Part shown: piece by piece, positions 1-64,000 of the stretch
Layout: each line of letters starts with the position of its first letter
Numbering within the stretch: the stretch's first letter is position 1
Origin: Skeletonema tropicum
Lineage: Eukaryota > Bacillariophyta > Thalassiosirophyceae > Thalassiosirales > Thalassiosiraceae
DNA: 64,000 nt
Assembly (NCBI GenBank): GCA_037178625.1
Contig: CM074137.1
Coordinates: 1,488,001 to 1,552,000 of the forward strand
Direction: 5' to 3'
The notes under the pieces: generated by a model
Told to the model about the DNA's origin: nothing
The model's database searches: none
The model's input: the letters and a program-made list of their open reading frames with translations, nothing else
Made by a program: the position numbers and the translations under genes

Positions 1-59
1 TAGTAGTTTAGCGCATAATAAGTATATATAAAATCATGTTTGTATCGTCTTATAATTCT

Positions 60-1136
60 TCATTTTTCTGGAGTATTTCTGCTATTGACGAGGCAGACCC
101 CGTCACTTGTTTCGGTAATCACATTTAAATCAATCAGTGCCTTCCATGTATATTGACACGCATTAGCTGTATCTACGTCTCTGATGGTAAATCTAATTCT
201 AGATGAAAACGACTGCAATGCATCATCATCCTTGCCTTGACTGTTACCATCTTGGTTACTCTCTCGTGAGTTGATTAAACGTTTTGCCAATCTAATAACA
301 TCATCAGGCTCATCCACATCATTCATCATTTTCCCAATTGAGATATCTATGCAACAATCTGACAATGATTTCAGCTGCGATACAGCAGTCAAGTTGTTAG
401 ACCACCTCACGCCATGGAATATTTGTGATGATGGTGCATTTCTCGGGACAGACAACATTCCGTAGCCACCATCATCTGCAGGGCACATGTGGGCTTTGTT
501 TGTAGCAGAAATTTGTAAACCATGTATGATCTCCTCCAGTGGGAGCTGTGGTGCATCCATTCCTAGAAATACCACTGCTTCATTTGTTTGTTGTGTTGCA
601 ATTGCTTTGTGTACTTTTGTTAGTAAAGTTCGAGTTTTGTCTAATGCGTCTTCAAGTTTGCCGCCCAATGAAGATGATGTCAAGTCTGACTTGGATGCGC
701 CTGATGCCATAGGAAGTAGAATCCATCCATCAAATTGAAGAGATGATACTTCATCAAACGAGGTGGTAGAAAGATTCAGACGCTGCAGAATAGATTTCAT
801 GTGTGCTTCTCCTTCACTTGATCCAGGAGCAAATACCAAAACCTTGAGAGTTTCTTTTAGATGGACACACGCTGTCAGCGAAACTAAAATGTCCGAAAGC
901 ATCGCGGTTGCGAGCGAAGCTGCTCCATCTTCACCAAGCAATGGGGCAAGCCTAGTCTTACTCCGCCCAGGGATTGGGCACTTGGCAAATACGCACACTG
1001 CCCCTCCCACAGATGCCGACATCGTGGAAGTGCCGGCCATGGGTTGTAGAAGTGAGGTGATGTATAATTGAGGAGGCTCCACGAGCATCCCGCCTCTTCG
1101 AATACTAATTCCTACGTTGAAGCCGATAGACCCCAT
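60..1136 (-). CDS. DUF2064 / TIGR04282-type glycosyltransferase-like protein
   Basis: Single-exon protein of 358 residues. An FAKCPIPGRSKTRLAP segment (about residues 50-65) is the nucleotide-sugar-transferase-like N-terminus typical of DUF2064. FLGMDAPQLP (190-199) and PADDGGYGML (219-228) match the conserved metal/sugar-binding loops of the GT-A-like fold. In bacteria the family sits beside radical-SAM and glycosyltransferase genes; its substrate is not well defined, so no reaction is assigned. The stretch before residue 48 is extra and may be a targeting region, or translation may begin at Met33 or Met39. The CDS starts at the first ATG after an upstream stop. It has no operon context. Confidence 0.8.
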   Translation of the reverse strand: MGSIGFNVGISIRRGGMLVEPPQLYITSLLQPMAGTSTMSASVGGAVCVFAKCPIPGRSKTRLAPLLGEDGAASLATAMLSDILVSLTACVHLKETLKVLVFAPGSSEGEAHMKSILQRLNLSTTSFDEVSSLQFDGWILLPMASGASKSDLTSSSLGGKLEDALDKTRTLLTKVHKAIATQQTNEAVVFLGMDAPQLPLEEIIHGLQISATNKAHMCPADDGGYGMLSVPRNAPSSQIFHGVRWSNNLTAVSQLKSLSDCCIDISIGKMMNDVDEPDDVIRLAKRLINSRESNQDGNSQGKDDDALQSFSSRIRFTIRDVDTANACQYTWKALIDLNVITETSDGVCLVNSRNTPEK

Positions 1137-1755
1137 GTGACGAGGTCACGAGGGGTCCGGAGCGAGCCCCAAGGATAAAAAATTAAAACGTTACATACAT
1201 ACTCCTACATATGTACATACAATCAAACAAACGCGCCACGCGCGCTCTCTCTAGAGAGAGAGAGAGAGAGAGAGCTCGTAAGATTTCAGCAATAACTCTC
1301 TAGAGTACCTAAGTAGAGTACAGTAGTACCTATGTAAGCTTCTGGATTGTCATCATCCTATTTCTTAGCATATGTACGTTTTACCAATATGTCATACTAA
1401 AGAAGGAACTAGTACAAAACAAAAACAAAAAGAGACTTCCAACCGAGAGGAGTCTTCTCTCTCCAGATACATATTCCACTCTACTCCTCTCACAAAGCAA
1501 CTGTCCCACAACTTCAAGAATCATGCTCTACGGTACTTTACTAGGTTTGACATTCCTGCCCAAGAATGGAATAGCGCTGGAGGTCGAGGTCGGTGCTGCA
1601 TTCATGGCATCAATTGTAGCTTGCCTGGCAAGTCATCCGGGAGACGTGTTGCTCACCGCTACGTACAAGAATAAATGCAAGCCGTCTGGATGAAAATGTG
1701 CTTCAAGAATGCAATCACGGGAACCATGCAATCATAATAAAATTATTATTTCACC
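1137..1755. other. Intergenic region with GA/CT microsatellite
   Basis: About 620 bp between two genes that point away from each other. A CT run passes into a GA run at about 1245-1274, giving a partly self-complementary simple repeat. Open frames here are short, lack recognisable domains and start within low-complexity sequence, so no gene is called. The last 60 bp before 1756 are probably the 5' UTR of the broken MYND gene. Confidence 0.6.
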
Positions 1756-2394
1756 ATGGCCGACGAGACGGAGCAGCAGCTGCGGGCTAAGATTGCCTCC
1801 CAGAAGGCTGCAATTGCTGAACTTCCCTCACTAAAAAGTATAGTCGATGAAACGGGTCTGACGTCGCCAGAGACCAAATCAAGGGCACAACAAATCAAAG
1901 AGCTGTCGGACAATGAAGAGCAGCTCGAGCTACTACTCGAATCTAGGCGGGTGGAGGCTGTTATCAGTCTTCAGGACGAGCTTCATCCTCCTGAAAATCC
2001 TGAAGATTGCCCCATATGTCTTGAAACAATCAAACACGTGAATGGCATGACAATAAATCCATTTTTTTGCTGCGGCGGTTGGACATGTGATAAGTGCGGC
2101 GAAGAACGTGAAGCCAACTGTGAGAAAGAAGGCTTTGATAAGATGTTCTCTAACAAATGTCCTCTTTGTCGGGAGATATTTTACACCGACGGTAAGGAAG
2201 CTGGAGCCATGGTGTTAAAGCATGCAAACAAAGGTAAGGCATGGGCGCAGGTTCTGGTTGGGACATGGTGCTTGGAAGCAGCGGATGCGAAAAAGGTCGG
2301 CCTTTCTTTTGATGAAAAGAAGGGTTGGGAATTGATCAAACAAGCCGCAGATCAAGATGATCCGAATGCGTTATCATTGATGGCGGCAAAGTAT

Positions 2395-2406
2395 GATGGT
2401 GAAGAT
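2395..2406 (+). repeat. Target-site duplication, left copy
   Basis: GATGGTGAAGAT, repeated exactly at 2740-2751 on the other side of the inserted element. The sequence belongs to the MYND gene: it encodes Asp-Gly-Glu-Asp in the frame starting at 1756, where paralogue C has Asp-Gly-Glu. This marks it as the duplicated insertion target. Confidence 0.9.
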
Positions 2407-2739
2407 ATGAAGGGGGTGGTGTGGTGTAGTGGTTTCACCGCCTCTCTTCTGGTTCGGGGTCTTGGGTTCGAGTCTCCCCCGTGCCAAATCCTGGCTGTTT
2501 GAGGTGTCGCAGCTCGGAGTGCGATCTGGGAAAAAAGACCATTACTTGGTTTGGAATTTCATATCACTGCCTCTTTGCTAATTCCGGGGTGATGGAAAAA
2601 CTGTTGGTTATTTGCTTAATTACACTCGAAGGGTAGTAACTTGTGACATTGCTCTAGATAATTAATTGTAGATAATTTCGCCCCTGGAGGGCCAACCATG
2701 ACGTACTTTAAGATTTCCGTTAATTTTTTTTTTTTTTTT
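2407..2739 (+). mobile_element. tRNA-derived SINE with poly(T) 3' end
   Basis: 333-bp insertion in a coding exon, flanked by 12-bp direct repeats. Its 5' part carries a Pol III A box (TGGTGTAGTGG, 2422-2432, fits TRGYNNANNNG) and a B box (GGTTCGAGTCT, 2465-2475, one mismatch to GGTTCGANTCC). The boxes are about 32 bp apart, as in tRNA genes. An unrelated body of about 240 bp follows, and the element ends in 16 T (2724-2739) directly before the second target copy. There is no protein-coding capacity. A tRNA-like head, target duplication and simple tail define a SINE. A T tail rather than an A tail is unusual. The partner LINE cannot be inferred. Confidence 0.85.
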
Positions 2740-2751
2740 GATGGTGAAGAT
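2740..2751 (+). repeat. Target-site duplication, right copy
   Basis: Second exact copy of the 12-bp sequence at 2395-2406, directly after the T16 tail. MYND-family coding homology resumes a few bases downstream. Confidence 0.9.
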
Positions 2752-3361
2752 TTGGACAAAATGCAAAATGCATTATTATTTGAAAAGGTCTGCAGATCTT
2801 GGACACCCGACGGCACAATACAATCTGGCTATATTTTACGATATGAACGATGAGAAAGAGAAATATCTTCATTACATGACCCTCGCAGCAAGTCAGGGTT
2901 ACTCTAAAGCGTGCGGTGCATTGGGAGATATATACATGCATGCTGAATGTGGTCTGAAAGAATCTTACATCCTTGCGAAACACTACGCTGGAATGTGCTT
3001 AGAAGACGCTCATGCCGTCTCCATCTTTTCATTTGCATCATTCATCTTAGAAAGTCAGCGTTATGAAGAGGTTCTGGGCATTCCTGGGCATAGTCCAGTC
3101 CCGACGTTTTTGTTCTGGGGACGAAGAGCGGTGGAGGGAGATTTGCCAGTGGAAAAGAAAGGTGCTCTGATCGAGTGCACATCGAATTTGGAGAACCATG
3201 TAAAGAGTCGCTGCGCAAATTGTAGGAAGGAGGCAGGATGCTCTTCATTCAAGCGATGCATGCGGTGTTTAGGAGCTTGGTACTGTGGAAAGGAATGTCA
3301 AGTCCAACACTGGAAGGCTGGACACAAGATAGACTGCGTCAGCATCAAGAGAAAGAAATGA

Positions 3362-3754
3362 CGAAACTATGATTCAATATGGACACAAGATCGACCTAGT
3401 CAAGAGGAAATGAATACTCATTCAAATACATACATGGCAATGATTACTATCGGTAGGAAAAGTTTACGCGAGAGTAGATTGTTCATATACATCCACATCC
3501 GATCCGCCAGAGAGCTGCCCCAACGTGCCACTATTATCGTTGTCATTCATCATTTCAACGTCTTGACATGAAATTTATGAGCAATCATGTCCTATCCGAG
3601 TTCTATCTTGCAATCTCGCCAAGCAAAATTGGGTCATGTCTTCACATGACTCATACCCAGATCCTCTCTGAACATACGACCTGGCAACTAAAACGATCAA
3701 TAGGAGGAAGAAAGAGAGCTCTAGTTAATGGATGAAGTAATAATGTCAATCAAT
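3362..3754. other. Intergenic, with a decayed copy of the MYND gene tail
   Basis: About 390 bp. Just after the paralogue A stop, at about 3380-3413, the sequence repeats a shortened, diverged version of the gene's last codons (GGACACAAGAT ... AAGAGGAAATGA). This suggests a local duplication of the 3' end. The rest contains no feature I can support and probably includes the facing 3' UTRs of the MYND gene and the transporter. Confidence 0.5.
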
Positions 3755-5320
3755 TCACGTCAATTCCGGAAGAGACAATCTCTTTGCACCCTCTATTCCA
3801 TCACAACTATCTTTCGCCGACCTTGATTCATCATCACCACCGCCACGTGATAGAGCAAAGTCGACTGCAGTCTGATAATCACCAATCATCTTCAGAAAGA
3901 AAAACCCTCCAGCAAAGAACAAATTTAAGGATGCCAATCCAATTCTCATACTTGCACCAATCTCATTGAGAAATGTAAATAGGAACGGAGGGACCCACGA
4001 GAATACTAGCCCACTGAATAGATATAATCCCATCAGTTCACTTTCTTGTCCTCGTGGGATGATTGTACAGTATAACGCTGAGTGGGTAGGATGAAGCCAG
4101 CCAAGACAAATCCCCCATACACCTGCAAATAGGTACATGATATGTTGTGATTCTTCTCCTGACATTATCCAAGCAGCCAAGGAGGTGTTGATGATGAATA
4201 CAACCAAGCACAGCAATGCGCTCCGAAGTGGATTGATCTTTAAACCAATCATACCACCGAGTTTCGAACCAGGTATGCCAGTCACAAAGACGCAAAGGAA
4301 GACATAACCAATTTGTTTACTGTTCATGTTGAGTACATGAATCATATACGTAGTGGAAATTGTGGAGAGGGCACTTGTAGCACTTTCGGATAGCATCACG
4401 GATAGTAAAAAGTATCGCAGAGGTGCCCATGTCGCGACAATCTCGGAGGATGTTTGAGATAACTTGCGAAATCCAGCAGTAAGCAGTGTGCTATTACTGG
4501 GGACCTGTCGCAATGCTGGCCTAGGACGAAAGAACCACCGCCAAGCGTAGCCAAAGACAATTGAGCATATAAGGAATGCCAACGTTTGCGATACTCTTGC
4601 TTGATCAATATCACCCACATTGAGTAAGGAGGAAGTCGAAGTTACCAACACCAGAAATGCCAGCATGGAAACGTAATTGATTGCTTGAAATCTTGCATTG
4701 TAAATTGTTTGTTCATTTGGTTCTGTGGATAATTCTGCCGTGTAGGCATATGCCGCACATAGATGTGCTTGATATAATACATAGTTCAGTACTTGCAGAA
4801 TGCTAATGAAGAACCATGTTGACCTGGAGATAAAGATCTCAATCCCCTTGATGATTGACAACGATATAGCTGCCCATTGCCCAATAGCCTTGCGATGAGG
4901 CGTGTGATCGACTATTGCGCCAAATAAAGGAAGTAATAGTGCCGAAAAGACTCCGGAAAAGACTCCAATGTTGGTCAGCAGCGAAGAGGGTCTCATTCCA
5001 TACACTCTCCCTTCATCGTCATCATTGCACCCATCGTCAGTATTATTTGTAGTGTCGCAACCTCCAGCTTCTCTGGCAGCATCTTGTGCAAGAATTAATA
5101 ACGCAGGTCCCAAGAAAAGAGAGGACATGCCAAATAGCCCTCTCGCGATAGAGTTGAGCGCGAGACCAGTTGCTTCAATTGGGCAGTTATCATTGTCGAA
5201 TAGAAATATTGATGGAAGATTGCTGAGTTGTTTTTGGTGGGGACAAGAAGCTACAGATGCAGGCACTTCTATTGTGTCATTCTCTGCAGAGCTTTCAAGC
5301 GCATTGTACTGCGATGTCAT
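3755..5320 (-). CDS. Atg22/UMF1-type major facilitator transporter
   Basis: Single-exon membrane protein of 521 residues with about 12 hydrophobic segments. The first part, FDNDNCPIEATGLALNS followed by a membrane helix, resembles the start of Atg22-like transporters, which export amino acids from vacuoles in fungi. An acidic loop (near residues 90-105) precedes helix 2. HTPHRKAIGQW is the loop 2-3 motif that major facilitator proteins carry between their second and third helices. A later segment, GWLHPTHSALYCTIIPRGQESELMG, fits the UMF1/Atg22 group, where a PRGxE motif is typical. Substrate and membrane cannot be told from sequence. The hydrophilic C-terminus is probably cytosolic. Confidence 0.8.
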   Translation of the reverse strand: MTSQYNALESSAENDTIEVPASVASCPHQKQLSNLPSIFLFDNDNCPIEATGLALNSIARGLFGMSSLFLGPALLILAQDAAREAGGCDTTNNTDDGCNDDDEGRVYGMRPSSLLTNIGVFSGVFSALLLPLFGAIVDHTPHRKAIGQWAAISLSIIKGIEIFISRSTWFFISILQVLNYVLYQAHLCAAYAYTAELSTEPNEQTIYNARFQAINYVSMLAFLVLVTSTSSLLNVGDIDQARVSQTLAFLICSIVFGYAWRWFFRPRPALRQVPSNSTLLTAGFRKLSQTSSEIVATWAPLRYFLLSVMLSESATSALSTISTTYMIHVLNMNSKQIGYVFLCVFVTGIPGSKLGGMIGLKINPLRSALLCLVVFIINTSLAAWIMSGEESQHIMYLFAGVWGICLGWLHPTHSALYCTIIPRGQESELMGLYLFSGLVFSWVPPFLFTFLNEIGASMRIGLASLNLFFAGGFFFLKMIGDYQTAVDFALSRGGGDDESRSAKDSCDGIEGAKRLSLPELT

Positions 5321-5662
5321 CTTATGTCAACCTCTTTTAGTGGCTACACTTAGCTTGGTTTAGTTGCCTGATATGGGCCTGCCTACCGATCATAGACTCT
5401 TCACCCACTATTCACTTCATCTTCATCTTGGTCGGACTGTTCACTGCAGCACTGTTCATGCACTAAAACAGCGATGAAAAAGCGAAGATGCCATTTCGAG
5501 CTTTTTATCCCCCTGTATTCTGAGCATAGGTATAATCACGAATAAATAGGTGTATGGACGAGAATGAGGATGTATTTGTATATCATTTAGTAGTAATCAT
5601 CATCGTGCATGTATTTGAAGAAGTCGATAATATGTATTTGAAGAAGCCTATCACTTGCATTG
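5321..5662. other. Intergenic between transporter and MYND paralogue B
   Basis: About 340 bp covering the transporter promoter and the 3' UTR of paralogue B. An ATGTATTTGAAGAAG motif occurs twice (near 5608 and 5633), and similar sequence lies 3' of paralogue C. The duplication that made these paralogues therefore included 3' flank. No other feature is seen. Confidence 0.5.
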
Positions 5663-6913
5663 TCATTTGTTTCTCTTAATGCGGATGCAGTCTATCTTGT
5701 GTCCAGCCTTCCAGTGTTGGACTTGACATTCCTTACCACAGTACCAAGCTCCTAAACACCGCACACATCGCTTGAATGAAGAGCATCCTGCCTCCTTCCT
5801 ACAGTTTGCGCAGCGACTCTTTTCATGCTCCTCTACCTTTGATATGGACTTGATCATAGCATCTTTCCATTCAATTGACAAATTTCCCTCCACCGCTCTG
5901 CGTCCCCAGAACAAAAACTTTGGGACTGGACTATGACCAGGAATGCCCATAATCCCTTCATAACGGAGACCTTCTAAGAGGTATAATGCAGTTGAAAAGT
6001 TGTAGACATGATAAGCGACTTCTAAGCTCTTTCCAGCGTAATGTTTCGGAAGGATGAAAGATTCTTTCAGACCACATTCAGCATGCCTAAACAAAGTTCC
6101 CAATGTACCACACGCTTTAGAATAGCCCTGACTTGCTGCGAGTGTGAGATAATGGAGGTACTTCTCTGTCTCATGATTCATATCGTAAATCAAAGCCAGA
6201 TTGTATTGTGCCGTCGGGAGTCCAAGATCTGCAGCCTTTTTCAAATAATGCACGTTGCTCGTTTCTTTATCACCATGCTCCGTCGACTTCAATAACAGCG
6301 CAGTAGGATCACCTTGATCTGCGGCTTGTTTGATCAATTCCCAACCCTTCTTTTTATCGAAAGAAATGCCGTACTGTTTACTATCCGCTTCATCCAGACA
6401 ACACAACCCAATCAGAGCTTGTGCCCATGCCTTACCCTTGTTCAAATGTTCGAACACCATGGCTCCGGCTTCCTTGCAATCGAAGAAAAATCTCTCCCGA
6501 CAAAGAGGGCATTTGTTCGAAAACATGCCATCAAATCCTTCTTTGTCACAGTTGGCACTTCGCTCTTCGGAGCACTGATTACATATCCAACCGCCGCAGC
6601 AGAAGAATCGATTTGTTGTCGTGCCATTCACGTGTTTGATTGTTTCAAGACATATGGGGCAATCCCCAGAGTTTTCAGGAGGATGCAGCTCGTCCTGAAG
6701 CTTTACAACAGCCTCCACCCGTTTAGATTCGAGTAGTAGCTCGAGCTGTTCTTCATTATCCGACAGCTCTTTGATTAGTTGTGCCCTTGACTTGGTCTCA
6801 GGCGACGTGAGACCAGTTTCCTCAACTATACTTTTCAGTGAGGGAAGTTCAGCAATTGCAGTCTTCTGGGATGCAATCTTCTCCCGCAGCTGCTGCTCCG
6901 TCTCGTCGGCCAT
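5663..6913 (-). CDS. RING / Sel1 / MYND protein, paralogue B
   Basis: Intact single exon of 416 residues. Residues 1-80 are charged and helical. Residues 85-139 form a RING-like cluster (CPICLE, CCGGWICNQC, KCPLCRE), suggesting E3 ligase or protein-binding function, although the spacing is not a classical C3HC4. Residues 150-270 carry Sel1-like repeats (GWELIKQAADQGDPTAL; YLKKAADLGLPTAQYNLALI). Residues about 368-409 form a C-terminal MYND finger (CANC, C-x2-C, YCGKECQ, HWKAGHKIDC). All parts are probably soluble. The start is the ATG in a CCACCATGG context shared with the paralogues. The family is unnamed, and its role is not inferable beyond protein interaction or ubiquitin transfer. Confidence 0.85.
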   Translation of the reverse strand: MADETEQQLREKIASQKTAIAELPSLKSIVEETGLTSPETKSRAQLIKELSDNEEQLELLLESKRVEAVVKLQDELHPPENSGDCPICLETIKHVNGTTTNRFFCCGGWICNQCSEERSANCDKEGFDGMFSNKCPLCRERFFFDCKEAGAMVFEHLNKGKAWAQALIGLCCLDEADSKQYGISFDKKKGWELIKQAADQGDPTALLLKSTEHGDKETSNVHYLKKAADLGLPTAQYNLALIYDMNHETEKYLHYLTLAASQGYSKACGTLGTLFRHAECGLKESFILPKHYAGKSLEVAYHVYNFSTALYLLEGLRYEGIMGIPGHSPVPKFLFWGRRAVEGNLSIEWKDAMIKSISKVEEHEKSRCANCRKEAGCSSFKRCVRCLGAWYCGKECQVQHWKAGHKIDCIRIKRNK

Positions 6914-7487
6914 GGTGGTAGACCAACAATGGATAGAAGATGTGATCTGATGTGATGCACCTATACAGCGTCAACACGGTTTATCACCTCACGCTCAGTA
7001 TTTTTTCTTTGATGCACATTTGTAGGCCACACTACTTTGATGACAGCAACAAAGAGGAGGAACCAATACTAAGTCAACAGCAGCTGCTCTAGAGTCTATA
7101 GAGTACAATAGAGAGAGAGAATGCTGTGTGCTGGGTGGCGCTGCTAGCTTGGTGCTTGGTGCCAGGAGTGCCAGGGCACATAAAAGAATCTCGATCATGA
7201 ATCATGAAAAGAAGCTCACTTATTAGTGTACTGTAAATTGTCAATCAAAGCAGGTTTTTATCTTTTTCAATTCTTCGTGACTCCACTATTTATCTTGACT
7301 CATATGACTTGAGTCACGAGCAAGAAATTTTGAGATTTTTCATTTTCATTTACGCATCTTTCTCACCTCAACCATCTCTACCATGACATGAGACATGAGA
7401 GCTCTTCGACAGAAAACAGAAAACTGAATCAAACCACCTTCACATATGCGAGCTCCAAGAGCGCTATCACTTTCGCTGTCACGTGCC
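6914..7487. other. Divergent promoter region of MYND paralogue B and the selenoprotein gene
   Basis: About 570 bp between two genes transcribed away from each other. Part of it (about 7215-7360, with the motif TTGAGTCACGAGC) resembles the region upstream of paralogue C at about 10010-10150. Promoter DNA was thus duplicated with the paralogue. TGAGTCA-like sites recall AP-1/bZIP half-sites, but nothing shows they are used. An in-frame ATG at 7446 could add 14 residues to the selenoprotein. Confidence 0.45.
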
Positions 7488-8292
7488 ATGTCGACTGCTC
7501 CGTCAACAACTATCATACCCATCGATGTCGTATCTGACACAGTTTGACCGTGGTGCTACATCGGGAAGCGACGCCTCGACTCGGCGTTAGCTGATGCCAA
7601 GGAACGATTTCCTCAACTTTCATTTGATGTGAGATGGAGACCGTTCGAGGTATGTACTTTATGTTTTATTTGACTCTATTGAGCACATCTTTAGTCGTCA
7701 CGTAGCACATTTTTTGCTCGATCCCAGCTCAACTCATGTTGCTTTTCTTTGGTTTACTTGACACTGTCGATTGTTATGTCCCCTTCTATAGCTCAATCCC
7801 AATCTTCCCGAAGGAAAGGGATATGATAAGATGAATTATTACGAGCAACGATTCGGTGCTGACATGGTACGAAGGATGATCCCACGAATGAAAGCTGTTG
7901 CAGCAGAGTACGGTATAAAAATGGAATATGGTGGTCATATTGGTAACACATTCAACAGCCATAGGTTGATTTGGAAAGCTCGCGAGGTAGGTGGCTCTGA
8001 TCTACAAGAGAAAGTAGTTGAGAGTTTGTTTAAGGCATACTTTGAGGAGAATAAATCTTTAGGCGAGCTAACAGTCCTGCAAGATTGTGCGAACAGGGCA
8101 GGATATAGTGATTCCTTTGAGTTTCTTTGCTCAGAGTTGGGTGAGCAAGAGGTCAAAGAGGAAATGAAGCAATTTGGCCGTGCTTTCCAGTGTACTGGAG
8201 TGCCTATGTTCATTATTAGTGATGGTAAATTTATATTGAATGGAGCTCAGGAGAGTGATCAATTCTTACGAGTGTTTGCAAAGTTGATTTAG
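7488..8292 (+). CDS. DsbA/FrnE-like thioredoxin-fold selenoprotein (UPWC active site)
   Basis: Two exons, 7488-7649 and 7792-8292, with a 142-bp GT-AG intron, give 220 residues. The first exon reads ... VSDTV-TGA-PWCYIGKRRL. FrnE/DsbA-like oxidoreductases have SDTVCPWCYIGKR here, so the TGA at 7545-7547 replaces the first catalytic cysteine (residue 20) and most likely encodes selenocysteine. The exon joint reads WRPFE|LNPNLPEG, which keeps family homology. Later landmarks are YYEQRFG, NTFNSHRLI, the helical insert and the cis-Pro loop CTGVPMFII. The protein is probably a redox or isomerase enzyme for thiol/disulfide exchange. An upstream in-frame ATG (7446) could supply a short presequence. 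The SECIS lies 57 bp past the stop. A gene finder would start this gene after the TGA and lose the active site. Confidence 0.9.
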
Positions 8293-8348
8293 TATGAGGG
8301 AGTAAGCAAGGTTTAAGGTTGACGTGATGGTGTGTTTTAGGCTATACT

Positions 8349-8439
8349 GGTAAAGGGAAGATTGAAATTGAATGACGAGTCGTTGAAGAAATTGAATGAT
8401 GCCTTCATCGACTCTGACAAATCGTTTGGTCCCTTTACC
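8349..8439 (+). promoter_or_regulatory. SECIS element (selenocysteine insertion signal)
   Basis: Hairpin in the 3' UTR of the DsbA-like gene. Basal helix: GGTAAAGGGA (8349-8358) pairs perfectly with TCCCTTTACC (8430-8439). After an internal loop comes the SECIS core ATGA (8372-8375) opposite TGA (8415-8417), the non-Watson-Crick quartet. The upper helix pairs 8377-8388 with 8403-8414 with one T-T mismatch in 12. The apical loop begins with AAA (8389-8391), supplying the conserved AA pair 13 nt after the quartet. All diagnostic parts and spacings of a eukaryotic SECIS are present. Confidence 0.9.
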
Positions 8440-8613
8440 CATTGTCACATGATTTTTCAATGCTGTAGAAGCACGGTCTCCGAAATAAAGCGAAGATTCT
8501 GAGCGCAATTAGAAATAAATACTTAGAGTATGGATGCATTGCAAACGGCATGCATTGTTATTTAGTAGTATCATTATCGTGCATGTATTGGAAGAAATGT
8601 ATCATTTGCATTG

Positions 8614-9861
8614 TCATTTGATTCTCTTGATGCAGTCTATCTTGTGTCCAGCCTTCCAGTGTTGGACTTGACATTCCTTTCCACAGTACCAAGCTCCTAA
8701 ACATCGCACGCATCGCTTGAATGAAGAGCATCCTGCCTCCTTCCTACAGTTTGCGCAGCGACTCTTTGCCTGTTCCTCTACCTTTGATATGCACTTGATC
8801 AAATAATCTTTCGCTTCCACTGGCAAATCTCCCTCTAACGCTTTGCGTCCCCAGAACAAAAACAATGGGGTAGGACTATGCCCAGGAATGCCCAGAACCT
8901 CTTCATAACGCTGACTTTCTAAGATGAATGATGCAAATGAAAAGATGGAGACGGCATGAGCGTCTTCTAAGCACATTCCAGCGTAGTGTTTCGCAAGGAT
9001 GTAAGATTCTTTCAGACCACATTCAGCACGCCTAAACAAAGTTCCCAAATGACCATACGATTTAAAAAAACCCTGACTTGCTGCGATTGTGAGATAATGG
9101 AGGTACTTCTCTTTCTCATTGTTTGTAATGTAAAATTTTATAGCCAGATTGTGTTGTGCCGGTGGGTATCCAAGATCTGCAGACCTTTTCAAACAATAAT
9201 ACATTTTGTTCCTTTCTCCATCACCATACTGCGTCGACATGAAAAACAACGCATCCGGGTCATCTTGATCTGCGGCTTGTTTGATCAATTCCCACCCCTT
9301 CTTTTTATCGAAAGAAAGGCCGAACTGTTTTCTATCCGCTTCATCCTGACACCACAACCCAATGAGAGCTTGTGCCCATGCCTTACCTTTGTTTGCATGC
9401 TTTAACACCATGGCTCCGTTTTCGTTGGCGGTGCAAAATTTCTCACGACAAAGTGGGCATTTGTCAGAAAACATGTGATCAAATCCTTCTTTATTTACGT
9501 TGGCTTCGCGCTCATCTACGCACTGCGTACACATCCAACCGCCGCAGCAAAAAAATCGACTTACTGTCAAGGAATTCACGTGTTTGATTGTTTCAAGACA
9601 CACGGGGCAATCTTCAGGATTTTCAGGAGGATGCAGCTCGTCCTGAAGACTGATAATAGCCTCCACCCGCCTAGATTCGAGTAGTAGCTCGAGTTGCTCT
9701 TCATTGTCTGACAGCTCTTTGATTTGTTGTGCCCTTGCCTTGGTCTCTGGCGACGTGAGACCTGTTTCATCAACTATACTTTTTAGTGAGGGAAGGTCAG
9801 CAATTGCAGCTTTCTGGGAAGTAATCTTCTCCCGCAGCTGCTGCTCCGTCTCATCGGCCAT
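8614..9861 (-). CDS. RING / Sel1 / MYND protein, paralogue C
   Basis: Intact 415-residue paralogue of B with the same order: charged N-terminus, RING-like cluster (CPVCLE, CCGGWMCTQC, KCPLCRE), Sel1-like repeats (GWELIKQAADQDDPDAL; CLKRSADLGYPPAQHNLAI) and a C-terminal MYND finger ending HKIDC. The start is the ATG at 9861, in the same GCCATGGCC context as B; the frame stays open 40 codons further upstream, but that part has no homology to B. Its middle region is closest to paralogue A (SFASFILESQRYEEVLGIPGHSP is shared). B and C are in the same orientation with the selenoprotein gene between them. Confidence 0.85.
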   Translation of the reverse strand: MADETEQQLREKITSQKAAIADLPSLKSIVDETGLTSPETKARAQQIKELSDNEEQLELLLESRRVEAIISLQDELHPPENPEDCPVCLETIKHVNSLTVSRFFCCGGWMCTQCVDEREANVNKEGFDHMFSDKCPLCREKFCTANENGAMVLKHANKGKAWAQALIGLWCQDEADRKQFGLSFDKKKGWELIKQAADQDDPDALFFMSTQYGDGERNKMYYCLKRSADLGYPPAQHNLAIKFYITNNEKEKYLHYLTIAASQGFFKSYGHLGTLFRRAECGLKESYILAKHYAGMCLEDAHAVSIFSFASFILESQRYEEVLGIPGHSPTPLFLFWGRKALEGDLPVEAKDYLIKCISKVEEQAKSRCANCRKEAGCSSFKRCVRCLGAWYCGKECQVQHWKAGHKIDCIKRIK

Positions 9862-10435
9862 GGCGGGTTGACAGTTGCACTGGTTGATACTTTTACGGTT
9901 TATTACAATACGGATTACGGCATAATGGCGCTCGCTGAAGTCTGAAGTCTGAAGTCTGAAGTTAGGACAGATTTGAAGCACCCTTGTTTGAAGCTACATA
10001 ATGTAGCGTAACTGTAAATGCATAAGTAGAGATTGTATTTCAATTAGATTTTTCTGTTTCAATTCACGACTCGATTCATATTCATACTTATCAGAGGTAG
10101 CCCTTGAGTCACGAGCTTGAACTTATTAGATTTCCATTTCATTTTATTTGGTTTTACGCATGCCTAATCACACTGACCTCAGCTCCCTCCTCCCTGTTAA
10201 AACCATGATGCTATTAGCTATGTTCGATAGGAGTACTATCTCCAATAACCTCCCGACCTCCACTAGCCTCCCCTACGCTTATTAGCACAATAAGTACTAT
10301 CTACTTAATAGGCAAGAGCCCGCAAGAGCATCGATCATCAGGCAACAGGCAACGAGCTGTCATATACAATTTCTAACATCAATCTAGTGCACAATAATTT
10401 CCAATTTGTTGTCAACCAATTAGCAAGCCTTCACA
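9862..10435. other. Divergent promoter between MYND paralogue C and the Med11-like gene
   Basis: About 570 bp. A 7-bp tandem repeat (CTGAAGT, four copies at about 9936-9962) lies just upstream of paralogue C. TTGAGTCACGAGC near 10104 repeats the element upstream of paralogue B. Nothing else is recognisable. Confidence 0.45.
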
Positions 10436-11350
10436 ATGGCAGAGAAAGCCGACGGAGCCACCACCGCCCCACCACCACCTCGTCGTGGTAAATTCCTCTC
10501 AGGTCCTCCCCCATCGGCAACCACCGCCACAACAACAACAACATCTCCTCCTCCAGCAAAATCACAATCACGGGGTAAATTTCTAAATTCCTCCAGTGCT
10601 CCAAACAAATCTTCCTCCACATCCACCGACGGTGGTGGCAGTACCTCCACTACTGGCGAAACCTCACTGTCAACACTGAAACAACAAATCCATCAGGCTA
10701 GATTAGTCGCATCGACACGACGTCGTGCCATTTCCTCCTCAAGGGACGAAATATTCAATGATTTAGAAGAAGCAGAAACGATCGTCTTGGCGTTACTGCA
10801 ATGTGCGTCAGAAGTTTCCGAGTCGTTATCCAAGATGACTATGGCTAGGTCACGAAATCAAATTGATGATGATGATGGTAATGGATCAAATAATAATGGA
10901 GATAGCGCGGCATCGTTTGAACAGTTGTCTGCTCAGGTTCGTTTGAATGGAGTGGGATATTTAGCAGGTGTGACTAAATTGCATGAATTGTTGGCTCCGC
11001 ATGCGTCTCTGGTCAAATCCTATCGCAATCATACTCCTGACGCAGCTGCAGGTACTGCTGCGGATAATACCAACAACAACAACAACAACAATTTGCAAGG
11101 GGCAGCTTCGAGTGACGCAACATCTAAAAACTCATCCGAAATTGCATCATTCAATCCAAATTCAAGTGAAATAGTCAACATGGCTACATCGAATATGTAT
11201 GCAGCACGTGTGGAGAAGCGGTTGGCGGTGGAACGGAGAGAGATTTTGAAGGAGATGATTCGATTGGAAGAGGAGGGGTTGCAGCAGGGTGAAAGTGGTG
11301 AAAAAGAAGTGGAAGGTTCAACATTATCCAACAACAAGAGAAAGAGATGA
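10436..11350 (+). CDS. Putative Mediator subunit 11-like protein
   Basis: 304 residues. The first 80 are low-complexity (Pro, Thr, Ser) with two GKFL repeats. The conserved-looking core LEEAETIVLALLQCASEVSESLSKM, then a second helix (FEQLSAQVRLNGVGYLAGVTKLHELLAPHASLVKSYR), resembles the two-helix Med11 domain, in which an IVxxL-xxA-xxxxxELS helix packs with Med22 in the Mediator head. A final basic/acidic helix (YAARVEKRLAVERREILKEMIRLEEE) follows. Acidic and Asn-rich inserts separate the helices. The assignment rests on pattern similarity only; another helical nuclear protein is possible. The CDS is in one exon. Confidence 0.45.
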   Translation: MAEKADGATTAPPPPRRGKFLSGPPPSATTATTTTTSPPPAKSQSRGKFLNSSSAPNKSSSTSTDGGGSTSTTGETSLSTLKQQIHQARLVASTRRRAISSSRDEIFNDLEEAETIVLALLQCASEVSESLSKMTMARSRNQIDDDDGNGSNNNGDSAASFEQLSAQVRLNGVGYLAGVTKLHELLAPHASLVKSYRNHTPDAAAGTAADNTNNNNNNNLQGAASSDATSKNSSEIASFNPNSSEIVNMATSNMYAARVEKRLAVERREILKEMIRLEEEGLQQGESGEKEVEGSTLSNNKRKR

Positions 11351-11748
11351 TGATGTACAAGTAAAGTTGCAGATACAATTAAATGAAGGAAGTATCATTT
11401 ATTCGTGCAAAGAGTGCAATGTTGGTGTTTGATTAGAGAAATCCACTCTAATTCTTCTTCCTGCATCTTCATCTAGCTGTGTCAACAGTCTATCCTGCAA
11501 GTGTCTTTCCCTCTCCTAGACCTTGCTCAAGAATTTCATACTCATTATGAAAAATGTTTCGGGTATGTACGATGCTTCTTTACCCTTGCCATAGTTCGTA
11601 TCGTAGATATTTCGAATTCATCGTTGAGTAAAAAATACTTCTGGTAGTTTTAAAAAAAATTTGGTCTTCATCCCGTGCTTCATCTCAACAATTCTGACGA
11701 TCTTTCGATCTGGCTTTCCCTTGTTTCTCTCTGCGAAACTCTTCTCAA
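11351..11748. other. Intergenic
   Basis: About 400 bp of 3' UTR and promoter sequence between two genes on the same strand. I see no RNA gene, repeat or conserved frame here. Confidence 0.4.
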
Positions 11749-12870
11749 ATGCCTTCCTCCTCTTCCAATGATGACATTCAGCTAACTGCAAAAGAAGCAA
11801 GAAGCTTCGATGCAGCCTTCAAGAGCGAAGAATTCCGCAGATTGATGGCCGACTATGTCGATTCGTTGTCCGACCCTGCCAATAGGGAACAGCAGGAGGC
11901 TTACATTTCCCAACTGGAAGCGAACAAGGAACTCCCACCTGGCAAATCCTTGATTCGTCCAAATGCTGGCTTTGTGGTCAAATGTCACATTGGTGGTGTT
12001 AATGACAAACCTTCGAAGAAGAAAGTGTTTTTGAACGTGGTGCATTCGGATGCGATCACACAACCAAGCAGCGAGAAGGCAATGACAACAACCAAAGATT
12101 GCTCGTCCTCTCAATCTCAAGCCAAGTGGTCGGTACCCTACGCGATTGGTCCCGTTCGAATGGAACACGACAAATCCAACAATCTCGTCCCGACATTTGA
12201 CGTATGCTTCCATCCATTGAGCTTGCAGTATGCGCATGCAAGGAAAGAGTATTGTGACATGGTCATTGGCGTAGCCCGATCAGCCGTGGTTGATGCGTAC
12301 TCCAAATCGTCAGGAGAAGACATCACAATTGACTCGAACTATACAATATTGAAGAATGTTCGTTACAAGAATGGCACACCAAAGACTTTGATTGTAGGCA
12401 GTTCTGGTCAATTGTCATTGCCGGACAAAGTCAAAGTGGAAAAAAGCCCAGCCAAGTGCAACGATGCACCAGATTTTGCTCAAGTAACGACAGATGCGGC
12501 GGAGTACGACAGCAGCACATCCAACAAAGAGATGAAAAAGCTAACCGAGAAAGAAGTGGATTCATCCGACGCAGCAATTATCGTTCCAAAGTACAAGATC
12601 GTTGAGCAAGGAATGCTGGAGCTAACCAACCAACACGATTCAAACACACGACCGAAACAGCTCATTGTACATGTGTACCTTGACAAGATTGCTTCAGCAG
12701 CGGAGATTGACCTACATGTGAGCGAGACCAAGGTGCAAGTTGGGTCCAAAGATCATGGATACAGCTTAGATGTGCAGCTGCCATATCCTATCAACAGCCA
12801 GAAAGGTAAAGCTACCTTTGACAAATCAAAGAGAAGCTTGATTTTGAGACTTCCGCTTAGTCCTAACTAA
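11749..12870 (+). CDS. PIH1-domain protein (PIH1D/Kintoun type)
   Basis: 373 residues. The N-terminal half holds a PIH1 domain: LPPGKSLIRPNAGFVVKCHI (about 57-77), KVFLNVVHSD, VPYAIGPVRMEHDK and TFDVCFHP, the conserved HSP90-cochaperone core. The C-terminal 95 residues (about 278-372) form the CS-like domain (PKYKIVEQGMLEL, QLIVHVYLDKI, LDVQLPYPI, ATFDKSKRSLILRLPL). Such proteins help HSP90/R2TP assemble snoRNPs or dynein arms; which role applies here cannot be told. Only the CS-like part is copied downstream, at 14781-15119 and 17036-17374. The gene is next to small heat-shock genes, but that may be accidental. Confidence 0.85.
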   Translation: MPSSSSNDDIQLTAKEARSFDAAFKSEEFRRLMADYVDSLSDPANREQQEAYISQLEANKELPPGKSLIRPNAGFVVKCHIGGVNDKPSKKKVFLNVVHSDAITQPSSEKAMTTTKDCSSSQSQAKWSVPYAIGPVRMEHDKSNNLVPTFDVCFHPLSLQYAHARKEYCDMVIGVARSAVVDAYSKSSGEDITIDSNYTILKNVRYKNGTPKTLIVGSSGQLSLPDKVKVEKSPAKCNDAPDFAQVTTDAAEYDSSTSNKEMKKLTEKEVDSSDAAIIVPKYKIVEQGMLELTNQHDSNTRPKQLIVHVYLDKIASAAEIDLHVSETKVQVGSKDHGYSLDVQLPYPINSQKGKATFDKSKRSLILRLPLSPN

Positions 12871-12966
12871 GAGTTGAGAGTATTGTCATCACACTGTGTT
12901 TGAGTTCAAGTCAGAATGTTATTAGTTAAAGACATAATGAGTTACCCTAAATCAATCTGAACAAAT

Positions 12967-13428
12967 TCATTCATCCATCAACGCAGGTGCTTCTCCGAGA
13001 GTGATAGGCACAGTCGTAGACTTGGGCTCTTCCTTTTCCTTCTTTGGAGCTGTCAATACAAGCACTCCGTCACTCAAATTAGCAGAGAGTTTCGTTGTGT
13101 CCAAATCATTTCCGAGGGTAAAGCGCTTCTCAAACTTATACTCTTCAAAGGAATTATCCTTCTCAACTTTGCGATGACCCGTCATATGCAACACACGCCC
13201 ATTATGCTCAAGATCGACCTTAATATCGTCAGGCTTGACGCCCGGCACATCAACGGCGAGGCGAAATTGCTTAGAATTCTCAGAGACTTCGTAGCGAGGC
13301 GATGAGTGTAGCAAGTTGTCGTTCTTGAAGGCTGTCAACGCAGGGATACCAAAGACTGGAGAGCCGCTGAAAAAGTCATCATCGAAGCCACCGAATGGGC
13401 TGTTGTTGCTCCAGAGAGAGAGACTCAT
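12967..13428 (-). CDS. Small heat-shock protein Hsp20, cytosolic type, copy 1
   Basis: 153 residues. A short N-terminal arm (SLSLWSNNSPFGGFDDDFF) leads to an alpha-crystallin domain of about residues 46-135: YEVSENSKQFRLAVDVPGVK, GRVLHMTGHR, and GVLVLTAPK, the GVLxL signature near the end of the domain. STTVPITL supplies the C-terminal I-x-I/V-type motif that docks into neighbouring subunits. There is no targeting signal, so it is probably cytosolic: an ATP-independent chaperone that holds unfolding proteins. It shares a 454-bp promoter with the forward Hsp20 gene. Copies 2 and 3 differ by at most one residue (S24/P24). Confidence 0.95.
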   Translation of the reverse strand: MSLSLWSNNSPFGGFDDDFFSGSPVFGIPALTAFKNDNLLHSSPRYEVSENSKQFRLAVDVPGVKPDDIKVDLEHNGRVLHMTGHRKVEKDNSFEEYKFEKRFTLGNDLDTTKLSANLSDGVLVLTAPKKEKEEPKSTTVPITLGEAPALMDE

Positions 13429-13882
13429 TATTGTTGCTTGATGTGTAGTTTGTTGAAATTGAAAGTGTTGTGATATGATGTGTGCTTTAATGTTTATGAA
13501 TATTTATGAGCAGTTCGGAGAGAAGAATGAGAGAGTTGTGGGAGATTGGAGATGGAGTTCTCATTTAAAGATTTCTATGGAAGGTTCTCACCGATGTACT
13601 AGTTCCTACATTGCATTGAGTACCGCTACAATGCCATTTCTCTCGAAGAGTCTCTTCGACCATCGAAGAGGTATTGTAGAACAACTTTGCTTCTGAATCT
13701 GGCTGGGAGGGTCTCCGATATCCATGCAGCAACTCTTCGAGGCTGTGAGACCCTCTAAGAGTTCGGGTTCTCAATTTCGGAGCAGATCAACACTTTTGAA
13801 GCACATATGTAAGAAGTGCTCATAAATTTATCATCGAAGAAAGATCACGTTCACGTTCACACTCAAACCAATTTTTGCCAAT
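13429..13882. promoter_or_regulatory. Shared divergent heat-shock promoter, copy 1
   Basis: 454 bp between two divergent Hsp20 genes. GGAAGGTTCT (13579-13588) is a perfect nGAAnnTTCn heat-shock-factor pair. At 13643-13670, TCGAAGAG, CTCTTCGA and TCGAAGAG follow each other with 1-bp and 3-bp spacers, giving two overlapping perfect inverted repeats with GAA/TTC cores exactly 10 bp apart. An ATTTAAAG TATA-like site sits near 13563. The same region recurs in the other units; in unit 3 one arm is mutated (CTCCTCGA). Heat control is an inference. Confidence 0.6.
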
Positions 13883-14584
13883 ATGCGTTTCAGTAAACTT
13901 ACTGCCCTTGCTTTGACACCAGCACTATCACGTGCATTTAATACTGCTGCTCCAAAGATGACAAAAGCAGGAGCTGCATCGTCTACAAGACTTGCAGCCC
14001 GTGATCCTACGATGCTCCCTCTGCTCAGACGTTCGAGAATCATGCATGACTTCGACAGGATGTTTGAAGAGATGGATGAGTTGATGGAAAGCAGCCTTGC
14101 TTCGTTTCCACGCCATCGTCCTTTCCTCTCGCTATCGGATAAGAATATTCCCACAGATCTCCAGCTACGCCGCCCACTCGGGTTCGAGGTGGAGCCCAAC
14201 GAGAAAGAATACAATATTAAAGTCTTCGTTCCTGATGTTGAAGCCAAGGATCTTCATATGAATTTGGAGCATGAAGGTCGTGTACTTCGTCTAAAGGGGG
14301 AACGCCATACCGAGGAAGGTGGGATGAAGGTTCAATCTCGCTTTGAGAAGTCTATTCTTTTAGCCCCGGATGTTGATGTTTCACAGCTGTCTGCTTCCTT
14401 GACAGGCGACACTTTGACAGTTCATGCCCCCAAGGTCCAAGCTCCCAAGGCTTTGGAGGAAGAGAAGGCGGAGCAGATTGAAATTCACTACGAAGAGCCC
14501 AAGGCCGCTTTAGAGGATTCCCCAATGGAGGAAGAGGAGGAGGCTTTAGACGAGAACTTGGAGGTAAATGACAGGGTTGCTTGA
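13883..14584 (+). CDS. Plastid-targeted Hsp20, copy 1
   Basis: 233 residues. The N-terminus MRFSKLTALALTPALSRAF is a signal peptide ending in an ASAFAP-like junction (SRAFNTA), followed by a Ser/Thr/Arg-rich transit-like stretch. This fits import into the diatom complex plastid. MHDFDRMFEEMDELM precedes the alpha-crystallin domain (about 96-190: FEVEPNEKEYNIKVFVPDVE, GRVLRLKGER, DTLTVHAPKVQ). The usual GVLxL motif is replaced by GDTLTVHAPK. A Glu-rich tail of about 45 residues follows. The family holds unfolded clients without ATP. The gene diverges from the cytosolic-type Hsp20. Confidence 0.9.
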   Translation: MRFSKLTALALTPALSRAFNTAAPKMTKAGAASSTRLAARDPTMLPLLRRSRIMHDFDRMFEEMDELMESSLASFPRHRPFLSLSDKNIPTDLQLRRPLGFEVEPNEKEYNIKVFVPDVEAKDLHMNLEHEGRVLRLKGERHTEEGGMKVQSRFEKSILLAPDVDVSQLSASLTGDTLTVHAPKVQAPKALEEEKAEQIEIHYEEPKAALEDSPMEEEEEALDENLEVNDRVA

Positions 14585-14780
14585 GCGAGCAGCCCTTCAA
14601 AACACTTAGTTCTTGTCTGCATTGTAGCTTGTTTGTTAGTTGATAAAGTAAAGAATATAAATCTTGAAAAGATTTTGTTTATAGTTTACTATTACATACT
14701 CCTAAGGGGTCGTCTCTTATTCTCTGCCTCTCTTCCCATTGTTACGCGGGAGTGAATATCAAAGCTCATCCTACGAGGAG

Positions 14781-15119
14781 ATGAAAAAGCTAACCGAGAA
14801 AGAAGTGGATTCATCCGACGCAGCAATTATCGTTCCAAAGTACAAGATCGTTGAGCAAGGAATGCTGGAGCTAACCAACCATCACGATTCAAACACACGA
14901 CCGAAACAGCTCATTGTACATGTGTACCTTGACAAGATTGCTTCAGCAGCGGAGATTGACCTACATGTGAGCGAGACCAAGGTGCAAGTTGGGTCCAAAG
15001 ATCATGTATACAGCTTAGATGTGCAGCTGCCATATCCTATCAACAGCCAGAAAGGTAAAGCTACCTTTGACAAATCAAAGAGAAGCTTGATTTTGAGACT
15101 TCCGCTTAGTCCTAACTAA
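14781..15119 (+). pseudogene. Truncated PIH1 tail, copy 2
   Basis: Copy of the last third of the PIH1 gene, created by the tandem duplication. The frame MKKLTEKEVDSSDAA ... LPLSPN (112 residues from ATG 14781) is intact and holds the whole CS-like domain with substitutions such as Q to H and G to V. The PIH1 domain and promoter are missing. It is most likely not a functional gene, although the preserved frame could give a CS-domain-only protein if transcribed from the preceding Hsp20 gene. Confidence 0.75.
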
Positions 15120-15215
15120 GAGTTGAGAGTATTGTCATCACACTGTGTTTGAGTTCAAGTCAGAATGTTATTAGTTAAAGACATAATGAGTTACCCTAAA
15201 TCAATCCAAACAAAT

Positions 15216-15677
15216 TCATTCATCCATCAACGCAGGTGCTTCTCCGAGAGTGATAGGCACAGTCGTAGACTTGGGCTCTTCCTTTTCCTTCTTTGGAGCT
15301 GTCAATACAAGCACTCCGTCACTCAAATTAGCAGAGAGTTTCGTCGTGTCCAAATCATTTCCGAGGGTAAAGCGCTTCTCAAACTTATACTCTTCAAAGG
15401 AATTATCCTTCTCAACTTTGCGATGACCCGTCATATGCAACACACGCCCATTATGCTCTAGATCGACCTTAATATCGTCAGGCTTGACGCCCGGCACATC
15501 AACGGCAAGGCGAAATTGCTTAGAATTCTCAGAGACTTCGTAGCGAGGCGATGAGTGTAGCAAGTTGTCGTTCTTGAAGGCTGTCAACGCAGGGATACCA
15601 AAGACTGGAGGGCCGCTGAAAAAGTCATCATCGAAGCCACCGAATGGGCTGTTGTTGCTCCAGAGAGAGAGACTCAT
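15216..15677 (-). CDS. Small heat-shock protein Hsp20, cytosolic type, copy 2
   Basis: 153 residues, identical to copy 1 except Pro for Ser at residue 24. The alpha-crystallin domain, GVLVLTAPK motif and VPI tail are intact. It diverges from the plastid-type Hsp20 at 16138. See copy 1 for function. Confidence 0.95.
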   Translation of the reverse strand: MSLSLWSNNSPFGGFDDDFFSGPPVFGIPALTAFKNDNLLHSSPRYEVSENSKQFRLAVDVPGVKPDDIKVDLEHNGRVLHMTGHRKVEKDNSFEEYKFEKRFTLGNDLDTTKLSANLSDGVLVLTAPKKEKEEPKSTTVPITLGEAPALMDE

Positions 15678-16137
15678 TATTGTTGCTTGGTGTGTAGTTT
15701 GTTGAAATTGAAAGTGTTGTGATATGATGTGTGCTTTAATGTTTATGAATATTTATGAGCAGTTCGGAGAGAAGAATGAGAGAGTTGTGGGAGATTGGAG
15801 ATGGAGTTCTCATTTAAAGATTTCTATGGAAGGTTCTCACCGACATACTTGGTCCTACATTGCATTGAGTACCGCTACTATGCCATTTCTCTCGAAGAGT
15901 CTCTTCGACCATCGAAGAGGTGTTGTAGAACAACTTTGCTTCTGAATCTGGCTGGAAGGGTCTCCGATATCCATGCAGCAACTCTTCGAGGCTGTGAGAC
16001 CCTCTAAGAGTTCGGGTTCTCAATTTCGGAGCAGATCAACACTTTTGAAGCACATACGTAAGAAGTGCTCATAAATTTATCATCGAAGAAAGATCACGAT
16101 CACGTTCACGTTCACACTCAAACCAATTTTTGCCAAT

Positions 16138-16839
16138 ATGCGTTTCAGTAAACTTACTGCCCTTGCCTTGACACCAGCACTATCACGTGCATTTAATACT
16201 GCTGCTCCAAAGATGACAAAAGCAGGAGCTGCATCGTCTACAAGACTTGCAGCCCGTGATCCTACGATGCTCCCTCTGCTCAGACGTTCGAGAATCATGC
16301 ATGACTTCGACAGGATGTTTGAAGAGATGGATGAGTTGATGGAAAGCAGCCTTGCTTCGTTTCCACGCCATCGTCCTTTCCTCTCGCTATCGGATAAGAA
16401 TATGCCCACAGATCTCCAGCTACGCCGCCCACTCGGGTTCGAGGTGGAGCCCAACGAGAAAGAATACAATATTAAAGTCTTCGTTCCTGATGTTGAAGCC
16501 AAGGATCTTCATATGAATTTGGAGCATGAAGGTCGTGTACTTCGTCTAAAGGGGGAACGCCATACCGAGGAAGGTGGGATGAAGGTTCAATCTCGCTTTG
16601 AGAAGTCTATTCTTTTAGCCCCGGATGTTGATGTTTCACAGCTGTCTGCTTCCTTGACAGGCGACACTTTGACAGTTCATGCCCCCAAGGTCCAAGCTCC
16701 CAAGGCTTTGGAGGAAGAGAAGGCGGAGCAGATTGAAATTCACTACGAAGAGCCCAAGGCCGCTTTAGAGGATTCCCCAATGGAGGAAGAGGAGGAGGCT
16801 TTAGACGAGAACTTGGAGGTAAATGACAGGGTTGCTTGA
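16138..16839 (+). CDS. Plastid-targeted Hsp20, copy 2
   Basis: 233 residues, nearly identical to copy 1 (Met for Ile in the KNMPTDLQL stretch). Signal peptide, SRAF junction, alpha-crystallin domain and acidic tail are all kept. The 5' leader has the extra 6 bp (a fourth ATCACG/TTCACG-like repeat) that sets the 2,255-bp period. Confidence 0.9.
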   Translation: MRFSKLTALALTPALSRAFNTAAPKMTKAGAASSTRLAARDPTMLPLLRRSRIMHDFDRMFEEMDELMESSLASFPRHRPFLSLSDKNMPTDLQLRRPLGFEVEPNEKEYNIKVFVPDVEAKDLHMNLEHEGRVLRLKGERHTEEGGMKVQSRFEKSILLAPDVDVSQLSASLTGDTLTVHAPKVQAPKALEEEKAEQIEIHYEEPKAALEDSPMEEEEEALDENLEVNDRVA

Positions 16840-17035
16840 GCGAGCAGCCCTTCAAAACACTTAGTTCTTGTCTGCATTGTAGCTTGTTTGTTAGTTGATA
16901 AAGTAAAGAATATAAATCTTGAAAAGATTTTGTTTATAGTTTACTATTACATACTCCTAAGGGGTCGTCTCTTATTCTCTGCCTCTCTTCCCATTGTTAC
17001 GCGGGAGTGAATATCAAAGCTCATCCTACGAGGAG

Positions 17036-17374
17036 ATGAAAAAGCTAACCGAGAAAGAAGTGGATTCATCCGACGCAGCAATTATCGTTCCAAAGTACAA
17101 GATCGTTGAGCAAGGAATGCTGGAGCTAACCAACCATCACGATTCAAACACACGACCGAAACAGCTCATTGTACATGTGTACCTTGACAAGATTGCTTCA
17201 GCAGCGGAGATTGACCTACATGTGAGCGAGACCAAGGTGCAAGTTGGGTCCAAAGATCATGGATACAGCTTAGATGTGCAGCTGCCATATCCTATCAACA
17301 GCCAGAAAGGTAAAGCTACCTTTGACAAATCAAAGAGAAGCTTGATTTTGAGACTTCCGCTTAGTCCTAACTAA
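17036..17374 (+). pseudogene. Truncated PIH1 tail, copy 3
   Basis: Second truncated copy of the PIH1 CS-like domain, 112 residues from ATG 17036, frame intact. It has Gly at the position where copy 2 has Val (KDHGYSL), as in the full gene. The junction upstream of GAGATGAAAAAG is the same as in copy 2, so one duplication produced the unit and a second amplified it. Confidence 0.75.
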
Positions 17375-17470
17375 GAGTTGAGAGTATTGTCATCACACTG
17401 TGTTTGAGTTCAAGTCAGAATGTTATTAGTTAAAGACATAATGAGTTACCCTAAATCAATCCAAACAAAT

Positions 17471-17932
17471 TCATTCATCCATCAACGCAGGTGCTTCTCC
17501 GAGAGTGATAGGCACAGTCGTAGACTTGGGCTCTTCCTTTTCCTTCTTTGGAGCTGTCAATACAAGCACTCCGTCACTCAAATTAGCAGAGAGTTTCGTC
17601 GTGTCCAAATCATTTCCGAGGGTAAAGCGCTTCTCAAACTTATACTCTTCAAAGGAATTATCCTTCTCAACTTTGCGATGACCCGTCATATGCAACACAC
17701 GCCCATTATGCTCTAGATCGACCTTAATATCGTCAGGCTTGACGCCCGGCACATCAACGGCAAGGCGAAATTGCTTAGAATTCTCAGAGACTTCGTAGCG
17801 AGGCGATGAGTGTAGCAAGTTGTCGTTCTTGAAGGCTGTCAACGCAGGGATACCAAAGACTGGAGAGCCGCTGAAAAAGTCATCATCGAAGCCACCGAAT
17901 GGGCTGTTGTTGCTCCAGAGAGAGAGACTCAT
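17471..17932 (-). CDS. Small heat-shock protein Hsp20, cytosolic type, copy 3
   Basis: 153 residues, protein identical to copy 1 (Ser24). The promoter arm at 18162-18170 carries a T to C change (CTCCTCGA) that breaks one inverted repeat. Copy 3 may therefore respond differently, if those repeats matter. Confidence 0.95.
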   Translation of the reverse strand: MSLSLWSNNSPFGGFDDDFFSGSPVFGIPALTAFKNDNLLHSSPRYEVSENSKQFRLAVDVPGVKPDDIKVDLEHNGRVLHMTGHRKVEKDNSFEEYKFEKRFTLGNDLDTTKLSANLSDGVLVLTAPKKEKEEPKSTTVPITLGEAPALMDE

Positions 17933-18392
17933 TATTGTTGCTTGGTGTGTAGTTTGTTGAAATTGAAAGTGTTGTGATATGATGTGTGCTTTAATGTTTA
18001 TGAATATTTATGAGCAGTTCGGAGAGAAGAATGAGAGAGTTGTGGGAGATTGGAGATGGAGTTCTCATTTAAAGATTTCTATGGAAGGTTCTCACCGACA
18101 TACTTGGTCCTACATTGCATTGAGTACCGCTACTATGCCATTTCTCTCGAAGAGTCTCCTCGACCATCGAAGAGGTGTTGTAGAACAACTTTGCTTCTGA
18201 ATCTGGCTGGAAGGGTCTCCGATATCCATGCAGCAACTCTTCGAGGCTGTGAGACCCTCTAAGAGTTCGGGTTCTCAATTTCGGAGCAGATCAACACTTT
18301 TGAAGCACATACGTAAGAAGTGCTCATAAATTTATCATCGAAGAAAGATCACGATCACGTTCACGTTCACACTCAAACCAATTTTTGCCAAT

Positions 18393-19091
18393 ATGCGTTT
18401 CAGTAAACTTACTGCCCTTGCCTTGACACCAGCACTATCACGTGCATTTAATACTGCTGCTCCAAAGATGACAAAAGCAGGAGCTGCATCGTCTACAAGA
18501 CTTGCAGCCCGTGATCCTACGATGCTCCCTCTGCTCAGACGTTCGAGAATCATGCATGACTTCGACAGGATGTTTGAAGAGATGGATGAGTTGATGGAAA
18601 GCAGCCTTGCTTCGTTTCCACGCCATCGTCCTTTCCTCTCGCTATCGGATAAGAATATGCCCACAGATCTCCAGCTACGCCGCCCACTCGGGTTCGAGGT
18701 GGAGCCCAACGAGAAAGAATACAATATTAAAGTCTTCGTTCCTGATGTTGAAGCCAAGGATCTTCATATGAATTTGGAGCATGAAGGTCGTGTACTTCGT
18801 CTAAAGGGGGAACGCCATACCGAGGAAGGTGGGATGAAGGTTCAATCTCGCTTTGAGAAGTCTATTCTTTTAGCCCCGGATGTTGATGTTTCACAGCTGT
18901 CTGCTTCCTTGACAGGCGACACTTTGACAGTTCATGCCCCCAAGGTCCAAGCTCCCAAGGCTTTGGAGGAAGAGAAGGCGGAGCAGATTGAAATTCACTA
19001 CGAAGAGCCCAAGGCTGCTTCAGAGGATTCCCCAATGGAGGAGGAGGAGCCCGTAGACGAGAACTTGGAGGTAAATGACAGGGTTGCTTGA
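18393..19091 (+). CDS. Plastid-targeted Hsp20, copy 3
   Basis: 232 residues. It is as copy 2 but with a shorter, altered acidic tail (EEEEPVDENLEVNDRVA in place of EEEEEALDENLEVNDRVA, and Ser for Leu before it). As the outermost copy it probably keeps the original 3' flank; a local duplication of about 75 bp (GAGCGAGCAGCCATTCAAAA motif at about 19090 and 19167) follows the stop. Confidence 0.9.
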   Translation: MRFSKLTALALTPALSRAFNTAAPKMTKAGAASSTRLAARDPTMLPLLRRSRIMHDFDRMFEEMDELMESSLASFPRHRPFLSLSDKNMPTDLQLRRPLGFEVEPNEKEYNIKVFVPDVEAKDLHMNLEHEGRVLRLKGERHTEEGGMKVQSRFEKSILLAPDVDVSQLSASLTGDTLTVHAPKVQAPKALEEEKAEQIEIHYEEPKAASEDSPMEEEEPVDENLEVNDRVA

Positions 19092-19495
19092 GCGAGCAGC
19101 CATTCAAAACACTTAGAGTTCTTGTCTGCATTGTAGCTAGCTAGTTTGTTTGATAAAGATAAAATTGAGCGAGCAGCCATTCAAAACACTTAGTTCTTGT
19201 TTATATTGTAGCTTGTTTGTTAGTTGGTAAAGTAAAGAATATAAATCTTGAAAAGATTTTGTTTATAGTTTACTATTACATACACCTAAGAGGTCCTCTC
19301 TTATTCTCTGCCTCTCTTCCTATTGTTACCAACGAGTAGTGTTTGTACAAAAGGCCCTACACACCAAATACCAGCGTCTCGATAGCGTTATTTATTCTTT
19401 TTCTTGCTCTAGCTCAAATTAATTGTAAGTATCCAATAACTGTATGTAGTTGCCGAAACACGTTTTTCACTTCGTGTTCTTCAAAACAGCGTTTT
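19092..19495. other. Intergenic, 3' edge of the Hsp20 array
   Basis: About 400 bp. It holds the locally duplicated 3' UTR of the last plastid-type Hsp20 and the point (about 19330) where unit homology ends at ATTGTTAC. A CGTTTTTCACTT motif appears twice (near 19460 and 19489) just before the MGDG synthase stop. No gene is seen. Confidence 0.5.
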
Positions 19496-21499
19496 TCACT
19501 TATTCTTGTTCTTTTCCATTACTTCATGCGTAGCATCACCAATATCCTTCGCAATTTCCTCCGCTGCGTGAGGATGACCAACCGTCTTTGCCTTCCTGCT
19601 CATCTCATCAAGTAGCTGCGAGTCTTGAAGCCAGCATGCTAATTCAAGTGCAATTGTTTCTGGGTCCTCACAATAATCTCCAAAGCCACCATCCAGAACA
19701 ATGTCGACATTACCAGCTTCTTGACCAGGCAAGTGGCTCGTAACCATGACGGGCAAGCCAACTGCTGCGGCCTCAGCAATGGTACCAGGCCCAGCCTTGC
19801 TCACCAGTACATCCGCAGCAACCATATACTCGGCCATTTTCGTTACAAACCCCATTGGAATCACATCCACATTCCCAGGAACATCGGCAACATCTCTTCC
19901 CTTGGCAGCCTTCGCTGCAGCTCTATCCAACGCAGCTTGAATCCTCCTACTACGAGATGCATGGGCCGACAACAACTTGGTCACAACTCGAGACTTTAAC
20001 GATTCGTACGACTTGAGACTTTGTGATACGACAGTGTCCCAGCATCGGGTTTCCAAATCGCTCTTCAATTGTTGGTTCCGTCCACAAACGACACAGATTG
20101 TCGCATCGACTCCCTGTGTGCGTAGCTTGGCATACAACTCATTGACGATACTTGAAAGCGACCCAACACCTTCACCACCACCCATGACAAGAATCATTCT
20201 CTTATTAGGATCAATATTCAACTCTTCCCGAATCTTCTTCTGATGTGCCTTCCCCTCCTCCGTCGTACGATCACCCATGGCATCGGCTTGTGCGGCAAAG
20301 TCATACCGGATGGGTAATCCACTCATCACAATCTTTTCATCGGGCACACTCCCTCTCTTTTGTGCAATGGCCTTGATTGGTTCCGATGCAAGGTACATCC
20401 GTTCCACATCCTTATTAAACCATGTACAATGTCCAGATCCAAAGTCCGTCACCACCGTAAAGAAGGGTATCTCCTTCTCCTTCTTTTTCTCAATCTTACG
20501 AATGGAAAACAACGGAACGTAATTCATCGTCGGATGAACACTCACCACCACATCGGGATCATACTCCTCCATCTTTTCCGTTATCATCCCCTCATTCATA
20601 TAATACGAATGCAAATGTGCACACTTGGCATATACCGCAGTATTGCTAATATGATAGAGCGTTCGCCACTGCCACGGGGAGGCACTCATGGAACTGTAAT
20701 AATCCTTGATGGAATTGTACGGCCAGGAGGAGTCGATGTCGGTCCATATGTCCAATAGGTCGTAGGTTGTGCCGGGGTAGAGACGTTGGAATTGGTTGGC
20801 GAGTGCTTCGGCCGAGGCGCGGTGTCCTCCGCCTGTGTCACTTGATAGGAATAGGATTTTGAGTGGTCCCTTTTTTGATGGAGTAGCGTCCTCTACATCA
20901 TCGTCGTTGGTTTGTTCGTCACTTGGTGATGGTTGTTGGTGTTGCTGCTGTTGACTGCTCCTCTCAATTTTTTCAATCTTTCTCTCAATTTCCAGTTCCA
21001 ACTGTTGCCTCTGCTTCTGATTCAATAATTCTTTCGCTGTCTCTGTCAAGTTTTGTGGATTGGTTGCAACTGACAGCCGTGCTTCACAAGATGTTGTTGA
21101 TGATCTAATATTATTATTAGTGACATCTCTTGTAGGGTGCGTTTTTGACTTGGCTGATCCGATAAATGCAGTATCTTCTGGTGATGCTCCTCCTGCATGA
21201 ACAGAGTCTAATATTTTGGATGTTGATGGTTGTAATAACGATGATGTCGACTTTTTGGTTGTCGTTGATCTTTCGTTATTAGTCGTAGCAGCGGTAGCAG
21301 CAGCGTCTTGGACCGATGATGATCCTTGTAGCGATGATGAAGACGATGATGATGCCTCACCGCCGCGAATGCCCCATAAATGTCGAGAATCGTGGAACGA
21401 GTTTTGCAGTGCATGTCTCCTCTCTGACGGTATACTGGCAGCAGCTGTTGCTGTCAGCACCGATGCGGCAGAAAGAATAGCCCAAGTCGACGAACGCAT
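19496..21499 (-). CDS. MGD1: Monogalactosyldiacylglycerol synthase
   Basis: 667 residues. After a signal-like N-terminus (residues 1-22) and a long low-complexity linker come the family hallmarks: ILFLSSDTGGGHRASAEAL (215-233), the N-terminal MGDG synthase domain with WPYNSIKDYY, FFTVVTDFGSGHCTWF and MYLASEP. The GT28 C-terminal domain has ILVMGGGEGVGS, VCGRNQQL, VLVSKAGPGTIAEAAAVGLP and TSHLPGQEAGN, the UDP-galactose-binding part. It transfers galactose from UDP-Gal to diacylglycerol to make the main thylakoid lipid, at plastid envelope membranes. No introns. The N-terminal extension of about 210 residues is longer than in plants. Confidence 0.93.
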   Translation of the reverse strand: MRSSTWAILSAASVLTATAAASIPSERRHALQNSFHDSRHLWGIRGGEASSSSSSSLQGSSSVQDAAATAATTNNERSTTTKKSTSSLLQPSTSKILDSVHAGGASPEDTAFIGSAKSKTHPTRDVTNNNIRSSTTSCEARLSVATNPQNLTETAKELLNQKQRQQLELEIERKIEKIERSSQQQQHQQPSPSDEQTNDDDVEDATPSKKGPLKILFLSSDTGGGHRASAEALANQFQRLYPGTTYDLLDIWTDIDSSWPYNSIKDYYSSMSASPWQWRTLYHISNTAVYAKCAHLHSYYMNEGMITEKMEEYDPDVVVSVHPTMNYVPLFSIRKIEKKKEKEIPFFTVVTDFGSGHCTWFNKDVERMYLASEPIKAIAQKRGSVPDEKIVMSGLPIRYDFAAQADAMGDRTTEEGKAHQKKIREELNIDPNKRMILVMGGGEGVGSLSSIVNELYAKLRTQGVDATICVVCGRNQQLKSDLETRCWDTVVSQSLKSYESLKSRVVTKLLSAHASRSRRIQAALDRAAAKAAKGRDVADVPGNVDVIPMGFVTKMAEYMVAADVLVSKAGPGTIAEAAAVGLPVMVTSHLPGQEAGNVDIVLDGGFGDYCEDPETIALELACWLQDSQLLDEMSRKAKTVGHPHAAEEIAKDIGDATHEVMEKNKNK

Positions 21500-22013
21500 T
21501 GCTCATGCAGCTTTGCAAATATGTGTGTTGTGTTTTATGTGTCTGCAGCTCCTTCTCCGCGTAGCTGCCGTCCAATTGCTGTGTTGAAAGTAACAGGGTC
21601 CTATCTGCTCTGTCTCCCTCTCCTCCGCTGCCTCCTTTGTGAAGTGAAGACATGCAAAGGGCTTATGGGAAGTATGCCAATGCATGCTTGACATGACATG
21701 CATGGAAAGAAGCAGCTGCGGCTGCGTGAACGGTGATGAAAAAGGGATCTGCTCGCTTCAAGCGAATGCAAAATGCTAGCGTGGTGCGTGATTTTGTGGT
21801 TTTGTTCTTTTCGACTGTCCCTTTCCGGTGCTTCGCGCCATTTTAAAACTTCCAACCGACCCTCAGCCCTCCCTCATCCCTCATCGCTTCTCAGCAATAC
21901 ATAAACACAAAACACAACATAGAACCGGGCAGCAGCCTGGCAGCAGCTTTGTTGCGAGCACATGCATGTCATAGATCAAGCTAGCCACAGTGGACGTGAT
22001 ACCTTGACAATAT
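21500..22013. other. Divergent promoter between MGDG synthase and Nudix genes
   Basis: About 510 bp between divergent genes. It is rich in short GCATGCATG-type and CTGCAGC motifs. No RNA gene or repeat is recognised, and the open frames on both strands lack domain features. Confidence 0.4.
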
Positions 22014-22793
22014 ATGCCTGCCGCGCCTGAAATGTTCTTGATCTTGAGCACGTATGAATTTGCTCTCACATTCCTTGCAACAATCATTCTCATGAGCAGC
22101 AGCATCGATTCACTTTCATCAAACAATAACAAAATGGCAACACCAACTACTATTGAGCATACCAACTCAATCCTAGCAAACTTGAGCTCTCATGGCATGG
22201 AGAAAAAGGAATTACCTCACCACAATGAACTCCGTCGGGCAAGTATACTGGTACCTCTATTTGAACGTCCACAACAACAACAACAATCATCATCATCATC
22301 CAACCTTCACGTCCTATTTACACAACGTCCACAAAAGATGAAGTCACATGGAGGCGAAGTATGCTTCCCAGGTGGAAAACAAGATGAAGAAGATGAAGGG
22401 TGTGACATAACCACCGCATTACGTGAGGCACAAGAAGAAGTTGGATTGGATCCAAACCACGTTCAGCAAATTGCACGAATGGAAAGTATAGAGAGCAGGT
22501 ATTCCTTGTGTGTGACGCCGATAGTTGGGCTGATACAACCGAGTAGTGCTGCAGAACCATCGAAGTTGACTTTGAATGAGGGTGAAGTTGAAGCAGCGTT
22601 TGCTGTACCACTTGAATACTTTACAATACCTGAGAATCTTGCATCGATACAAAAGGTACAATATGGAGCAAGGGGCGAGTTCCTCATGAGAACTTATCTG
22701 TTTGATGATCCAGAGAGTGGACGCCAATTTCGTATATGGGGTTTGACTGCACATGTTGTTCATCAGGTTGCTGCATTGGCTTTCTCCAAGTAA
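22014..22793 (+). CDS. Nudix hydrolase, CoA diphosphatase-like (NUDT7/8 type)
   Basis: 259 residues from ATG 22014. A hydrophobic N-terminus (FLILSTYEFALTFLATIIL, residues 8-26) may be a signal or membrane anchor. If translation starts at Met28 (22095) this is lost. The CoA-pyrophosphatase signature SHGGEVCFPGGK (111-122) directly precedes the Nudix box, whose catalytic part is REAQEEVG (137-144). The GX5E part is stretched by acidic residues (DEEDEGCD). The enzyme would cleave CoA or acyl-CoA to 3',5'-ADP and phosphopantetheine. The compartment is uncertain: there is no clear C-terminal peroxisome signal (ends AFSK). Confidence 0.85.
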   Translation: MPAAPEMFLILSTYEFALTFLATIILMSSSIDSLSSNNNKMATPTTIEHTNSILANLSSHGMEKKELPHHNELRRASILVPLFERPQQQQQSSSSSNLHVLFTQRPQKMKSHGGEVCFPGGKQDEEDEGCDITTALREAQEEVGLDPNHVQQIARMESIESRYSLCVTPIVGLIQPSSAAEPSKLTLNEGEVEAAFAVPLEYFTIPENLASIQKVQYGARGEFLMRTYLFDDPESGRQFRIWGLTAHVVHQVAALAFSK

Positions 22794-23026
22794 AGCAATG
22801 TGTTCTAAGACGCACATGATATTAAGTTGTTGCTAAGTATGTGTTAGTTCTGGTAGTAGCAAAGAAAAAGCTTACCCAATATTTGCTGTAACAAATGACC
22901 AGATCCATTCAAGTGCAGCGTTCTATTTATTGGGCATTGCAACACCTGTTATTGTGGTGGGGGATGGAAGCACACAGAGATGCTCTAGAAAAATACAATT
23001 TCATACATAACGTGTGTGTGGATTGC

Positions 23027-23869
23027 TTAAGCATCAACCTTGGGAAGTCCATCAACAGCGGTACCAGTCTTCTTCATTCCCCATCCCTTAGAACCTCCGT
23101 ATTGTCCAGCCTTAATGTTCTCAGGAACAGGCCAGATAGATCCACTCTTACCCATGTTGAATCCACCCATGGGTTCCTTATCAGTCGAAAGCTGATCGGC
23201 GTAGAAAATTCCTCCACTTCCTACTAGACGGGGGTATCCATATTTCTCAAGCCACTTGGATCGAAGAGTAGCACCCTCTCCTCCAAGAACTCCAGTCTTG
23301 GCACCACGTGCCTTTTCAATAGCCTTCAATTTCTCATTCTGTCGGGCTTCGTTGTTAGAGGTGGCGGTGAAACCAATGGCTTCCCAGACGGATTCGACAC
23401 GGGGAGGTCCAAGGTATGTCTCTCCGATGAGGGGGAGGTTTACAGTGAATCCTGGAAGACCGAATAGAGGTTCGCACTCGGCGGCCTCTTGTTGGGTCTT
23501 GTTCATCTTGTAACGGAGACCATCCTGGTTGAGTGCCCTCTCGAGACCAACCTCGGAGATGCAGGCATCAGATGCATCGGCACCAGACCAGGCATCCTCG
23601 AAACCGATTCCGGATCCCTTGAGGAAACCGAAGTCTTAGCAGAGTAATAATAATTATATGAGATATATTTATCCATGCGATAATAAAGAAAATGATATAA
23701 AAACACATATAATCCTCTCACCCTCCATCTTGATATCGTTGGTGCGAACATTGCGCTGAGAAGTGGCGGCAACATTCTTCTGTCCAAGAGAACGAAGAGT
23801 CGATCTGTTGACAGAGTAGGCGGAGGCACCTCCAACGGCGGCAAGAGCGATAGCGGCGGAATACTTCAT
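23027..23869 (-). CDS. Plastid-targeted protein of unknown family (possible photosystem-associated)
   Basis: Two exons on the reverse strand: 23722-23869 and 23027-23634, with an 87-bp GT-AG intron. The joint reads IKME|DFGFLKG and gives 251 residues. MKYSAAIALAAVGGASAYSV is a signal peptide with an ASAFAP-like junction, followed by a Ser/Arg/Asn transit stretch. The mature part begins FGFLKGSGIGFEDAW, a start seen in several diatom antenna-associated and photosystem proteins. It continues with ECEPLFGLPGFTVNLPLIGETYLGPPRVESVWEA and many Gly/Tyr turns. No membrane helix is obvious. Very even codon choice (GCC, GGA, CTC) suggests high expression. I do not recognise the family; a peripheral photosystem I subunit (PsaR/Psa28-like) is only a guess. 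Confidence 0.75.
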
Positions 23870-24213
23870 GGTTAAGGTCTGTTACGGGATGTAGACGTAG
23901 GGGGAGGGCAACGCAACAACACAAAGCAGAGAACGGAAGGCGTAAGAGGCGCGGTGGAGTTCATCTTCCTCAACTTGCCACGTACGCGGTAGCAGAAGTA
24001 AAATGGAGATAAGATGATGGTGGGAGCATATGGGAGTCTGTCCTAATGGGACCCTCCCCATCACTTTTTGCACGCAACTTGCTTCTGCTTTCTGCTTCTT
24101 GCTACATGATATCATGTACAGCTCTGATCCTACACTGTTGTCTCTAAGAAGTAGGTAGAGCTGACAGATGGTTAGAAGCGACCTAGTAGCAGCTTGACAC
24201 GGTTTCTATAAGC
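23870..24213. other. Divergent promoter region
   Basis: About 340 bp between two divergent plastid-protein genes. Possible shared regulation, but I see no repeat or named motif. Confidence 0.4.
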
Positions 24214-24846
24214 ATGGCGACTTTTAAACTTCTTGGTGCATCGCAAGCCCGTCGCATGATAGGCTTACTGCTAATGTGCATGCTGATTGTAAAGCTATGT
24301 GCATCATTCCAATCGGGTACAAATTTGTTGTCTCATGGCAGAAATAATAATGCACTTGCACAGAACAGACATGATACTTCACTTGCTGCTGGTCTATTTG
24401 GAAAGAAAGAACAGGAGGAACCAACATCATCACAGGCTGCTGCTTCAGTTCCAACACGACTTTTCAACATCCCTGCAAAGGCAATCAAACCCGGTGGGCT
24501 GAGAGTTGTACTGGGTTTCCATCTCATTGGATTACAAAATACACCTGATCAAGGTAGCTGGAAAGCCAATCAGTCATCTGACACTGTCCTTGATATGGTA
24601 TTTAGAGACAATTCTGCCATGTTTTCAATAACTTTGGGAGAGGATGGCATATCTGTGGATCGGTATGGGACACCATCATTACCTTATTTACTCCAGGAAT
24701 CTGTAATTCTGCACAGTGTTTTGGATGAGATTAGTTCAATTGCTAATGAAGGAGATATTGAGGTGAAAGATAGGTTACTTCAACTGGATGAGTCTGGAGA
24801 TGCTATTGAGAAGGCAAGAAGCACTTTGCCCGCAAGAAAAGCATAA
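24214..24846 (+). CDS. Hypothetical plastid-targeted protein
   Basis: 210 residues, one exon. The N-terminus RRMIGLLLMCMLIVKLCASFQSG (residues 13-35) is a signal peptide ending in an ASF junction of the diatom plastid type. A low-complexity transit stretch to about residue 75 follows. The mature domain (AIKPGGLRVVLGFHLIGLQNTPDQGSW ... FRDNSAMFSITLGEDGISVDRYGTPSLPYLLQESVILHSVLDEI) appears soluble and mixed alpha/beta. I do not recognise a family. It diverges from the unknown plastid protein upstream. Confidence 0.7.
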   Translation: MATFKLLGASQARRMIGLLLMCMLIVKLCASFQSGTNLLSHGRNNNALAQNRHDTSLAAGLFGKKEQEEPTSSQAAASVPTRLFNIPAKAIKPGGLRVVLGFHLIGLQNTPDQGSWKANQSSDTVLDMVFRDNSAMFSITLGEDGISVDRYGTPSLPYLLQESVILHSVLDEISSIANEGDIEVKDRLLQLDESGDAIEKARSTLPARKA

Positions 24847-24962
24847 TGATCGAAACTAGAGACTCTTTACTTTCTTCTCTGTCGAAGTTATTTGTGCCAC
24901 TAAGAGCAGCTAGTGACGTAATTTGTTTCTATTGTTAGCAGTCTACTTGTTGCCAATTACCG

Positions 24963-27146
24963 TCAGCGATGCCTTCGTCTTGGCTTTCGTCTATTTTTCC
25001 GCACAGAAGAATGCAAGCTGCAATTCCGCTCTTCAGCAAACTTGGCGAATGCAACACCATTATCATCGTCAAGAGCAATCTCTGTGGCAAATTCTCTATC
25101 ACCAAATCTTAAAACATCATCCACTCTTGCCAGTTGTATTGGTATCCCTTTGACATCTCGAAGATATTCATACCTCAACTTGATGACTCTGTCTAGCGGA
25201 TAGGAGAAGTATGCTGGAAAGCGCGCCACCTCAAAGTAATCAAACTGGCAAACCTCCGTTAGGAAATCCCACTTGGGCTGTAAATCCTTTTTGACGCTGT
25301 ATCCCAAGACTGGTGGGAGGCGGGTGACAAATCTCCCAATGTTTCTCACACCTATTCCACGGATGAAGTCGACCACTGGGACCATGTCTTTTTCTATGTC
25401 CAGTAACAGCGTTGCTGGGAACGAACGAAAAATGCTTGGTAGATCCTCTTCGTCTACTTCGATCGATCTAAGGTACTCAACAACATCTTTTATTCTTGTC
25501 ACATCTTGCTTTATCAACGATGGAACGTTTTGGATAGCCTTGGCAACTTCATCCTTGGTCATTCCCACATCCTCTCGTAAGTAGGACGCTACATGATGAA
25601 TGTTGGTGACATTGAGAAAGAATGCATCAGGATAGGAGGATAGAATTTTGCGGAAATCTCGAATGCCGGCACTTCTCCGAAGGACATCTGCCACGGCTTC
25701 CATGGATCTATAACTCTCGTCAATCTTTTGTTGACGTAGTGTGTTGTCAACTCGTAGGTATTCCCGCACGCCCTCTTCCACATTGAAGGATGTGATATTA
25801 TTTGCACTATCCAACATTGTTGCTTGTTGACCGTTGTTGTTGGTATTCTCCCCCAAAGATATTGTGTGTTTGAGAGGAGCTACTGCATTAAGCATTTCGG
25901 CACTCTGTTTCTGACGCAGGATTGGACCGATGGAATTCAGTGGTAGTTTTAGTTGAGCACTGGTGAGGAATGCCACGAGACGAAATATCAGTGCTGGTGA
26001 TCTGGATAGGAGGGTTGGGAGTGTAGATTTGTCCCTAGCTAGTGAGTTGGTGGATGACCCCAGGCTTACCATGAGATTGACGACTTGATTTGCCGATTTT
26101 GACCCTTTGGATGTTAAGAGACCGGGACATGTCCGAAGTACCTTTCGTGCATCATACCTCCGAAGCTTCAACCGTTGACCGAGCAAATTCACGAAGGCTC
26201 GCTCTAATGTTTGTTCCAAAGAGACTGAAGTACGCACTGCTGCTCCGTTATTAGCTTCGCCATTCGCACCAATCACCGATTCATCCACGGTAGTAGATCT
26301 CGCCTGCATCATTGCAATACTCGGCGTATGAGAAAAGATCGCCGCCACATCCGTACCAGTAAGCCCATACTCCGTCATGACCGATATCACACCATCAATA
26401 TCAAACCGTTCAGCCGCCAAGGCAGAGATACTCTCTTTGATTCCACTCCGATCGACTAATGGGACGGTGCTACCAGATTCCCATGCAGCATCACGTTCTT
26501 GTAGGAACTTTCGTATCCGACGACGTGTGACTCGTGCTAGGGCATAATTTTGAACGATTCTGCCTGCGTTGGTGGCAGCTTCGTTTTCGACACCTAATGA
26601 GAGTAGTTTTAGGGCGACTCTTTGAGCATTATATTGACTGAGCCATGTTTGATTTTCTATTACCTTGTTTTCTTCGGGTTGCTGTTGTTCCAGAGTGTTG
26701 CTGCTGTCATCAGTTATTGGTGAAGCAGATGAAGCAAACGATTCTTCCAACTTAGTTTGGTCTATAAGATTTTCCGACGCAAAGGTTGGTATGTCAACCA
26801 CTGATGAAGAAGACGCTATTGAAATACTACTACCCTCTCCTTTATTTACAGGCGCTGGTGGCCGATCATCTTCAAGCAGCACCGGCCCACTATTCTTCTG
26901 AGATGATAAAAACCTAAGTAATGTAGAGTCGACCAGAGGGGCCTTAGCTTTTTGCCGCCGCCTCTGCTCGTTCGATCCGCTATCGTTGCTAGTTGCCCAT
27001 TGTGTGGAGGCTACCCGCAGAGGCGACAGACACGTGCCCTCATAAGATATCGATATTACAGGATGCCTAGACTTGCTAAAACCATTCACACCGCTCCCTA
27101 TCGACAACAGGAGCAATGCTACAGCTACAGCTCCATTTTGTCGCAT
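24963..27146 (-). CDS. Plastid-targeted mTERF-family protein
   Basis: 727 residues, one exon. MRQNGAVAVALLLLSIGSGVNGFSKS is a signal peptide with an NGF plastid junction. A Ser-rich linker of about 140 residues follows. From about residue 190 there are repeated helix-turn-helix-helix mTERF motifs, clearest in the last 250 residues (SSYPDAFFLNVTNIHHVASYL, NVPSLIKQDVTRIKDVVEYL, SFPATLLLDIEKDMVPVVDFI, LPPVLGYSVKKDLQPKWDFL, FPAYFSYPLDRVIKLRYEYL). These proteins bind organelle nucleic acids and act in transcription termination, splicing or ribosome assembly; the target is unknown. The C-terminus is basic (RKNRRKPRRRHR), consistent with nucleic-acid binding. Confidence 0.88.
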   Translation of the reverse strand: MRQNGAVAVALLLLSIGSGVNGFSKSRHPVISISYEGTCLSPLRVASTQWATSNDSGSNEQRRRQKAKAPLVDSTLLRFLSSQKNSGPVLLEDDRPPAPVNKGEGSSISIASSSSVVDIPTFASENLIDQTKLEESFASSASPITDDSSNTLEQQQPEENKVIENQTWLSQYNAQRVALKLLSLGVENEAATNAGRIVQNYALARVTRRRIRKFLQERDAAWESGSTVPLVDRSGIKESISALAAERFDIDGVISVMTEYGLTGTDVAAIFSHTPSIAMMQARSTTVDESVIGANGEANNGAAVRTSVSLEQTLERAFVNLLGQRLKLRRYDARKVLRTCPGLLTSKGSKSANQVVNLMVSLGSSTNSLARDKSTLPTLLSRSPALIFRLVAFLTSAQLKLPLNSIGPILRQKQSAEMLNAVAPLKHTISLGENTNNNGQQATMLDSANNITSFNVEEGVREYLRVDNTLRQQKIDESYRSMEAVADVLRRSAGIRDFRKILSSYPDAFFLNVTNIHHVASYLREDVGMTKDEVAKAIQNVPSLIKQDVTRIKDVVEYLRSIEVDEEDLPSIFRSFPATLLLDIEKDMVPVVDFIRGIGVRNIGRFVTRLPPVLGYSVKKDLQPKWDFLTEVCQFDYFEVARFPAYFSYPLDRVIKLRYEYLRDVKGIPIQLARVDDVLRFGDREFATEIALDDDNGVAFAKFAEERNCSLHSSVRKNRRKPRRRHR

Positions 27147-27582
27147 GCTTGCACTTCCACGCCGAAAAAATATCTTTCCACGAAGTAGCTAAAAATCACC
27201 TCGGACAGATTATATGCTTCAAAAATAATCCATGAATTCTACGATGGCTCACCACCACAATTATTTCGTGCAGTAGTAGTTTTTTAGAGAGTTCCTCAAG
27301 CCGCTGGGCTGAGCGTTGGTTGTTGGAACGCTTGCTGGCTGTGCGGTGTCGGGTGTGGTGGCTTCGGATGGAATTGATGAATTGAAGTTGGCGTGCTGGC
27401 TCCTACGGATAGGAATCATACACTCCTACGTAGGAATCAAATCTGACGCAGGAAGAAACACTTTCACTTGGAGCTTCAAAGGCTAAAAACAAAAGGTCCA
27501 TCCACGTTACGGAAAAACAATCCTCCCATACAACACTAGCGAGCAGAGGACCCTTTCAGCAGACACATAACAACTTTGAACA
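27147..27582. other. Divergent promoter region
   Basis: About 440 bp between the mTERF gene and a plastid membrane-protein gene, which are divergent. TACGGATAGGAATCATACA and TACGTAGGAATCAAATC near 27400 form an imperfect direct repeat. No other signal. Confidence 0.4.
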
Positions 27583-28077
27583 ATGCCGCTATCTTTTCGT
27601 GTGGTTGCCATTCTCTCAGTCATCATATCTTGTGCTCATGCATTCTCTCTTGATAATTTAAGAAGCGCTACGCATGTACGAGCAGTCCACCAGCAAGGAT
27701 GCAGCACAAGACGGCACAATACACTTTCACAGCAATCATTTAGCAGCCGCGTAATACTGAAAGCTGCAGAAAGCGAACAAACAGATGATGATGATGGTTG
27801 GGGTGATTCTGTGAGCACTACTACTACATCAGCAGAAGCATCTTCTGATAGAATATCAAAAAGTCAAGAACTAGCAAACTTGCAGAATGATATCGCAATG
27901 AAGCAACAAAACAAGAGCACAGTGAGATCTTCTTCAGAAGGTATGAATGAGGAAAAGGAAAGAGACTTGTTTATTCCTATCTTTACATTAGTTAGTGTGA
28001 TTGGTTTCACTAGCCTGTACGGTTACGAAATGCTGAGGCTGTATAGCAGAGGTGAACTATACCTGCCTTGGAACTAA
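27583..28077 (+). CDS. Small plastid-targeted single-pass membrane protein, unknown
   Basis: 164 residues. MPLSFRVVAILSVIISCAHAFSLD is a signal peptide with an AHAFSL plastid junction. After a long polar region, one hydrophobic helix (DLFIPIFTLVSVIGFTSLYGYEMLRLY, about 128-154) lies near the C-terminus, which ends GELYLPWN. The topology recalls small thylakoid or envelope proteins, but I recognise no family. Confidence 0.7.
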   Translation: MPLSFRVVAILSVIISCAHAFSLDNLRSATHVRAVHQQGCSTRRHNTLSQQSFSSRVILKAAESEQTDDDDGWGDSVSTTTTSAEASSDRISKSQELANLQNDIAMKQQNKSTVRSSSEGMNEEKERDLFIPIFTLVSVIGFTSLYGYEMLRLYSRGELYLPWN

Positions 28078-28736
28078 AGAATATGTAAACCCCACACCGA
28101 GCTTGGTTCTTTTCGGTAACGTTTCATATTTACTGTACACTTAGTATTCTACCATGAGTTTTGAAAGATGCTGCCGTTGGTCGTAAAAGACAATCTGTAC
28201 TACTCGAGGCCAGAGGTTTGAAGTCTTCGGAACATAGCTACTTCAATGCCCCACTTGAAACCTATCTGTTCGTTAAAAATCACCGCTGTCTCGGGTTAGC
28301 CTGATCATTCTCATCGCCTGAAAAAATGGAAACATCAGAACATATAATGATTAGTGACAAGTAAATAAATAATGCAAGCTCAGTTCCAACGAGCATACAG
28401 TGTAGAATAATAGGCGCTAAAATAAGGCTCAGATTGCAGTTAAAAAATATTGTGTTCCCCCACGATGAGTCGGGAAGTTATGTTGAAGCCGTAGCTTAAC
28501 TGTTCGTCATCGTCAAATTCGGGCGCCTAACAATGAACGTCAAGTCGACATTGTTCTCACCTTTTCTCAACCATGGAGTTTCATGGGAGGTGTGTTTCAT
28601 CCTTTAGTGGGAAGACTCACAGATGATGGTCATCACGTTTGCGTGGCGGCAGCAATTGAATATGGAATGGACACTGAGCTGTTACTCTCATTACTTGAGC
28701 TTGAGTGGACACGAACCAATCAGTCAGTCCATACAT
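28078..28736. other. Intergenic; left edge of the inverted-repeat arm
   Basis: About 660 bp. From about 28290 rightwards the sequence matches, in reverse, the last part of the window (63563-64000), with scattered substitutions and small indels. No gene is supported. The forward frame over 28623-29207 is antisense to PAM16. Confidence 0.55.
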
Positions 28737-29159
28737 TCATTTTGCCTTGCCTTGACCCTGACTTCCGCTCTGCCCCTCCTTCATCATCTCCGCATTCTTC
28801 TCCTTGACATATTCATCCAACAACTCCTTCGCCCGATAAATCTTACTCTGCAAATAAAAACTCCCCCCCTTCTCCACCTTATTCGCCTCAAAGTATCGAT
28901 CATACTGTCTCTGAATTGCCTCAGCTGTGGCCTCCCCCTCGGTCAGATTCAACACATTGAGTGCCTCATCTCTGGATATACGTGCCTTGCCCAGGAAGGA
29001 GGCGCCTTTGCGTGCCGCCTCCTCGGCTGCCTTGTCGGCTCCGGACTTGCGGGCGTTGGCGAGTGCGGCTCCGTAGGCGGCGGGGATGGCACGGGCGAGG
29101 ACGGCTACTCCGGCGATGACTACCTGGGCTACGACTCTACCGAGTGGTCCAAATGCCAT
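28737..29159 (-). CDS. PAM16: Mitochondrial import motor subunit PAM16/TIM16, arm 1
   Basis: 140 residues, normal length for the family. A hydrophobic N-terminal stretch (VVAQVVIAGVAVLARAIPAAYGAAL) is followed by the degenerate J domain: RISRDEALNVLNL, IQRQYDRYFEANK and GSFYLQSKIYRAKELLDEY, highly typical of Pam16/Magmas. The HPD tripeptide of active J proteins is absent, as expected. Pam16 pairs with Pam18 (TIM14) at the inner membrane and restrains Hsp70 stimulation during protein import. An identical protein is encoded at 63140-63562. Confidence 0.93.
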   Translation of the reverse strand: MAFGPLGRVVAQVVIAGVAVLARAIPAAYGAALANARKSGADKAAEEAARKGASFLGKARISRDEALNVLNLTEGEATAEAIQRQYDRYFEANKVEKGGSFYLQSKIYRAKELLDEYVKEKNAEMMKEGQSGSQGQGKAK

Positions 29160-29810
29160 GGTTTGTTACTAGATCTGTGTGTAACCAGAAGAGCGAAGGT
29201 AAGATAATTGATGTTGAAAGAGTATTGGCATCACGCACGAGTGCAACAATGAGCAACAACTACTGGAGTCACATGCCCACTCTGTAGCTCTCAGGTGATC
29301 ATCAAATAAACAGCACTCCACATACATCACATATAATATAGTGGACCAATAGGCGTCAGGGTTAAAAAGCTCGATTACAAATGGAATCGTCAACGACGCT
29401 CCGACACGTCTCGGACCCTTAGGATAAGATGAGTTTCTCTTCATCCGCCTTATTTCGTATTTTGATGTGTTCACAGTTATTCATGCAGATCCGCCAGCAT
29501 ACAGACCGTCACAGTAGACCAATGAATTATTCTCAAGTTACACTTACGGATGTATTATATGTGTTGCAGCGTTGATCTCCTCAATAGTGTATTGTAGCAT
29601 CCAAACCATCACCACCATTATCATTTTGTGCGACGATTTCTGATTTTTGTGTTGTTGATTTTCGAAGTGGCTGGTGAGGGGGGCGAAGAAAGGAGAAAGG
29701 CAAAGGCGGAAAGGCACGACAGACTTTTGGACAAAATGTCCAGTGTCCAGTTTGCGTCCGGATCGCAATTCCACATCCGACCTTCGCTCTCACAAAAACA
29801 TAAAACCACC
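29160..29810. other. Divergent promoter of PAM16 and glucosidase II beta, arm 1
   Basis: About 650 bp. This arm lacks the 329-bp MITE found at the matching place in arm 2 and shows the empty site (GAA-AT-CGTCGC on the reverse strand, near 29632-29642). The frame upstream of the chosen glucosidase start is open but is not shared between the arms. Confidence 0.6.
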
Positions 29811-32270
29811 ATGACCAATAAGGCCATGACAATGGCGCTGCTACGACCGCCGCTCTTACCCCTCTTCCTCCTCCTACTATCACTCATTCACGCTCACAAT
29901 AATAATGTAGCCGCCCTCGCTTCTTCTTCCCCTGGAACTCTCCAATGCCTATCAGGCTGGACAAGATCGAACAAACTACAAACAATTCCACCCGACAAAA
30001 TCAACGATGGATACTGCGATTGTCCATTGGATGGATCAGATGAGCTTGAAACGGGTGCTTGTTCTGGATCGATGGATGGGATGTGGGCAGGTATACCTCC
30101 ATCATCATCATCATCATCACTGCACAGTAGTAGTACTAGTAATACCAACATTATGTTTACATGTCCACAACAACCATCGCTACACCTCCCTCCCTCACGT
30201 ATCAACGATGGAATTTGTGACTGTTGCGATGGTGCCGATGAACAACCATCATCACACAGCACTACTACAACCTGTGACGATGTTTGTGATACAGTTCTAG
30301 CCGCAGAACGGGAGGCACGTCAAAAACTACAGCAAGATTATACATTGGGGTCACGTGGACGACAATCGTCCATTCGAGAGTTTCAACAATACAAAGAGGA
30401 ATTGCAACATAACATTGAGAGGGTGGAGAAGAGGGATGTGGTGAATTTGGAACGGCAGGTGAATGATGCCAAAGGGGTATTGAGTGAGAAACGGAACGAA
30501 CTTGTGAGGGAGTGGACAGTGGCTGTAGAGGGTGTGTTGGGTCATTCGACACTCAATGAGATTGTGACCAACCAACATGATGGTAGGGATGTGCACAAGT
30601 TGGGATTGTTGATTACGTCATTGTGTCAATTTTCAGGAGAGGCATCTAAAGATCAAGTTGTGAATGGAAGATGTCTTCCATTGGATAGAGCAAGTTTGGA
30701 CATGGGGATATTATGGGACGATAATGATGATGATGGTGACGGACAATTATTGCCATCGTTTCAAGTCTTTACTGCAGAAATGGAAGATTCGATAGCAAAC
30801 TATGCTGAAAAATTGATTCTTCGACTTGAAGGGAAGGATACTAAAAGTGATTCAACAACAAGGAAGAATAGGGCGATGAAGAAGTCCTCCTCTTCCTCTT
30901 CTACTAATCATCGTGTCAAGATTTCACAACCAGAGCCGGATATGGATGATGAGTATGATGACGATTGGCACGATTATCATGACGATGATTACATGGATGA
31001 CTCGGGAGATTACATTAACGAACAAGATATTGAAGATGACGGCAACGACAAGAATGAAGGCGACAATGCTACAATGAAATTCTTGATGGACAAATTACCA
31101 CTAAGTGCTGTTCGAGATGCATTCAAAGAGCACGGAAGAGCACTTCTTGCTGCTTCTACAACTGATGACAATGCAGACGCAGATACAGTAGAAGTAGAAG
31201 GAGATTCAGCATCAGAGGATAGCGAAGTATCTGACAACAATGTGGATCCAATGGCACTAAGTATGGCTCGATCGACAATCTCCAAACGACTCGGTAATAT
31301 TGATCGGGGAGAAACCTCTGCAAGATCTGCAGCTCGGTTCGTCGCTGCACTTATTGAGAATGGTAGTTCGGATGTGGACAAGTTGCAACATTTAGCCATC
31401 ATGACAATGTATCACAGTAAACTGTCGTCAGAAGATATTGCTGAGGTCATTTACACTTTAACATTTCCATCTGATCAACGAAAAGAAGACGGAAGTGAAC
31501 AAACTTGTTCGGATGTCACACCTTGGTCTACCTGGTGCCCGCCTGTCACATTGGTTACTCAAGATGGAGAGAAGTCGTATCCACCACCTATCATTGTAGC
31601 AGCAGCCGAACGCAGATGCTCTCAGCGTGTCGATGCCGTTGGAGTTTGCTCTGGAAAGGAAGACGAAGAGACGGATATTGAGTTTCCATTAAGTGTTCCA
31701 GATGGATATTATGCGTACTATGAACCTCAGGTTCGCACATCTGATGATGAATTATCGCCATTCTTTGCAGCTATGGAATCGTTGCGTATGCCTGAAGACT
31801 TGACAAACGCAAAGAAGACAGTAGACGATTTAGATAGAAAGTTAGCATCAACAAGACGAGAATTGACAAAATTGGTGGAAGAGCTTCGTAGCAGCGATGC
31901 TTCAAAATATGGCGTAGATGGCGAACTCTTCACTATGCGCGATAGTTGTCACAAAATTGAGTCTGGCAAATACGAGTATGAAGTGTGCATCTTTGGAAAA
32001 GCAACCCAGCGAGACATCGGACAGAAAGGTGGAGGAACACATCTTGGTTCTTGGGACAAAGTGATAATGGAAGATGGTCATCGGACACTGAAATGGGATA
32101 GAGGAACGAAATGCTGGAATGGTCCAGTGCGATCGGCAGAAGTCAGTGTGACTTGTGGACAGTCTACAAAGATTTTATCCGCGGATGAGCCCGAGACTTG
32201 CCGGTACGTATTTACGATGGAAAGTCCAATTGCATGTGATGAGCAGTTCAAAGTGAATAACTCATTATAA
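29811..32270 (+). CDS. PRKCSH: Glucosidase II beta subunit (PRKCSH-like), arm 1
   Basis: 819 residues from ATG 29811 (ACCACCATG context). This start places the signal peptide MALLRPPLLPLFLLLLSLIHA correctly, while the longer frame upstream is not conserved in arm 2. Two LDL-receptor-A-like cysteine modules follow (DKINDGYCDCPLDGSDE; SRINDGICDCCDGADE), the PRKCSH-like N-terminus. A coiled region, an acidic repeat region (DDEYDDDWHDYHDDDYMDD) and the C-terminal MRH (mannose-6-phosphate receptor homology) domain complete it (YEYEVCIFGKATQ, GSWDK, GTKCWNGPVRSAEVSVTCG, CRYVFTMESPIAC). In the ER it holds and recruits the alpha subunit that trims glucose from N-glycans. It has no HDEL, consistent with family members. 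Confidence 0.93.
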   Translation: MTNKAMTMALLRPPLLPLFLLLLSLIHAHNNNVAALASSSPGTLQCLSGWTRSNKLQTIPPDKINDGYCDCPLDGSDELETGACSGSMDGMWAGIPPSSSSSSLHSSSTSNTNIMFTCPQQPSLHLPPSRINDGICDCCDGADEQPSSHSTTTTCDDVCDTVLAAEREARQKLQQDYTLGSRGRQSSIREFQQYKEELQHNIERVEKRDVVNLERQVNDAKGVLSEKRNELVREWTVAVEGVLGHSTLNEIVTNQHDGRDVHKLGLLITSLCQFSGEASKDQVVNGRCLPLDRASLDMGILWDDNDDDGDGQLLPSFQVFTAEMEDSIANYAEKLILRLEGKDTKSDSTTRKNRAMKKSSSSSSTNHRVKISQPEPDMDDEYDDDWHDYHDDDYMDDSGDYINEQDIEDDGNDKNEGDNATMKFLMDKLPLSAVRDAFKEHGRALLAASTTDDNADADTVEVEGDSASEDSEVSDNNVDPMALSMARSTISKRLGNIDRGETSARSAARFVAALIENGSSDVDKLQHLAIMTMYHSKLSSEDIAEVIYTLTFPSDQRKEDGSEQTCSDVTPWSTWCPPVTLVTQDGEKSYPPPIIVAAAERRCSQRVDAVGVCSGKEDEETDIEFPLSVPDGYYAYYEPQVRTSDDELSPFFAAMESLRMPEDLTNAKKTVDDLDRKLASTRRELTKLVEELRSSDASKYGVDGELFTMRDSCHKIESGKYEYEVCIFGKATQRDIGQKGGGTHLGSWDKVIMEDGHRTLKWDRGTKCWNGPVRSAEVSVTCGQSTKILSADEPETCRYVFTMESPIACDEQFKVNNSL

Positions 32271-32340
32271 TACAATAGTATCGGCCAACTTTCTTGTTTG
32301 GATTAATAAACATTCGAACCTTGCTTCTTCATCATATGTA

Positions 32341-33231
32341 TCACTCGACATGAGAAGGAAGCAAACTTTTTCTGCGCTGTTGGACTAGCATCTTGACGCC
32401 AAAAAGGGTTATGATCAAGCCGATGGAATACATTGTTGTATCCTTCTTGCTCATAGCACGATACTCTTGGAAGAATACGAGCCCGCCGGTGATTGCAAAG
32501 GCATTTAAGAACGTTTGGTAGACAGGAACAACTATCAATGCTTCAAATTTTGCAAGACCCGTGTTCAGAACATGCAGTTGAGCCAGAGCTGTCACAATTG
32601 TCATGATTATAGCTAAAATTGAGATAGGATTCCTCAAGTCATCAATTTCTCCTTTCAGTACTGCATTTTTCACAAGCTCTGAACTTGTCTTGGCAAAGAT
32701 GAGTGTTTCTCCTCCTAATGAACCTGCTAATGCAGTAAAATGCAACATTCCAAATCTTTTTCTTTTTCCGTGAAGGATCAATGTGCACTGAATTGCCACA
32801 GTCAACACAAGGTACTGTATGAAGTATACGTTCCTGGCGAGCTCTTTTATCCTTTCTAAATTGTAAGTCGGTGTTGATGATGCTGCATGGAGGATGGATA
32901 TGATTGTTCCAACATAGATAACCGCTGTTGCAATCACTGTTGTTGTCGTAACTCGTTCGTCTCGATGAAAAAAGGGTGCTAGAATCACATTCCATCCCAA
33001 ACTCAATGAGCCCAGCGGAGCTAACATTGATTGGGGTGCCATGCTGATAAATACAAAGTCTCCTATTGCGTCGACAACAATAACAGCCATCCCCATTAGC
33101 CACAAAGGCTGCATGAAGGGTAGCCTACCCTTCTCTTCCCGATTCATGCTCAATTTTTGAACATTGACCGCTACAGCTGCACCCAGAGAAAGAGTGAGAC
33201 TGCATATCACAACTACTAAAGCGGCAGTCAT
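32341..33231 (-). CDS. NIPA-type Mg2+ transporter-like protein, arm 1
   Basis: 296 residues from ATG 33231, the start conserved in both arms. About nine hydrophobic helices cover most of the chain. LGAAVAVNVQKLSMNRE, PLWLMGMAVIVVDAIGDFVFISMAPQSMLAPLGSLSLGWNVILA and NTGLAKFEALIVVPVYQTFLNAFAITGGLVFFQEY are characteristic of the NIPA/DUF803 branch of the drug/metabolite transporter superfamily, several of which carry Mg2+. The substrate here is an inference. The tail is basic. It converges with the glucosidase II beta gene, 70 bp apart. Confidence 0.85.
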   Translation of the reverse strand: MTAALVVVICSLTLSLGAAVAVNVQKLSMNREEKGRLPFMQPLWLMGMAVIVVDAIGDFVFISMAPQSMLAPLGSLSLGWNVILAPFFHRDERVTTTTVIATAVIYVGTIISILHAASSTPTYNLERIKELARNVYFIQYLVLTVAIQCTLILHGKRKRFGMLHFTALAGSLGGETLIFAKTSSELVKNAVLKGEIDDLRNPISILAIIMTIVTALAQLHVLNTGLAKFEALIVVPVYQTFLNAFAITGGLVFFQEYRAMSKKDTTMYSIGLIITLFGVKMLVQQRRKSLLPSHVE

Positions 33232-33584
33232 GGTTATTCGTTGCTTGCGTGGTTGGTGGTTGGTTTGTTGGTAAATCCTGATTTTGTTGTATGTATGTAT
33301 GTAAGTTTGGCTTCTCATCCTGAATGATTTTGGTTCACTTTTCTCTACACTTTAAATCTATTCGGTACCCAGTATCGAACCATGTAGTAGTTCCGATAAT
33401 GATCGAGTGTCGTATCGGGAGGTGTCAGTAGTCAGGTCAAAATGAAGTGCAAGTGCAAGAGCAAAGCGACCGAGCAAGCAAGCAACTGCAAGTTAGTAGA
33501 TACACGATACACGCGCAGCAAAGGAAAAGCAGCAGAAGCATCATGTTCTAAATCTAAGGTCATCAGAAGACAATATACAATATC
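33232..33584. other. Divergent promoter, NIPA-like and aldo/keto genes, arm 1
   Basis: About 350 bp. It contains a GCAAGTGCAAGAGCAAAGCG-type short repeat and clearly differs from arm 2 by several indels, more than the coding parts do. No gene. Confidence 0.4.
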
Positions 33585-34646
33585 ATGCGTTTTTTTGGCC
33601 TTCCTCACTGGGGCATTCTTGTCCCATTTGCTCTTCTAGACGACAGGAGCAGCTGTAGTGCCTTTGTTAGCCATACCGTGTCTACACAATCTCACCGATC
33701 TTCTGCTGCGTTGATGATGGCATCAGGAGGAGGTGATTCCTACAATAATGTCCGCATGTATACAAACAAATTGCTCACTGCATCTGGTAAACCAGTTTGC
33801 CGATATGCCTTGGGTGGAGCAGCAAGATCGACACAATCAGAATACATCCCTCTCAAGTACCGACATATGCTACAAAAGTCTGATAATAACAGAGGGGCAC
33901 CTTTTTATTTTTATTACAATCCACATCGATACCCGCTTTTCCTCGAGGGAGTATCTCAATCATTTGACAATCCTACTGCCCGAAGAGATATATTCTTTGC
34001 ATCTGGTGGTACAGAGCGCTCTCCGGCTGCACTTGACCAACGACTCAATGATGCTCTAGCTTTCTGTGGCGGCGAATATTTGGATGGTTTTGTTCTTGAA
34101 TATGTATGCCCCGATGAATTGGATTCTGAAACACAATTGGGAAAAGAACTACAAATTGCAATAGATCATGTGCATTCTTACGTAAGAGAAAATAAAGTTC
34201 GCTACGTGATGGCCTCTACTCATTCCCATAAAGTTGGACGTGCACTTGCTGGTGCAGCCTCATTGGATGCAATAATGTTGAGATACAGTATGAGTCACCG
34301 AAAAGCAGCCGAAACCATCTCTTTCCCAGTAGCGCTCGAGAACGATATTCCTGTTATAGCATTTACTACAACTCGTTGGAATGGACTTCAAAGAACAGCT
34401 TCTCCAACTGTCACTACTGCAGATTGCCTTACGTTTGCATTGCAACATCCTGCCGTGGAAGTTGTGCTTCACTCGGCAAGAGATGAAGATGAATTGGACG
34501 ATGCATTATTGCCGATAATTTCATGCTGCTCTGACAGAAGTCACTGGATGCCAGACAGCAAGTACGATGATCTGTGTGCATATTACGATGATGAGATGGG
34601 TTGGAATAATGATGGCTACGACGAGTATCCTGATGAATCGATTTAG
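33585..34646 (+). CDS. Aldo/keto reductase-like protein, arm 1
   Basis: 353 residues. A hydrophobic start (MRFFGLPHWGILVPFALL) followed by SCSAF and a Ser-rich stretch may be a plastid signal. The middle part follows an (alpha/beta)8 pattern similar to aldo/keto reductases: PVCRYALGGAARSTQSEYIPL, FFASGGTERSPAALDQRLNDALAFCGGEYLDGFVLEYVCPDEL (the region of the substrate barrel that normally lists pathway partner residues), VRYVMASTHSHKVGRAL, LDAIMLRYSMSHRKAAETISFPVALENDIPVIAFTTTRWNGL. The classical catalytic Tyr/Lys/His set is not evident, so it may be a divergent or non-oxidoreductase member. The tail is acidic. Confidence 0.6.
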   Translation: MRFFGLPHWGILVPFALLDDRSSCSAFVSHTVSTQSHRSSAALMMASGGGDSYNNVRMYTNKLLTASGKPVCRYALGGAARSTQSEYIPLKYRHMLQKSDNNRGAPFYFYYNPHRYPLFLEGVSQSFDNPTARRDIFFASGGTERSPAALDQRLNDALAFCGGEYLDGFVLEYVCPDELDSETQLGKELQIAIDHVHSYVRENKVRYVMASTHSHKVGRALAGAASLDAIMLRYSMSHRKAAETISFPVALENDIPVIAFTTTRWNGLQRTASPTVTTADCLTFALQHPAVEVVLHSARDEDELDDALLPIISCCSDRSHWMPDSKYDDLCAYYDDEMGWNNDGYDEYPDESI

Positions 34647-34671
34647 ATTATGTGTCACTCCAGCTTTTACA

Positions 34672-35259
34672 CTATAGTTCCTCTGCATTCTTAAAACTGT
34701 CACGGGACGATGTGCCTTCAACTGTCTCGATCCATAAGCATTCGGACAATGAGATTGACCACGGATCACCACCTGACGGACCTCGTCTTCGAACCACAGG
34801 CGGTTCATTCCAAAATTGATTGTAGGCTTCTTCATCAGAGGAGAATAAATCTTTCAGAGTATACTTATTAGATTGCTGTTGTAGTACTGCATTGAATGGT
34901 GCTTCGTACATTTCTTTCAGAGATGAAATATCCATTTGTTGTAATAGTAAACTTGGGAACTCTGGAAATTCTATGCCAGCTGTAAGGAGAGGGAATGAGT
35001 AATCCCCGGTTGGGAGTTTCTTCTTTTGTCCGACAAACCTCATTCCTTCAAATTCCCCAGCACCAGAGAGTAATGCTGGGAAGACCACTAGATCTCCCTC
35101 GTTTAAACGAAAGTCACTTTTCATTACAGATTCTTTGGATTTACCACTGACTGTCATGGGATGTTTGTCCAGATCAACAAGCTGCCACAGCACATTGAAG
35201 CGATCATAGGAAGGATTATTGTCCGTGAAATCCAAAAAGTGTACACTAGCTTCAAGCAT
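34672..35259 (-). CDS. Conserved hypothetical protein, arm 1
   Basis: 195 residues from ATG 35259. The reading frame extends ten codons upstream, but only to a TTG, and arm 2 has a stop there, so the ATG is preferred. Soluble, beta-rich start (MLEASVHFLDFTDNNPSYDRFNVLWQLVDLDKHPMTV), then FRLNEGDLVVFPALLSGAGEFEGMRFVGQKKKLPTGDYSFPLLTAGIEFPEFP. No targeting signal or known motif. It converges with the aldo/keto gene, 25 bp between stops. Confidence 0.65.
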   Translation of the reverse strand: MLEASVHFLDFTDNNPSYDRFNVLWQLVDLDKHPMTVSGKSKESVMKSDFRLNEGDLVVFPALLSGAGEFEGMRFVGQKKKLPTGDYSFPLLTAGIEFPEFPSLLLQQMDISSLKEMYEAPFNAVLQQQSNKYTLKDLFSSDEEAYNQFWNEPPVVRRRGPSGGDPWSISLSECLWIETVEGTSSRDSFKNAEEL

Positions 35260-35677
35260 GGCTGTGTATGTATCAAAATGCGAAGCCAACGCAGTACTTG
35301 ATCGGAGTTTATAGTGAGACTGAACTAGAGATCGTTAGGAGACCCACGGGTTGCTTGAGCAGGTTGAATGGGCTGCATGATGCAAGTGGAAGCAGAAGAC
35401 AAGTGATGTATGTCATTGACTCCTTTATGTCCGGATGGAAGAAGCGCTGACCCCATTTGTGTGGATTTTTTGTACGTAGGAATCGTCCAGGAAGCGGTAC
35501 CAAAGTGGCGCCAACGATCTCCGTCAGCACATCCAAATAAGAAGTATGAAGTACTCAAGTACAAACTTCGAACCTATTAGTCAGTGTAGTGCTTGAATAG
35601 GAGTAGTACTCATCCCTACCAAACCAATCAACTACTTGTAACGATCGTCGAATCTCGAAGCCAGGATCTCAAGCATC
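35260..35677. other. Divergent promoter, hypothetical and MsrA genes, arm 1
   Basis: About 420 bp. Repeated AGTACTTGA/TCAAGTACT and GTAGTACTCATCC motifs lie near 35550-35610 and are kept in arm 2. No gene recognised. Confidence 0.4.
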
Positions 35678-36553
35678 ATGTGCCTCTTGTCGTCTCTATT
35701 ATTACTGAGTGCGTTGCCGCTCGCCAGTGCTTGGAGTGGAAGGCCCTCGTCTACACCACTTCGTGACGTCGACACGAGACGTTCCTTCCTTGCCGGCCTT
35801 GCAACAACATCCCTTGCAACGACGGTAGCCTACACTTCCCAACCCAGCCCCGCAAATGCTGCTGATGATACTTCTACCAACAACAACAGCAACAGCGACG
35901 AAGAACTCATCGATTGCTATTTCGGCTGCGGTTGTTTCTGGCACGTGCAACACGAGTTCGTCGAAGCGGAAAAAAAGATATTAGGTCGTTCGGACGATGA
36001 AATCACATCCAGGGCTGGATATGCAGGTGGAAAGGCGGGTGCTTTGGATGGAAAAGTTTGCTATCACAACGCTGGTAATATTGCTGATTATGGGAAGCTT
36101 GGTCATGCAGAGGTAGTATCCATGAGAATACCTTCGAGTAAATTTTATGATTTTGCAGTAGAGTATTGTAAATTGTTTGATAAGGATGGCTTCCGACCTG
36201 ATCAGTTTGGTGATCGAGGAACAGAGTATAGAAATCTTGTTGGTATTCCGGGCGGTAAACGTAGTCCGCTTGCAGAGTTGTTGGTGAAGGCAAGTGTTGC
36301 CACAGGCGACAAACTAGACTTCGCCGTCGGGAAAGGTGATGACAGGGACCTGCCGAAGGTTTCATTCATCATGGACACTGCGGAGTATCCATCATTCGTT
36401 GCTGAACAATATCATCAATTTCACGATGGATTTGCCTTCGGAGAAAACTATCCTAATAGTTACAATAGTCTAGCATCAGCATTTGCAAAGAAGGGTGAAT
36501 CTTTTGGGAGCTGTCCAAATGGAATGATGGGTATCGGTCTCGGTGGATTGTAG
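35678..36553 (+). CDS. MSRA: Peptide methionine sulfoxide reductase A, thylakoid-lumen targeted, arm 1
   Basis: 291 residues with a three-part N-terminus. First comes a signal peptide MCLLSSLLLLSALPLASAW with an ASAW junction, then a short transit stretch. Then a twin-arginine signal follows: RRSFLAGLATTSLATTVAYT ... ANA|ADD. This predicts delivery to the thylakoid lumen by the Tat route. The catalytic domain starts CYFGCGCFW (the catalytic Cys is in GCFW) and continues AGYAGG, GHAEVVSM and DQFGDRGTEYRN, all MsrA marks. Recycling residues are less clear (SCPNG near the C-terminus). It repairs methionine-S-sulfoxide. Some algal MsrA are selenoproteins; this one uses Cys (TGC). Confidence 0.9.
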   Translation: MCLLSSLLLLSALPLASAWSGRPSSTPLRDVDTRRSFLAGLATTSLATTVAYTSQPSPANAADDTSTNNNSNSDEELIDCYFGCGCFWHVQHEFVEAEKKILGRSDDEITSRAGYAGGKAGALDGKVCYHNAGNIADYGKLGHAEVVSMRIPSSKFYDFAVEYCKLFDKDGFRPDQFGDRGTEYRNLVGIPGGKRSPLAELLVKASVATGDKLDFAVGKGDDRDLPKVSFIMDTAEYPSFVAEQYHQFHDGFAFGENYPNSYNSLASAFAKKGESFGSCPNGMMGIGLGGL

Positions 36554-36687
36554 GGTGTTACCTATATATATGTAACAGAAATTTTAGTACGTCTGGTGGG
36601 CCCTCTAAGAGGCGAAAATTATCTATGCGTTGCTATATTAGATCCTACGATTAGCATTGCGATGAACACCGAAGTATAATGAGAATA

Positions 36688-37485
36688 TTACTTCTTCTTT
36701 TTCTTTGCTTTCTTGCCCTTCTTCTTCTTCTTGGCAGCCTTTCTTTCCTCTTCCATCTTGTTAATTTCTTCCATTCTTTGTTTGTAGGCTTGCTCCTTTT
36801 GTTCGTTTAAGAGCTGACGTTCCATATCAACCCTGCGACTCTCTTCTCGTGTGGCCTTTTCGTCTGCCAACCATTCCACAACATCTTTCTCCATCTCGAC
36901 TTTCTTTTGTTCTTGCAGCTTGAGCATCGATGTGTTACGTTCAATCTCTTTCGCTTGGGCTTCAGCAGCTATTAAATCGTAGTATTGCTTTCTGTTGCTT
37001 TTCAGTTGCTCTTTTATCGAACGTGCATCTGATCCGGCACAGTTGTTATATCCTATTTCAAGGCTTACCAATGTAGTGTTGTGCTGTAAAGCTTTGGAAA
37101 GAGCTGAGTATCCTTGTAGGCCGATGCCGCACCTGAACAAACTGAGCGTTCTGAGTGCTGTGTTTCCTCCCAATGACTTTGCCAGCACGTTGAAGGACTC
37201 AATGCCATTGTTACCAGAGGTTAATGGATTTGAATCGAGTGAAACATGCTGAAGCAAAGTGTTCTTCTTTAGCAGCACCGCAAGAGCACTTATTGTCAAT
37301 GATGAGAAGTTGTTCCCTCCGAGTTCGAGTTTGACCAAGGTGGCAGGGAGAGATCGAACAATGGCTTCGCCCAAACCGTCTGAAAGTGATAGATTGCTCA
37401 CATCTAATGAACAAGACTTTTGATCGATTTTGTCCAACCAGTCTGAAACATCAATTGAGTTTTCCCCTTCCGCACTGCCCTCCAT
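36688..37485 (-). CDS. Leucine-rich-repeat / coiled-coil protein, arm 1
   Basis: 265 residues. Residues 20-150 hold about five RNI-type leucine-rich repeats (LDVSNLSLSDGLGEAIV, LVKLELGGNNFSSLTISALAVLL, LQHVSLDSNPLTS, LRTLSLFRCGIGLQGYSALSKAL, LVSLEIGYNNCAGSDARSI). The rest is a long charged coiled coil ending in a Lys-rich tail (AAKKKKKGKKAKKKKK). It probably scaffolds proteins and may bind RNA or nucleoli. Arm 2 differs at several residues (for example FRCGIGLQGY versus WRCGIGLQGC). Confidence 0.75.
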   Translation of the reverse strand: MEGSAEGENSIDVSDWLDKIDQKSCSLDVSNLSLSDGLGEAIVRSLPATLVKLELGGNNFSSLTISALAVLLKKNTLLQHVSLDSNPLTSGNNGIESFNVLAKSLGGNTALRTLSLFRCGIGLQGYSALSKALQHNTTLVSLEIGYNNCAGSDARSIKEQLKSNRKQYYDLIAAEAQAKEIERNTSMLKLQEQKKVEMEKDVVEWLADEKATREESRRVDMERQLLNEQKEQAYKQRMEEINKMEEERKAAKKKKKGKKAKKKKK

Positions 37486-37720
37486 CGCAGTCTTTCTTGC
37501 TTTTCTTATTCAGTGGGCGCTGCGTTGCAGGGCATTAACGCACGATGAATTCTTTTCATTCGTTGCGATACGAATCAATAATTTTACTCCCGCAGGTTGT
37601 CACCGTGTTTCCATCTTTACGCGTGGAGACTCGAATTCAAAATAATAAAAGTATCTTCTTAGATTACAAGTATCCTCCTATCTATCACTATTCACCGACC
37701 CAACCCATACCAATACACAC

Positions 37721-39382
37721 TTAAGCCGCAGCTTTGTAGGACATTTTATCACCATGTTCATCGACCCACTCATCGTTGTCAAAAGGATCTCCACTCCAGG
37801 CGTATTGGAATGCCTTCTCGGCGTCAAAACTTGACGGATCATCAATCCTATCCTCAATATCCTTCTTAAAGTGTCTCAATAACCCTTGCACTGGCCAGGC
37901 AGCTGCATCTCCAAGAGCACAAATTGTGTGCCCTTCGATCTGTCGACTAATCTCCTCTAACATGGGTATTTCACGTTTGTCTGCATCTCCCTTTTCCATG
38001 CGGATTAAGATGTCTTCGAGCCAAGACGTTCCCTCACGACAGGGGGTGCACTGCCCACAGGACTCGTGCTTGTAAAAGTGGGATAGTCGTCGAATTGCAC
38101 CAACCATGTCGACGGAGTCGTCAAACATGGTCACGGCAGCGGTTCCCAAACCTGATCCCTTGGAACGTAAATCGTCAAACTCCATCAGAGCTTCATCACA
38201 CTGTGCCTTATTGAGGACTGGGACGGAAGAACCTCCGGGGATACATGCTTGGAGAGTATCCCATCCATTTCTCATACCTCCGCAGTGCTTTTCAATTAGT
38301 TCCTGAAGTGGAATAGACATGGCCTCCTCTACAACAATGGGGTTCTTCACATGACCAGAGATGGCGAAAAGCTTCGTTCCCCTATTATTTGGGTTTCCAA
38401 ATCCTGCGAACCAAGATGATCCACGACGCAGGATTGTTGGGGAGACGGCAACAGTCTCAACGTTTGTAACGGTGGAAGGACATCCAAACAATCCAACACC
38501 AGCGGGGAACGGAGGCTTAAGACGGGGCTTACCCTGACGTCCCTCTAGACTTTCAATCAAAGCAGTTTCCTCACCACAAATATACGCTCCTGCTCCACGG
38601 TGGAGATAAACATCAAAGTCATACCCCGATCCACAGGCATTCTTCCCGATTAACCCAGCAGCATAGGCCTCATGAATAGCCTCATCCAACACAACCGCCT
38701 CATTGAAATATTCCCCCCTAATATAAATATACGCCGCACGAGCCCTCATGGCATACCCGGCAAGAAGACACCCCTCAATCAACTTGTGAGGGTCCTTCCT
38801 CATAATTTCCCTATCCTTACACGTCCCAGGCTCACTCTCATCGGCATTCACCACCAAGAAACTAGGACGGCCATCACTCTCCTTGGGCATAAAACTCCAC
38901 TTCAACCCCGATGGGAATCCCGCCCCACCACGTCCACGTAATCCAGAGTCTTTGATTTCTTGGACGATCCAATCGGGTCCCATGCACATGATTTCTTTCG
39001 TGAGATGGTAATCGCCCCGTTTGAGGGCATCTTTGAGGCGCCAATCTTGCTCTCCGTAGAGGTTGGTGAAGATACGGTCTTGGTCGGTTAGACCTCCGTA
39101 GGCGCTGATAAATATTTACGAGTAAGTATTAAAAGAGAGTTAGAAGGCAAGCAATATCACCATTGTCATATTACATTAATTGACAAGTGAGTTGACAAAA
39201 TATATTCTCCGTAGATACATCGCCGATGATTGAATCATCTATTTCGAAACGAACTACGCGGCTAAAAAAACTCACCCTGTTCCAGCCAGTAAATCGGCAC
39301 GTGTCTTGGTTGACATTGACCTCGCAGCAGCGGTGGCCCGTGGGGCCATGGCCCTACGAATTGCGGCCGATAGGAGCGCCAT
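37721..39382 (-). CDS. NDUFV1: Complex I 51-kDa flavoprotein NDUFV1, arm 1
   Basis: Two exons, 39276-39382 and 37721-39104, with a 171-bp GT-AG intron, give 496 residues. [24 protein letters not shown] is a mitochondrial presequence. The exon joint reads [31 protein letters not shown] and [18 protein letters not shown] bind [19 protein letters not shown] and the downstream HTICALGD hold the N3 [4Fe-4S] cluster cysteines. It oxidises NADH in the matrix arm of complex I. It shares a 95-bp divergent promoter with the START-like gene. Only its 3' part is in arm 2, owing to the N gap. Confidence 0.95.
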
Positions 39383-39477
39383 GGTTCAGTTGGTTTTGTT
39401 GCGGTTGGGGTGATCGGTGATGATGGACGCTGCTTCTCTCTAGTTTCCTGTTTCCTAGGAGAAATGAAACTGTTGCC

Positions 39478-40137
39478 ATGTTGGATGCTTTAATTCAACA
39501 CTCTCTCGATCTCTTGGATGACAACAACTTAAGCATAAAGTGGCAACCCGATGATACGACGAAAAAACTCCTCCGACAAAATGCATCAACCTCATACGAA
39601 GATAATGTTCAGTGGATGCAATTACTTGAAGAACAAGTACTCAAGTGGACAACTCAAGTAGACAATACTCCAATGCTGAAAACTAGAGGAATTATCAACA
39701 TGACTCCAAAGCAGATCAATAGTCTATTGTTAGATTGCGCAAGAGTCCAAGAATACAACAAGTGTTCGCTTGGAAAGAAAGATTTATGCGCGTTTCACCC
39801 ATTGAGTGGTGTAGAAGCCAAGATTGTCGAACATGTCATGCAAATACCAATCGTTGGAGGAAAGGTGGAGACTTTGTCTTTGACTCATTCAAGACCACTA
39901 CCTGACGACAGTGCAGGCTTTGTGATTGTATCTCGTTCGGTCAAAAAGGAGCTCAACGATACTGTTGGAAACTCATGCTTCTCTATCAGCTCCCTTCGAT
40001 CTATTGCAGGTACGGAAAAGACTGAATTGACAACACTGACAAGCATATCTTTGCCTGTGCCAAAGTTTCTCATGCATAGAATTGCTTTCTATGGTGCAGA
40101 TGACTTCTTTGGCAATCTACGTAAGATAATTAGATAG
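39478..40137 (+). CDS. START-like lipid-binding domain protein (possible)
   Basis: 219 residues from ATG 39478. Helical N-terminus (LDALIQHSLDLLDDNNLSIKWQPDDTTKKLLRQNAS). Then a part resembling START/Bet v1-like domains in order: GIINMTPKQINSLLLDCARVQEYN (helix over the cavity), VETLSLTHSRPLPDDSAGFVIVSRSV (the strand-turn-strand with ...IVSRSV), and ... FLMHRIAFYGADDFF. The match is partial and weak; a ligand cannot be named. No targeting signal. It diverges from NDUFV1. Confidence 0.5.
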   Translation: MLDALIQHSLDLLDDNNLSIKWQPDDTTKKLLRQNASTSYEDNVQWMQLLEEQVLKWTTQVDNTPMLKTRGIINMTPKQINSLLLDCARVQEYNKCSLGKKDLCAFHPLSGVEAKIVEHVMQIPIVGGKVETLSLTHSRPLPDDSAGFVIVSRSVKKELNDTVGNSCFSISSLRSIAGTEKTELTTLTSISLPVPKFLMHRIAFYGADDFFGNLRKIIR

Positions 40138-40208
40138 ATAGATTATTTTATTCACTACTCCCTAGACACCTGTGTCAGTAGAGAAAGAAGAATTTAAATA
40201 CGTACCTT

Positions 40209-41353
40209 TTAGGGAGGAGTGTAGATAACTTTGTTCCTCCCTTCCATATCCAACGTTGCCACTTTTGCTCTCGGGTCTCTTTCCTGTAGCCATTGTACAA
40301 GGTGATCGTACGATGTCACTCGAGTTCCATTACTAAGTCTTCGGCAAGAGAACATTTTCCAAAAGGTACAACAGGGCACCACACACCAAGGGATTTTTTT
40401 GGCTATAGCAAAATCGACTATCTCTCCTGCTGCTTGATCACAGTGCATGCCAACGATGAGATGAGATCTCTGGAGTAACCTTCGTGCCTCTTGAGCACTA
40501 CTAATTTCAGACTCGGTAGTTTCTATTGCCTCGAGCGATACGTCTCATTATTATTTGTAACTTCCTCCTCTTCGTTGTAAGATGTCCCATCTTCATGCTG
40601 CGTCAACCCTTTTCTTGTCCACGAAATTTCCTTTGCCCTAATGAGCTGATTTTGATACCACTCATTAGCCCGATCAATGTCTTCTTCGCTCTCTGCATTC
40701 ATGAAATCCAAACAAGCTTCTCCATCCAAAAAACATCGAATGTGTCTTGGACTTATCGATTGTCGCATTTTACATCCATCCTCGCAAGCTGGATACCACT
40801 TGGAAAACACTGGCCCTGTACGCTTTGGCTCAAACAAACCCTTCTTCCATTTGGTTTGAACTAAGCTGAGATTCAATTGCCTTGGATCGACAACTTCACA
40901 GTCTTTTACTCCACTAAGATTGATAAGTTCCCAAGCTAGTTCACCTTTTCCGCCAGCTGCATCGATGATATATCCATCTTGTCGATGAAGATAGCCTAAT
41001 CCATACGTTTGCATGAGAAATATTCGAAGTACACTATTCTTGTGTTGTTTGCGAATGTAATTCCGTCGACCTCCGTATCGTTTTTTATCCAAGTTGGTTG
41101 CAGCGGAGCCTCTTGCATCTTCATCGTGACTGAAGGCACACAGACCCGCTTGGAGAGATGGGCAGCGTCCTAATCTCATCCAATGTCGACAGGTTGGTGG
41201 AGGAGGGAGATTATTGCTGTAGCATGTTTCGTGTCCCCAAGATATTGATTTCTTCCCGTTGTTCTTCACCTCCTTTTCATCCGGGTTTTTTGTGGTTGTA
41301 GTAAAACAAAACATTCGTTCGCCGATGTTTATGTTTGACTGGCATACTCCACA
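40209..41353 (-). pseudogene. CCCH zinc finger / SAM methyltransferase-like gene, frameshifted and 5'-fused
   Basis: Reverse strand. A CCCH finger (CRHWMRLGRCPSLQAGLCAFSH) is followed by a Rossmann-like SAM site (YIIDAAGGKGELAWELINL, CEVVDPRQLNL). The first frame ends at a stop at 40523. The continuation is in another frame: AIETTESEISSAQEARRLLQRSHLIVGMHCDQAAGEIVDFA ... PWCVVPCCTFWKMF, ending at 40209. A shift of +2 (or -1) near 40530 would explain it; no good splice sites are visible. Upstream, at 41354, the frame runs straight into an ABCC transporter ATP-binding domain, so the true 5' end is lost. The CVVPCC part recalls RNA-methylation enzymes, but the substrate is unknown. Confidence 0.6.
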
Positions 41354-41663
41354 CTCGTCAACTTCAACCAATCGGAACAAGGCGGTTGTTAGAGTAGACT
41401 TCCCAGCGCCAGTTCTGCCGACGATTGCACAACGTTCCCCTTGATTGACCTTAAACGACAGCCCATCCAAAGATAATGGCAAGCCGGGCCTATACCGAAG
41501 TGAAACATTGTCGAAGACAAGCTCTCCTTTCTGTGGCCAAGATTTGTCAACTCTGCAATCGACCAATGTGATCATGCTTTTCTCCTGCGGCAGCATTTCA
41601 AGACTGTGCATTCGTTCGATCGATGTTATTGCCGCTTCCGCTTCTTAAGATATTCACTCTCAT

Positions 41664-42655
41664 ACAATTCACCCAATCCAAGCTTTGATTTCTCTTGACT
41701 GACTTCGGGCGAGACATCTCCGCCTCATTTGTTGGCGCCGATATCTGGTAACTCGCGTGGAACAACGTCATCTATCCCAATCTTCTTCAATAATCCTCTT
41801 CTTGATTATCTCCTCAATGTCAGCTGTGTGCCCAGCAGTAATGATAGGGGGAGGTTTGAAAGCAACCTCGAATTCAGGAGTGGAATCAAGCAAAGAGTCG
41901 GAGGGGCGATTGGTGCCTTTCGCTTCTCCAAGCATTCTCCATGGCTTCTCAGCCATCATGTCTTCTTCAAGACGAAGTATTTGCTCCTCGAGCTTCTTTG
42001 ATTTGATATCATGACTCGATAGCTTCATGTTTTGTTCATCATCTTCTTCCTCCTCCTCTTCCATGTCGCCCTCGGAATCTTCACCATCGTCTTCATCAGA
42101 AGCTCCTCCTTCGGCATCGTCACTGTCGCTTTCCATCTCGTCTTCTTCTTCGCCACCATCCTTCCAATCCAACCCATCTTCTGTAATATCGATATCATTC
42201 CAAGAATCTTCGTCGTCTAATTTCATGTCGTTTGACTTGCTCTTGCTGCTGCTCTTACCCTTGCTGCCAGCTTTCTGTTGTTCCTTGTACCTCTTGATAA
42301 GTTTTGTATCCGGCTTTCCAAAGAAGTCAGCTGCAGTCATTTCTTCGGGATCTTCACCATCGCTATTGTTACCGTCGTCATCATCGTACAGCTGATACAA
42401 GACATCTACCTCCTCATGCATCGGCACATATTTCCTACGACGGACTGAGTTGGGTTCAAATCGCTTCATAAGATCTTCGTCTTCATCTTCAAATTCATCA
42501 TCAAAGCCTTCGTTATCATCATCAGATTCTTTGCCTGCTTTATCTCTCACACATGAGGCAGCACTTTTTCATTATTATCGTCTTCCGGTAACTCCTGTCC
42601 ATAGGCAACATGATCTGGTGGCAAAAACTCCTCTTCTTCGTCAGCGAATGCTTCC
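41664..42655 (-). pseudogene. MPHOSPH10: Mpp10 N-terminal fragment, copy 1
   Basis: Fragment of the U3 small-nucleolar-RNP protein Mpp10. MEAFADEEEEFLPPDHVAYG opens at 42655, then a 2-bp (TG) shift near 42551. An acidic stretch runs from 42550 (KAGKESDDDNEGFDDEF, LMKRFEPNSVRRRKYV), followed by the family core KPWRMLGEAKGTNRPSDSLL, FKPPPIITAGHT, IEEIIKKRIIEEDWD. The frame breaks at 41768 by an extra 4 (or 1) bp, and SQEKSKLGLGELYESEYLKK follows after a further in-frame TGA. It then stops where the ABCC segment begins (about 41645). Mpp10 works in 18S rRNA processing. With three breaks this copy cannot make the protein. Confidence 0.75.
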
Positions 42656-42995
42656 ATTACTGAAAATTCTAATACATATTGTCTAATACTCAAAGTATGG
42701 TGACAGGAGGTGACAGGGCGTCATCATAGCACCTCAATAATTAGAGTGCACCATTTCACATACTCATGTACCGGCTACACTAACAAACGCCTAGTTAATT
42801 GGCCAATTTTCATTTAAAATGGCATCTAGCGAGATCAAAACGTCAAATCACCGCCCGATCTCACAGTCATTTGTCCATTGGGATCATGTCGTGCCATTCG
42901 TATCGTTGGTTCCATCTTCGTCGTGAAAGTAGGGGCGATAAGAAGTCTAAGTACATATATAAAGGATGAGTGGGTCAAAGCCTGGCTGTCGAAAG

Positions 42996-43093
42996 GGTGA
43001 GTGCCGGGTTTCGAAACCCGGTATTCGGTGAGTACCGGGTTTCGAAACCCGGTACTCACCCCCGGAGCGAGCGGCCCCGCCGCCCCCTCGCTC
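42996..43093. repeat. Nested palindromes and GC-rich hairpin, copy 1
   Basis: Two tandem 31-bp-period palindromes built on CCGGGTTTCGAAACCCGG. The second, 43027-43060, is a perfect 34-bp palindrome. The first (42996-43029) is imperfect. They are followed by a C/G-rich pair GAGCGAGCGG / CCCCTCGCTCG that can form a third hairpin. The same array lies in copy 2 at 48657-48754. Confidence 0.85.
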
Positions 43094-43446
43094 GCCACAT
43101 ACTTACATGGCGATGTCAACATATCCGCCATAGTGGTCGGAATAACGTCATAATCTGTCATAAGTAATACGTTGCATACTCGTTCAAAACTAACTAAATC
43201 GAGAGTTACTTATATTGGTCTTTGAACGAAAAGAATCGGCCTAGTATGACGCAGTTACGGTCGGAAGTCAAAAGGAGTCACAAAGCAAGGAGTACCGATG
43301 CAGGGGTGGGTTAAGGAATGTTCGACTGCACTGCTGAGAGATGCTTCTTGGCTGTGATGATGTGGACGGCTTGGTTGATCGCTTTATTTTGTAGATAGCA
43401 GCAGCAGCAGCTATCTGACTGCTTCAATCTGCGATGAGATGAGAAT

Positions 43447-44282
43447 AGGATTTCAAATAGAGAACGCTATGATAGAGGTATTGTGAGTGTGGCTTTTTCC
43501 AAGGGGCTCGTGATGATGTCAAATGCTGCTGCGGGTGGTGGAGGCAATTCGTCTTCGGCTGGTGTGGTTCAAGACGGAGATGCGAAAGACGATGTCGCTA
43601 AAAAAAGTACGAATGCGATGACATCTCTCTCGGTGCCCCTGCCATCTGGAGGTGGTGCCACAGTACAGAGCGTGAGTTAGAATATTTTTTACGAGATGCG
43701 TTGTCTTCTTGCATCATGTTGGAACGCTACCCTAGATGTGTTATTCAGGTTGTTATTCAAATCGTGCAAGCTGACGCACGGTAGCGTCTTAGGCACGGCT
43801 GTGAATTGTGCAGTTATGGCTCTGATGGATGCAGGGATCGCAATGAGAGGCTTAGCAGTAGCTGCTACATGTATAGCGATCAACAATATATCCCCGTCGT
43901 CAAAAGCAGAAGATATGGATATAGATGCTAGTGCTAGTGATGATACGGACGTGACAATATGGCTAGATCCAACGGTGGAAGAGTAATCTGGAGAGGGACA
44001 TAGAATGGTAGTCATCGTAGTCGATGCATCCAAAATACCCAAACAATCTACTTCTCTAGCTCAGTAACATCAATATCAAATGATATGGACCAAGTGGAAC
44101 TGAACGCAGAGCAAGATGATGCAAATATAATAACAAGTTTCAACTACGGGGCACCCCTGTCGCTTGATGGCTTATTGTCGAGTATAGAAAGCTCAAAGCA
44201 GTCATGTGCTGCAATTACAGCATTCATGAGACTTGCCGTAGAACAGAAAGTACAGAAAGAAGAACAGACGCTGTGGTCGTGA
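43447..44282 (+). pseudogene. EXOSC5: RRP46/EXOSC5-like exosome gene, decayed
   Basis: RNase PH-type sequence in several frames. ERYDRGIVSVAFSKGLVMM lies at 43462 on. Then, after a +2 shift, ERELEYFLRDALSSCIMLERYPRCVIQVVIQIVQAD. Then, after a +4 or +1 shift near 43783 (GACGCACGG), GSVLGTAVNCAVMALMDAGIAMRGLAVAATCIAI. After it come WLDPTVEE with a TAA nonsense codon (43984), MVVIVVDASK, and in a third frame DDANIITSFNYGAPLSLDGLLSSIESSKQSCAAITAFMRLAVEQ. The order and motifs fit the RRP46 core-exosome subunit (ADGSxL, MALxDAGI, LDPT, ITS). The 5' part is missing at the repeat edge (43216). Four breaks make it a pseudogene. Confidence 0.65.
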
Positions 44283-44985
44283 TAAGAATTAAATTCAAAG
44301 GCAATGAGCGATAGATAAAACTTCTTGTAAAACAAATACATACAATAAACACTTATTTCTGCTTATTACTCATTCACATTATCTACATTTCGGCATCAAA
44401 AGCAAATTCGCCTCGCACGTATTTTTTCCTCAATCTGCTTCTTCTCAAACTACTTGTGTAGTCAGAGTGCACTTTTGACACTCGCTCGCCTGAAAAACGG
44501 ACGGGGACTAAATTGCCAATCTCTATCAGAACTGCCTTCTTCTCGCAAGAAGAAGAATCCTATGATTGCACACTCTGATCAGATGAATGACAGAGCCAAA
44601 CCAATTCCTACAGTCGACACTTTTTTCGGACAAGAATCTTTGCCTCACATCACGGTATTCCTTCCGAGCTTTGATTAACAAACCAACACAAAGCACCATG
44701 CCAAGGTCGGACCTGTCGCGTCGCATGGATAAACTAGTGGGTGACTACATATGTCAAGGCACATCCTAATGACGAAGAGTTTGAGGGCTTGACAAGAAGG
44801 AGGAGAAGTATCTCAATCTTCTTTTCTACGTAGGAACTCGTGGAATGTTGAAAAATACAAGAAAGCGAGTCAAGTCAAAATAGATTGTCCGTACCATCTT
44901 TCTCATGATCTCAACGAACTTCTCAATCTCGTCACTTCATCATAAATTGGCAAGAGCAATTGATTAACAAACCAACACAAAGCAC
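44283..44985. other. Intergenic with a duplicated first exon
   Basis: About 700 bp with no clear gene. At 44676-44812 lies a second copy of the 5' end of the next gene: ATG 44698 MPRSDLSRRMDKLVGDY, then a 4-bp insertion (TA to TACATA) that shifts the frame to a stop. The better copy is at 44987. Confidence 0.6.
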
Positions 44986-45091
44986 CATGCCAAGGTCGGA
45001 CCTGTCGCGTCGCATGGATAAACTAGTGGGTGACTATGTCAAGGCACATCCTAATGACGAAGAGTTTGAACGACGAAGGAGGAGAAGTATG
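44676..45091 (+). repeat. Direct repeat of a gene 5' end (44676-44812 and 44962-45091)
   Basis: About 130 bp including GATTAACAAACCAACACAAA and the first codons MPRSDLSRRMDKLVGDY occurs twice, 286-289 bp apart. The two differ by CATA in the first copy and by changes after GAAGAGTTTGA. Direct DNA comparison shows the 4-bp insertion. Confidence 0.85.
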
Positions 45092-46008
45092 TGAAGATGT
45101 ACGATCGCTCTGCAAAAGATTTCGCCATAAAGACTGGTAAATTCTCTAACGAAGTTGATCTTGATGAAGAAATGAGCCCATCCAAACGAAATGATAAAAG
45201 GCGGCTATTCAAGAAAATGATGAATAGAAACAAGGACTATTGGCAGAAAGACGTTGAAGGTACTGATCGTGCTCATGATTTGCAGCTGCAGCAGCATGGA
45301 TTCAATCATGACTTCTCTTCCGGGTTCAACTTTCCACATCATTTTCATGCTGGGTTCTGGTCGCACGCCACACCTCATGCTCCTAGTGCTGGTGGTGTGC
45401 CGCCTTCTGTTGCATTTGCTACGGCTGCCACTCCTTCCATGCAGTCCCAAACCCACTCCAGCACCGAACAGCTCAATCCGATCAATCTGTTCGTGTTCGG
45501 TGGTTTGGCAACTCCAGCCTCGACTCAAAACAAAGAAGACATTGCTCAACTTGTTACGGCCATGAAGATTGGAAGTAACAATATTGATCGAGTTACTACG
45601 GCATTAATCCAGGAGCGTGAGGAGCGCATAGAGGGTCACAAGCGCCTAGAAGGCGACATACGTCAACTTCAGCAGAGTCGGGCTGAAGATACCGTCGAAA
45701 TCCAGCAGCCCCGAAACAAGGTGAACGAAATGGAATCCCAGATGGACGAGGTGAACGAAATGAAATCCAAGATGGAAGAATTTTTGACCCCCGGGAGGAA
45801 GAAGAAACAAGTTGTGTTTAAATGTTCCAATGAGTACCCCCCGATTCCACCCAGGCATTCTGCCGCAAAGAAGCCTGTGACTGCAAAGGAACCGGCGGCT
45901 GCAAAGAAGACAGACAAGAGCACCCCTGTCGTCACGAGGTCCTCGACAAGTAGTGTTCCTTTGCAAAGGAGATCAACAAGGAAATCGGTTCGTACGAATG
46001 GAATGTAA
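44987..46008 (+). CDS. Hypothetical coiled-coil protein, frame shifted after exon-like 5' part
   Basis: The first frame MPRSDLSRRMDKLVGDYVKAHPNDEEFE runs from 44987 and ends at a TGA (45092). A second frame continues with KEEKYVKMYDRSAKDFAIKTGKFSNEVDLDEE to 46008 (302 residues from 45100). A +2 or -1 change near 45071 separates them, so the gene is either damaged or starts at the ATG in KMYDRS (45097). The latter part has a His/Phe-rich segment, a coiled coil (IQEREERIEGHKRLEGDIRQLQQ; two KVNEME/EVNEMK repeats) and a basic C-terminus with an AAKKP/AAKKT-type repeat. Not recognised; possibly a mobile-element or nuclear protein. Confidence 0.5.
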
Positions 46009-46187
46009 GTGAAAGTGGTGTTAGGTGGGTAAGTAGGGGTGTCGATTGGTCAAAATGTTAGATGTGTAGATGGTGTTAAAGAATATAAAAATAGTGAGTG
46101 AGTGACCTCTATATACTAGCATTACCACACTTAGATCTATAACTATCCTAAAGCTGCTACAAATTGGATTTATCGCTCGCCGGTCAG

Positions 46188-46449
46188 CTATACTTCTTCT
46201 GGTGCCACTCCTCTACTCTTGCTCATGTGCATTGGTAGAACCTCTTCCATAGCGATCGCGGGTACATCCTCACGGTTCTGTACATTGGCCTCATCGGCAA
46301 CAAGGCGGGCAGCAAAGTGGTAATTGGACAATGCGTCTAGATGAGAACACAAGTCGGCGAACAATTTCTTCATTTCCTCCTTAGCTGCGTCTTCCTCGGT
46401 TTCCTTCTCGTGAGCGTCCTTGTCTAAGCCTATCGACTTCTGCTGAGTC
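46188..46449 (-). pseudogene. MPHOSPH10: Mpp10 C-terminal fragment
   Basis: Reverse strand: KETEEDAAKEEMKKLFADLCSHLDALSNYHFAARL ... DVPAIAMEEVLPMHMSKSRGVAPEEV and then a TAG. In Mpp10 this follows the EYLKK part without a gap (LFxxLDALSNFHFxP, PAIxMEEVxP, LAPEEV). Here it is separated from its N-terminal part (47325-48316) by ABCC sequence. The stop after APEEV cuts the basic C-terminal tail. Confidence 0.8.
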
Positions 46450-47310
46450 TGGCCCTGTAGCGTTGTCCATGTTAGTGAAGATACCACACGAACTCAACAG
46501 ATCTCGTGGAGAGCCCATCTCCGCTACTCTTCCATTCTCCATGACAATAACTACATCATAATCAATGATTGTGTCAAGCCGATGGGCAATTTCAATTGTC
46601 AGCAACGTAGTGTCGGGAAATTGACTCCGGAGCATCTGCTGCACTGACGAATCCGTCTCACGGTCGCACGAGGACGTAGCTTCGTCTAAAACAAGCAAAC
46701 GAGGGTTGGCCAACATCGCACGAGCTAGACATAAAAGTTGTTTTTCGCCAGCACTGAAGTTGACGCCACCCTCCTCCACAGCTTCGTTCATTCAATGAGG
46801 TTTGCGGAAATTTGATCAGCTCCAACGCCCGTATCAGTTCACGGACAGAAATCAGTTCTTCATCACTGTGCACAAGAAACGGATCAAGATTGCTGCGTAT
46901 TGTGCCCGAAAAAACGGCAGGATCTTATGGAAGAATAAACATGCCATTCCGTCGGCCACGTACGTCTGATAGACCTAGTGTGCTCAAATCAACGCCATCA
47001 AGTGAGATTGTTCCCTCGTCAACTTCAACCAATCGGAACAAGGCGGTTGTTAGAGTAGACTTCCCAGCGCCAGTTCTGCCGACGATTGCACAACGTTCCC
47101 CTTGATTGACCTTAAACGACAGCCCATCCAAAGATAATGGCAAGCCGGGCCTATACCGAAGTGAAACATTGTCGAAGACAAGCTCTCCTTTCTGTGGCCA
47201 AGATTTGTCAACTCTGCAATCGACCAATGTGATCATGCTTTTCTCCTGCGGCAGCATTTCAAGACTGTGCATTCGTTCGATCGATGTTATTGCCGCTTCC
47301 GCTTCTTAAG
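46430..47310 (-). pseudogene. ABCC (MRP-type) second ATP-binding domain inserted in Mpp10
   Basis: Reverse strand, same direction as Mpp10: EAAITSIERMHSLEMLPQEKS, RPGLPLSLDGLSFKVNQGERCAIVGRTGAGKSTL (Walker A), FRLVEVDEGTISLDGVDLSTLGLSDVR, nonsense TAA at the conserved Gln of FILPQDP (46931), DPAVFSGTIRSNLDPFLVHSDEEL. Then a +4 or +1 shift (TGAATGAA) near 46790, followed by NFSAGEKQLLCLARAMLANPRLLVLDEATSSCD (signature and Walker B), IEIAHRLDTI and the C-terminus GIFTNMDNATGPDSAEV. This is a nearly complete NBD2 of a multidrug-resistance-protein exporter without introns, disabled by two breaks. Confidence 0.8.
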
Positions 47311-47324
47311 ATATTCACTCTCAT

Positions 47325-48316
47325 ACAATTCACCCAATCCAAGCTTTGATTTCTCTTGACTGACTTCGGGCGAGACATCTCCGCCTCATTTGTTGGCGCC
47401 GATATCTGGTAACTCGCGTGGAACAACGTCATCTATCCCAATCTTCTTCAATAATCCTCTTCTTGATTATCTCCTCAATGTCAGCTGTGTGCCCAGCAGT
47501 AATGATAGGGGGAGGTTTGAAAGCAACCTCGAATTCAGGAGTGGAATCAAGCAAAGAGTCGGAGGGGCGATTGGTGCCTTTCGCTTCTCCAAGCATTCTC
47601 CATGGCTTCTCAGCCATCATGTCTTCTTCAAGACGAAGTATTTGCTCCTCGAGCTTCTTTGATTTGATATCATGACTCGATAGCTTCATGTTTTGTTCAT
47701 CATCTTCTTCCTCCTCCTCTTCCATGTCGCCCTCGGAATCTTCACCATCGTCTTCATCAGAAGCTCCTCCTTCGGCATCGTCACTGTCGCTTTCCATCTC
47801 GTCTTCTTCTTCGCCACCATCCTTCCAATCCAACCCATCTTCTGTAATATCGATATCATTCCAAGAATCTTCGTCGTCTAATTTCATGTCGTTTGACTTG
47901 CTCTTGCTGCTGCTCTTACCCTTGCTGCCAGCTTTCTGTTGTTCCTTGTACCTCTTGATAAGTTTTGTATCCGGCTTTCCAAAGAAGTCAGCTGCAGTCA
48001 TTTCTTCGGGATCTTCACCATCGCTATTGTTACCGTCGTCATCATCGTACAGCTGATACAAGACATCTACCTCCTCATGCATCGGCACATATTTCCTACG
48101 ACGGACTGAGTTGGGTTCAAATCGCTTCATAAGATCTTCGTCTTCATCTTCAAATTCATCATCAAAGCCTTCGTTATCATCATCAGATTCTTTGCCTGCT
48201 TTATCTCTCACACATGAGGCAGCACTTTTTCATTATTATCGTCTTCCGGTAACTCCTGTCCATAGGCAACATGATCTGGTGGCAAAAACTCCTCTTCTTC
48301 GTCAGCGAATGCTTCC
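47325..48316 (-). pseudogene. MPHOSPH10: Mpp10 N-terminal part, copy 2
   Basis: Identical in sequence and defects to 41664-42655: 2-bp shift near 48212, 4- or 1-bp shift at 47429, in-frame TGA before SQEKSKLGL. With the C-terminal fragment at 46188-46449 it outlines one Mpp10 gene split by about 0.87 kb of ABCC DNA. Confidence 0.75.
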
Positions 48317-48656
48317 ATTACTGAAAATTCTAATACATATTGTCTAATACTCAAAGTATGGTGACAGGAGGTGACAGGGCGTCATCATAGCACCTCAATA
48401 ATTAGAGTGCACCATTTCACATACTCATGTACCGGCTACACTAACAAACGCCTAGTTAATTGGCCAATTTTCATTTAAAATGGCATCTAGCGAGATCAAA
48501 ACGTCAAATCACCGCCCGATCTCACAGTCATTTGTCCATTGGGATCATGTCGTGCCATTCGTATCGTTGGTTCCATCTTCGTCGTGAAAGTAGGGGCGAT
48601 AAGAAGTCTAAGTACATATATAAAGGATGAGTGGGTCAAAGCCTGGCTGTCGAAAG

Positions 48657-48754
48657 GGTGAGTGCCGGGTTTCGAAACCCGGTATTCGGTGAGTACCGGG
48701 TTTCGAAACCCGGTACTCACCCCCGGAGCGAGCGGCCCCGCCGCCCCCTCGCTC
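48657..48754. repeat. Nested palindromes and GC-rich hairpin, copy 2
   Basis: Same as 42996-43093; the perfect 34-bp palindrome is at 48688-48721. It lies 156 bp inside the right end of the 1,863-bp repeat. Confidence 0.85.
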
Positions 48755-49082
48755 GCCACATACTTACATGGCGATGTCAACATATCCGCCATAGTGGTCG
48801 GAATAACGTCATAATCTGTCATAAGTAATACGTTGCATACTCGTTCAAAACTAACTAAATCGAGAGTTACTTATATTAGTACGCAGCAGCTCGACCGGAC
48901 GCGGGACAGAGGAGGTGGGGACGGACCCTTTTTTCCGGGAACCGTTCGTTTGGCTTGATCAGTCCTATGAAGAAGATCTCGTCTATCTCTCCAGAGCCGC
49001 CCCCACCCTATTCAGCTATCTAACTTCCGCAGATGGCGATACATCTCCAGCCTTCTATTACATTGTTTCCACACCTCCCATC

Positions 49083-49714
49083 ATGCTATTGGTAAAACTC
49101 CTCAGTCCTAATGCCACTATGCCAACTCGCTGGTCACCCGAATCTGCTGGGTTTGATTTATGTGCAGCGGAGCCTAAAGTCGTACCTGCTGGGGGGATGG
49201 CAGTTATTAAAACTGACTTGAGTGTTGCCTGTCCAGAGGGAACTTATGCCCGTATCGCTCCAAGGAGGCAAGTCCGACAATGCTCGATATTGTGTGCTAT
49301 GTTATCATGCATTCATATTAATTCCTGCGTTTTGTTCTGTTGTGTATTATGTAGTGGTGTTGCTGTTAAGAGAATGATCGGCTGTGGTGCTGGAGTTGTC
49401 GATGCTGACTGTAAGCTAAAATTGAAGTACAAATTAACAGCCTCGCTTATTTCATTGTAACCCATCTCAAAATTTCATATTCATATATTTTTTAAACAGA
49501 TCGAGGAAATGTAGGTGTGGTTCTCTTCAATTTCGGTCATGAGGATTTTCATGTTTACATTGGAGATCGCATTGCCCAATTAATCCTCGAAAGAATTTCA
49601 ATGGTTCATGCAGTGCAGGTTGACGAATTGACAGAGACACAACGTGGTGTTGGTGGATTTGGATCGACATCTGCACCCAGCAGCAGAAGAGACAAAAGTG
49701 ATTTACCTCCGTGA
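49083..49714 (+). CDS. DUT: dUTPase (dUTP diphosphatase), three exons with one GC-AG intron
   Basis: Exons 49083-49267, 49355-49410 and 49500-49714 give 151 residues, normal for the family. Intron 1 (87 bp) has a GC donor (AG|GCAAGT) and AG acceptor; intron 2 (89 bp) is GT-AG. Joined exons read [11 protein letters not shown] (motif 1), APR|SGVAVK (motif 2), [20 protein letters not shown] (motif 3, with the catalytic Asp), [11 protein letters not shown] (motif 4) and GVGGFGSTS (motif 5), a full set. It cleaves dUTP to dUMP, keeping uracil out of DNA and feeding dTMP synthesis. The frame is open upstream to about 48915 without another ATG. It lies near ribonucleotide reductase R2, a partner in nucleotide supply. 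Confidence 0.93.
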
Positions 49715-50189
49715 TAGATTACGAAGAGAGAACTCTCACTGTGAAATTGTTGGATTTATTGCGTGCGTCTTTCCCCATGTCATCTATCAAAGCCATTGCA
49801 AAATATTGTTCGGGTTAAACATGTGTCGCCCTCTCTCGCGGATCAACTAACGCCAGGGGTGCATTCCGTCCAACCAACACTGCCACGGCCACGGCTCCAG
49901 CACCAAATATACATATATATAATTTATAATATCATTCGTGTTACATAGATGTGGCACATTTTGGATAGGTAAATGGCATTAATACATAGTTACTTCTAGC
50001 TTGTGCAGCTTCTCTCAGATGTCTTGCTTGTTTTGGTATTCAATCAAAGTGGCAGTCATTGCAAAATATTGTGTAGGTTAAACTATTTAGTGTTGTTGAT
50101 CGCCTTCTATTCGTGTTACATAGATGTGGCACATTTTGGATAGGTAAATGGCATTAATACATAGTTACTTCTAGCTTGTGCAGCTTCTC
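49715..50189. other. Intergenic with a copied MORN gene 3' end
   Basis: About 475 bp. 49934-50058 is a direct copy of 50109-50233, which includes the last codons of the MORN gene. Nearby GCAAAATATTGT...GGTTAAAC is also found twice (about 49798 and 50068). No intact gene. Confidence 0.7.
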
Positions 50190-50233
50190 TCAGATGTCTT
50201 GCTTGTTTTGGTATTCAATCAAAGTGGCAGTCA
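49934..50233. repeat. 125-bp direct repeat (offset 175 bp)
   Basis: 49934-50058 and 50109-50233 match base for base over 125 bp. The second spans the MORN gene stop codon; the first is a detached copy of the gene's 3' end. Confidence 0.85.
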
Positions 50234-50540
50234 GTTTCGAAACTTGTGTCTTCAATTTTTTAGCTTCTCTGACAAGCTTCAATGAGGATGCTTCAGGTCT
50301 ACCTTTTCGGAAGTAGCACGTGTACGAGTCTCCATTCGACCAAGTTAGGCAGCCCCATCCGTGTTCGAATCCATCGCGGAACAATCCCGTGTATTTTACA
50401 TCGCTCTTGAACTCGTAAACGCCCCATCCGTGTGGAATGAAACGGTGCTTTGCCATGCCCTTTCCTTTTCCTCTGCTGTTGCGCAACTTCGTCTTACGAA
50501 CAGAACCGCTGTATAGTCCACCAGAATAATGAATCTTCAT
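50190..50540 (-). CDS. MORN-repeat protein, short
   Basis: 116 residues from ATG 50540 (the open frame reaches further up only to a TTG). HYSGGLYSGSVR, GWGVYEFKSDVKYTGLFRDGFEHGWG and CLTWSNGDSYTCYFRKGRP are three MORN-type repeats (YxGxFxxGxxxGxG). A coiled coil (LKLVREAKKLKTQVSKLTATLIEYQNK) ends the chain. MORN repeats hold proteins near membranes or in scaffolds. It is short, perhaps a fragment of a longer MORN gene. Confidence 0.65.
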   Translation of the reverse strand: MKIHYSGGLYSGSVRKTKLRNSRGKGKGMAKHRFIPHGWGVYEFKSDVKYTGLFRDGFEHGWGCLTWSNGDSYTCYFRKGRPEASSLKLVREAKKLKTQVSKLTATLIEYQNKQDI

Positions 50541-51230
50541 TTTGAAGTTAAGTGAAATAATACCGACAGATGTTGATGACGATGCAGCCAATGATGTCTT
50601 CTTTGAGAACAAAGCAAATCGGATTTATGAGCCAAGCTCGGATCGGCCAACCCCAAATCAAAGCAAGCAGCATATTATTCAATAGTAGTCCTAAGGTAGG
50701 GTTCTCACCCTTTGTTTTGATTCTGGGGTCTGCTACCTTTTACAAGATGTACAGGGCGGAAGTGGTGTGAACTTTTTTCAAATTGAGTTTTTGGGACTCA
50801 GTACCATCAAACCTGAGTCCACGATTAACTTCAATTTCAAATCTACCTTGGACGGAATTGGTATGAACTTTTTTCAAATTGAGTTTTTGGGACTTACATC
50901 AAACCTAAGTCCATGCATCAGGGAAGTCGCTTGGCCTCTCTTTTGTGGCAACAAGTACAATACCTATTTGAAGTCCGATCACAGGTTCCAGTCAAGTGCT
51001 GTTTTGGTGTCATGGTTGCAAGAGATGTCGGATATTATACTGCTGAGGCTTATTTCATCGGCCTGATTGAGGATCCAACTTGTGTGCTATTGATATATTC
51101 AAATTTGATGCTATAAGCGTGAGACTAATATGTCAAGATCGTATACAACAACATAAACTAAAGAAAGACTACTAATCAGCATTCAGTGATGATCGAACAG
51201 CGCACTATATTAGGGAGATATAGGAGTAAT
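50541..51230. other. Intergenic with an internal direct repeat
   Basis: About 690 bp. GAACTTTTTTCAAATTGAGT plus TTTTGGGACT and CATCAAACCTGAGTCCA-like sequence occurs at about 50768-50823 and again at about 50866-50914. No domain is recognisable in the short frames. It includes the 3' UTR of the R2 gene. Confidence 0.5.
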
Positions 51231-52468
51231 TCAGAAGTCTGCGTCGAGGCTGAACACTTGATCCTCCTGGGCTACACCAACACCACTCTTAGCATACTCT
51301 CCAACGCGCCTCTCGAAGAAGTTAGTTTTCCCCTGCAGACTGATCATCTCCATCCATTCAAATGGATTGGCAGCTCCGTATTGCTTGGGGCATCCAAGGG
51401 CAGCCAACAAACGATCAGCACAGAACTCAATGTACTGGCACATGAGGTCTCCGTTCATACCAATCAGGGAAACAGGAAGGGCCTCCACCACAAACTCCTT
51501 CTCGATCTGGACAGCATTAGTTATAATCTCGTCAATACGGATAACAGGCAATTTGTTCACGAGCTTGCTGTAAAGAAGGCAGGCAAAGTCACAATGTAGA
51601 CCCTCATCACGCGAGATAAGCTCATTGGAGAAACAAAGGCCAGGCATGAGACCACGCTTCTTCAACCAAAAGATGGCGCAGAAACTGCCACTGAAAAAGA
51701 TACCCTCCACGGCTGCAAAGGCGATGATACGTTCGGCGAAGGAAGCGTTGTTGGAGTCGCACCACCGGAGAGCCCAGTGAGCCTTCTTTTGAACACAGGG
51801 AATGGTCTCGATGGCATTGAGAATACGAGACTTGGTCTTTTGGTCCTTAATGTATGTGTCAATTAACAACGAATAGGTTTCGCTTTGAATGTTGTGTAGA
51901 TTATAATGTATGTAAACATATACCAGAAACCAGGAAACAGGTGAGTGTCAATGGTGTATGTACGAGCCAATGTAAGAGCCTACACATTTTTTTCATCTTG
52001 TTACCTATGAATATTTTCAACCGCAATTTGAAATCCGTAGAAGAAGCGTGCCTCAGGGCTTTGCACCTCAGTAGCAAAGTTACTGGAGAGGTTCTCGTTG
52101 ACAATACCATCGGAGGCAGCAAAAAAGGCAAGGACGTGGGAGACGAAATGACGTTCGTTGTCGGCTAGACCTTCCCAATCTTTGAGGTCGGAGGAAAGGT
52201 CAATTTCCTCGGTAGTCCAGAAACAAGCTAGTGCCTTTTTGTACATGACCCATATCTCTAGTACGAAGACATACAGAGGGAGGTGAGGCAGAGTATGCAA
52301 GTAACATTTGGGCAAATTGCATGTCCCACCTACCTCGTTATCTTGGATGGGGAACAACACAAAGCGGCGTGGGTTGTCCCTTAGTAAAGGCTCCTCGTCT
52401 GCGACCTCGGCTATGATATCTGCACCGCCATTATCATTATCAAACGAACATTCCAAAAACGACTTCAT
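51231..52468 (-). CDS. RRM2: Ribonucleotide reductase small subunit R2
   Basis: Three exons on the reverse strand: 52334-52468, 52005-52255 and 51231-51882, joined by introns of 78 and 122 bp (GT-AG), 345 residues. [33 protein letters not shown] and [22 protein letters not shown] are hallmarks. [21 protein letters not shown] holds the iron-ligand Glu and His and the radical Tyr (E-x2-H-x3-Y). Intron 2 splits the Ser codon directly after the ligand His. The later [25 protein letters not shown] carries the other iron ligands, and the C-terminus FSLDADF is the R1-docking tail. It provides the tyrosyl radical for dNTP synthesis. Intron 1 is a multiple of three and has no stop. Confidence 0.96.
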
Positions 52469-52906
52469 CGCCGTGGATTTTATTGTGGTCCAGCTCTAGC
52501 AGTAAAAATATAAGTTGTATGTATCACCAAGATAGATACTCAGACCTTTGCCTGTGGGCAGAAAAAGAGATTTAGTAATTTTCTCTTTTCTCAGCTTTTA
52601 TGGCTTGATTGCATCCCGCCTCTCTAGCAGTGCTAATATAGCCAGAGTCCTGCCCGAACGAGGCGGCCATTGACCGTGCCTCCATTGATACTGCCGTTTG
52701 TTTACCCAGCGCGGGGCTGATTGAGAATTCAATTTTCTCACGCCTATAATCTTCACTGCTGAGTCTTAGAGCACGCTGCCATGATTATTTTTGTATGGAC
52801 TTGTTGATTTCCTGCAGTGTAAGTTTACTCCTCTAAGTAGATATATTTATGAAACCCCTTTCACCTGCATTGCTCGGCGTCTTTCCAATCCGGCGGCTAA
52901 ACACTC
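52469..52906. other. Upstream region of R2, running into the assembly gap
   Basis: About 440 bp containing the R2 promoter. An E2F-like GGCGGGA motif is not clearly present; CCGCCTCT and GAACGAGGCGG occur near 52616 and 52654. It does not match the DNA next to NDUFV1 in arm 1, so the gap joins unrelated sequence. Confidence 0.45.
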
Positions 52907-53406
52907 NNNNNNNNNNNNNNNNNNNNNNNNNNNNNNNNNNNNNNNNNNNNNNNNNNNNNNNNNNNNNNNNNNNNNNNNNNNNNNNNNNNNNNNNNNNNNN
53001 NNNNNNNNNNNNNNNNNNNNNNNNNNNNNNNNNNNNNNNNNNNNNNNNNNNNNNNNNNNNNNNNNNNNNNNNNNNNNNNNNNNNNNNNNNNNNNNNNNNN
53101 NNNNNNNNNNNNNNNNNNNNNNNNNNNNNNNNNNNNNNNNNNNNNNNNNNNNNNNNNNNNNNNNNNNNNNNNNNNNNNNNNNNNNNNNNNNNNNNNNNNN
53201 NNNNNNNNNNNNNNNNNNNNNNNNNNNNNNNNNNNNNNNNNNNNNNNNNNNNNNNNNNNNNNNNNNNNNNNNNNNNNNNNNNNNNNNNNNNNNNNNNNNN
53301 NNNNNNNNNNNNNNNNNNNNNNNNNNNNNNNNNNNNNNNNNNNNNNNNNNNNNNNNNNNNNNNNNNNNNNNNNNNNNNNNNNNNNNNNNNNNNNNNNNNN
53401 NNNNNN
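52907..53406. other. Assembly gap, exactly 500 N
   Basis: A run of 500 unknown bases, a conventional scaffold-gap size. Any reading frame across it is artificial. To its right the sequence begins in the middle of NDUFV1. Confidence 0.98.
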
Positions 53407-54254
53407 AAACTGCTTTGATTGAAAGTCTAGAGGGACGTCAGGGTAAGCCCCGTCTTAAGCCTCCGTTCCCCGCTGGTGTTGGATTGTTTGGATGTCCTTC
53501 CACCGTTACAAACGTTGAGACTGTTGCCGTCTCCCCAACAATCCTGCGTCGTGGATCATCTTGGTTCGCAGGATTTGGAAACCCAAATAATAGGGGAACG
53601 AAGCTTTTCGCCATCTCTGGTCATGTGAAGAACCCCATTGTTGTAGAGGAGGCCATGTCTATTCCACTTCAGGAACTAATTGAAAAGCACTGCGGAGGTA
53701 TGAGAAATGGATGGGATACTCTCCAAGCATGTATCCCCGGAGGTTCTTCCGTCCCAGTCCTCAATAAGGCACAGTGTGATGAAGCTCTGATGGAGTTTGA
53801 CGATTTACGTTCCAAGGGATCAGGTTTGGGAACCGCTGCCGTGACCATGTTTGACGACTCCGTCGACATGGTTGGTGCAATTCGACGACTATCCCACTTT
53901 TACAAGCACGAGTCCTGTGGGCAGTGCACCCCCTGTCGTGAGGGAACGTCTTGGCTCGAAGACATCTTAATCCGCATGGAAAAGGGAGATGCAGACAAAC
54001 GTGAAATACCCATGTTAGAGGAGATTAGTCGACAGATCGAAGGGCACACAATTTGTGCTCTTGGAGATGCAGCTGCCTGGCCAGTGCAAGGGTTATTGAG
54101 ACACTTTAAGAAGGATATTGAGGATAGGATTGATGATCCGTCAAGTTTTGACGCCGAGAAGGCATTCCAATACGCCTGGAGTGGAGATCCTTTTGACAAC
54201 GATGAGTGGGTCGATGAACATGGTGATAAAATGTCCTACAAAGCTGCGGCTTAA
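53407..54254 (+). CDS. NDUFV1: NDUFV1, arm 2, 5' part missing in the gap
   Basis: Partial gene: 282 codons from [15 protein letters not shown] to the stop. Protein matches arm 1 over this part, including the [12 protein letters not shown] iron-sulfur cluster. The 5' third and mitochondrial presequence lie in the N gap or are absent. The frame upstream of the gap is not part of the gene. Confidence 0.93.
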
Positions 54255-54478
54255 GTGTGTATTGGTATGGGTTGGGTCGGTGAATAGTGATAGATAGGAG
54301 GATACTTGTAATCTAAGAAGATACTTTTATTATTTTGAATTCGAGGTCTCTACATACACAGGGAGGAACACGGTGACAACCTGCGGGAGTAAAATTGATT
54401 CGAAAAGAATTCATCTGCGTTACGTTGAATGCCGAATGCAGCGCCCTGCGCTGAATAAGAAAAGCAAGAAAGACTGCG

Positions 54479-55276
54479 ATGGAGGGCGGTGCGGAAGGGG
54501 GAAACTCAATTGATGCTTCAGACTGGTTGGACAAAATCGATCAAAAGTCTTGTTCATTAGATGTGAGCAATCTATCACTTTCAGACGGTTTGGGCGAAGC
54601 CATTGTTCGATCTCTCCCTGCCACCTTGGTCAAACTCGAACTCGGAGGGAACAACTTCTCATCATTGACAATAAGTGCTCTTGCGGTGCTGCTAAAGAAG
54701 AACACTTCGCTTCAGCATATTTCACTCGATTCAAATCCATTAACCTCTGGTAACAATGGCATTGAGTCCTTCAACGTGCTGGCAAAGTCATTGGGAGGGA
54801 ACACAGTACTCAGAACGCTCAGTTTGTGGAGGTGCGGCATCGGCCTACAAGGATGCTCAGCTCTATCCAAAGCTTTACAGCACAACACTACATTGGTAAG
54901 CCTTGAAATAGGATATAGCAACTGTGCTGGATCAGATGCACGTTCGATAAAAGAGCAACTGAATCGCAACAGAAAGCAATACTACGATTTACTAGCTGCT
55001 GAAGCCCAAGCGAAAGAGATTGAACGTAACACATCGATGCTCAAGCTGCAAGAACAAAAGAAAGTCGAGATGGAGAAAGATGTTGTGGAATGGTTGGCAG
55101 ACGAAAAGGCCACACGAGAAGAGAGTCGCAGGGTTGATATGGAACGTCAGCTCTTAAAAGAACAAAAGGAGCAAGCATACAAACAAAGAATGGAAGAAAT
55201 TAACAAGATGGAAGAGGAAAGAAAGGCTGCCAAGAAGAAGAAGAAAGGCAAGAAAGCAAAGAAAAAGAAGAAGTAA
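54479..55276 (+). CDS. Leucine-rich-repeat / coiled-coil protein, arm 2
   Basis: 265 residues, same architecture as 36688-37485, with about ten replacements (for example Gly4, Gly8, Ala13, Ser-Leu for Leu-Leu in KKNTSLQHI, Val for Ala in GGNTVLRTL). Frame and Lys-rich tail are intact, so both alleles or copies appear functional. Confidence 0.75.
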   Translation: MEGGAEGGNSIDASDWLDKIDQKSCSLDVSNLSLSDGLGEAIVRSLPATLVKLELGGNNFSSLTISALAVLLKKNTSLQHISLDSNPLTSGNNGIESFNVLAKSLGGNTVLRTLSLWRCGIGLQGCSALSKALQHNTTLVSLEIGYSNCAGSDARSIKEQLNRNRKQYYDLLAAEAQAKEIERNTSMLKLQEQKKVEMEKDVVEWLADEKATREESRRVDMERQLLKEQKEQAYKQRMEEINKMEEERKAAKKKKKGKKAKKKKK

Positions 55277-55410
55277 TATTCTCATTATACTTAGGTGTTC
55301 ATCGCAATGCTAATTGTAGGATCTAATATAGCAACGCATAGATAATTTTCGCCTCTTAGAGGGCCCACCAGACGTACTAAAATTTCTGTTACATATATAT
55401 AGGTAACACC

Positions 55411-56286
55411 CTACAATCCACCGAGACCGATACCCATCATTCCATTTGGACAGCTCCCAAAAGATTCACCCTTCTTTGCAAATGCTGATGCTAGACTATT
55501 GTAACTATTAGGATAGTTTTCTCCGAAGGCAAATCCATCGTGAAATTGATGATATTGTTCAGCAACGAATGATGGATACTCCGCAGTGTCCATGATGAAT
55601 GAAACCTTCGGCAGGTCCCTGTCATCACCTTTCCCGACGGCGAAGTCTAGTTTGTCGCCTGTGGCAACACTTGCCTTCACCAACAACTCTGCAAGCGGAC
55701 TACGTTTACCGCCCGGAATACCAACAAGATTTCTATACTCTGTTCCTCGATCACCAAACTGATCAGGTCGGAAGCCATCCTTATCAAACAATTTACAATA
55801 CTCTACTGCAAAATCATAAAATTTACTCGAAGGTATTCTCATGGATACTACCTCTGCATGACCAAGCTTCCCATAATCAGCAATATTACCAGCGTTGTGA
55901 TAGCAAACTTTTCCATCCAAAGCACCCGCCTTTCCACCTGCATATCCAGCCCTGGATGTGATTTCATCGTCCGAACGACCTAATATCTTTTTTTCCGCTT
56001 CGACGAACTCGTGTTGCACGTGCCAGAAACAACCGCAGCCGAAATAGCAATCGATGAGTTCTTCGTCGCTGTTGCTGTTGTTGTTGGTAGAAGTATCATC
56101 AGCAGCATTTGCGGGGCTGGGTTGGGAAGTGTAGGCTACCGTCGTTGCAAGGGATGTTGTTGCAAGGCCGGCAAGGAAGGAACGTCTCGTGTCGACGTCA
56201 CGAAGTGGTGTAGACGAGGGCCTTCCACTCCAAGCACTGGCGAGCGGCAACGCACTCAGTAATAATAGAGACGACAAGAGGCACAT
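55411..56286 (-). CDS. MSRA: MsrA, thylakoid-lumen targeted, arm 2
   Basis: 291 residues, protein identical to the arm 1 copy, including the twin-Arg lumen signal and GCGCFW site. It is the best conserved long protein between the arms. Confidence 0.9.
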   Translation of the reverse strand: MCLLSSLLLLSALPLASAWSGRPSSTPLRDVDTRRSFLAGLATTSLATTVAYTSQPSPANAADDTSTNNNSNSDEELIDCYFGCGCFWHVQHEFVEAEKKILGRSDDEITSRAGYAGGKAGALDGKVCYHNAGNIADYGKLGHAEVVSMRIPSSKFYDFAVEYCKLFDKDGFRPDQFGDRGTEYRNLVGIPGGKRSPLAELLVKASVATGDKLDFAVGKGDDRDLPKVSFIMDTAEYPSFVAEQYHQFHDGFAFGENYPNSYNSLASAFAKKGESFGSCPNGMMGIGLGGL

Positions 56287-56705
56287 GATGCTTGAGATCC
56301 TGGCTTCGAGATTCGACGATCGTTACAAGTAGTTGATTGGTTTGGTAGGGATGAGTACTACTCCTATTCAAGCACTACACTGACTAATAGGTTCGAAGTT
56401 TGTACTTGAGTACTTCATACTTCACATATTTGGATGTGCTGACGGAGATCGTTGGCGCCACTTTGGTACCGCTTCCTGGACGATTCCTACGTACAAAAAA
56501 TCCACACAAATGGGGTCAGCGCTTCTTCCATCCGGACATAAAGGAGTCAATGACATACATCACTTGTCTTCTGCTTCCACTTGCATCATGCAGCCCATTC
56601 AACCTGCTCAAGCAACCCGTGGGTCTCCTAACGATCTCTAGTTCAGTCTCACTATAAACTCCGATCAAGTACTGCGTTGGCTTCGCATTTTGAACATACA
56701 CAGCC
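56287..56705. other. Divergent promoter, MsrA and hypothetical genes, arm 2
   Basis: About 420 bp, matching 35260-35677 with small changes. An in-frame TGA nine bases before ATG 56706... region (TTT TGA ACA) rules out the upstream start considered in arm 1. Confidence 0.5.
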
Positions 56706-57299
56706 ATGCTTGAAGCTAGTGTACACTTTTTGGATTTCACGGACAATAATCCTTCCTATGATCGCTTCAATGTGCTGTGGCAGCTTGTTGATCTGGACAA
56801 ACAGCCCATGACAGTCAGTGGTAAATCCAAAGAATCTGTAATGAAAAGTGACTTTCGTTTAAACGAGGGAGATCTAGTGGTCTTCCCAGCATTACTCTCT
56901 GGTGCTGGGGAATTTGAAGGAATGAGGTTTGTCGGACAAAAGAAGAAACTCCCAACCGGGGATTACTCATTCCCTCTCCTTACAGCTGGCATAGAATTTC
57001 CAGAGTTCCCAAGTTTACTATTACAACAAATGGATATTTCATCTCTGAAAGAAATGTACGAAGCACCATTCAATGCAGTACTACAACAGCAATCTAATAA
57101 GTATACTCTGAAAGATTTATTCTCCTCTGATGAAGAAGCCTACAATCAATTTTGGAATGAACCGCCTGTGGTTCGAAGACGAGGTCCGTCGGGTGGTGAT
57201 CCGTGGTCAATCTCATTGTCCGAATGCATCTGGATCGAGACAGTGAAAGGCAAATCGTCCCGTGACAGTTTTAAGAATGCAGAGGTCGAGGAATTATAG
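56706..57299 (+). CDS. Conserved hypothetical protein, arm 2
   Basis: 197 residues, same as 34672-35259 with a few changes (Gln for His in DKQPMTV, Ile for Leu in ECIWIET, KGK for EGT, and two extra residues VE before the C-terminal EEL). The upstream in-frame stop fixes the start at ATG 56706. Confidence 0.65.
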   Translation: MLEASVHFLDFTDNNPSYDRFNVLWQLVDLDKQPMTVSGKSKESVMKSDFRLNEGDLVVFPALLSGAGEFEGMRFVGQKKKLPTGDYSFPLLTAGIEFPEFPSLLLQQMDISSLKEMYEAPFNAVLQQQSNKYTLKDLFSSDEEAYNQFWNEPPVVRRRGPSGGDPWSISLSECIWIETVKGKSSRDSFKNAEVEEL

Positions 57300-57324
57300 T
57301 GTAAAAGCTGGAATGACACATAAT

Positions 57325-58389
57325 CTAAATCGATTCATCAGGATACTCGTCGTACCCATCATTATTCCAAGCCATCTCATCATCGTAATATGCACATAGA
57401 TCATCGTACTTGCTGTCTGGCATCCAGTGACTTCTGTCAGAGCAGCATGAAATTATCGGCAATAATGCATCGTCCAATTCATCTTCATCTCTTGCCGAGT
57501 GAAGCACAACTTCCACGGCAGGATGTTGCAATGCAAACGTAAGGCAATCTGCAGTAGTGACAGTTGGAGAAGCTGTTCTTTGAAGTCCATTCCAACGAGT
57601 TGTAGTAAATGCTATAACAGGAATATCGTTCTCGAGCGCTACTGGGAAGGAGATGGTTTCGGCTGCTTTTCGGTGGCTCATACTGTATCTCAACATTATT
57701 GCATCCAATATGGCTGCACCAGCAAGTGCACGTCCAACTTTATGGGAATGAGTAGAGGCCATCACGTAGCGAACTTTATTTTCTCTTACGTAAGAATGCA
57801 CATGATCTATTGCAATTTGTAGTTCTTTTCCCAATTGTGTTTCAGAATCCAATTCATCGGGGCATACATATTCAAGAACAAAACCATCAATATATTCGCC
57901 GCCACAGAAAGCTAGAGCATCATTGAGTCGTTGGTCAAGTGCAGCCGGAGAGCGTTCTGTACCACCAGATGCAAAGAATATATCTCTTCGGGCATTAGGA
58001 TTGTCAAATGATTGAGATACTCCCTCGAGAAAAAGCGGGTATCGATGTGGATTGTAATAAAAATAAAAAGGTGCCCCTCTGTTATTATCAGACTTTTGTA
58101 GCATATCTCGGTACTTGAGAGGGATGTATTCTGATTGTGTCGATCTTGCTGCTCCACCCAAGGCATATCGGCAAACTGGTTTACCAGATGCAGTGAGCAA
58201 TTTCTCAGTATACATGCGGACATTTTTGTTGGAATCACCTCCTCCCGATGCCATCATAATATACGCAGCAGAAGATCGGTGCGATTGTGTAGACACGGTA
58301 TGGCTAACAAAGGCACTACAGCTGCTCCTGTCGTCTAGAAGAGCAAATGGGACAAGAATGCCCCAGTGAGGAAGGCCAAATAAACGCAT
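57325..58389 (-). CDS. Aldo/keto reductase-like protein, arm 2
   Basis: 354 residues, matching 33585-34646. It differs by Leu for Phe at residue 3, one inserted residue (AAYIMMASG for AALMMASG), Lys for Tyr in GGDSNKN and some others. All parts of the predicted barrel are kept. Confidence 0.6.
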   Translation of the reverse strand: MRLFGLPHWGILVPFALLDDRSSCSAFVSHTVSTQSHRSSAAYIMMASGGGDSNKNVRMYTEKLLTASGKPVCRYALGGAARSTQSEYIPLKYRDMLQKSDNNRGAPFYFYYNPHRYPLFLEGVSQSFDNPNARRDIFFASGGTERSPAALDQRLNDALAFCGGEYIDGFVLEYVCPDELDSETQLGKELQIAIDHVHSYVRENKVRYVMASTHSHKVGRALAGAAILDAIMLRYSMSHRKAAETISFPVALENDIPVIAFTTTRWNGLQRTASPTVTTADCLTFALQHPAVEVVLHSARDEDELDDALLPIISCCSDRSHWMPDSKYDDLCAYYDDEMAWNNDGYDEYPDESI

Positions 58390-58733
58390 GATGTTGTCAA
58401 ATACTATATTTAGAACATGTTGCTTCTGCTAGCTTCTGCTGCTTTTCCTTGCGCGTAGTATTTGCTTGTGGCTGGTTGCTGGTCGCTTTGCTCTTCGCAC
58501 TTTGCACTTCATTTTGACCTGACTATTGACACCTCCCGATACGACACAAGTTTGTCTCGATCTCTCTATCGGAACTGGTAGACATGTTACATTTTGGGTA
58601 CCGAGTTGGATTTACAATGTAGAGAAAAGAGAACCAAAATCATTCAGGATGAGAAGCCAAACTTGCTTAAAAATCAGGATCTACTACATAACAAACCAAC
58701 CACCAACCACGCAAGCAACTATAATCTAATAAC
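58390..58733. other. Divergent promoter, aldo/keto and NIPA-like genes, arm 2
   Basis: About 340 bp. Strongly diverged from 33232-33584 by several indels and substitutions, more than any other shared stretch. No gene. Confidence 0.4.
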
Positions 58734-59624
58734 ATGACTGCCGCTTTAGTAGTTGTGATATGCAGTCTCACTCTTTCTCTGGGTGCAGCTGTAGCGGTCA
58801 ATGTTCAAAAATTGAGCATGAATCGGGAAGAGAAGGGTAGGCTACCCTTCATGCAGCCTTTGTGGCTAATGGGGATGGCTGTTATTGTTGTCGACGCAAT
58901 AGGAGACTTTGTATTTATCAGCATGGCACCCCAATCAATGTTGGCTCCGCTGGGCTCATTGAGTTTGGGATGGAATGTGATTCTAGCACCCTTTTTTCAT
59001 CGAGACGAACGAGTTACGACAACAACAGTGATTGCAACAGCGGTTATCTATGTTGGAACAATCATATCCATCCTCCATGCAGCATCATCAACACCGACTT
59101 ACAATTTAGAAAGGATAAAAGAGCTCGCCAGGAACGTATACTTCATACAGTACCTTGTGTTGACTGTGGCAATTCAGTGCACATTGATCCTTCACGGAAA
59201 AAGAAAAAGATTTGGAATGTTGCATTTTACTGCATTAGCAGGTTCATTAGGAGGTGAAACACTCATCTTTGCCAAGACAAGTTCAGAGCTTGTGAAAAAT
59301 GCAGTACTGAAAGGAGAAATTGATGACTTGAGGAATCCTATCTCAATTTTAGCTATAATCATGACAATTGTGACAGCTCTGGGTCAACTGCATGTTCTGA
59401 ATACGGGTCTTGCAAAATTTGAAGCATTGATAGTGGTTCCTGTCTACCAAACGTTCTTAAATGCCTTTGCAATCACCGGCGGGCTCGTATTCTTCCAAGA
59501 GTATCGTGCTATGAGCAAGAAGGATACAACAATGTATTCCATTGGCTTGATCATAACCCTTTTTGGCGTCAAGATGCTAGTCCAACAGCGCAGAAAAAGC
59601 TTGCTTCCTTCTCATGTCGAGTGA
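58734..59624 (+). CDS. NIPA-type Mg2+ transporter-like protein, arm 2
   Basis: 296 residues; one replacement seen (Gly for Ala in TALGQLHVL). Otherwise as 32341-33231. The start MTAALVVVICSLTL is confirmed by the upstream context in both arms. Confidence 0.85.
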   Translation: MTAALVVVICSLTLSLGAAVAVNVQKLSMNREEKGRLPFMQPLWLMGMAVIVVDAIGDFVFISMAPQSMLAPLGSLSLGWNVILAPFFHRDERVTTTTVIATAVIYVGTIISILHAASSTPTYNLERIKELARNVYFIQYLVLTVAIQCTLILHGKRKRFGMLHFTALAGSLGGETLIFAKTSSELVKNAVLKGEIDDLRNPISILAIIMTIVTALGQLHVLNTGLAKFEALIVVPVYQTFLNAFAITGGLVFFQEYRAMSKKDTTMYSIGLIITLFGVKMLVQQRRKSLLPSHVE

Positions 59625-59700
59625 TGCATATGAATATGATGAAGAAGCAAGGTTCAAATGTTTATAAATCCAAACAACAAAGTTGGCCGATACTATTGTA

Positions 59701-62157
59701 TTATAATGAGTTATTCACTTTGAACTGCTCATCACATGCAATTGGACTTTCCATCGTAAATACGTATCGGCAAGTCTCGGGCTCATCCGCGGATAAAATC
59801 TTTGTAGACTGTCCACAAGTCACACTGACTTCTGCCGATCGCACCGGACCATTCCAGCATTTCGTTCCTCTATCCCATTTCAGTGTCCGATGACCATCTT
59901 CCATTATCACTTTGTCCCAAGAACCAAGATGTGTTCCTCCACCTTTCTGTCCAATGTCTCGCTGGGTTGCTTTTCCAAAGATGCACACTTCATACTCGTA
60001 TTTGCCAGACTCAATGTTGTGACAACTATCGCGCATAGTGAAGAGTTCGCCATCTACGCCATATTTTGAAGCATCGCTGCTACGAAGCTCTTCCACCAAT
60101 TTTGTCAATTCTCGTCTTGTTGATGCTAACTTTCTATCTAAATCGTCTACTGTCTTCTTTGCGTTTGTCAAGTCTTCAGGCATACGCAACGATTCCATAG
60201 CTGCAAAGAATGGCGATAATTCATCATCAGATGTGCGAACCTGAGGTTCATAGTACGCATAATATCCATCTGGAACACTTAATGGAAACTCAATATCCGT
60301 CTCTTCGTCTTCCTTTCCAGAGCAAACTCCAACGGCATCGACACGCTGAGAGCATCTGCGTTCGGCTGCTGCTACAATGATAGGTGGTGGATACGACTTC
60401 TCTCCATCTTGAGTAACCAATGTGACAGGCGGGCACCAGGTAGACCAAGGTGTGACATCCGAACAAGTTTGTTCACTTCCGTCTTCTTTTCGTTGATCAG
60501 ATGGAAATGTTAAAGTGTAAATGACCTCAGCAATATCTTCTGACGACAGTTTACTGTGATACATTGTCATGATGGCTAAATGTTGCAACTTGTCCACATC
60601 CGAACTACCATTCTCAATAAGTGCAGCGACGAACCTAGCTGCAGATCTTGCAGAGGTTTCTCCCCGATCAATATTACCGAGTCGTTTGGAGATTGTCGAT
60701 CGAGCCATACTTAGTGCCATTGGATCCACATTATTGTCAGATGCTCCATCGTCTGATGCTGAATCTTCTCCTTCTTCTTCTACTGTATCTGCGTCTGCAT
60801 TGTCATCAGTTGTAGAAGCAGCAAGAAGTGCTCTTCCGTGCTCTTTGAATGCATCTCGAACAGCACTTAGTGGTAATTTGTCCATCAAGAATTTCATTGT
60901 AGCATTGTCGCCTTCATTCTTGTCGTTGCCGTCATCTTCAATATCTTGTTCGTTAATGTAATCTCCCGCGTCATCCATGTAATCATCGTCATGATAATCG
61001 TGCCAATCGTCATCATACTCATCATCCATATCCGGCTCTGGTTGTGAAATCTTGACACGATGATTAGTAGAAGAGGAAGAGGAGGACTTCTTCATCGCCC
61101 TATTCTTCCTTGTTGTTGAATCACTTTTAGTATCCTTCCCTTCAAGTCGAAGAATCAATTTTTCAGCATAGTTTGCTATCGAATCTTCCATTTCTGCAGT
61201 AAAGACTTGAAACGATGGCAATAATTGTCCGTCACCATCATCATCATTATCGTCCCATAATATCCCCATGTCCAAACTTGCTCTATCCAATGGAAGACAT
61301 CTTCCATTCACAACTTGATCTTTAGATGCCTCTCCTGACAATTGACACAATGACGTAATCAACAATCCCAACTTGTGCACATCCCTACCATCATGTTGGT
61401 TGGTCACAATCTCATTGAGTGTCGAATGACCCAACACACCCTCTACAGCCACTGTCCACTCCCTCACAAGTTCGTTCCGTTTCTCACTCAATACCCCTTT
61501 GGCATCATTCACCTGCCGTTCCAAATTCACCACATCCCTCTTCTCCACCCTCTCAATGTTATGTTGCAATTCCTCTTTGTATTGTTGAAACTCTCGAATG
61601 GACGATTGTCGTCCACGTGACCCCAATGTATAATCTTGCTGTAGTTTTTGACGTGCCTCCCGTTCTGCGGCTAGAACTGTATCACAAACATCGTCACAGG
61701 TTGTAGTAGTGCTGTGTGATGATGGTTGTTCATCGGCACCATCGCAACAGTCACAAATTCCATCGTTGATACGTGAGGGAGGGAGGTGTAGCGATGGTTG
61801 TTGTGGACATGTAAACATAATGTTGGTATTACTAGTACTACTACTGTGCAGTGATGATGATGATGATGATGGAGGTATACCTGCCCACATCCCATCCATC
61901 GATCCAGAACAAGCACCCGTTTCAAGCTCATCTGATCCATCCAATGGACAATCGCAGTATCCGTCGTTGATTTTGTCGGGTGGAATTGTTTGTAGTTTGT
62001 TCGATCTTGTCCAGCCTGATAGGCATTGGAGAGTTCCAGGGGAAGAAGAAGCGAGGGCGGCTACATTATTATTGTGAGCGTGAATGAGTGATAGTAGGAG
62101 GAGGAAGAGGGGTAAGAGCGGCGGTCGTAGCAGCGCCATTGTCATGGCCTTGGTCAT
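59701..62157 (-). CDS. PRKCSH: Glucosidase II beta subunit, arm 2
   Basis: 818 residues from ATG 62157. It lacks one Asn (MTKAMTM versus MTNKAMTM) and differs in the acidic region (EEEGEDSASDDGASDNN versus EVEGDSASEDSEVSDNN) and in a few other residues. Cysteine modules and MRH domain are unchanged. The MITE at 62333-62661 sits about 175 bp upstream of its start, in the promoter or 5' UTR. Confidence 0.93.
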   Translation of the reverse strand: MTKAMTMALLRPPLLPLFLLLLSLIHAHNNNVAALASSSPGTLQCLSGWTRSNKLQTIPPDKINDGYCDCPLDGSDELETGACSGSMDGMWAGIPPSSSSSSLHSSSTSNTNIMFTCPQQPSLHLPPSRINDGICDCCDGADEQPSSHSTTTTCDDVCDTVLAAEREARQKLQQDYTLGSRGRQSSIREFQQYKEELQHNIERVEKRDVVNLERQVNDAKGVLSEKRNELVREWTVAVEGVLGHSTLNEIVTNQHDGRDVHKLGLLITSLCQLSGEASKDQVVNGRCLPLDRASLDMGILWDDNDDDGDGQLLPSFQVFTAEMEDSIANYAEKLILRLEGKDTKSDSTTRKNRAMKKSSSSSSTNHRVKISQPEPDMDDEYDDDWHDYHDDDYMDDAGDYINEQDIEDDGNDKNEGDNATMKFLMDKLPLSAVRDAFKEHGRALLAASTTDDNADADTVEEEGEDSASDDGASDNNVDPMALSMARSTISKRLGNIDRGETSARSAARFVAALIENGSSDVDKLQHLAIMTMYHSKLSSEDIAEVIYTLTFPSDQRKEDGSEQTCSDVTPWSTWCPPVTLVTQDGEKSYPPPIIVAAAERRCSQRVDAVGVCSGKEDEETDIEFPLSVPDGYYAYYEPQVRTSDDELSPFFAAMESLRMPEDLTNAKKTVDDLDRKLASTRRELTKLVEELRSSDASKYGVDGELFTMRDSCHNIESGKYEYEVCIFGKATQRDIGQKGGGTHLGSWDKVIMEDGHRTLKWDRGTKCWNGPVRSAEVSVTCGQSTKILSADEPETCRYVFTMESPIACDEQFKVNNSL

Positions 62158-62332
62158 GGTGGTTTTATGTTTTTGTGAGAGCGAAGGTCGGATGTGGAAT
62201 TGCGATCCGGACGCAAACTGGACCCTGGACTTTTTGTCCAAAAGTCTGTCGTGCCTTTCCGCCTTTGCCTTTCTCCTTTCTTCGCCCCCCTCACCAGCCA
62301 CTTCGAAAATCAACAACACAAAGATCTGAAAT

Positions 62333-62661
62333 AAAGGCCGTGCGCCGCGCCAAAATCTTCGTTTTTTGGAACCGGAGCCTTTTTTCAATTTTATTTGGCA
62401 GGCCATCAGCCATCAAAGCTAGTACCAAGCTAGAGAGCACCTTCAAATGCATATCTCGACGAAAATATAAGGCTTCACCACCTGCCCCTCAGTATATATA
62501 CTCTCATAATAGTCACCTAAAGGATAGTATCTCGGGACAAGCATGTAAACCACTTCCCTGAAACTTAATTTTGGCCACCATGGCCCAAAGCTAGAGCATT
62601 TCACTAACAAAAAAATTGCGGGAAAGGCTCCGGTTCCAAAAAATCGACGCGCACGGCCTTT
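62333..62661. mobile_element. MITE with terminal inverted repeats, arm 2 only
   Basis: 329 bp with no coding capacity. It starts AAAGGCCGTGCGC and ends with its exact reverse complement. A second inverted pair (TTTTTTGGAACCGGAGCC, 18 bp, with 1 bp less at the right end) lies just inside. AT dinucleotides flank it (62331-62332, 62662-62663), and the matching place in arm 1 has a single AT and no element, so the empty site is seen directly. Arrangement and size fit a non-autonomous DNA transposon. The superfamily is unclear; a 2-bp AT target is not the TA of Tc1/mariner. Confidence 0.88.
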
Positions 62662-63139
62662 ATCGTCGCATAAAATGATGGTGGTGATGGTTTTGATGCA
62701 ACACTATTGAGGAGATCAACGCTGCAACAAATATAATACATCCGTAAGTGTAACTTGAGAATAATTCATTGGTCTACTGTTACGGTCTGTATGCTGGCGG
62801 ATCTGCAAGAATATCTGTGAACACATCAAAATACGAAAAAAGGCGGATGAAGAGAAACTCATCTTATCCTAAGGGTCCGAGACGTGTCGGAGCGTCGTTG
62901 ACGATTCCATTTGTAATCGAGCTTTTTAACCCTGACGCCTATTGGTTCACTTATATATATGTGATGGATGTGGAGTGTTGTTGATTTGATTGATCACCTG
63001 AGAGCTACAGAGTGGGCATGTGACTCCATTAGTTGTTGCTCATTGTTGCACTCGTGCGTGATGCCAATTTAATAAATTCGTTCAACATCAATTATCTTAC
63101 CTTCGTTCTTCTCTACACACAGATACATACTAACAAACC
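62662..63139. other. Intergenic, divergent promoter of glucosidase II beta and PAM16, arm 2
   Basis: About 480 bp, matching 29160-29640 in reverse with small indels. Nothing further recognised. Confidence 0.45.
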
Positions 63140-63562
63140 ATGGCATTTGGACCACTCGGTAGAGTCGTAGCCCAGGTAGTCATCGCCGGAGTAGCCGTCC
63201 TCGCCCGTGCCATCCCCGCCGCCTACGGAGCCGCACTCGCCAACGCCCGCAAGTCCGGAGCCGACAAGGCAGCCGAAGAGGCGGCACGCAAAGGCGCCTC
63301 CTTCCTGGGCAAGGCACGTATATCCAGAGATGAGGCACTCAATGTGTTGAATCTGACCGAGGGGGAGGCCACAGCTGAGGCAATTCAGAGACAGTATGAT
63401 CGATACTTTGAGGCGAATAAGGTGGAGAAGGGGGGGAGTTTTTATTTGCAGAGTAAGATTTATCGGGCGAAGGAGTTGTTGGATGAATATGTCAAGGAGA
63501 AGAATGCGGAGATGATGAAGGAGGGGCAGAGCGGAAGTCAGGGTCAAGGCAAGGCAAAATGA
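63140..63562 (+). CDS. PAM16: Mitochondrial import motor subunit PAM16/TIM16, arm 2
   Basis: 140 residues, identical in protein to 28737-29159. The degenerate J domain is intact. Confidence 0.93.
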   Translation: MAFGPLGRVVAQVVIAGVAVLARAIPAAYGAALANARKSGADKAAEEAARKGASFLGKARISRDEALNVLNLTEGEATAEAIQRQYDRYFEANKVEKGGSFYLQSKIYRAKELLDEYVKEKNAEMMKEGQSGSQGQGKAK

Positions 63563-64000
63563 ATGTATGGACTGACTGATTGGTTCGTCTCCACTCAAGC
63601 TCAAGTCACGGCAGTAACAGCTCAGTGTCCATTTCAGATTCAATCGCTGTCACGCAAACGCGATGGCCATCATCTGTGAGTCTACCCACTACAGGATGAA
63701 ACACATCTCCCATGAAACTTTATGGTTGAGAAAAGGTGAGAAATCTATCGACTTGACGTTCCATTGTTAGGCGCCGGAATTTGACGATGACGAACAGTTA
63801 AGCTACGGCTTCAACATAACTTCCCGACTCATCGTGGGGGAACACAATATTTTTTAACTGCAATCTGAGCCTTATTTTAGCGCCTACTATTCTTCACTGT
63901 ATGCTTGTTGGAACTGAGCTTGCTAATTTATCTACTTGTCACTAATCATCATGTTTTGATGTTTCCATTTTTCTCATGCGAAGAGATTGATTAGACTCTG
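63563..64000. other. Downstream of PAM16 to window end, arm 2
   Basis: About 440 bp. Still homologous, in reverse, to about 28290-28736, with more differences toward the window end. No gene seen. Confidence 0.5.

Follow-up and report, generated by a model that had tools for sequence, protein, structure and literature searches.

Publications already describe selenocysteine (Sec)-containing proteins of the DsbA/FrnE kind from algae, marine invertebrates and bacteria. In the parts of these reports available to us, DSBA is counted among the Sec families with the widest distribution in algae and diatoms are credited with 20 to 44 selenoprotein genes (PMC7539508), a Sec FrnE is described in Mamiellophyceae and in M. 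viride (PMC6627142), and Sec DsbA is recorded in Ciona and amphioxus and, earlier, in Micromonas (PMC2874816), in marine invertebrates (PMC3473315) and, as DsbA selenoprotein families, in marine metagenomes (PMC2398784). FrnE (DsbA) also figures as a selenoprotein family in a further list (PMC3965025). For Thalassiosira pseudonana, the available text on the 2007 list gives 16 selenoproteins, among them no DsbA by name and one unnamed thioredoxin-like protein (PMC2375036). The surmise of an initial annotation of the DNA studied here, that selenoprotein forms of the family may exist in other algae, is borne out by the accessible portions of two of these sources (PMC7539508; PMC6627142).

The gene treated here lies on the forward strand of a 64-kb stretch of the Skeletonema tropicum genome (hereafter the window, to which positions refer unless a contig or locus is named). 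Judged from its sequence, it is very probably a nuclear diatom gene for a FrnE-type DsbA thiol oxidoreductase, in which UGA is read as Sec by means of a SECIS element in the 3' UTR and falls within a UPWC active site. With the Sec-DsbA proteins of algae and marine invertebrates, as far as the texts available describe them, it shares the DsbA fold, a U that substitutes for the upstream CXXC cysteine and a 3' UTR SECIS, and it differs from them in being a diatom member. The literature on diatom selenoproteins and DSBA yielded the survey cited first (PMC7539508), and no separate description of this gene was found in its accessible text or in the other literature searched.

Gene structure and protein family

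The coding sequence is composed of two exons, at 7446–7649 (with 7446 as putative start) and 7792–8292, separated by a 142-nt intron (7650–7791, GTATGT...CTATAG). On translation, the first exon carries an in-frame TGA (7545–7547) where a CPWC motif has its first Cys, and this TGA is the proposed Sec codon; the second exon carries the remaining DSBA domain with a GVP motif of the cis-Pro type and ends in a TAG stop codon (8290–8292). Counted from ATG 7488, the segments 7488–7649 and 7792–8292 form one frame across the intron and encode 220 residues, so that the initial annotation was right in describing a TGA in an x-P-W-C frame within an otherwise intact two-exon gene. Its frame also stands, and its start at 7488 is the less likely of two: the in-frame ATG at 7446, which adds 14 residues, is probably the true start, since the N-termini of the relatives P0122, P0123 and P0126 are extended in a comparable way ahead of MST. 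At the exon junction the homologues P0001 and P0004 continue as FELNPNLP, and the W-bearing homologues P0122, P0123, P0125 and P0126 run into the intron, reading FEVC or FEVW. Without a Sec reading, the list of open reading frames holds only a 153-residue product starting at 7831, precisely the truncated protein that standard annotation had been expected to give. An AATAAA at 8484–8489, 3' of the hairpin described below, is a possible polyadenylation signal. The gene is flanked by two mutually similar genes on the reverse strand (5663–6913 and 8614–9981), which, from their look, may be of the MYND/SEL1 type.

The window protein matches Pfam DSBA (PF01323) at 2.3e-34, and by sequence its closest solved structures are the FrnE entries 5cnw and 5cp1 (E 4.4e-22 over residues 7–215), presumably from Deinococcus radiodurans. 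In this alignment, which the initial annotation had proposed as a check, the CPWC of FrnE falls on the x-P-W-C of the window protein, so that the TGA takes the place of the attacking Cys, the upstream one of the pair; the TGVP motifs are aligned too. In the numbering from ATG 7488, which is used throughout, UPWC occupies residues 20–23 and GVP residues 190–192, so that both the active site and the cis-Pro type motif are present by sequence. Besides sharing domain and motifs, the two proteins differ in that the bacterial FrnE has Cys where Sec is predicted here, and in that the Cys positions of the window protein (20, the TGA column, 23, 153, 167 and 188) include no pair corresponding to the C-terminal CXXXXC of FrnE. 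According to the available text of one report, this motif is found in many FrnE proteins and is not obligatory (PMC8945050). A search of NCBIfam assigned the window protein to no family, and a search of viral contigs returned no relative of it.

The SECIS-type hairpin

Downstream of the stop codon, at 8349–8439 (+), the transcript would fold into a SECIS-type hairpin, recognised by folding and by a SECIS-like rule of our own. It has a basal helix of 10 pairs (8349–8358/8430–8439), a core formed by ATGA (8372–8375, beginning 79 nt past the stop codon) and TGA (8415–8417), an upper helix (8377–8388/8403–8414) comprising 11 pairs and a single U-U mismatch, and an apical AAA (8389–8391) 13 nt after the ATGA. 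The basal helix, the core and the position of the AAA are as the initial annotation had them, and so is the mismatch in the upper helix, for which it had counted 12 pairs in place of 11 plus U-U. By the fold and our rule the ATGA/GA core, the two helices and the unpaired apical A's of a SECIS element are thus all found; in the minimum-energy fold the third apical A (8391) is paired within a small apical helix. The fold of a 101-nt segment gave z = –3.99, and none of 200 shuffled sequences was equally stable.

Under a loose version of the rule, in which hits were counted from a score of –15, the hairpin scored –29.2; 38 shuffled 64-kb strands gave 259 hits at –15 or better, one of them as low as –29.2. 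A second SECIS-like hairpin in the window (about 21638–21694, +; –29.5 by the loose rule) is tied to no gene here. A strict version requires a GAATGAC core together with TGA, and was framed after the window locus and other loci had been viewed, so that it is not fully independent of them. By this rule, one of the eight GAATGAC sites on both strands of the window has a hairpin, namely that of the gene, and 60 random 64-kb strands gave a hairpin at 12 of 346 sites, one at or below the score of the window hairpin. The chance rate of such a hairpin is low.

Rfam returned no SECIS for the window at the gathering threshold, and its model SECIS_1 (RF00031) gave no match in 8250–8550 up to E 10, nor anywhere in the genome or in any of 14 control genomes. 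Since the genome-wide blank extends to a genome with TGA-containing selenophosphate synthetase (SPS), GPx and SelM genes (see below), the model is not sensitive here, and with its controls equally blank the genome-wide search carries no information.

Selenocysteine machinery and a second DsbA gene

The genome (78.4 Mb in 125 contigs) points to an organism that decodes Sec. It contains five tRNA-Sec loci of 72.4 bits each, which ARAGORN calls SeC with anticodon TCA; three weaker tRNA-Sec matches are tRNA-Ser. Three of the five genes, with identical scores, stand in tandem within 0.6 kb (C10:980630–981205). SepSecS is present, and a match to eukaryotic PSTK is weak, reaching 48 bits where the cut-off is 382. 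Internal TGA codons occur in SPS (one), in two of four GPx matches and in all three Sep15/SelM matches, two of which may be alleles; among the other families searched, in-frame TGA was found in none of the matches to Rdx (one), AhpC-TSA_2 (five) and MsrA (eight, one of them with TAG). GAATGAC stands downstream at all seven other TGA-gene loci examined, and at six of these, SPS being the exception, it lies in a hairpin according to the strict rule; three of the SECIS candidates (those of the second DsbA and of two GPx genes) were chosen by eye and scanned afterwards. When the candidates of six of the seven loci (L029 being left out) were aligned with MAFFT, the 5' core aligned and the 3' arm did not, and for this reason no covariance model was built from them.

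One of these loci is a second DsbA gene, at about 1099761–1100604 of C10 (L005 1329–2172), with a SECIS candidate core at L005 2337 to about 2378. Its frame reads SDLA-TGA-CCG, an intron, and TGG TGC TAC, giving UPWC, with further in-frame ATGs upstream; its DSBA domain scores 4.5e-16, and its product shares 26% identity with the window protein. The GAATGAC hairpin downstream of it satisfies the strict rule and is only the second-best downstream hairpin, a different one having scored better. The two genes are alike in the TGA as first codon of UPWC, the DSBA domain and the downstream GAATGAC hairpin, and unlike in that an intron of the second immediately follows the UP codons and its product lacks Cys where the window protein has Cys153 and Cys188. 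Among the best 120 of its 209 homologues, the Sec column is empty in 118 and occupied by Cys in two, and the Skeletonema marinoi model P0143 skips the column.

Homologues at the Sec column

Among the best 120 of the 5201 homologues found for the window protein, six have Cys at the Sec column, two have W and 112 have no residue; 111 of the latter can be aligned only past the column, and in one, Cyclotella cryptica P0013, part is missing. Cys does therefore occur in homologues where the window gene has TGA, as is expected of a selenoprotein gene. None of the best 92 homologues has it (90 no residue, two W), the first Cys appearing at rank 93. When the query carried W at the site, 25 proteins were obtained among the matches listed, 20 of them new (six W, 14 Cys), so that the 140 homologues listed in all comprise eight with W, 20 with Cys and 112 with no residue. 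The W at this column would be the product of translating TGA by table 4. Sequence is conserved on both sides of the TGA, including SDTV-x-PWCYIGKRR. Close relatives from Skeletonema are P0003 for the window protein and P0143 and P0145 for the second DsbA; P0003, a model from Skeletonema menzelii, leaves out the active site, and P0123, with the same N-terminus, reads WPWC. Database models of the 153-residue type include P0007–P0009, and the best 92 contain transcript-derived models of relatives, such as P0008 (MMETSP; 153 residues).

A quick tree was computed from 49 chosen rows (20 of the 112 models with no residue, two of the eight W forms, 16 of the 20 Cys forms, nine out of 120 relatives of the second gene, plus both proteins from this genome), with SH-aLRT as the only support measure, no bootstrap, and a named outgroup that no single branch separates from the other rows. 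In this tree the window protein falls in a 23-row set (SH-aLRT 99) of truncated, W and UPWC rows only, with no Cys row, and the set of the second DsbA has two Cys forms.

Second copy of the gene and alternative readings

A second copy of the gene is found on contig C11, identical at 1500 of 1503 bases (99.8%) over a stretch that opens 290 nt ahead of ATG 7488 and extends past the hairpin. It retains the TGA, and its one difference within the hairpin, C8406T, lies opposite G8385 and turns a G-C pair into a G-U pair. The window contains a 500-N gap (52907–53406), beyond which the C11 sequence runs as the reverse complement of a large part of the window, the longest blocks being 96.9–99.7% identical to it; at about 7198, 290 nt before ATG 7488, the two copies diverge by about 1.5 kb, approximately the size of a neighbouring gene unit. 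The second copy is probably the other allele or haplotype, retained in scaffolding, and as such would provide a second, independent reading of this gene; an inverted segmental duplication is less likely, because the piece past the gap starts exactly where the 500-N run ends. A decayed fragment of the same gene is present at C8:894828–894959 (L006), with deletions, much of the gene gone and a SECIS that is recognisable but broken.

These copies bear on the readings that compete with Sec. It is very unlikely that the TGA works as a genuine stop or arose as a nonsense mutation, in which case the gene would be a pseudogene or yield nothing but the 153-residue product of ATG 7831, even though a plain ORF caller yields that product alone and databases hold models like it: the product would be without both active-site residues, the homologues are conserved on both flanks of the TGA, and frame and hairpin are intact in both copies, whereas the C8 fragment, which displays the look of a broken copy, is quite unlike the window gene. 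Almost no weight can be given to an error of sequencing or assembly at a codon that is truly TGC or TGT; the scaffold gap does mark the assembly as imperfect, but the copy past that gap also reads TGA, and the homologues have the same pattern of missing residue or W. That W, in eight of the 140 homologue models listed, could be taken to mean that TGA is read as tryptophan or as another ordinary residue, which is extremely unlikely, given that, among the 22 ORFs in the window with 250 codons or more, nine end in TGA (a mechanical count in which some are not genes), that the genome has dedicated Sec tRNAs with the TCA anticodon, and that W would abolish the nucleophile of a CPWC enzyme. The Sec reading is supported by the hairpin, the Sec machinery of the genome, its other TGA-containing selenoprotein genes, the TGA of the second copy and the lack of Cys in the 92 closest homologues. 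The earlier proposal that Sec stands in for the nucleophilic Cys of a disulfide oxidoreductase agrees with the hairpin, the Sec genes, the second-copy TGA and the homologue column.

Proposed function and extra cysteines

For the window gene we infer Sec insertion and enzyme activity as follows. The 3' UTR hairpin would act as a eukaryotic SECIS, SBP2 and EFSec would deliver tRNA-Sec to the ribosome, and UGA 7545–7547 would be decoded as Sec; in the finished protein the selenolate would be the attacking residue, with Cys23 as the resolving one. By analogy with work on bacterial FrnE, the enzyme may have a role in redox or oxidative-stress protein repair.

Among the matches listed, the 120 homologues on the Sec side, that is, those with no residue or W at the Sec column, include 111 with Cys153 and 77 with Cys188, which precedes the GVP proline by four residues. 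None of the 20 Cys-form relatives has either, one of them having no residue at the first position and two at the second. A tentative and rather doubtful idea is that the diatom UPWC FrnE line is an old clade in which Sec became fixed (no Cys form being present in the sampled rows), with added thiols of its own in Cys153 and Cys188, which might serve as a selenenylsulfide relay, restoring the selenol with no need of the C-terminal CXXXXC that bacterial FrnE has. The association of Sec with the two thiols is confounded, since the sets compared differ in ancestry and the Sec side is one clade; Cys153 and Cys188 may thus simply characterise the clade and not be partners of Sec. The second Sec-DsbA has neither thiol.

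The gene adds a well-supported selenoprotein to those of diatoms. For the DsbA/FrnE family, it means that public gene models lose the active site, as 90 of the 92 best homologues start past the Sec column or skip around it. The homologue sequences further suggest that the selenium dependence of the enzyme would be clade-wide and not a quirk of one genome, and the second gene suggests that one diatom would carry two distant Sec-DsbA lines.
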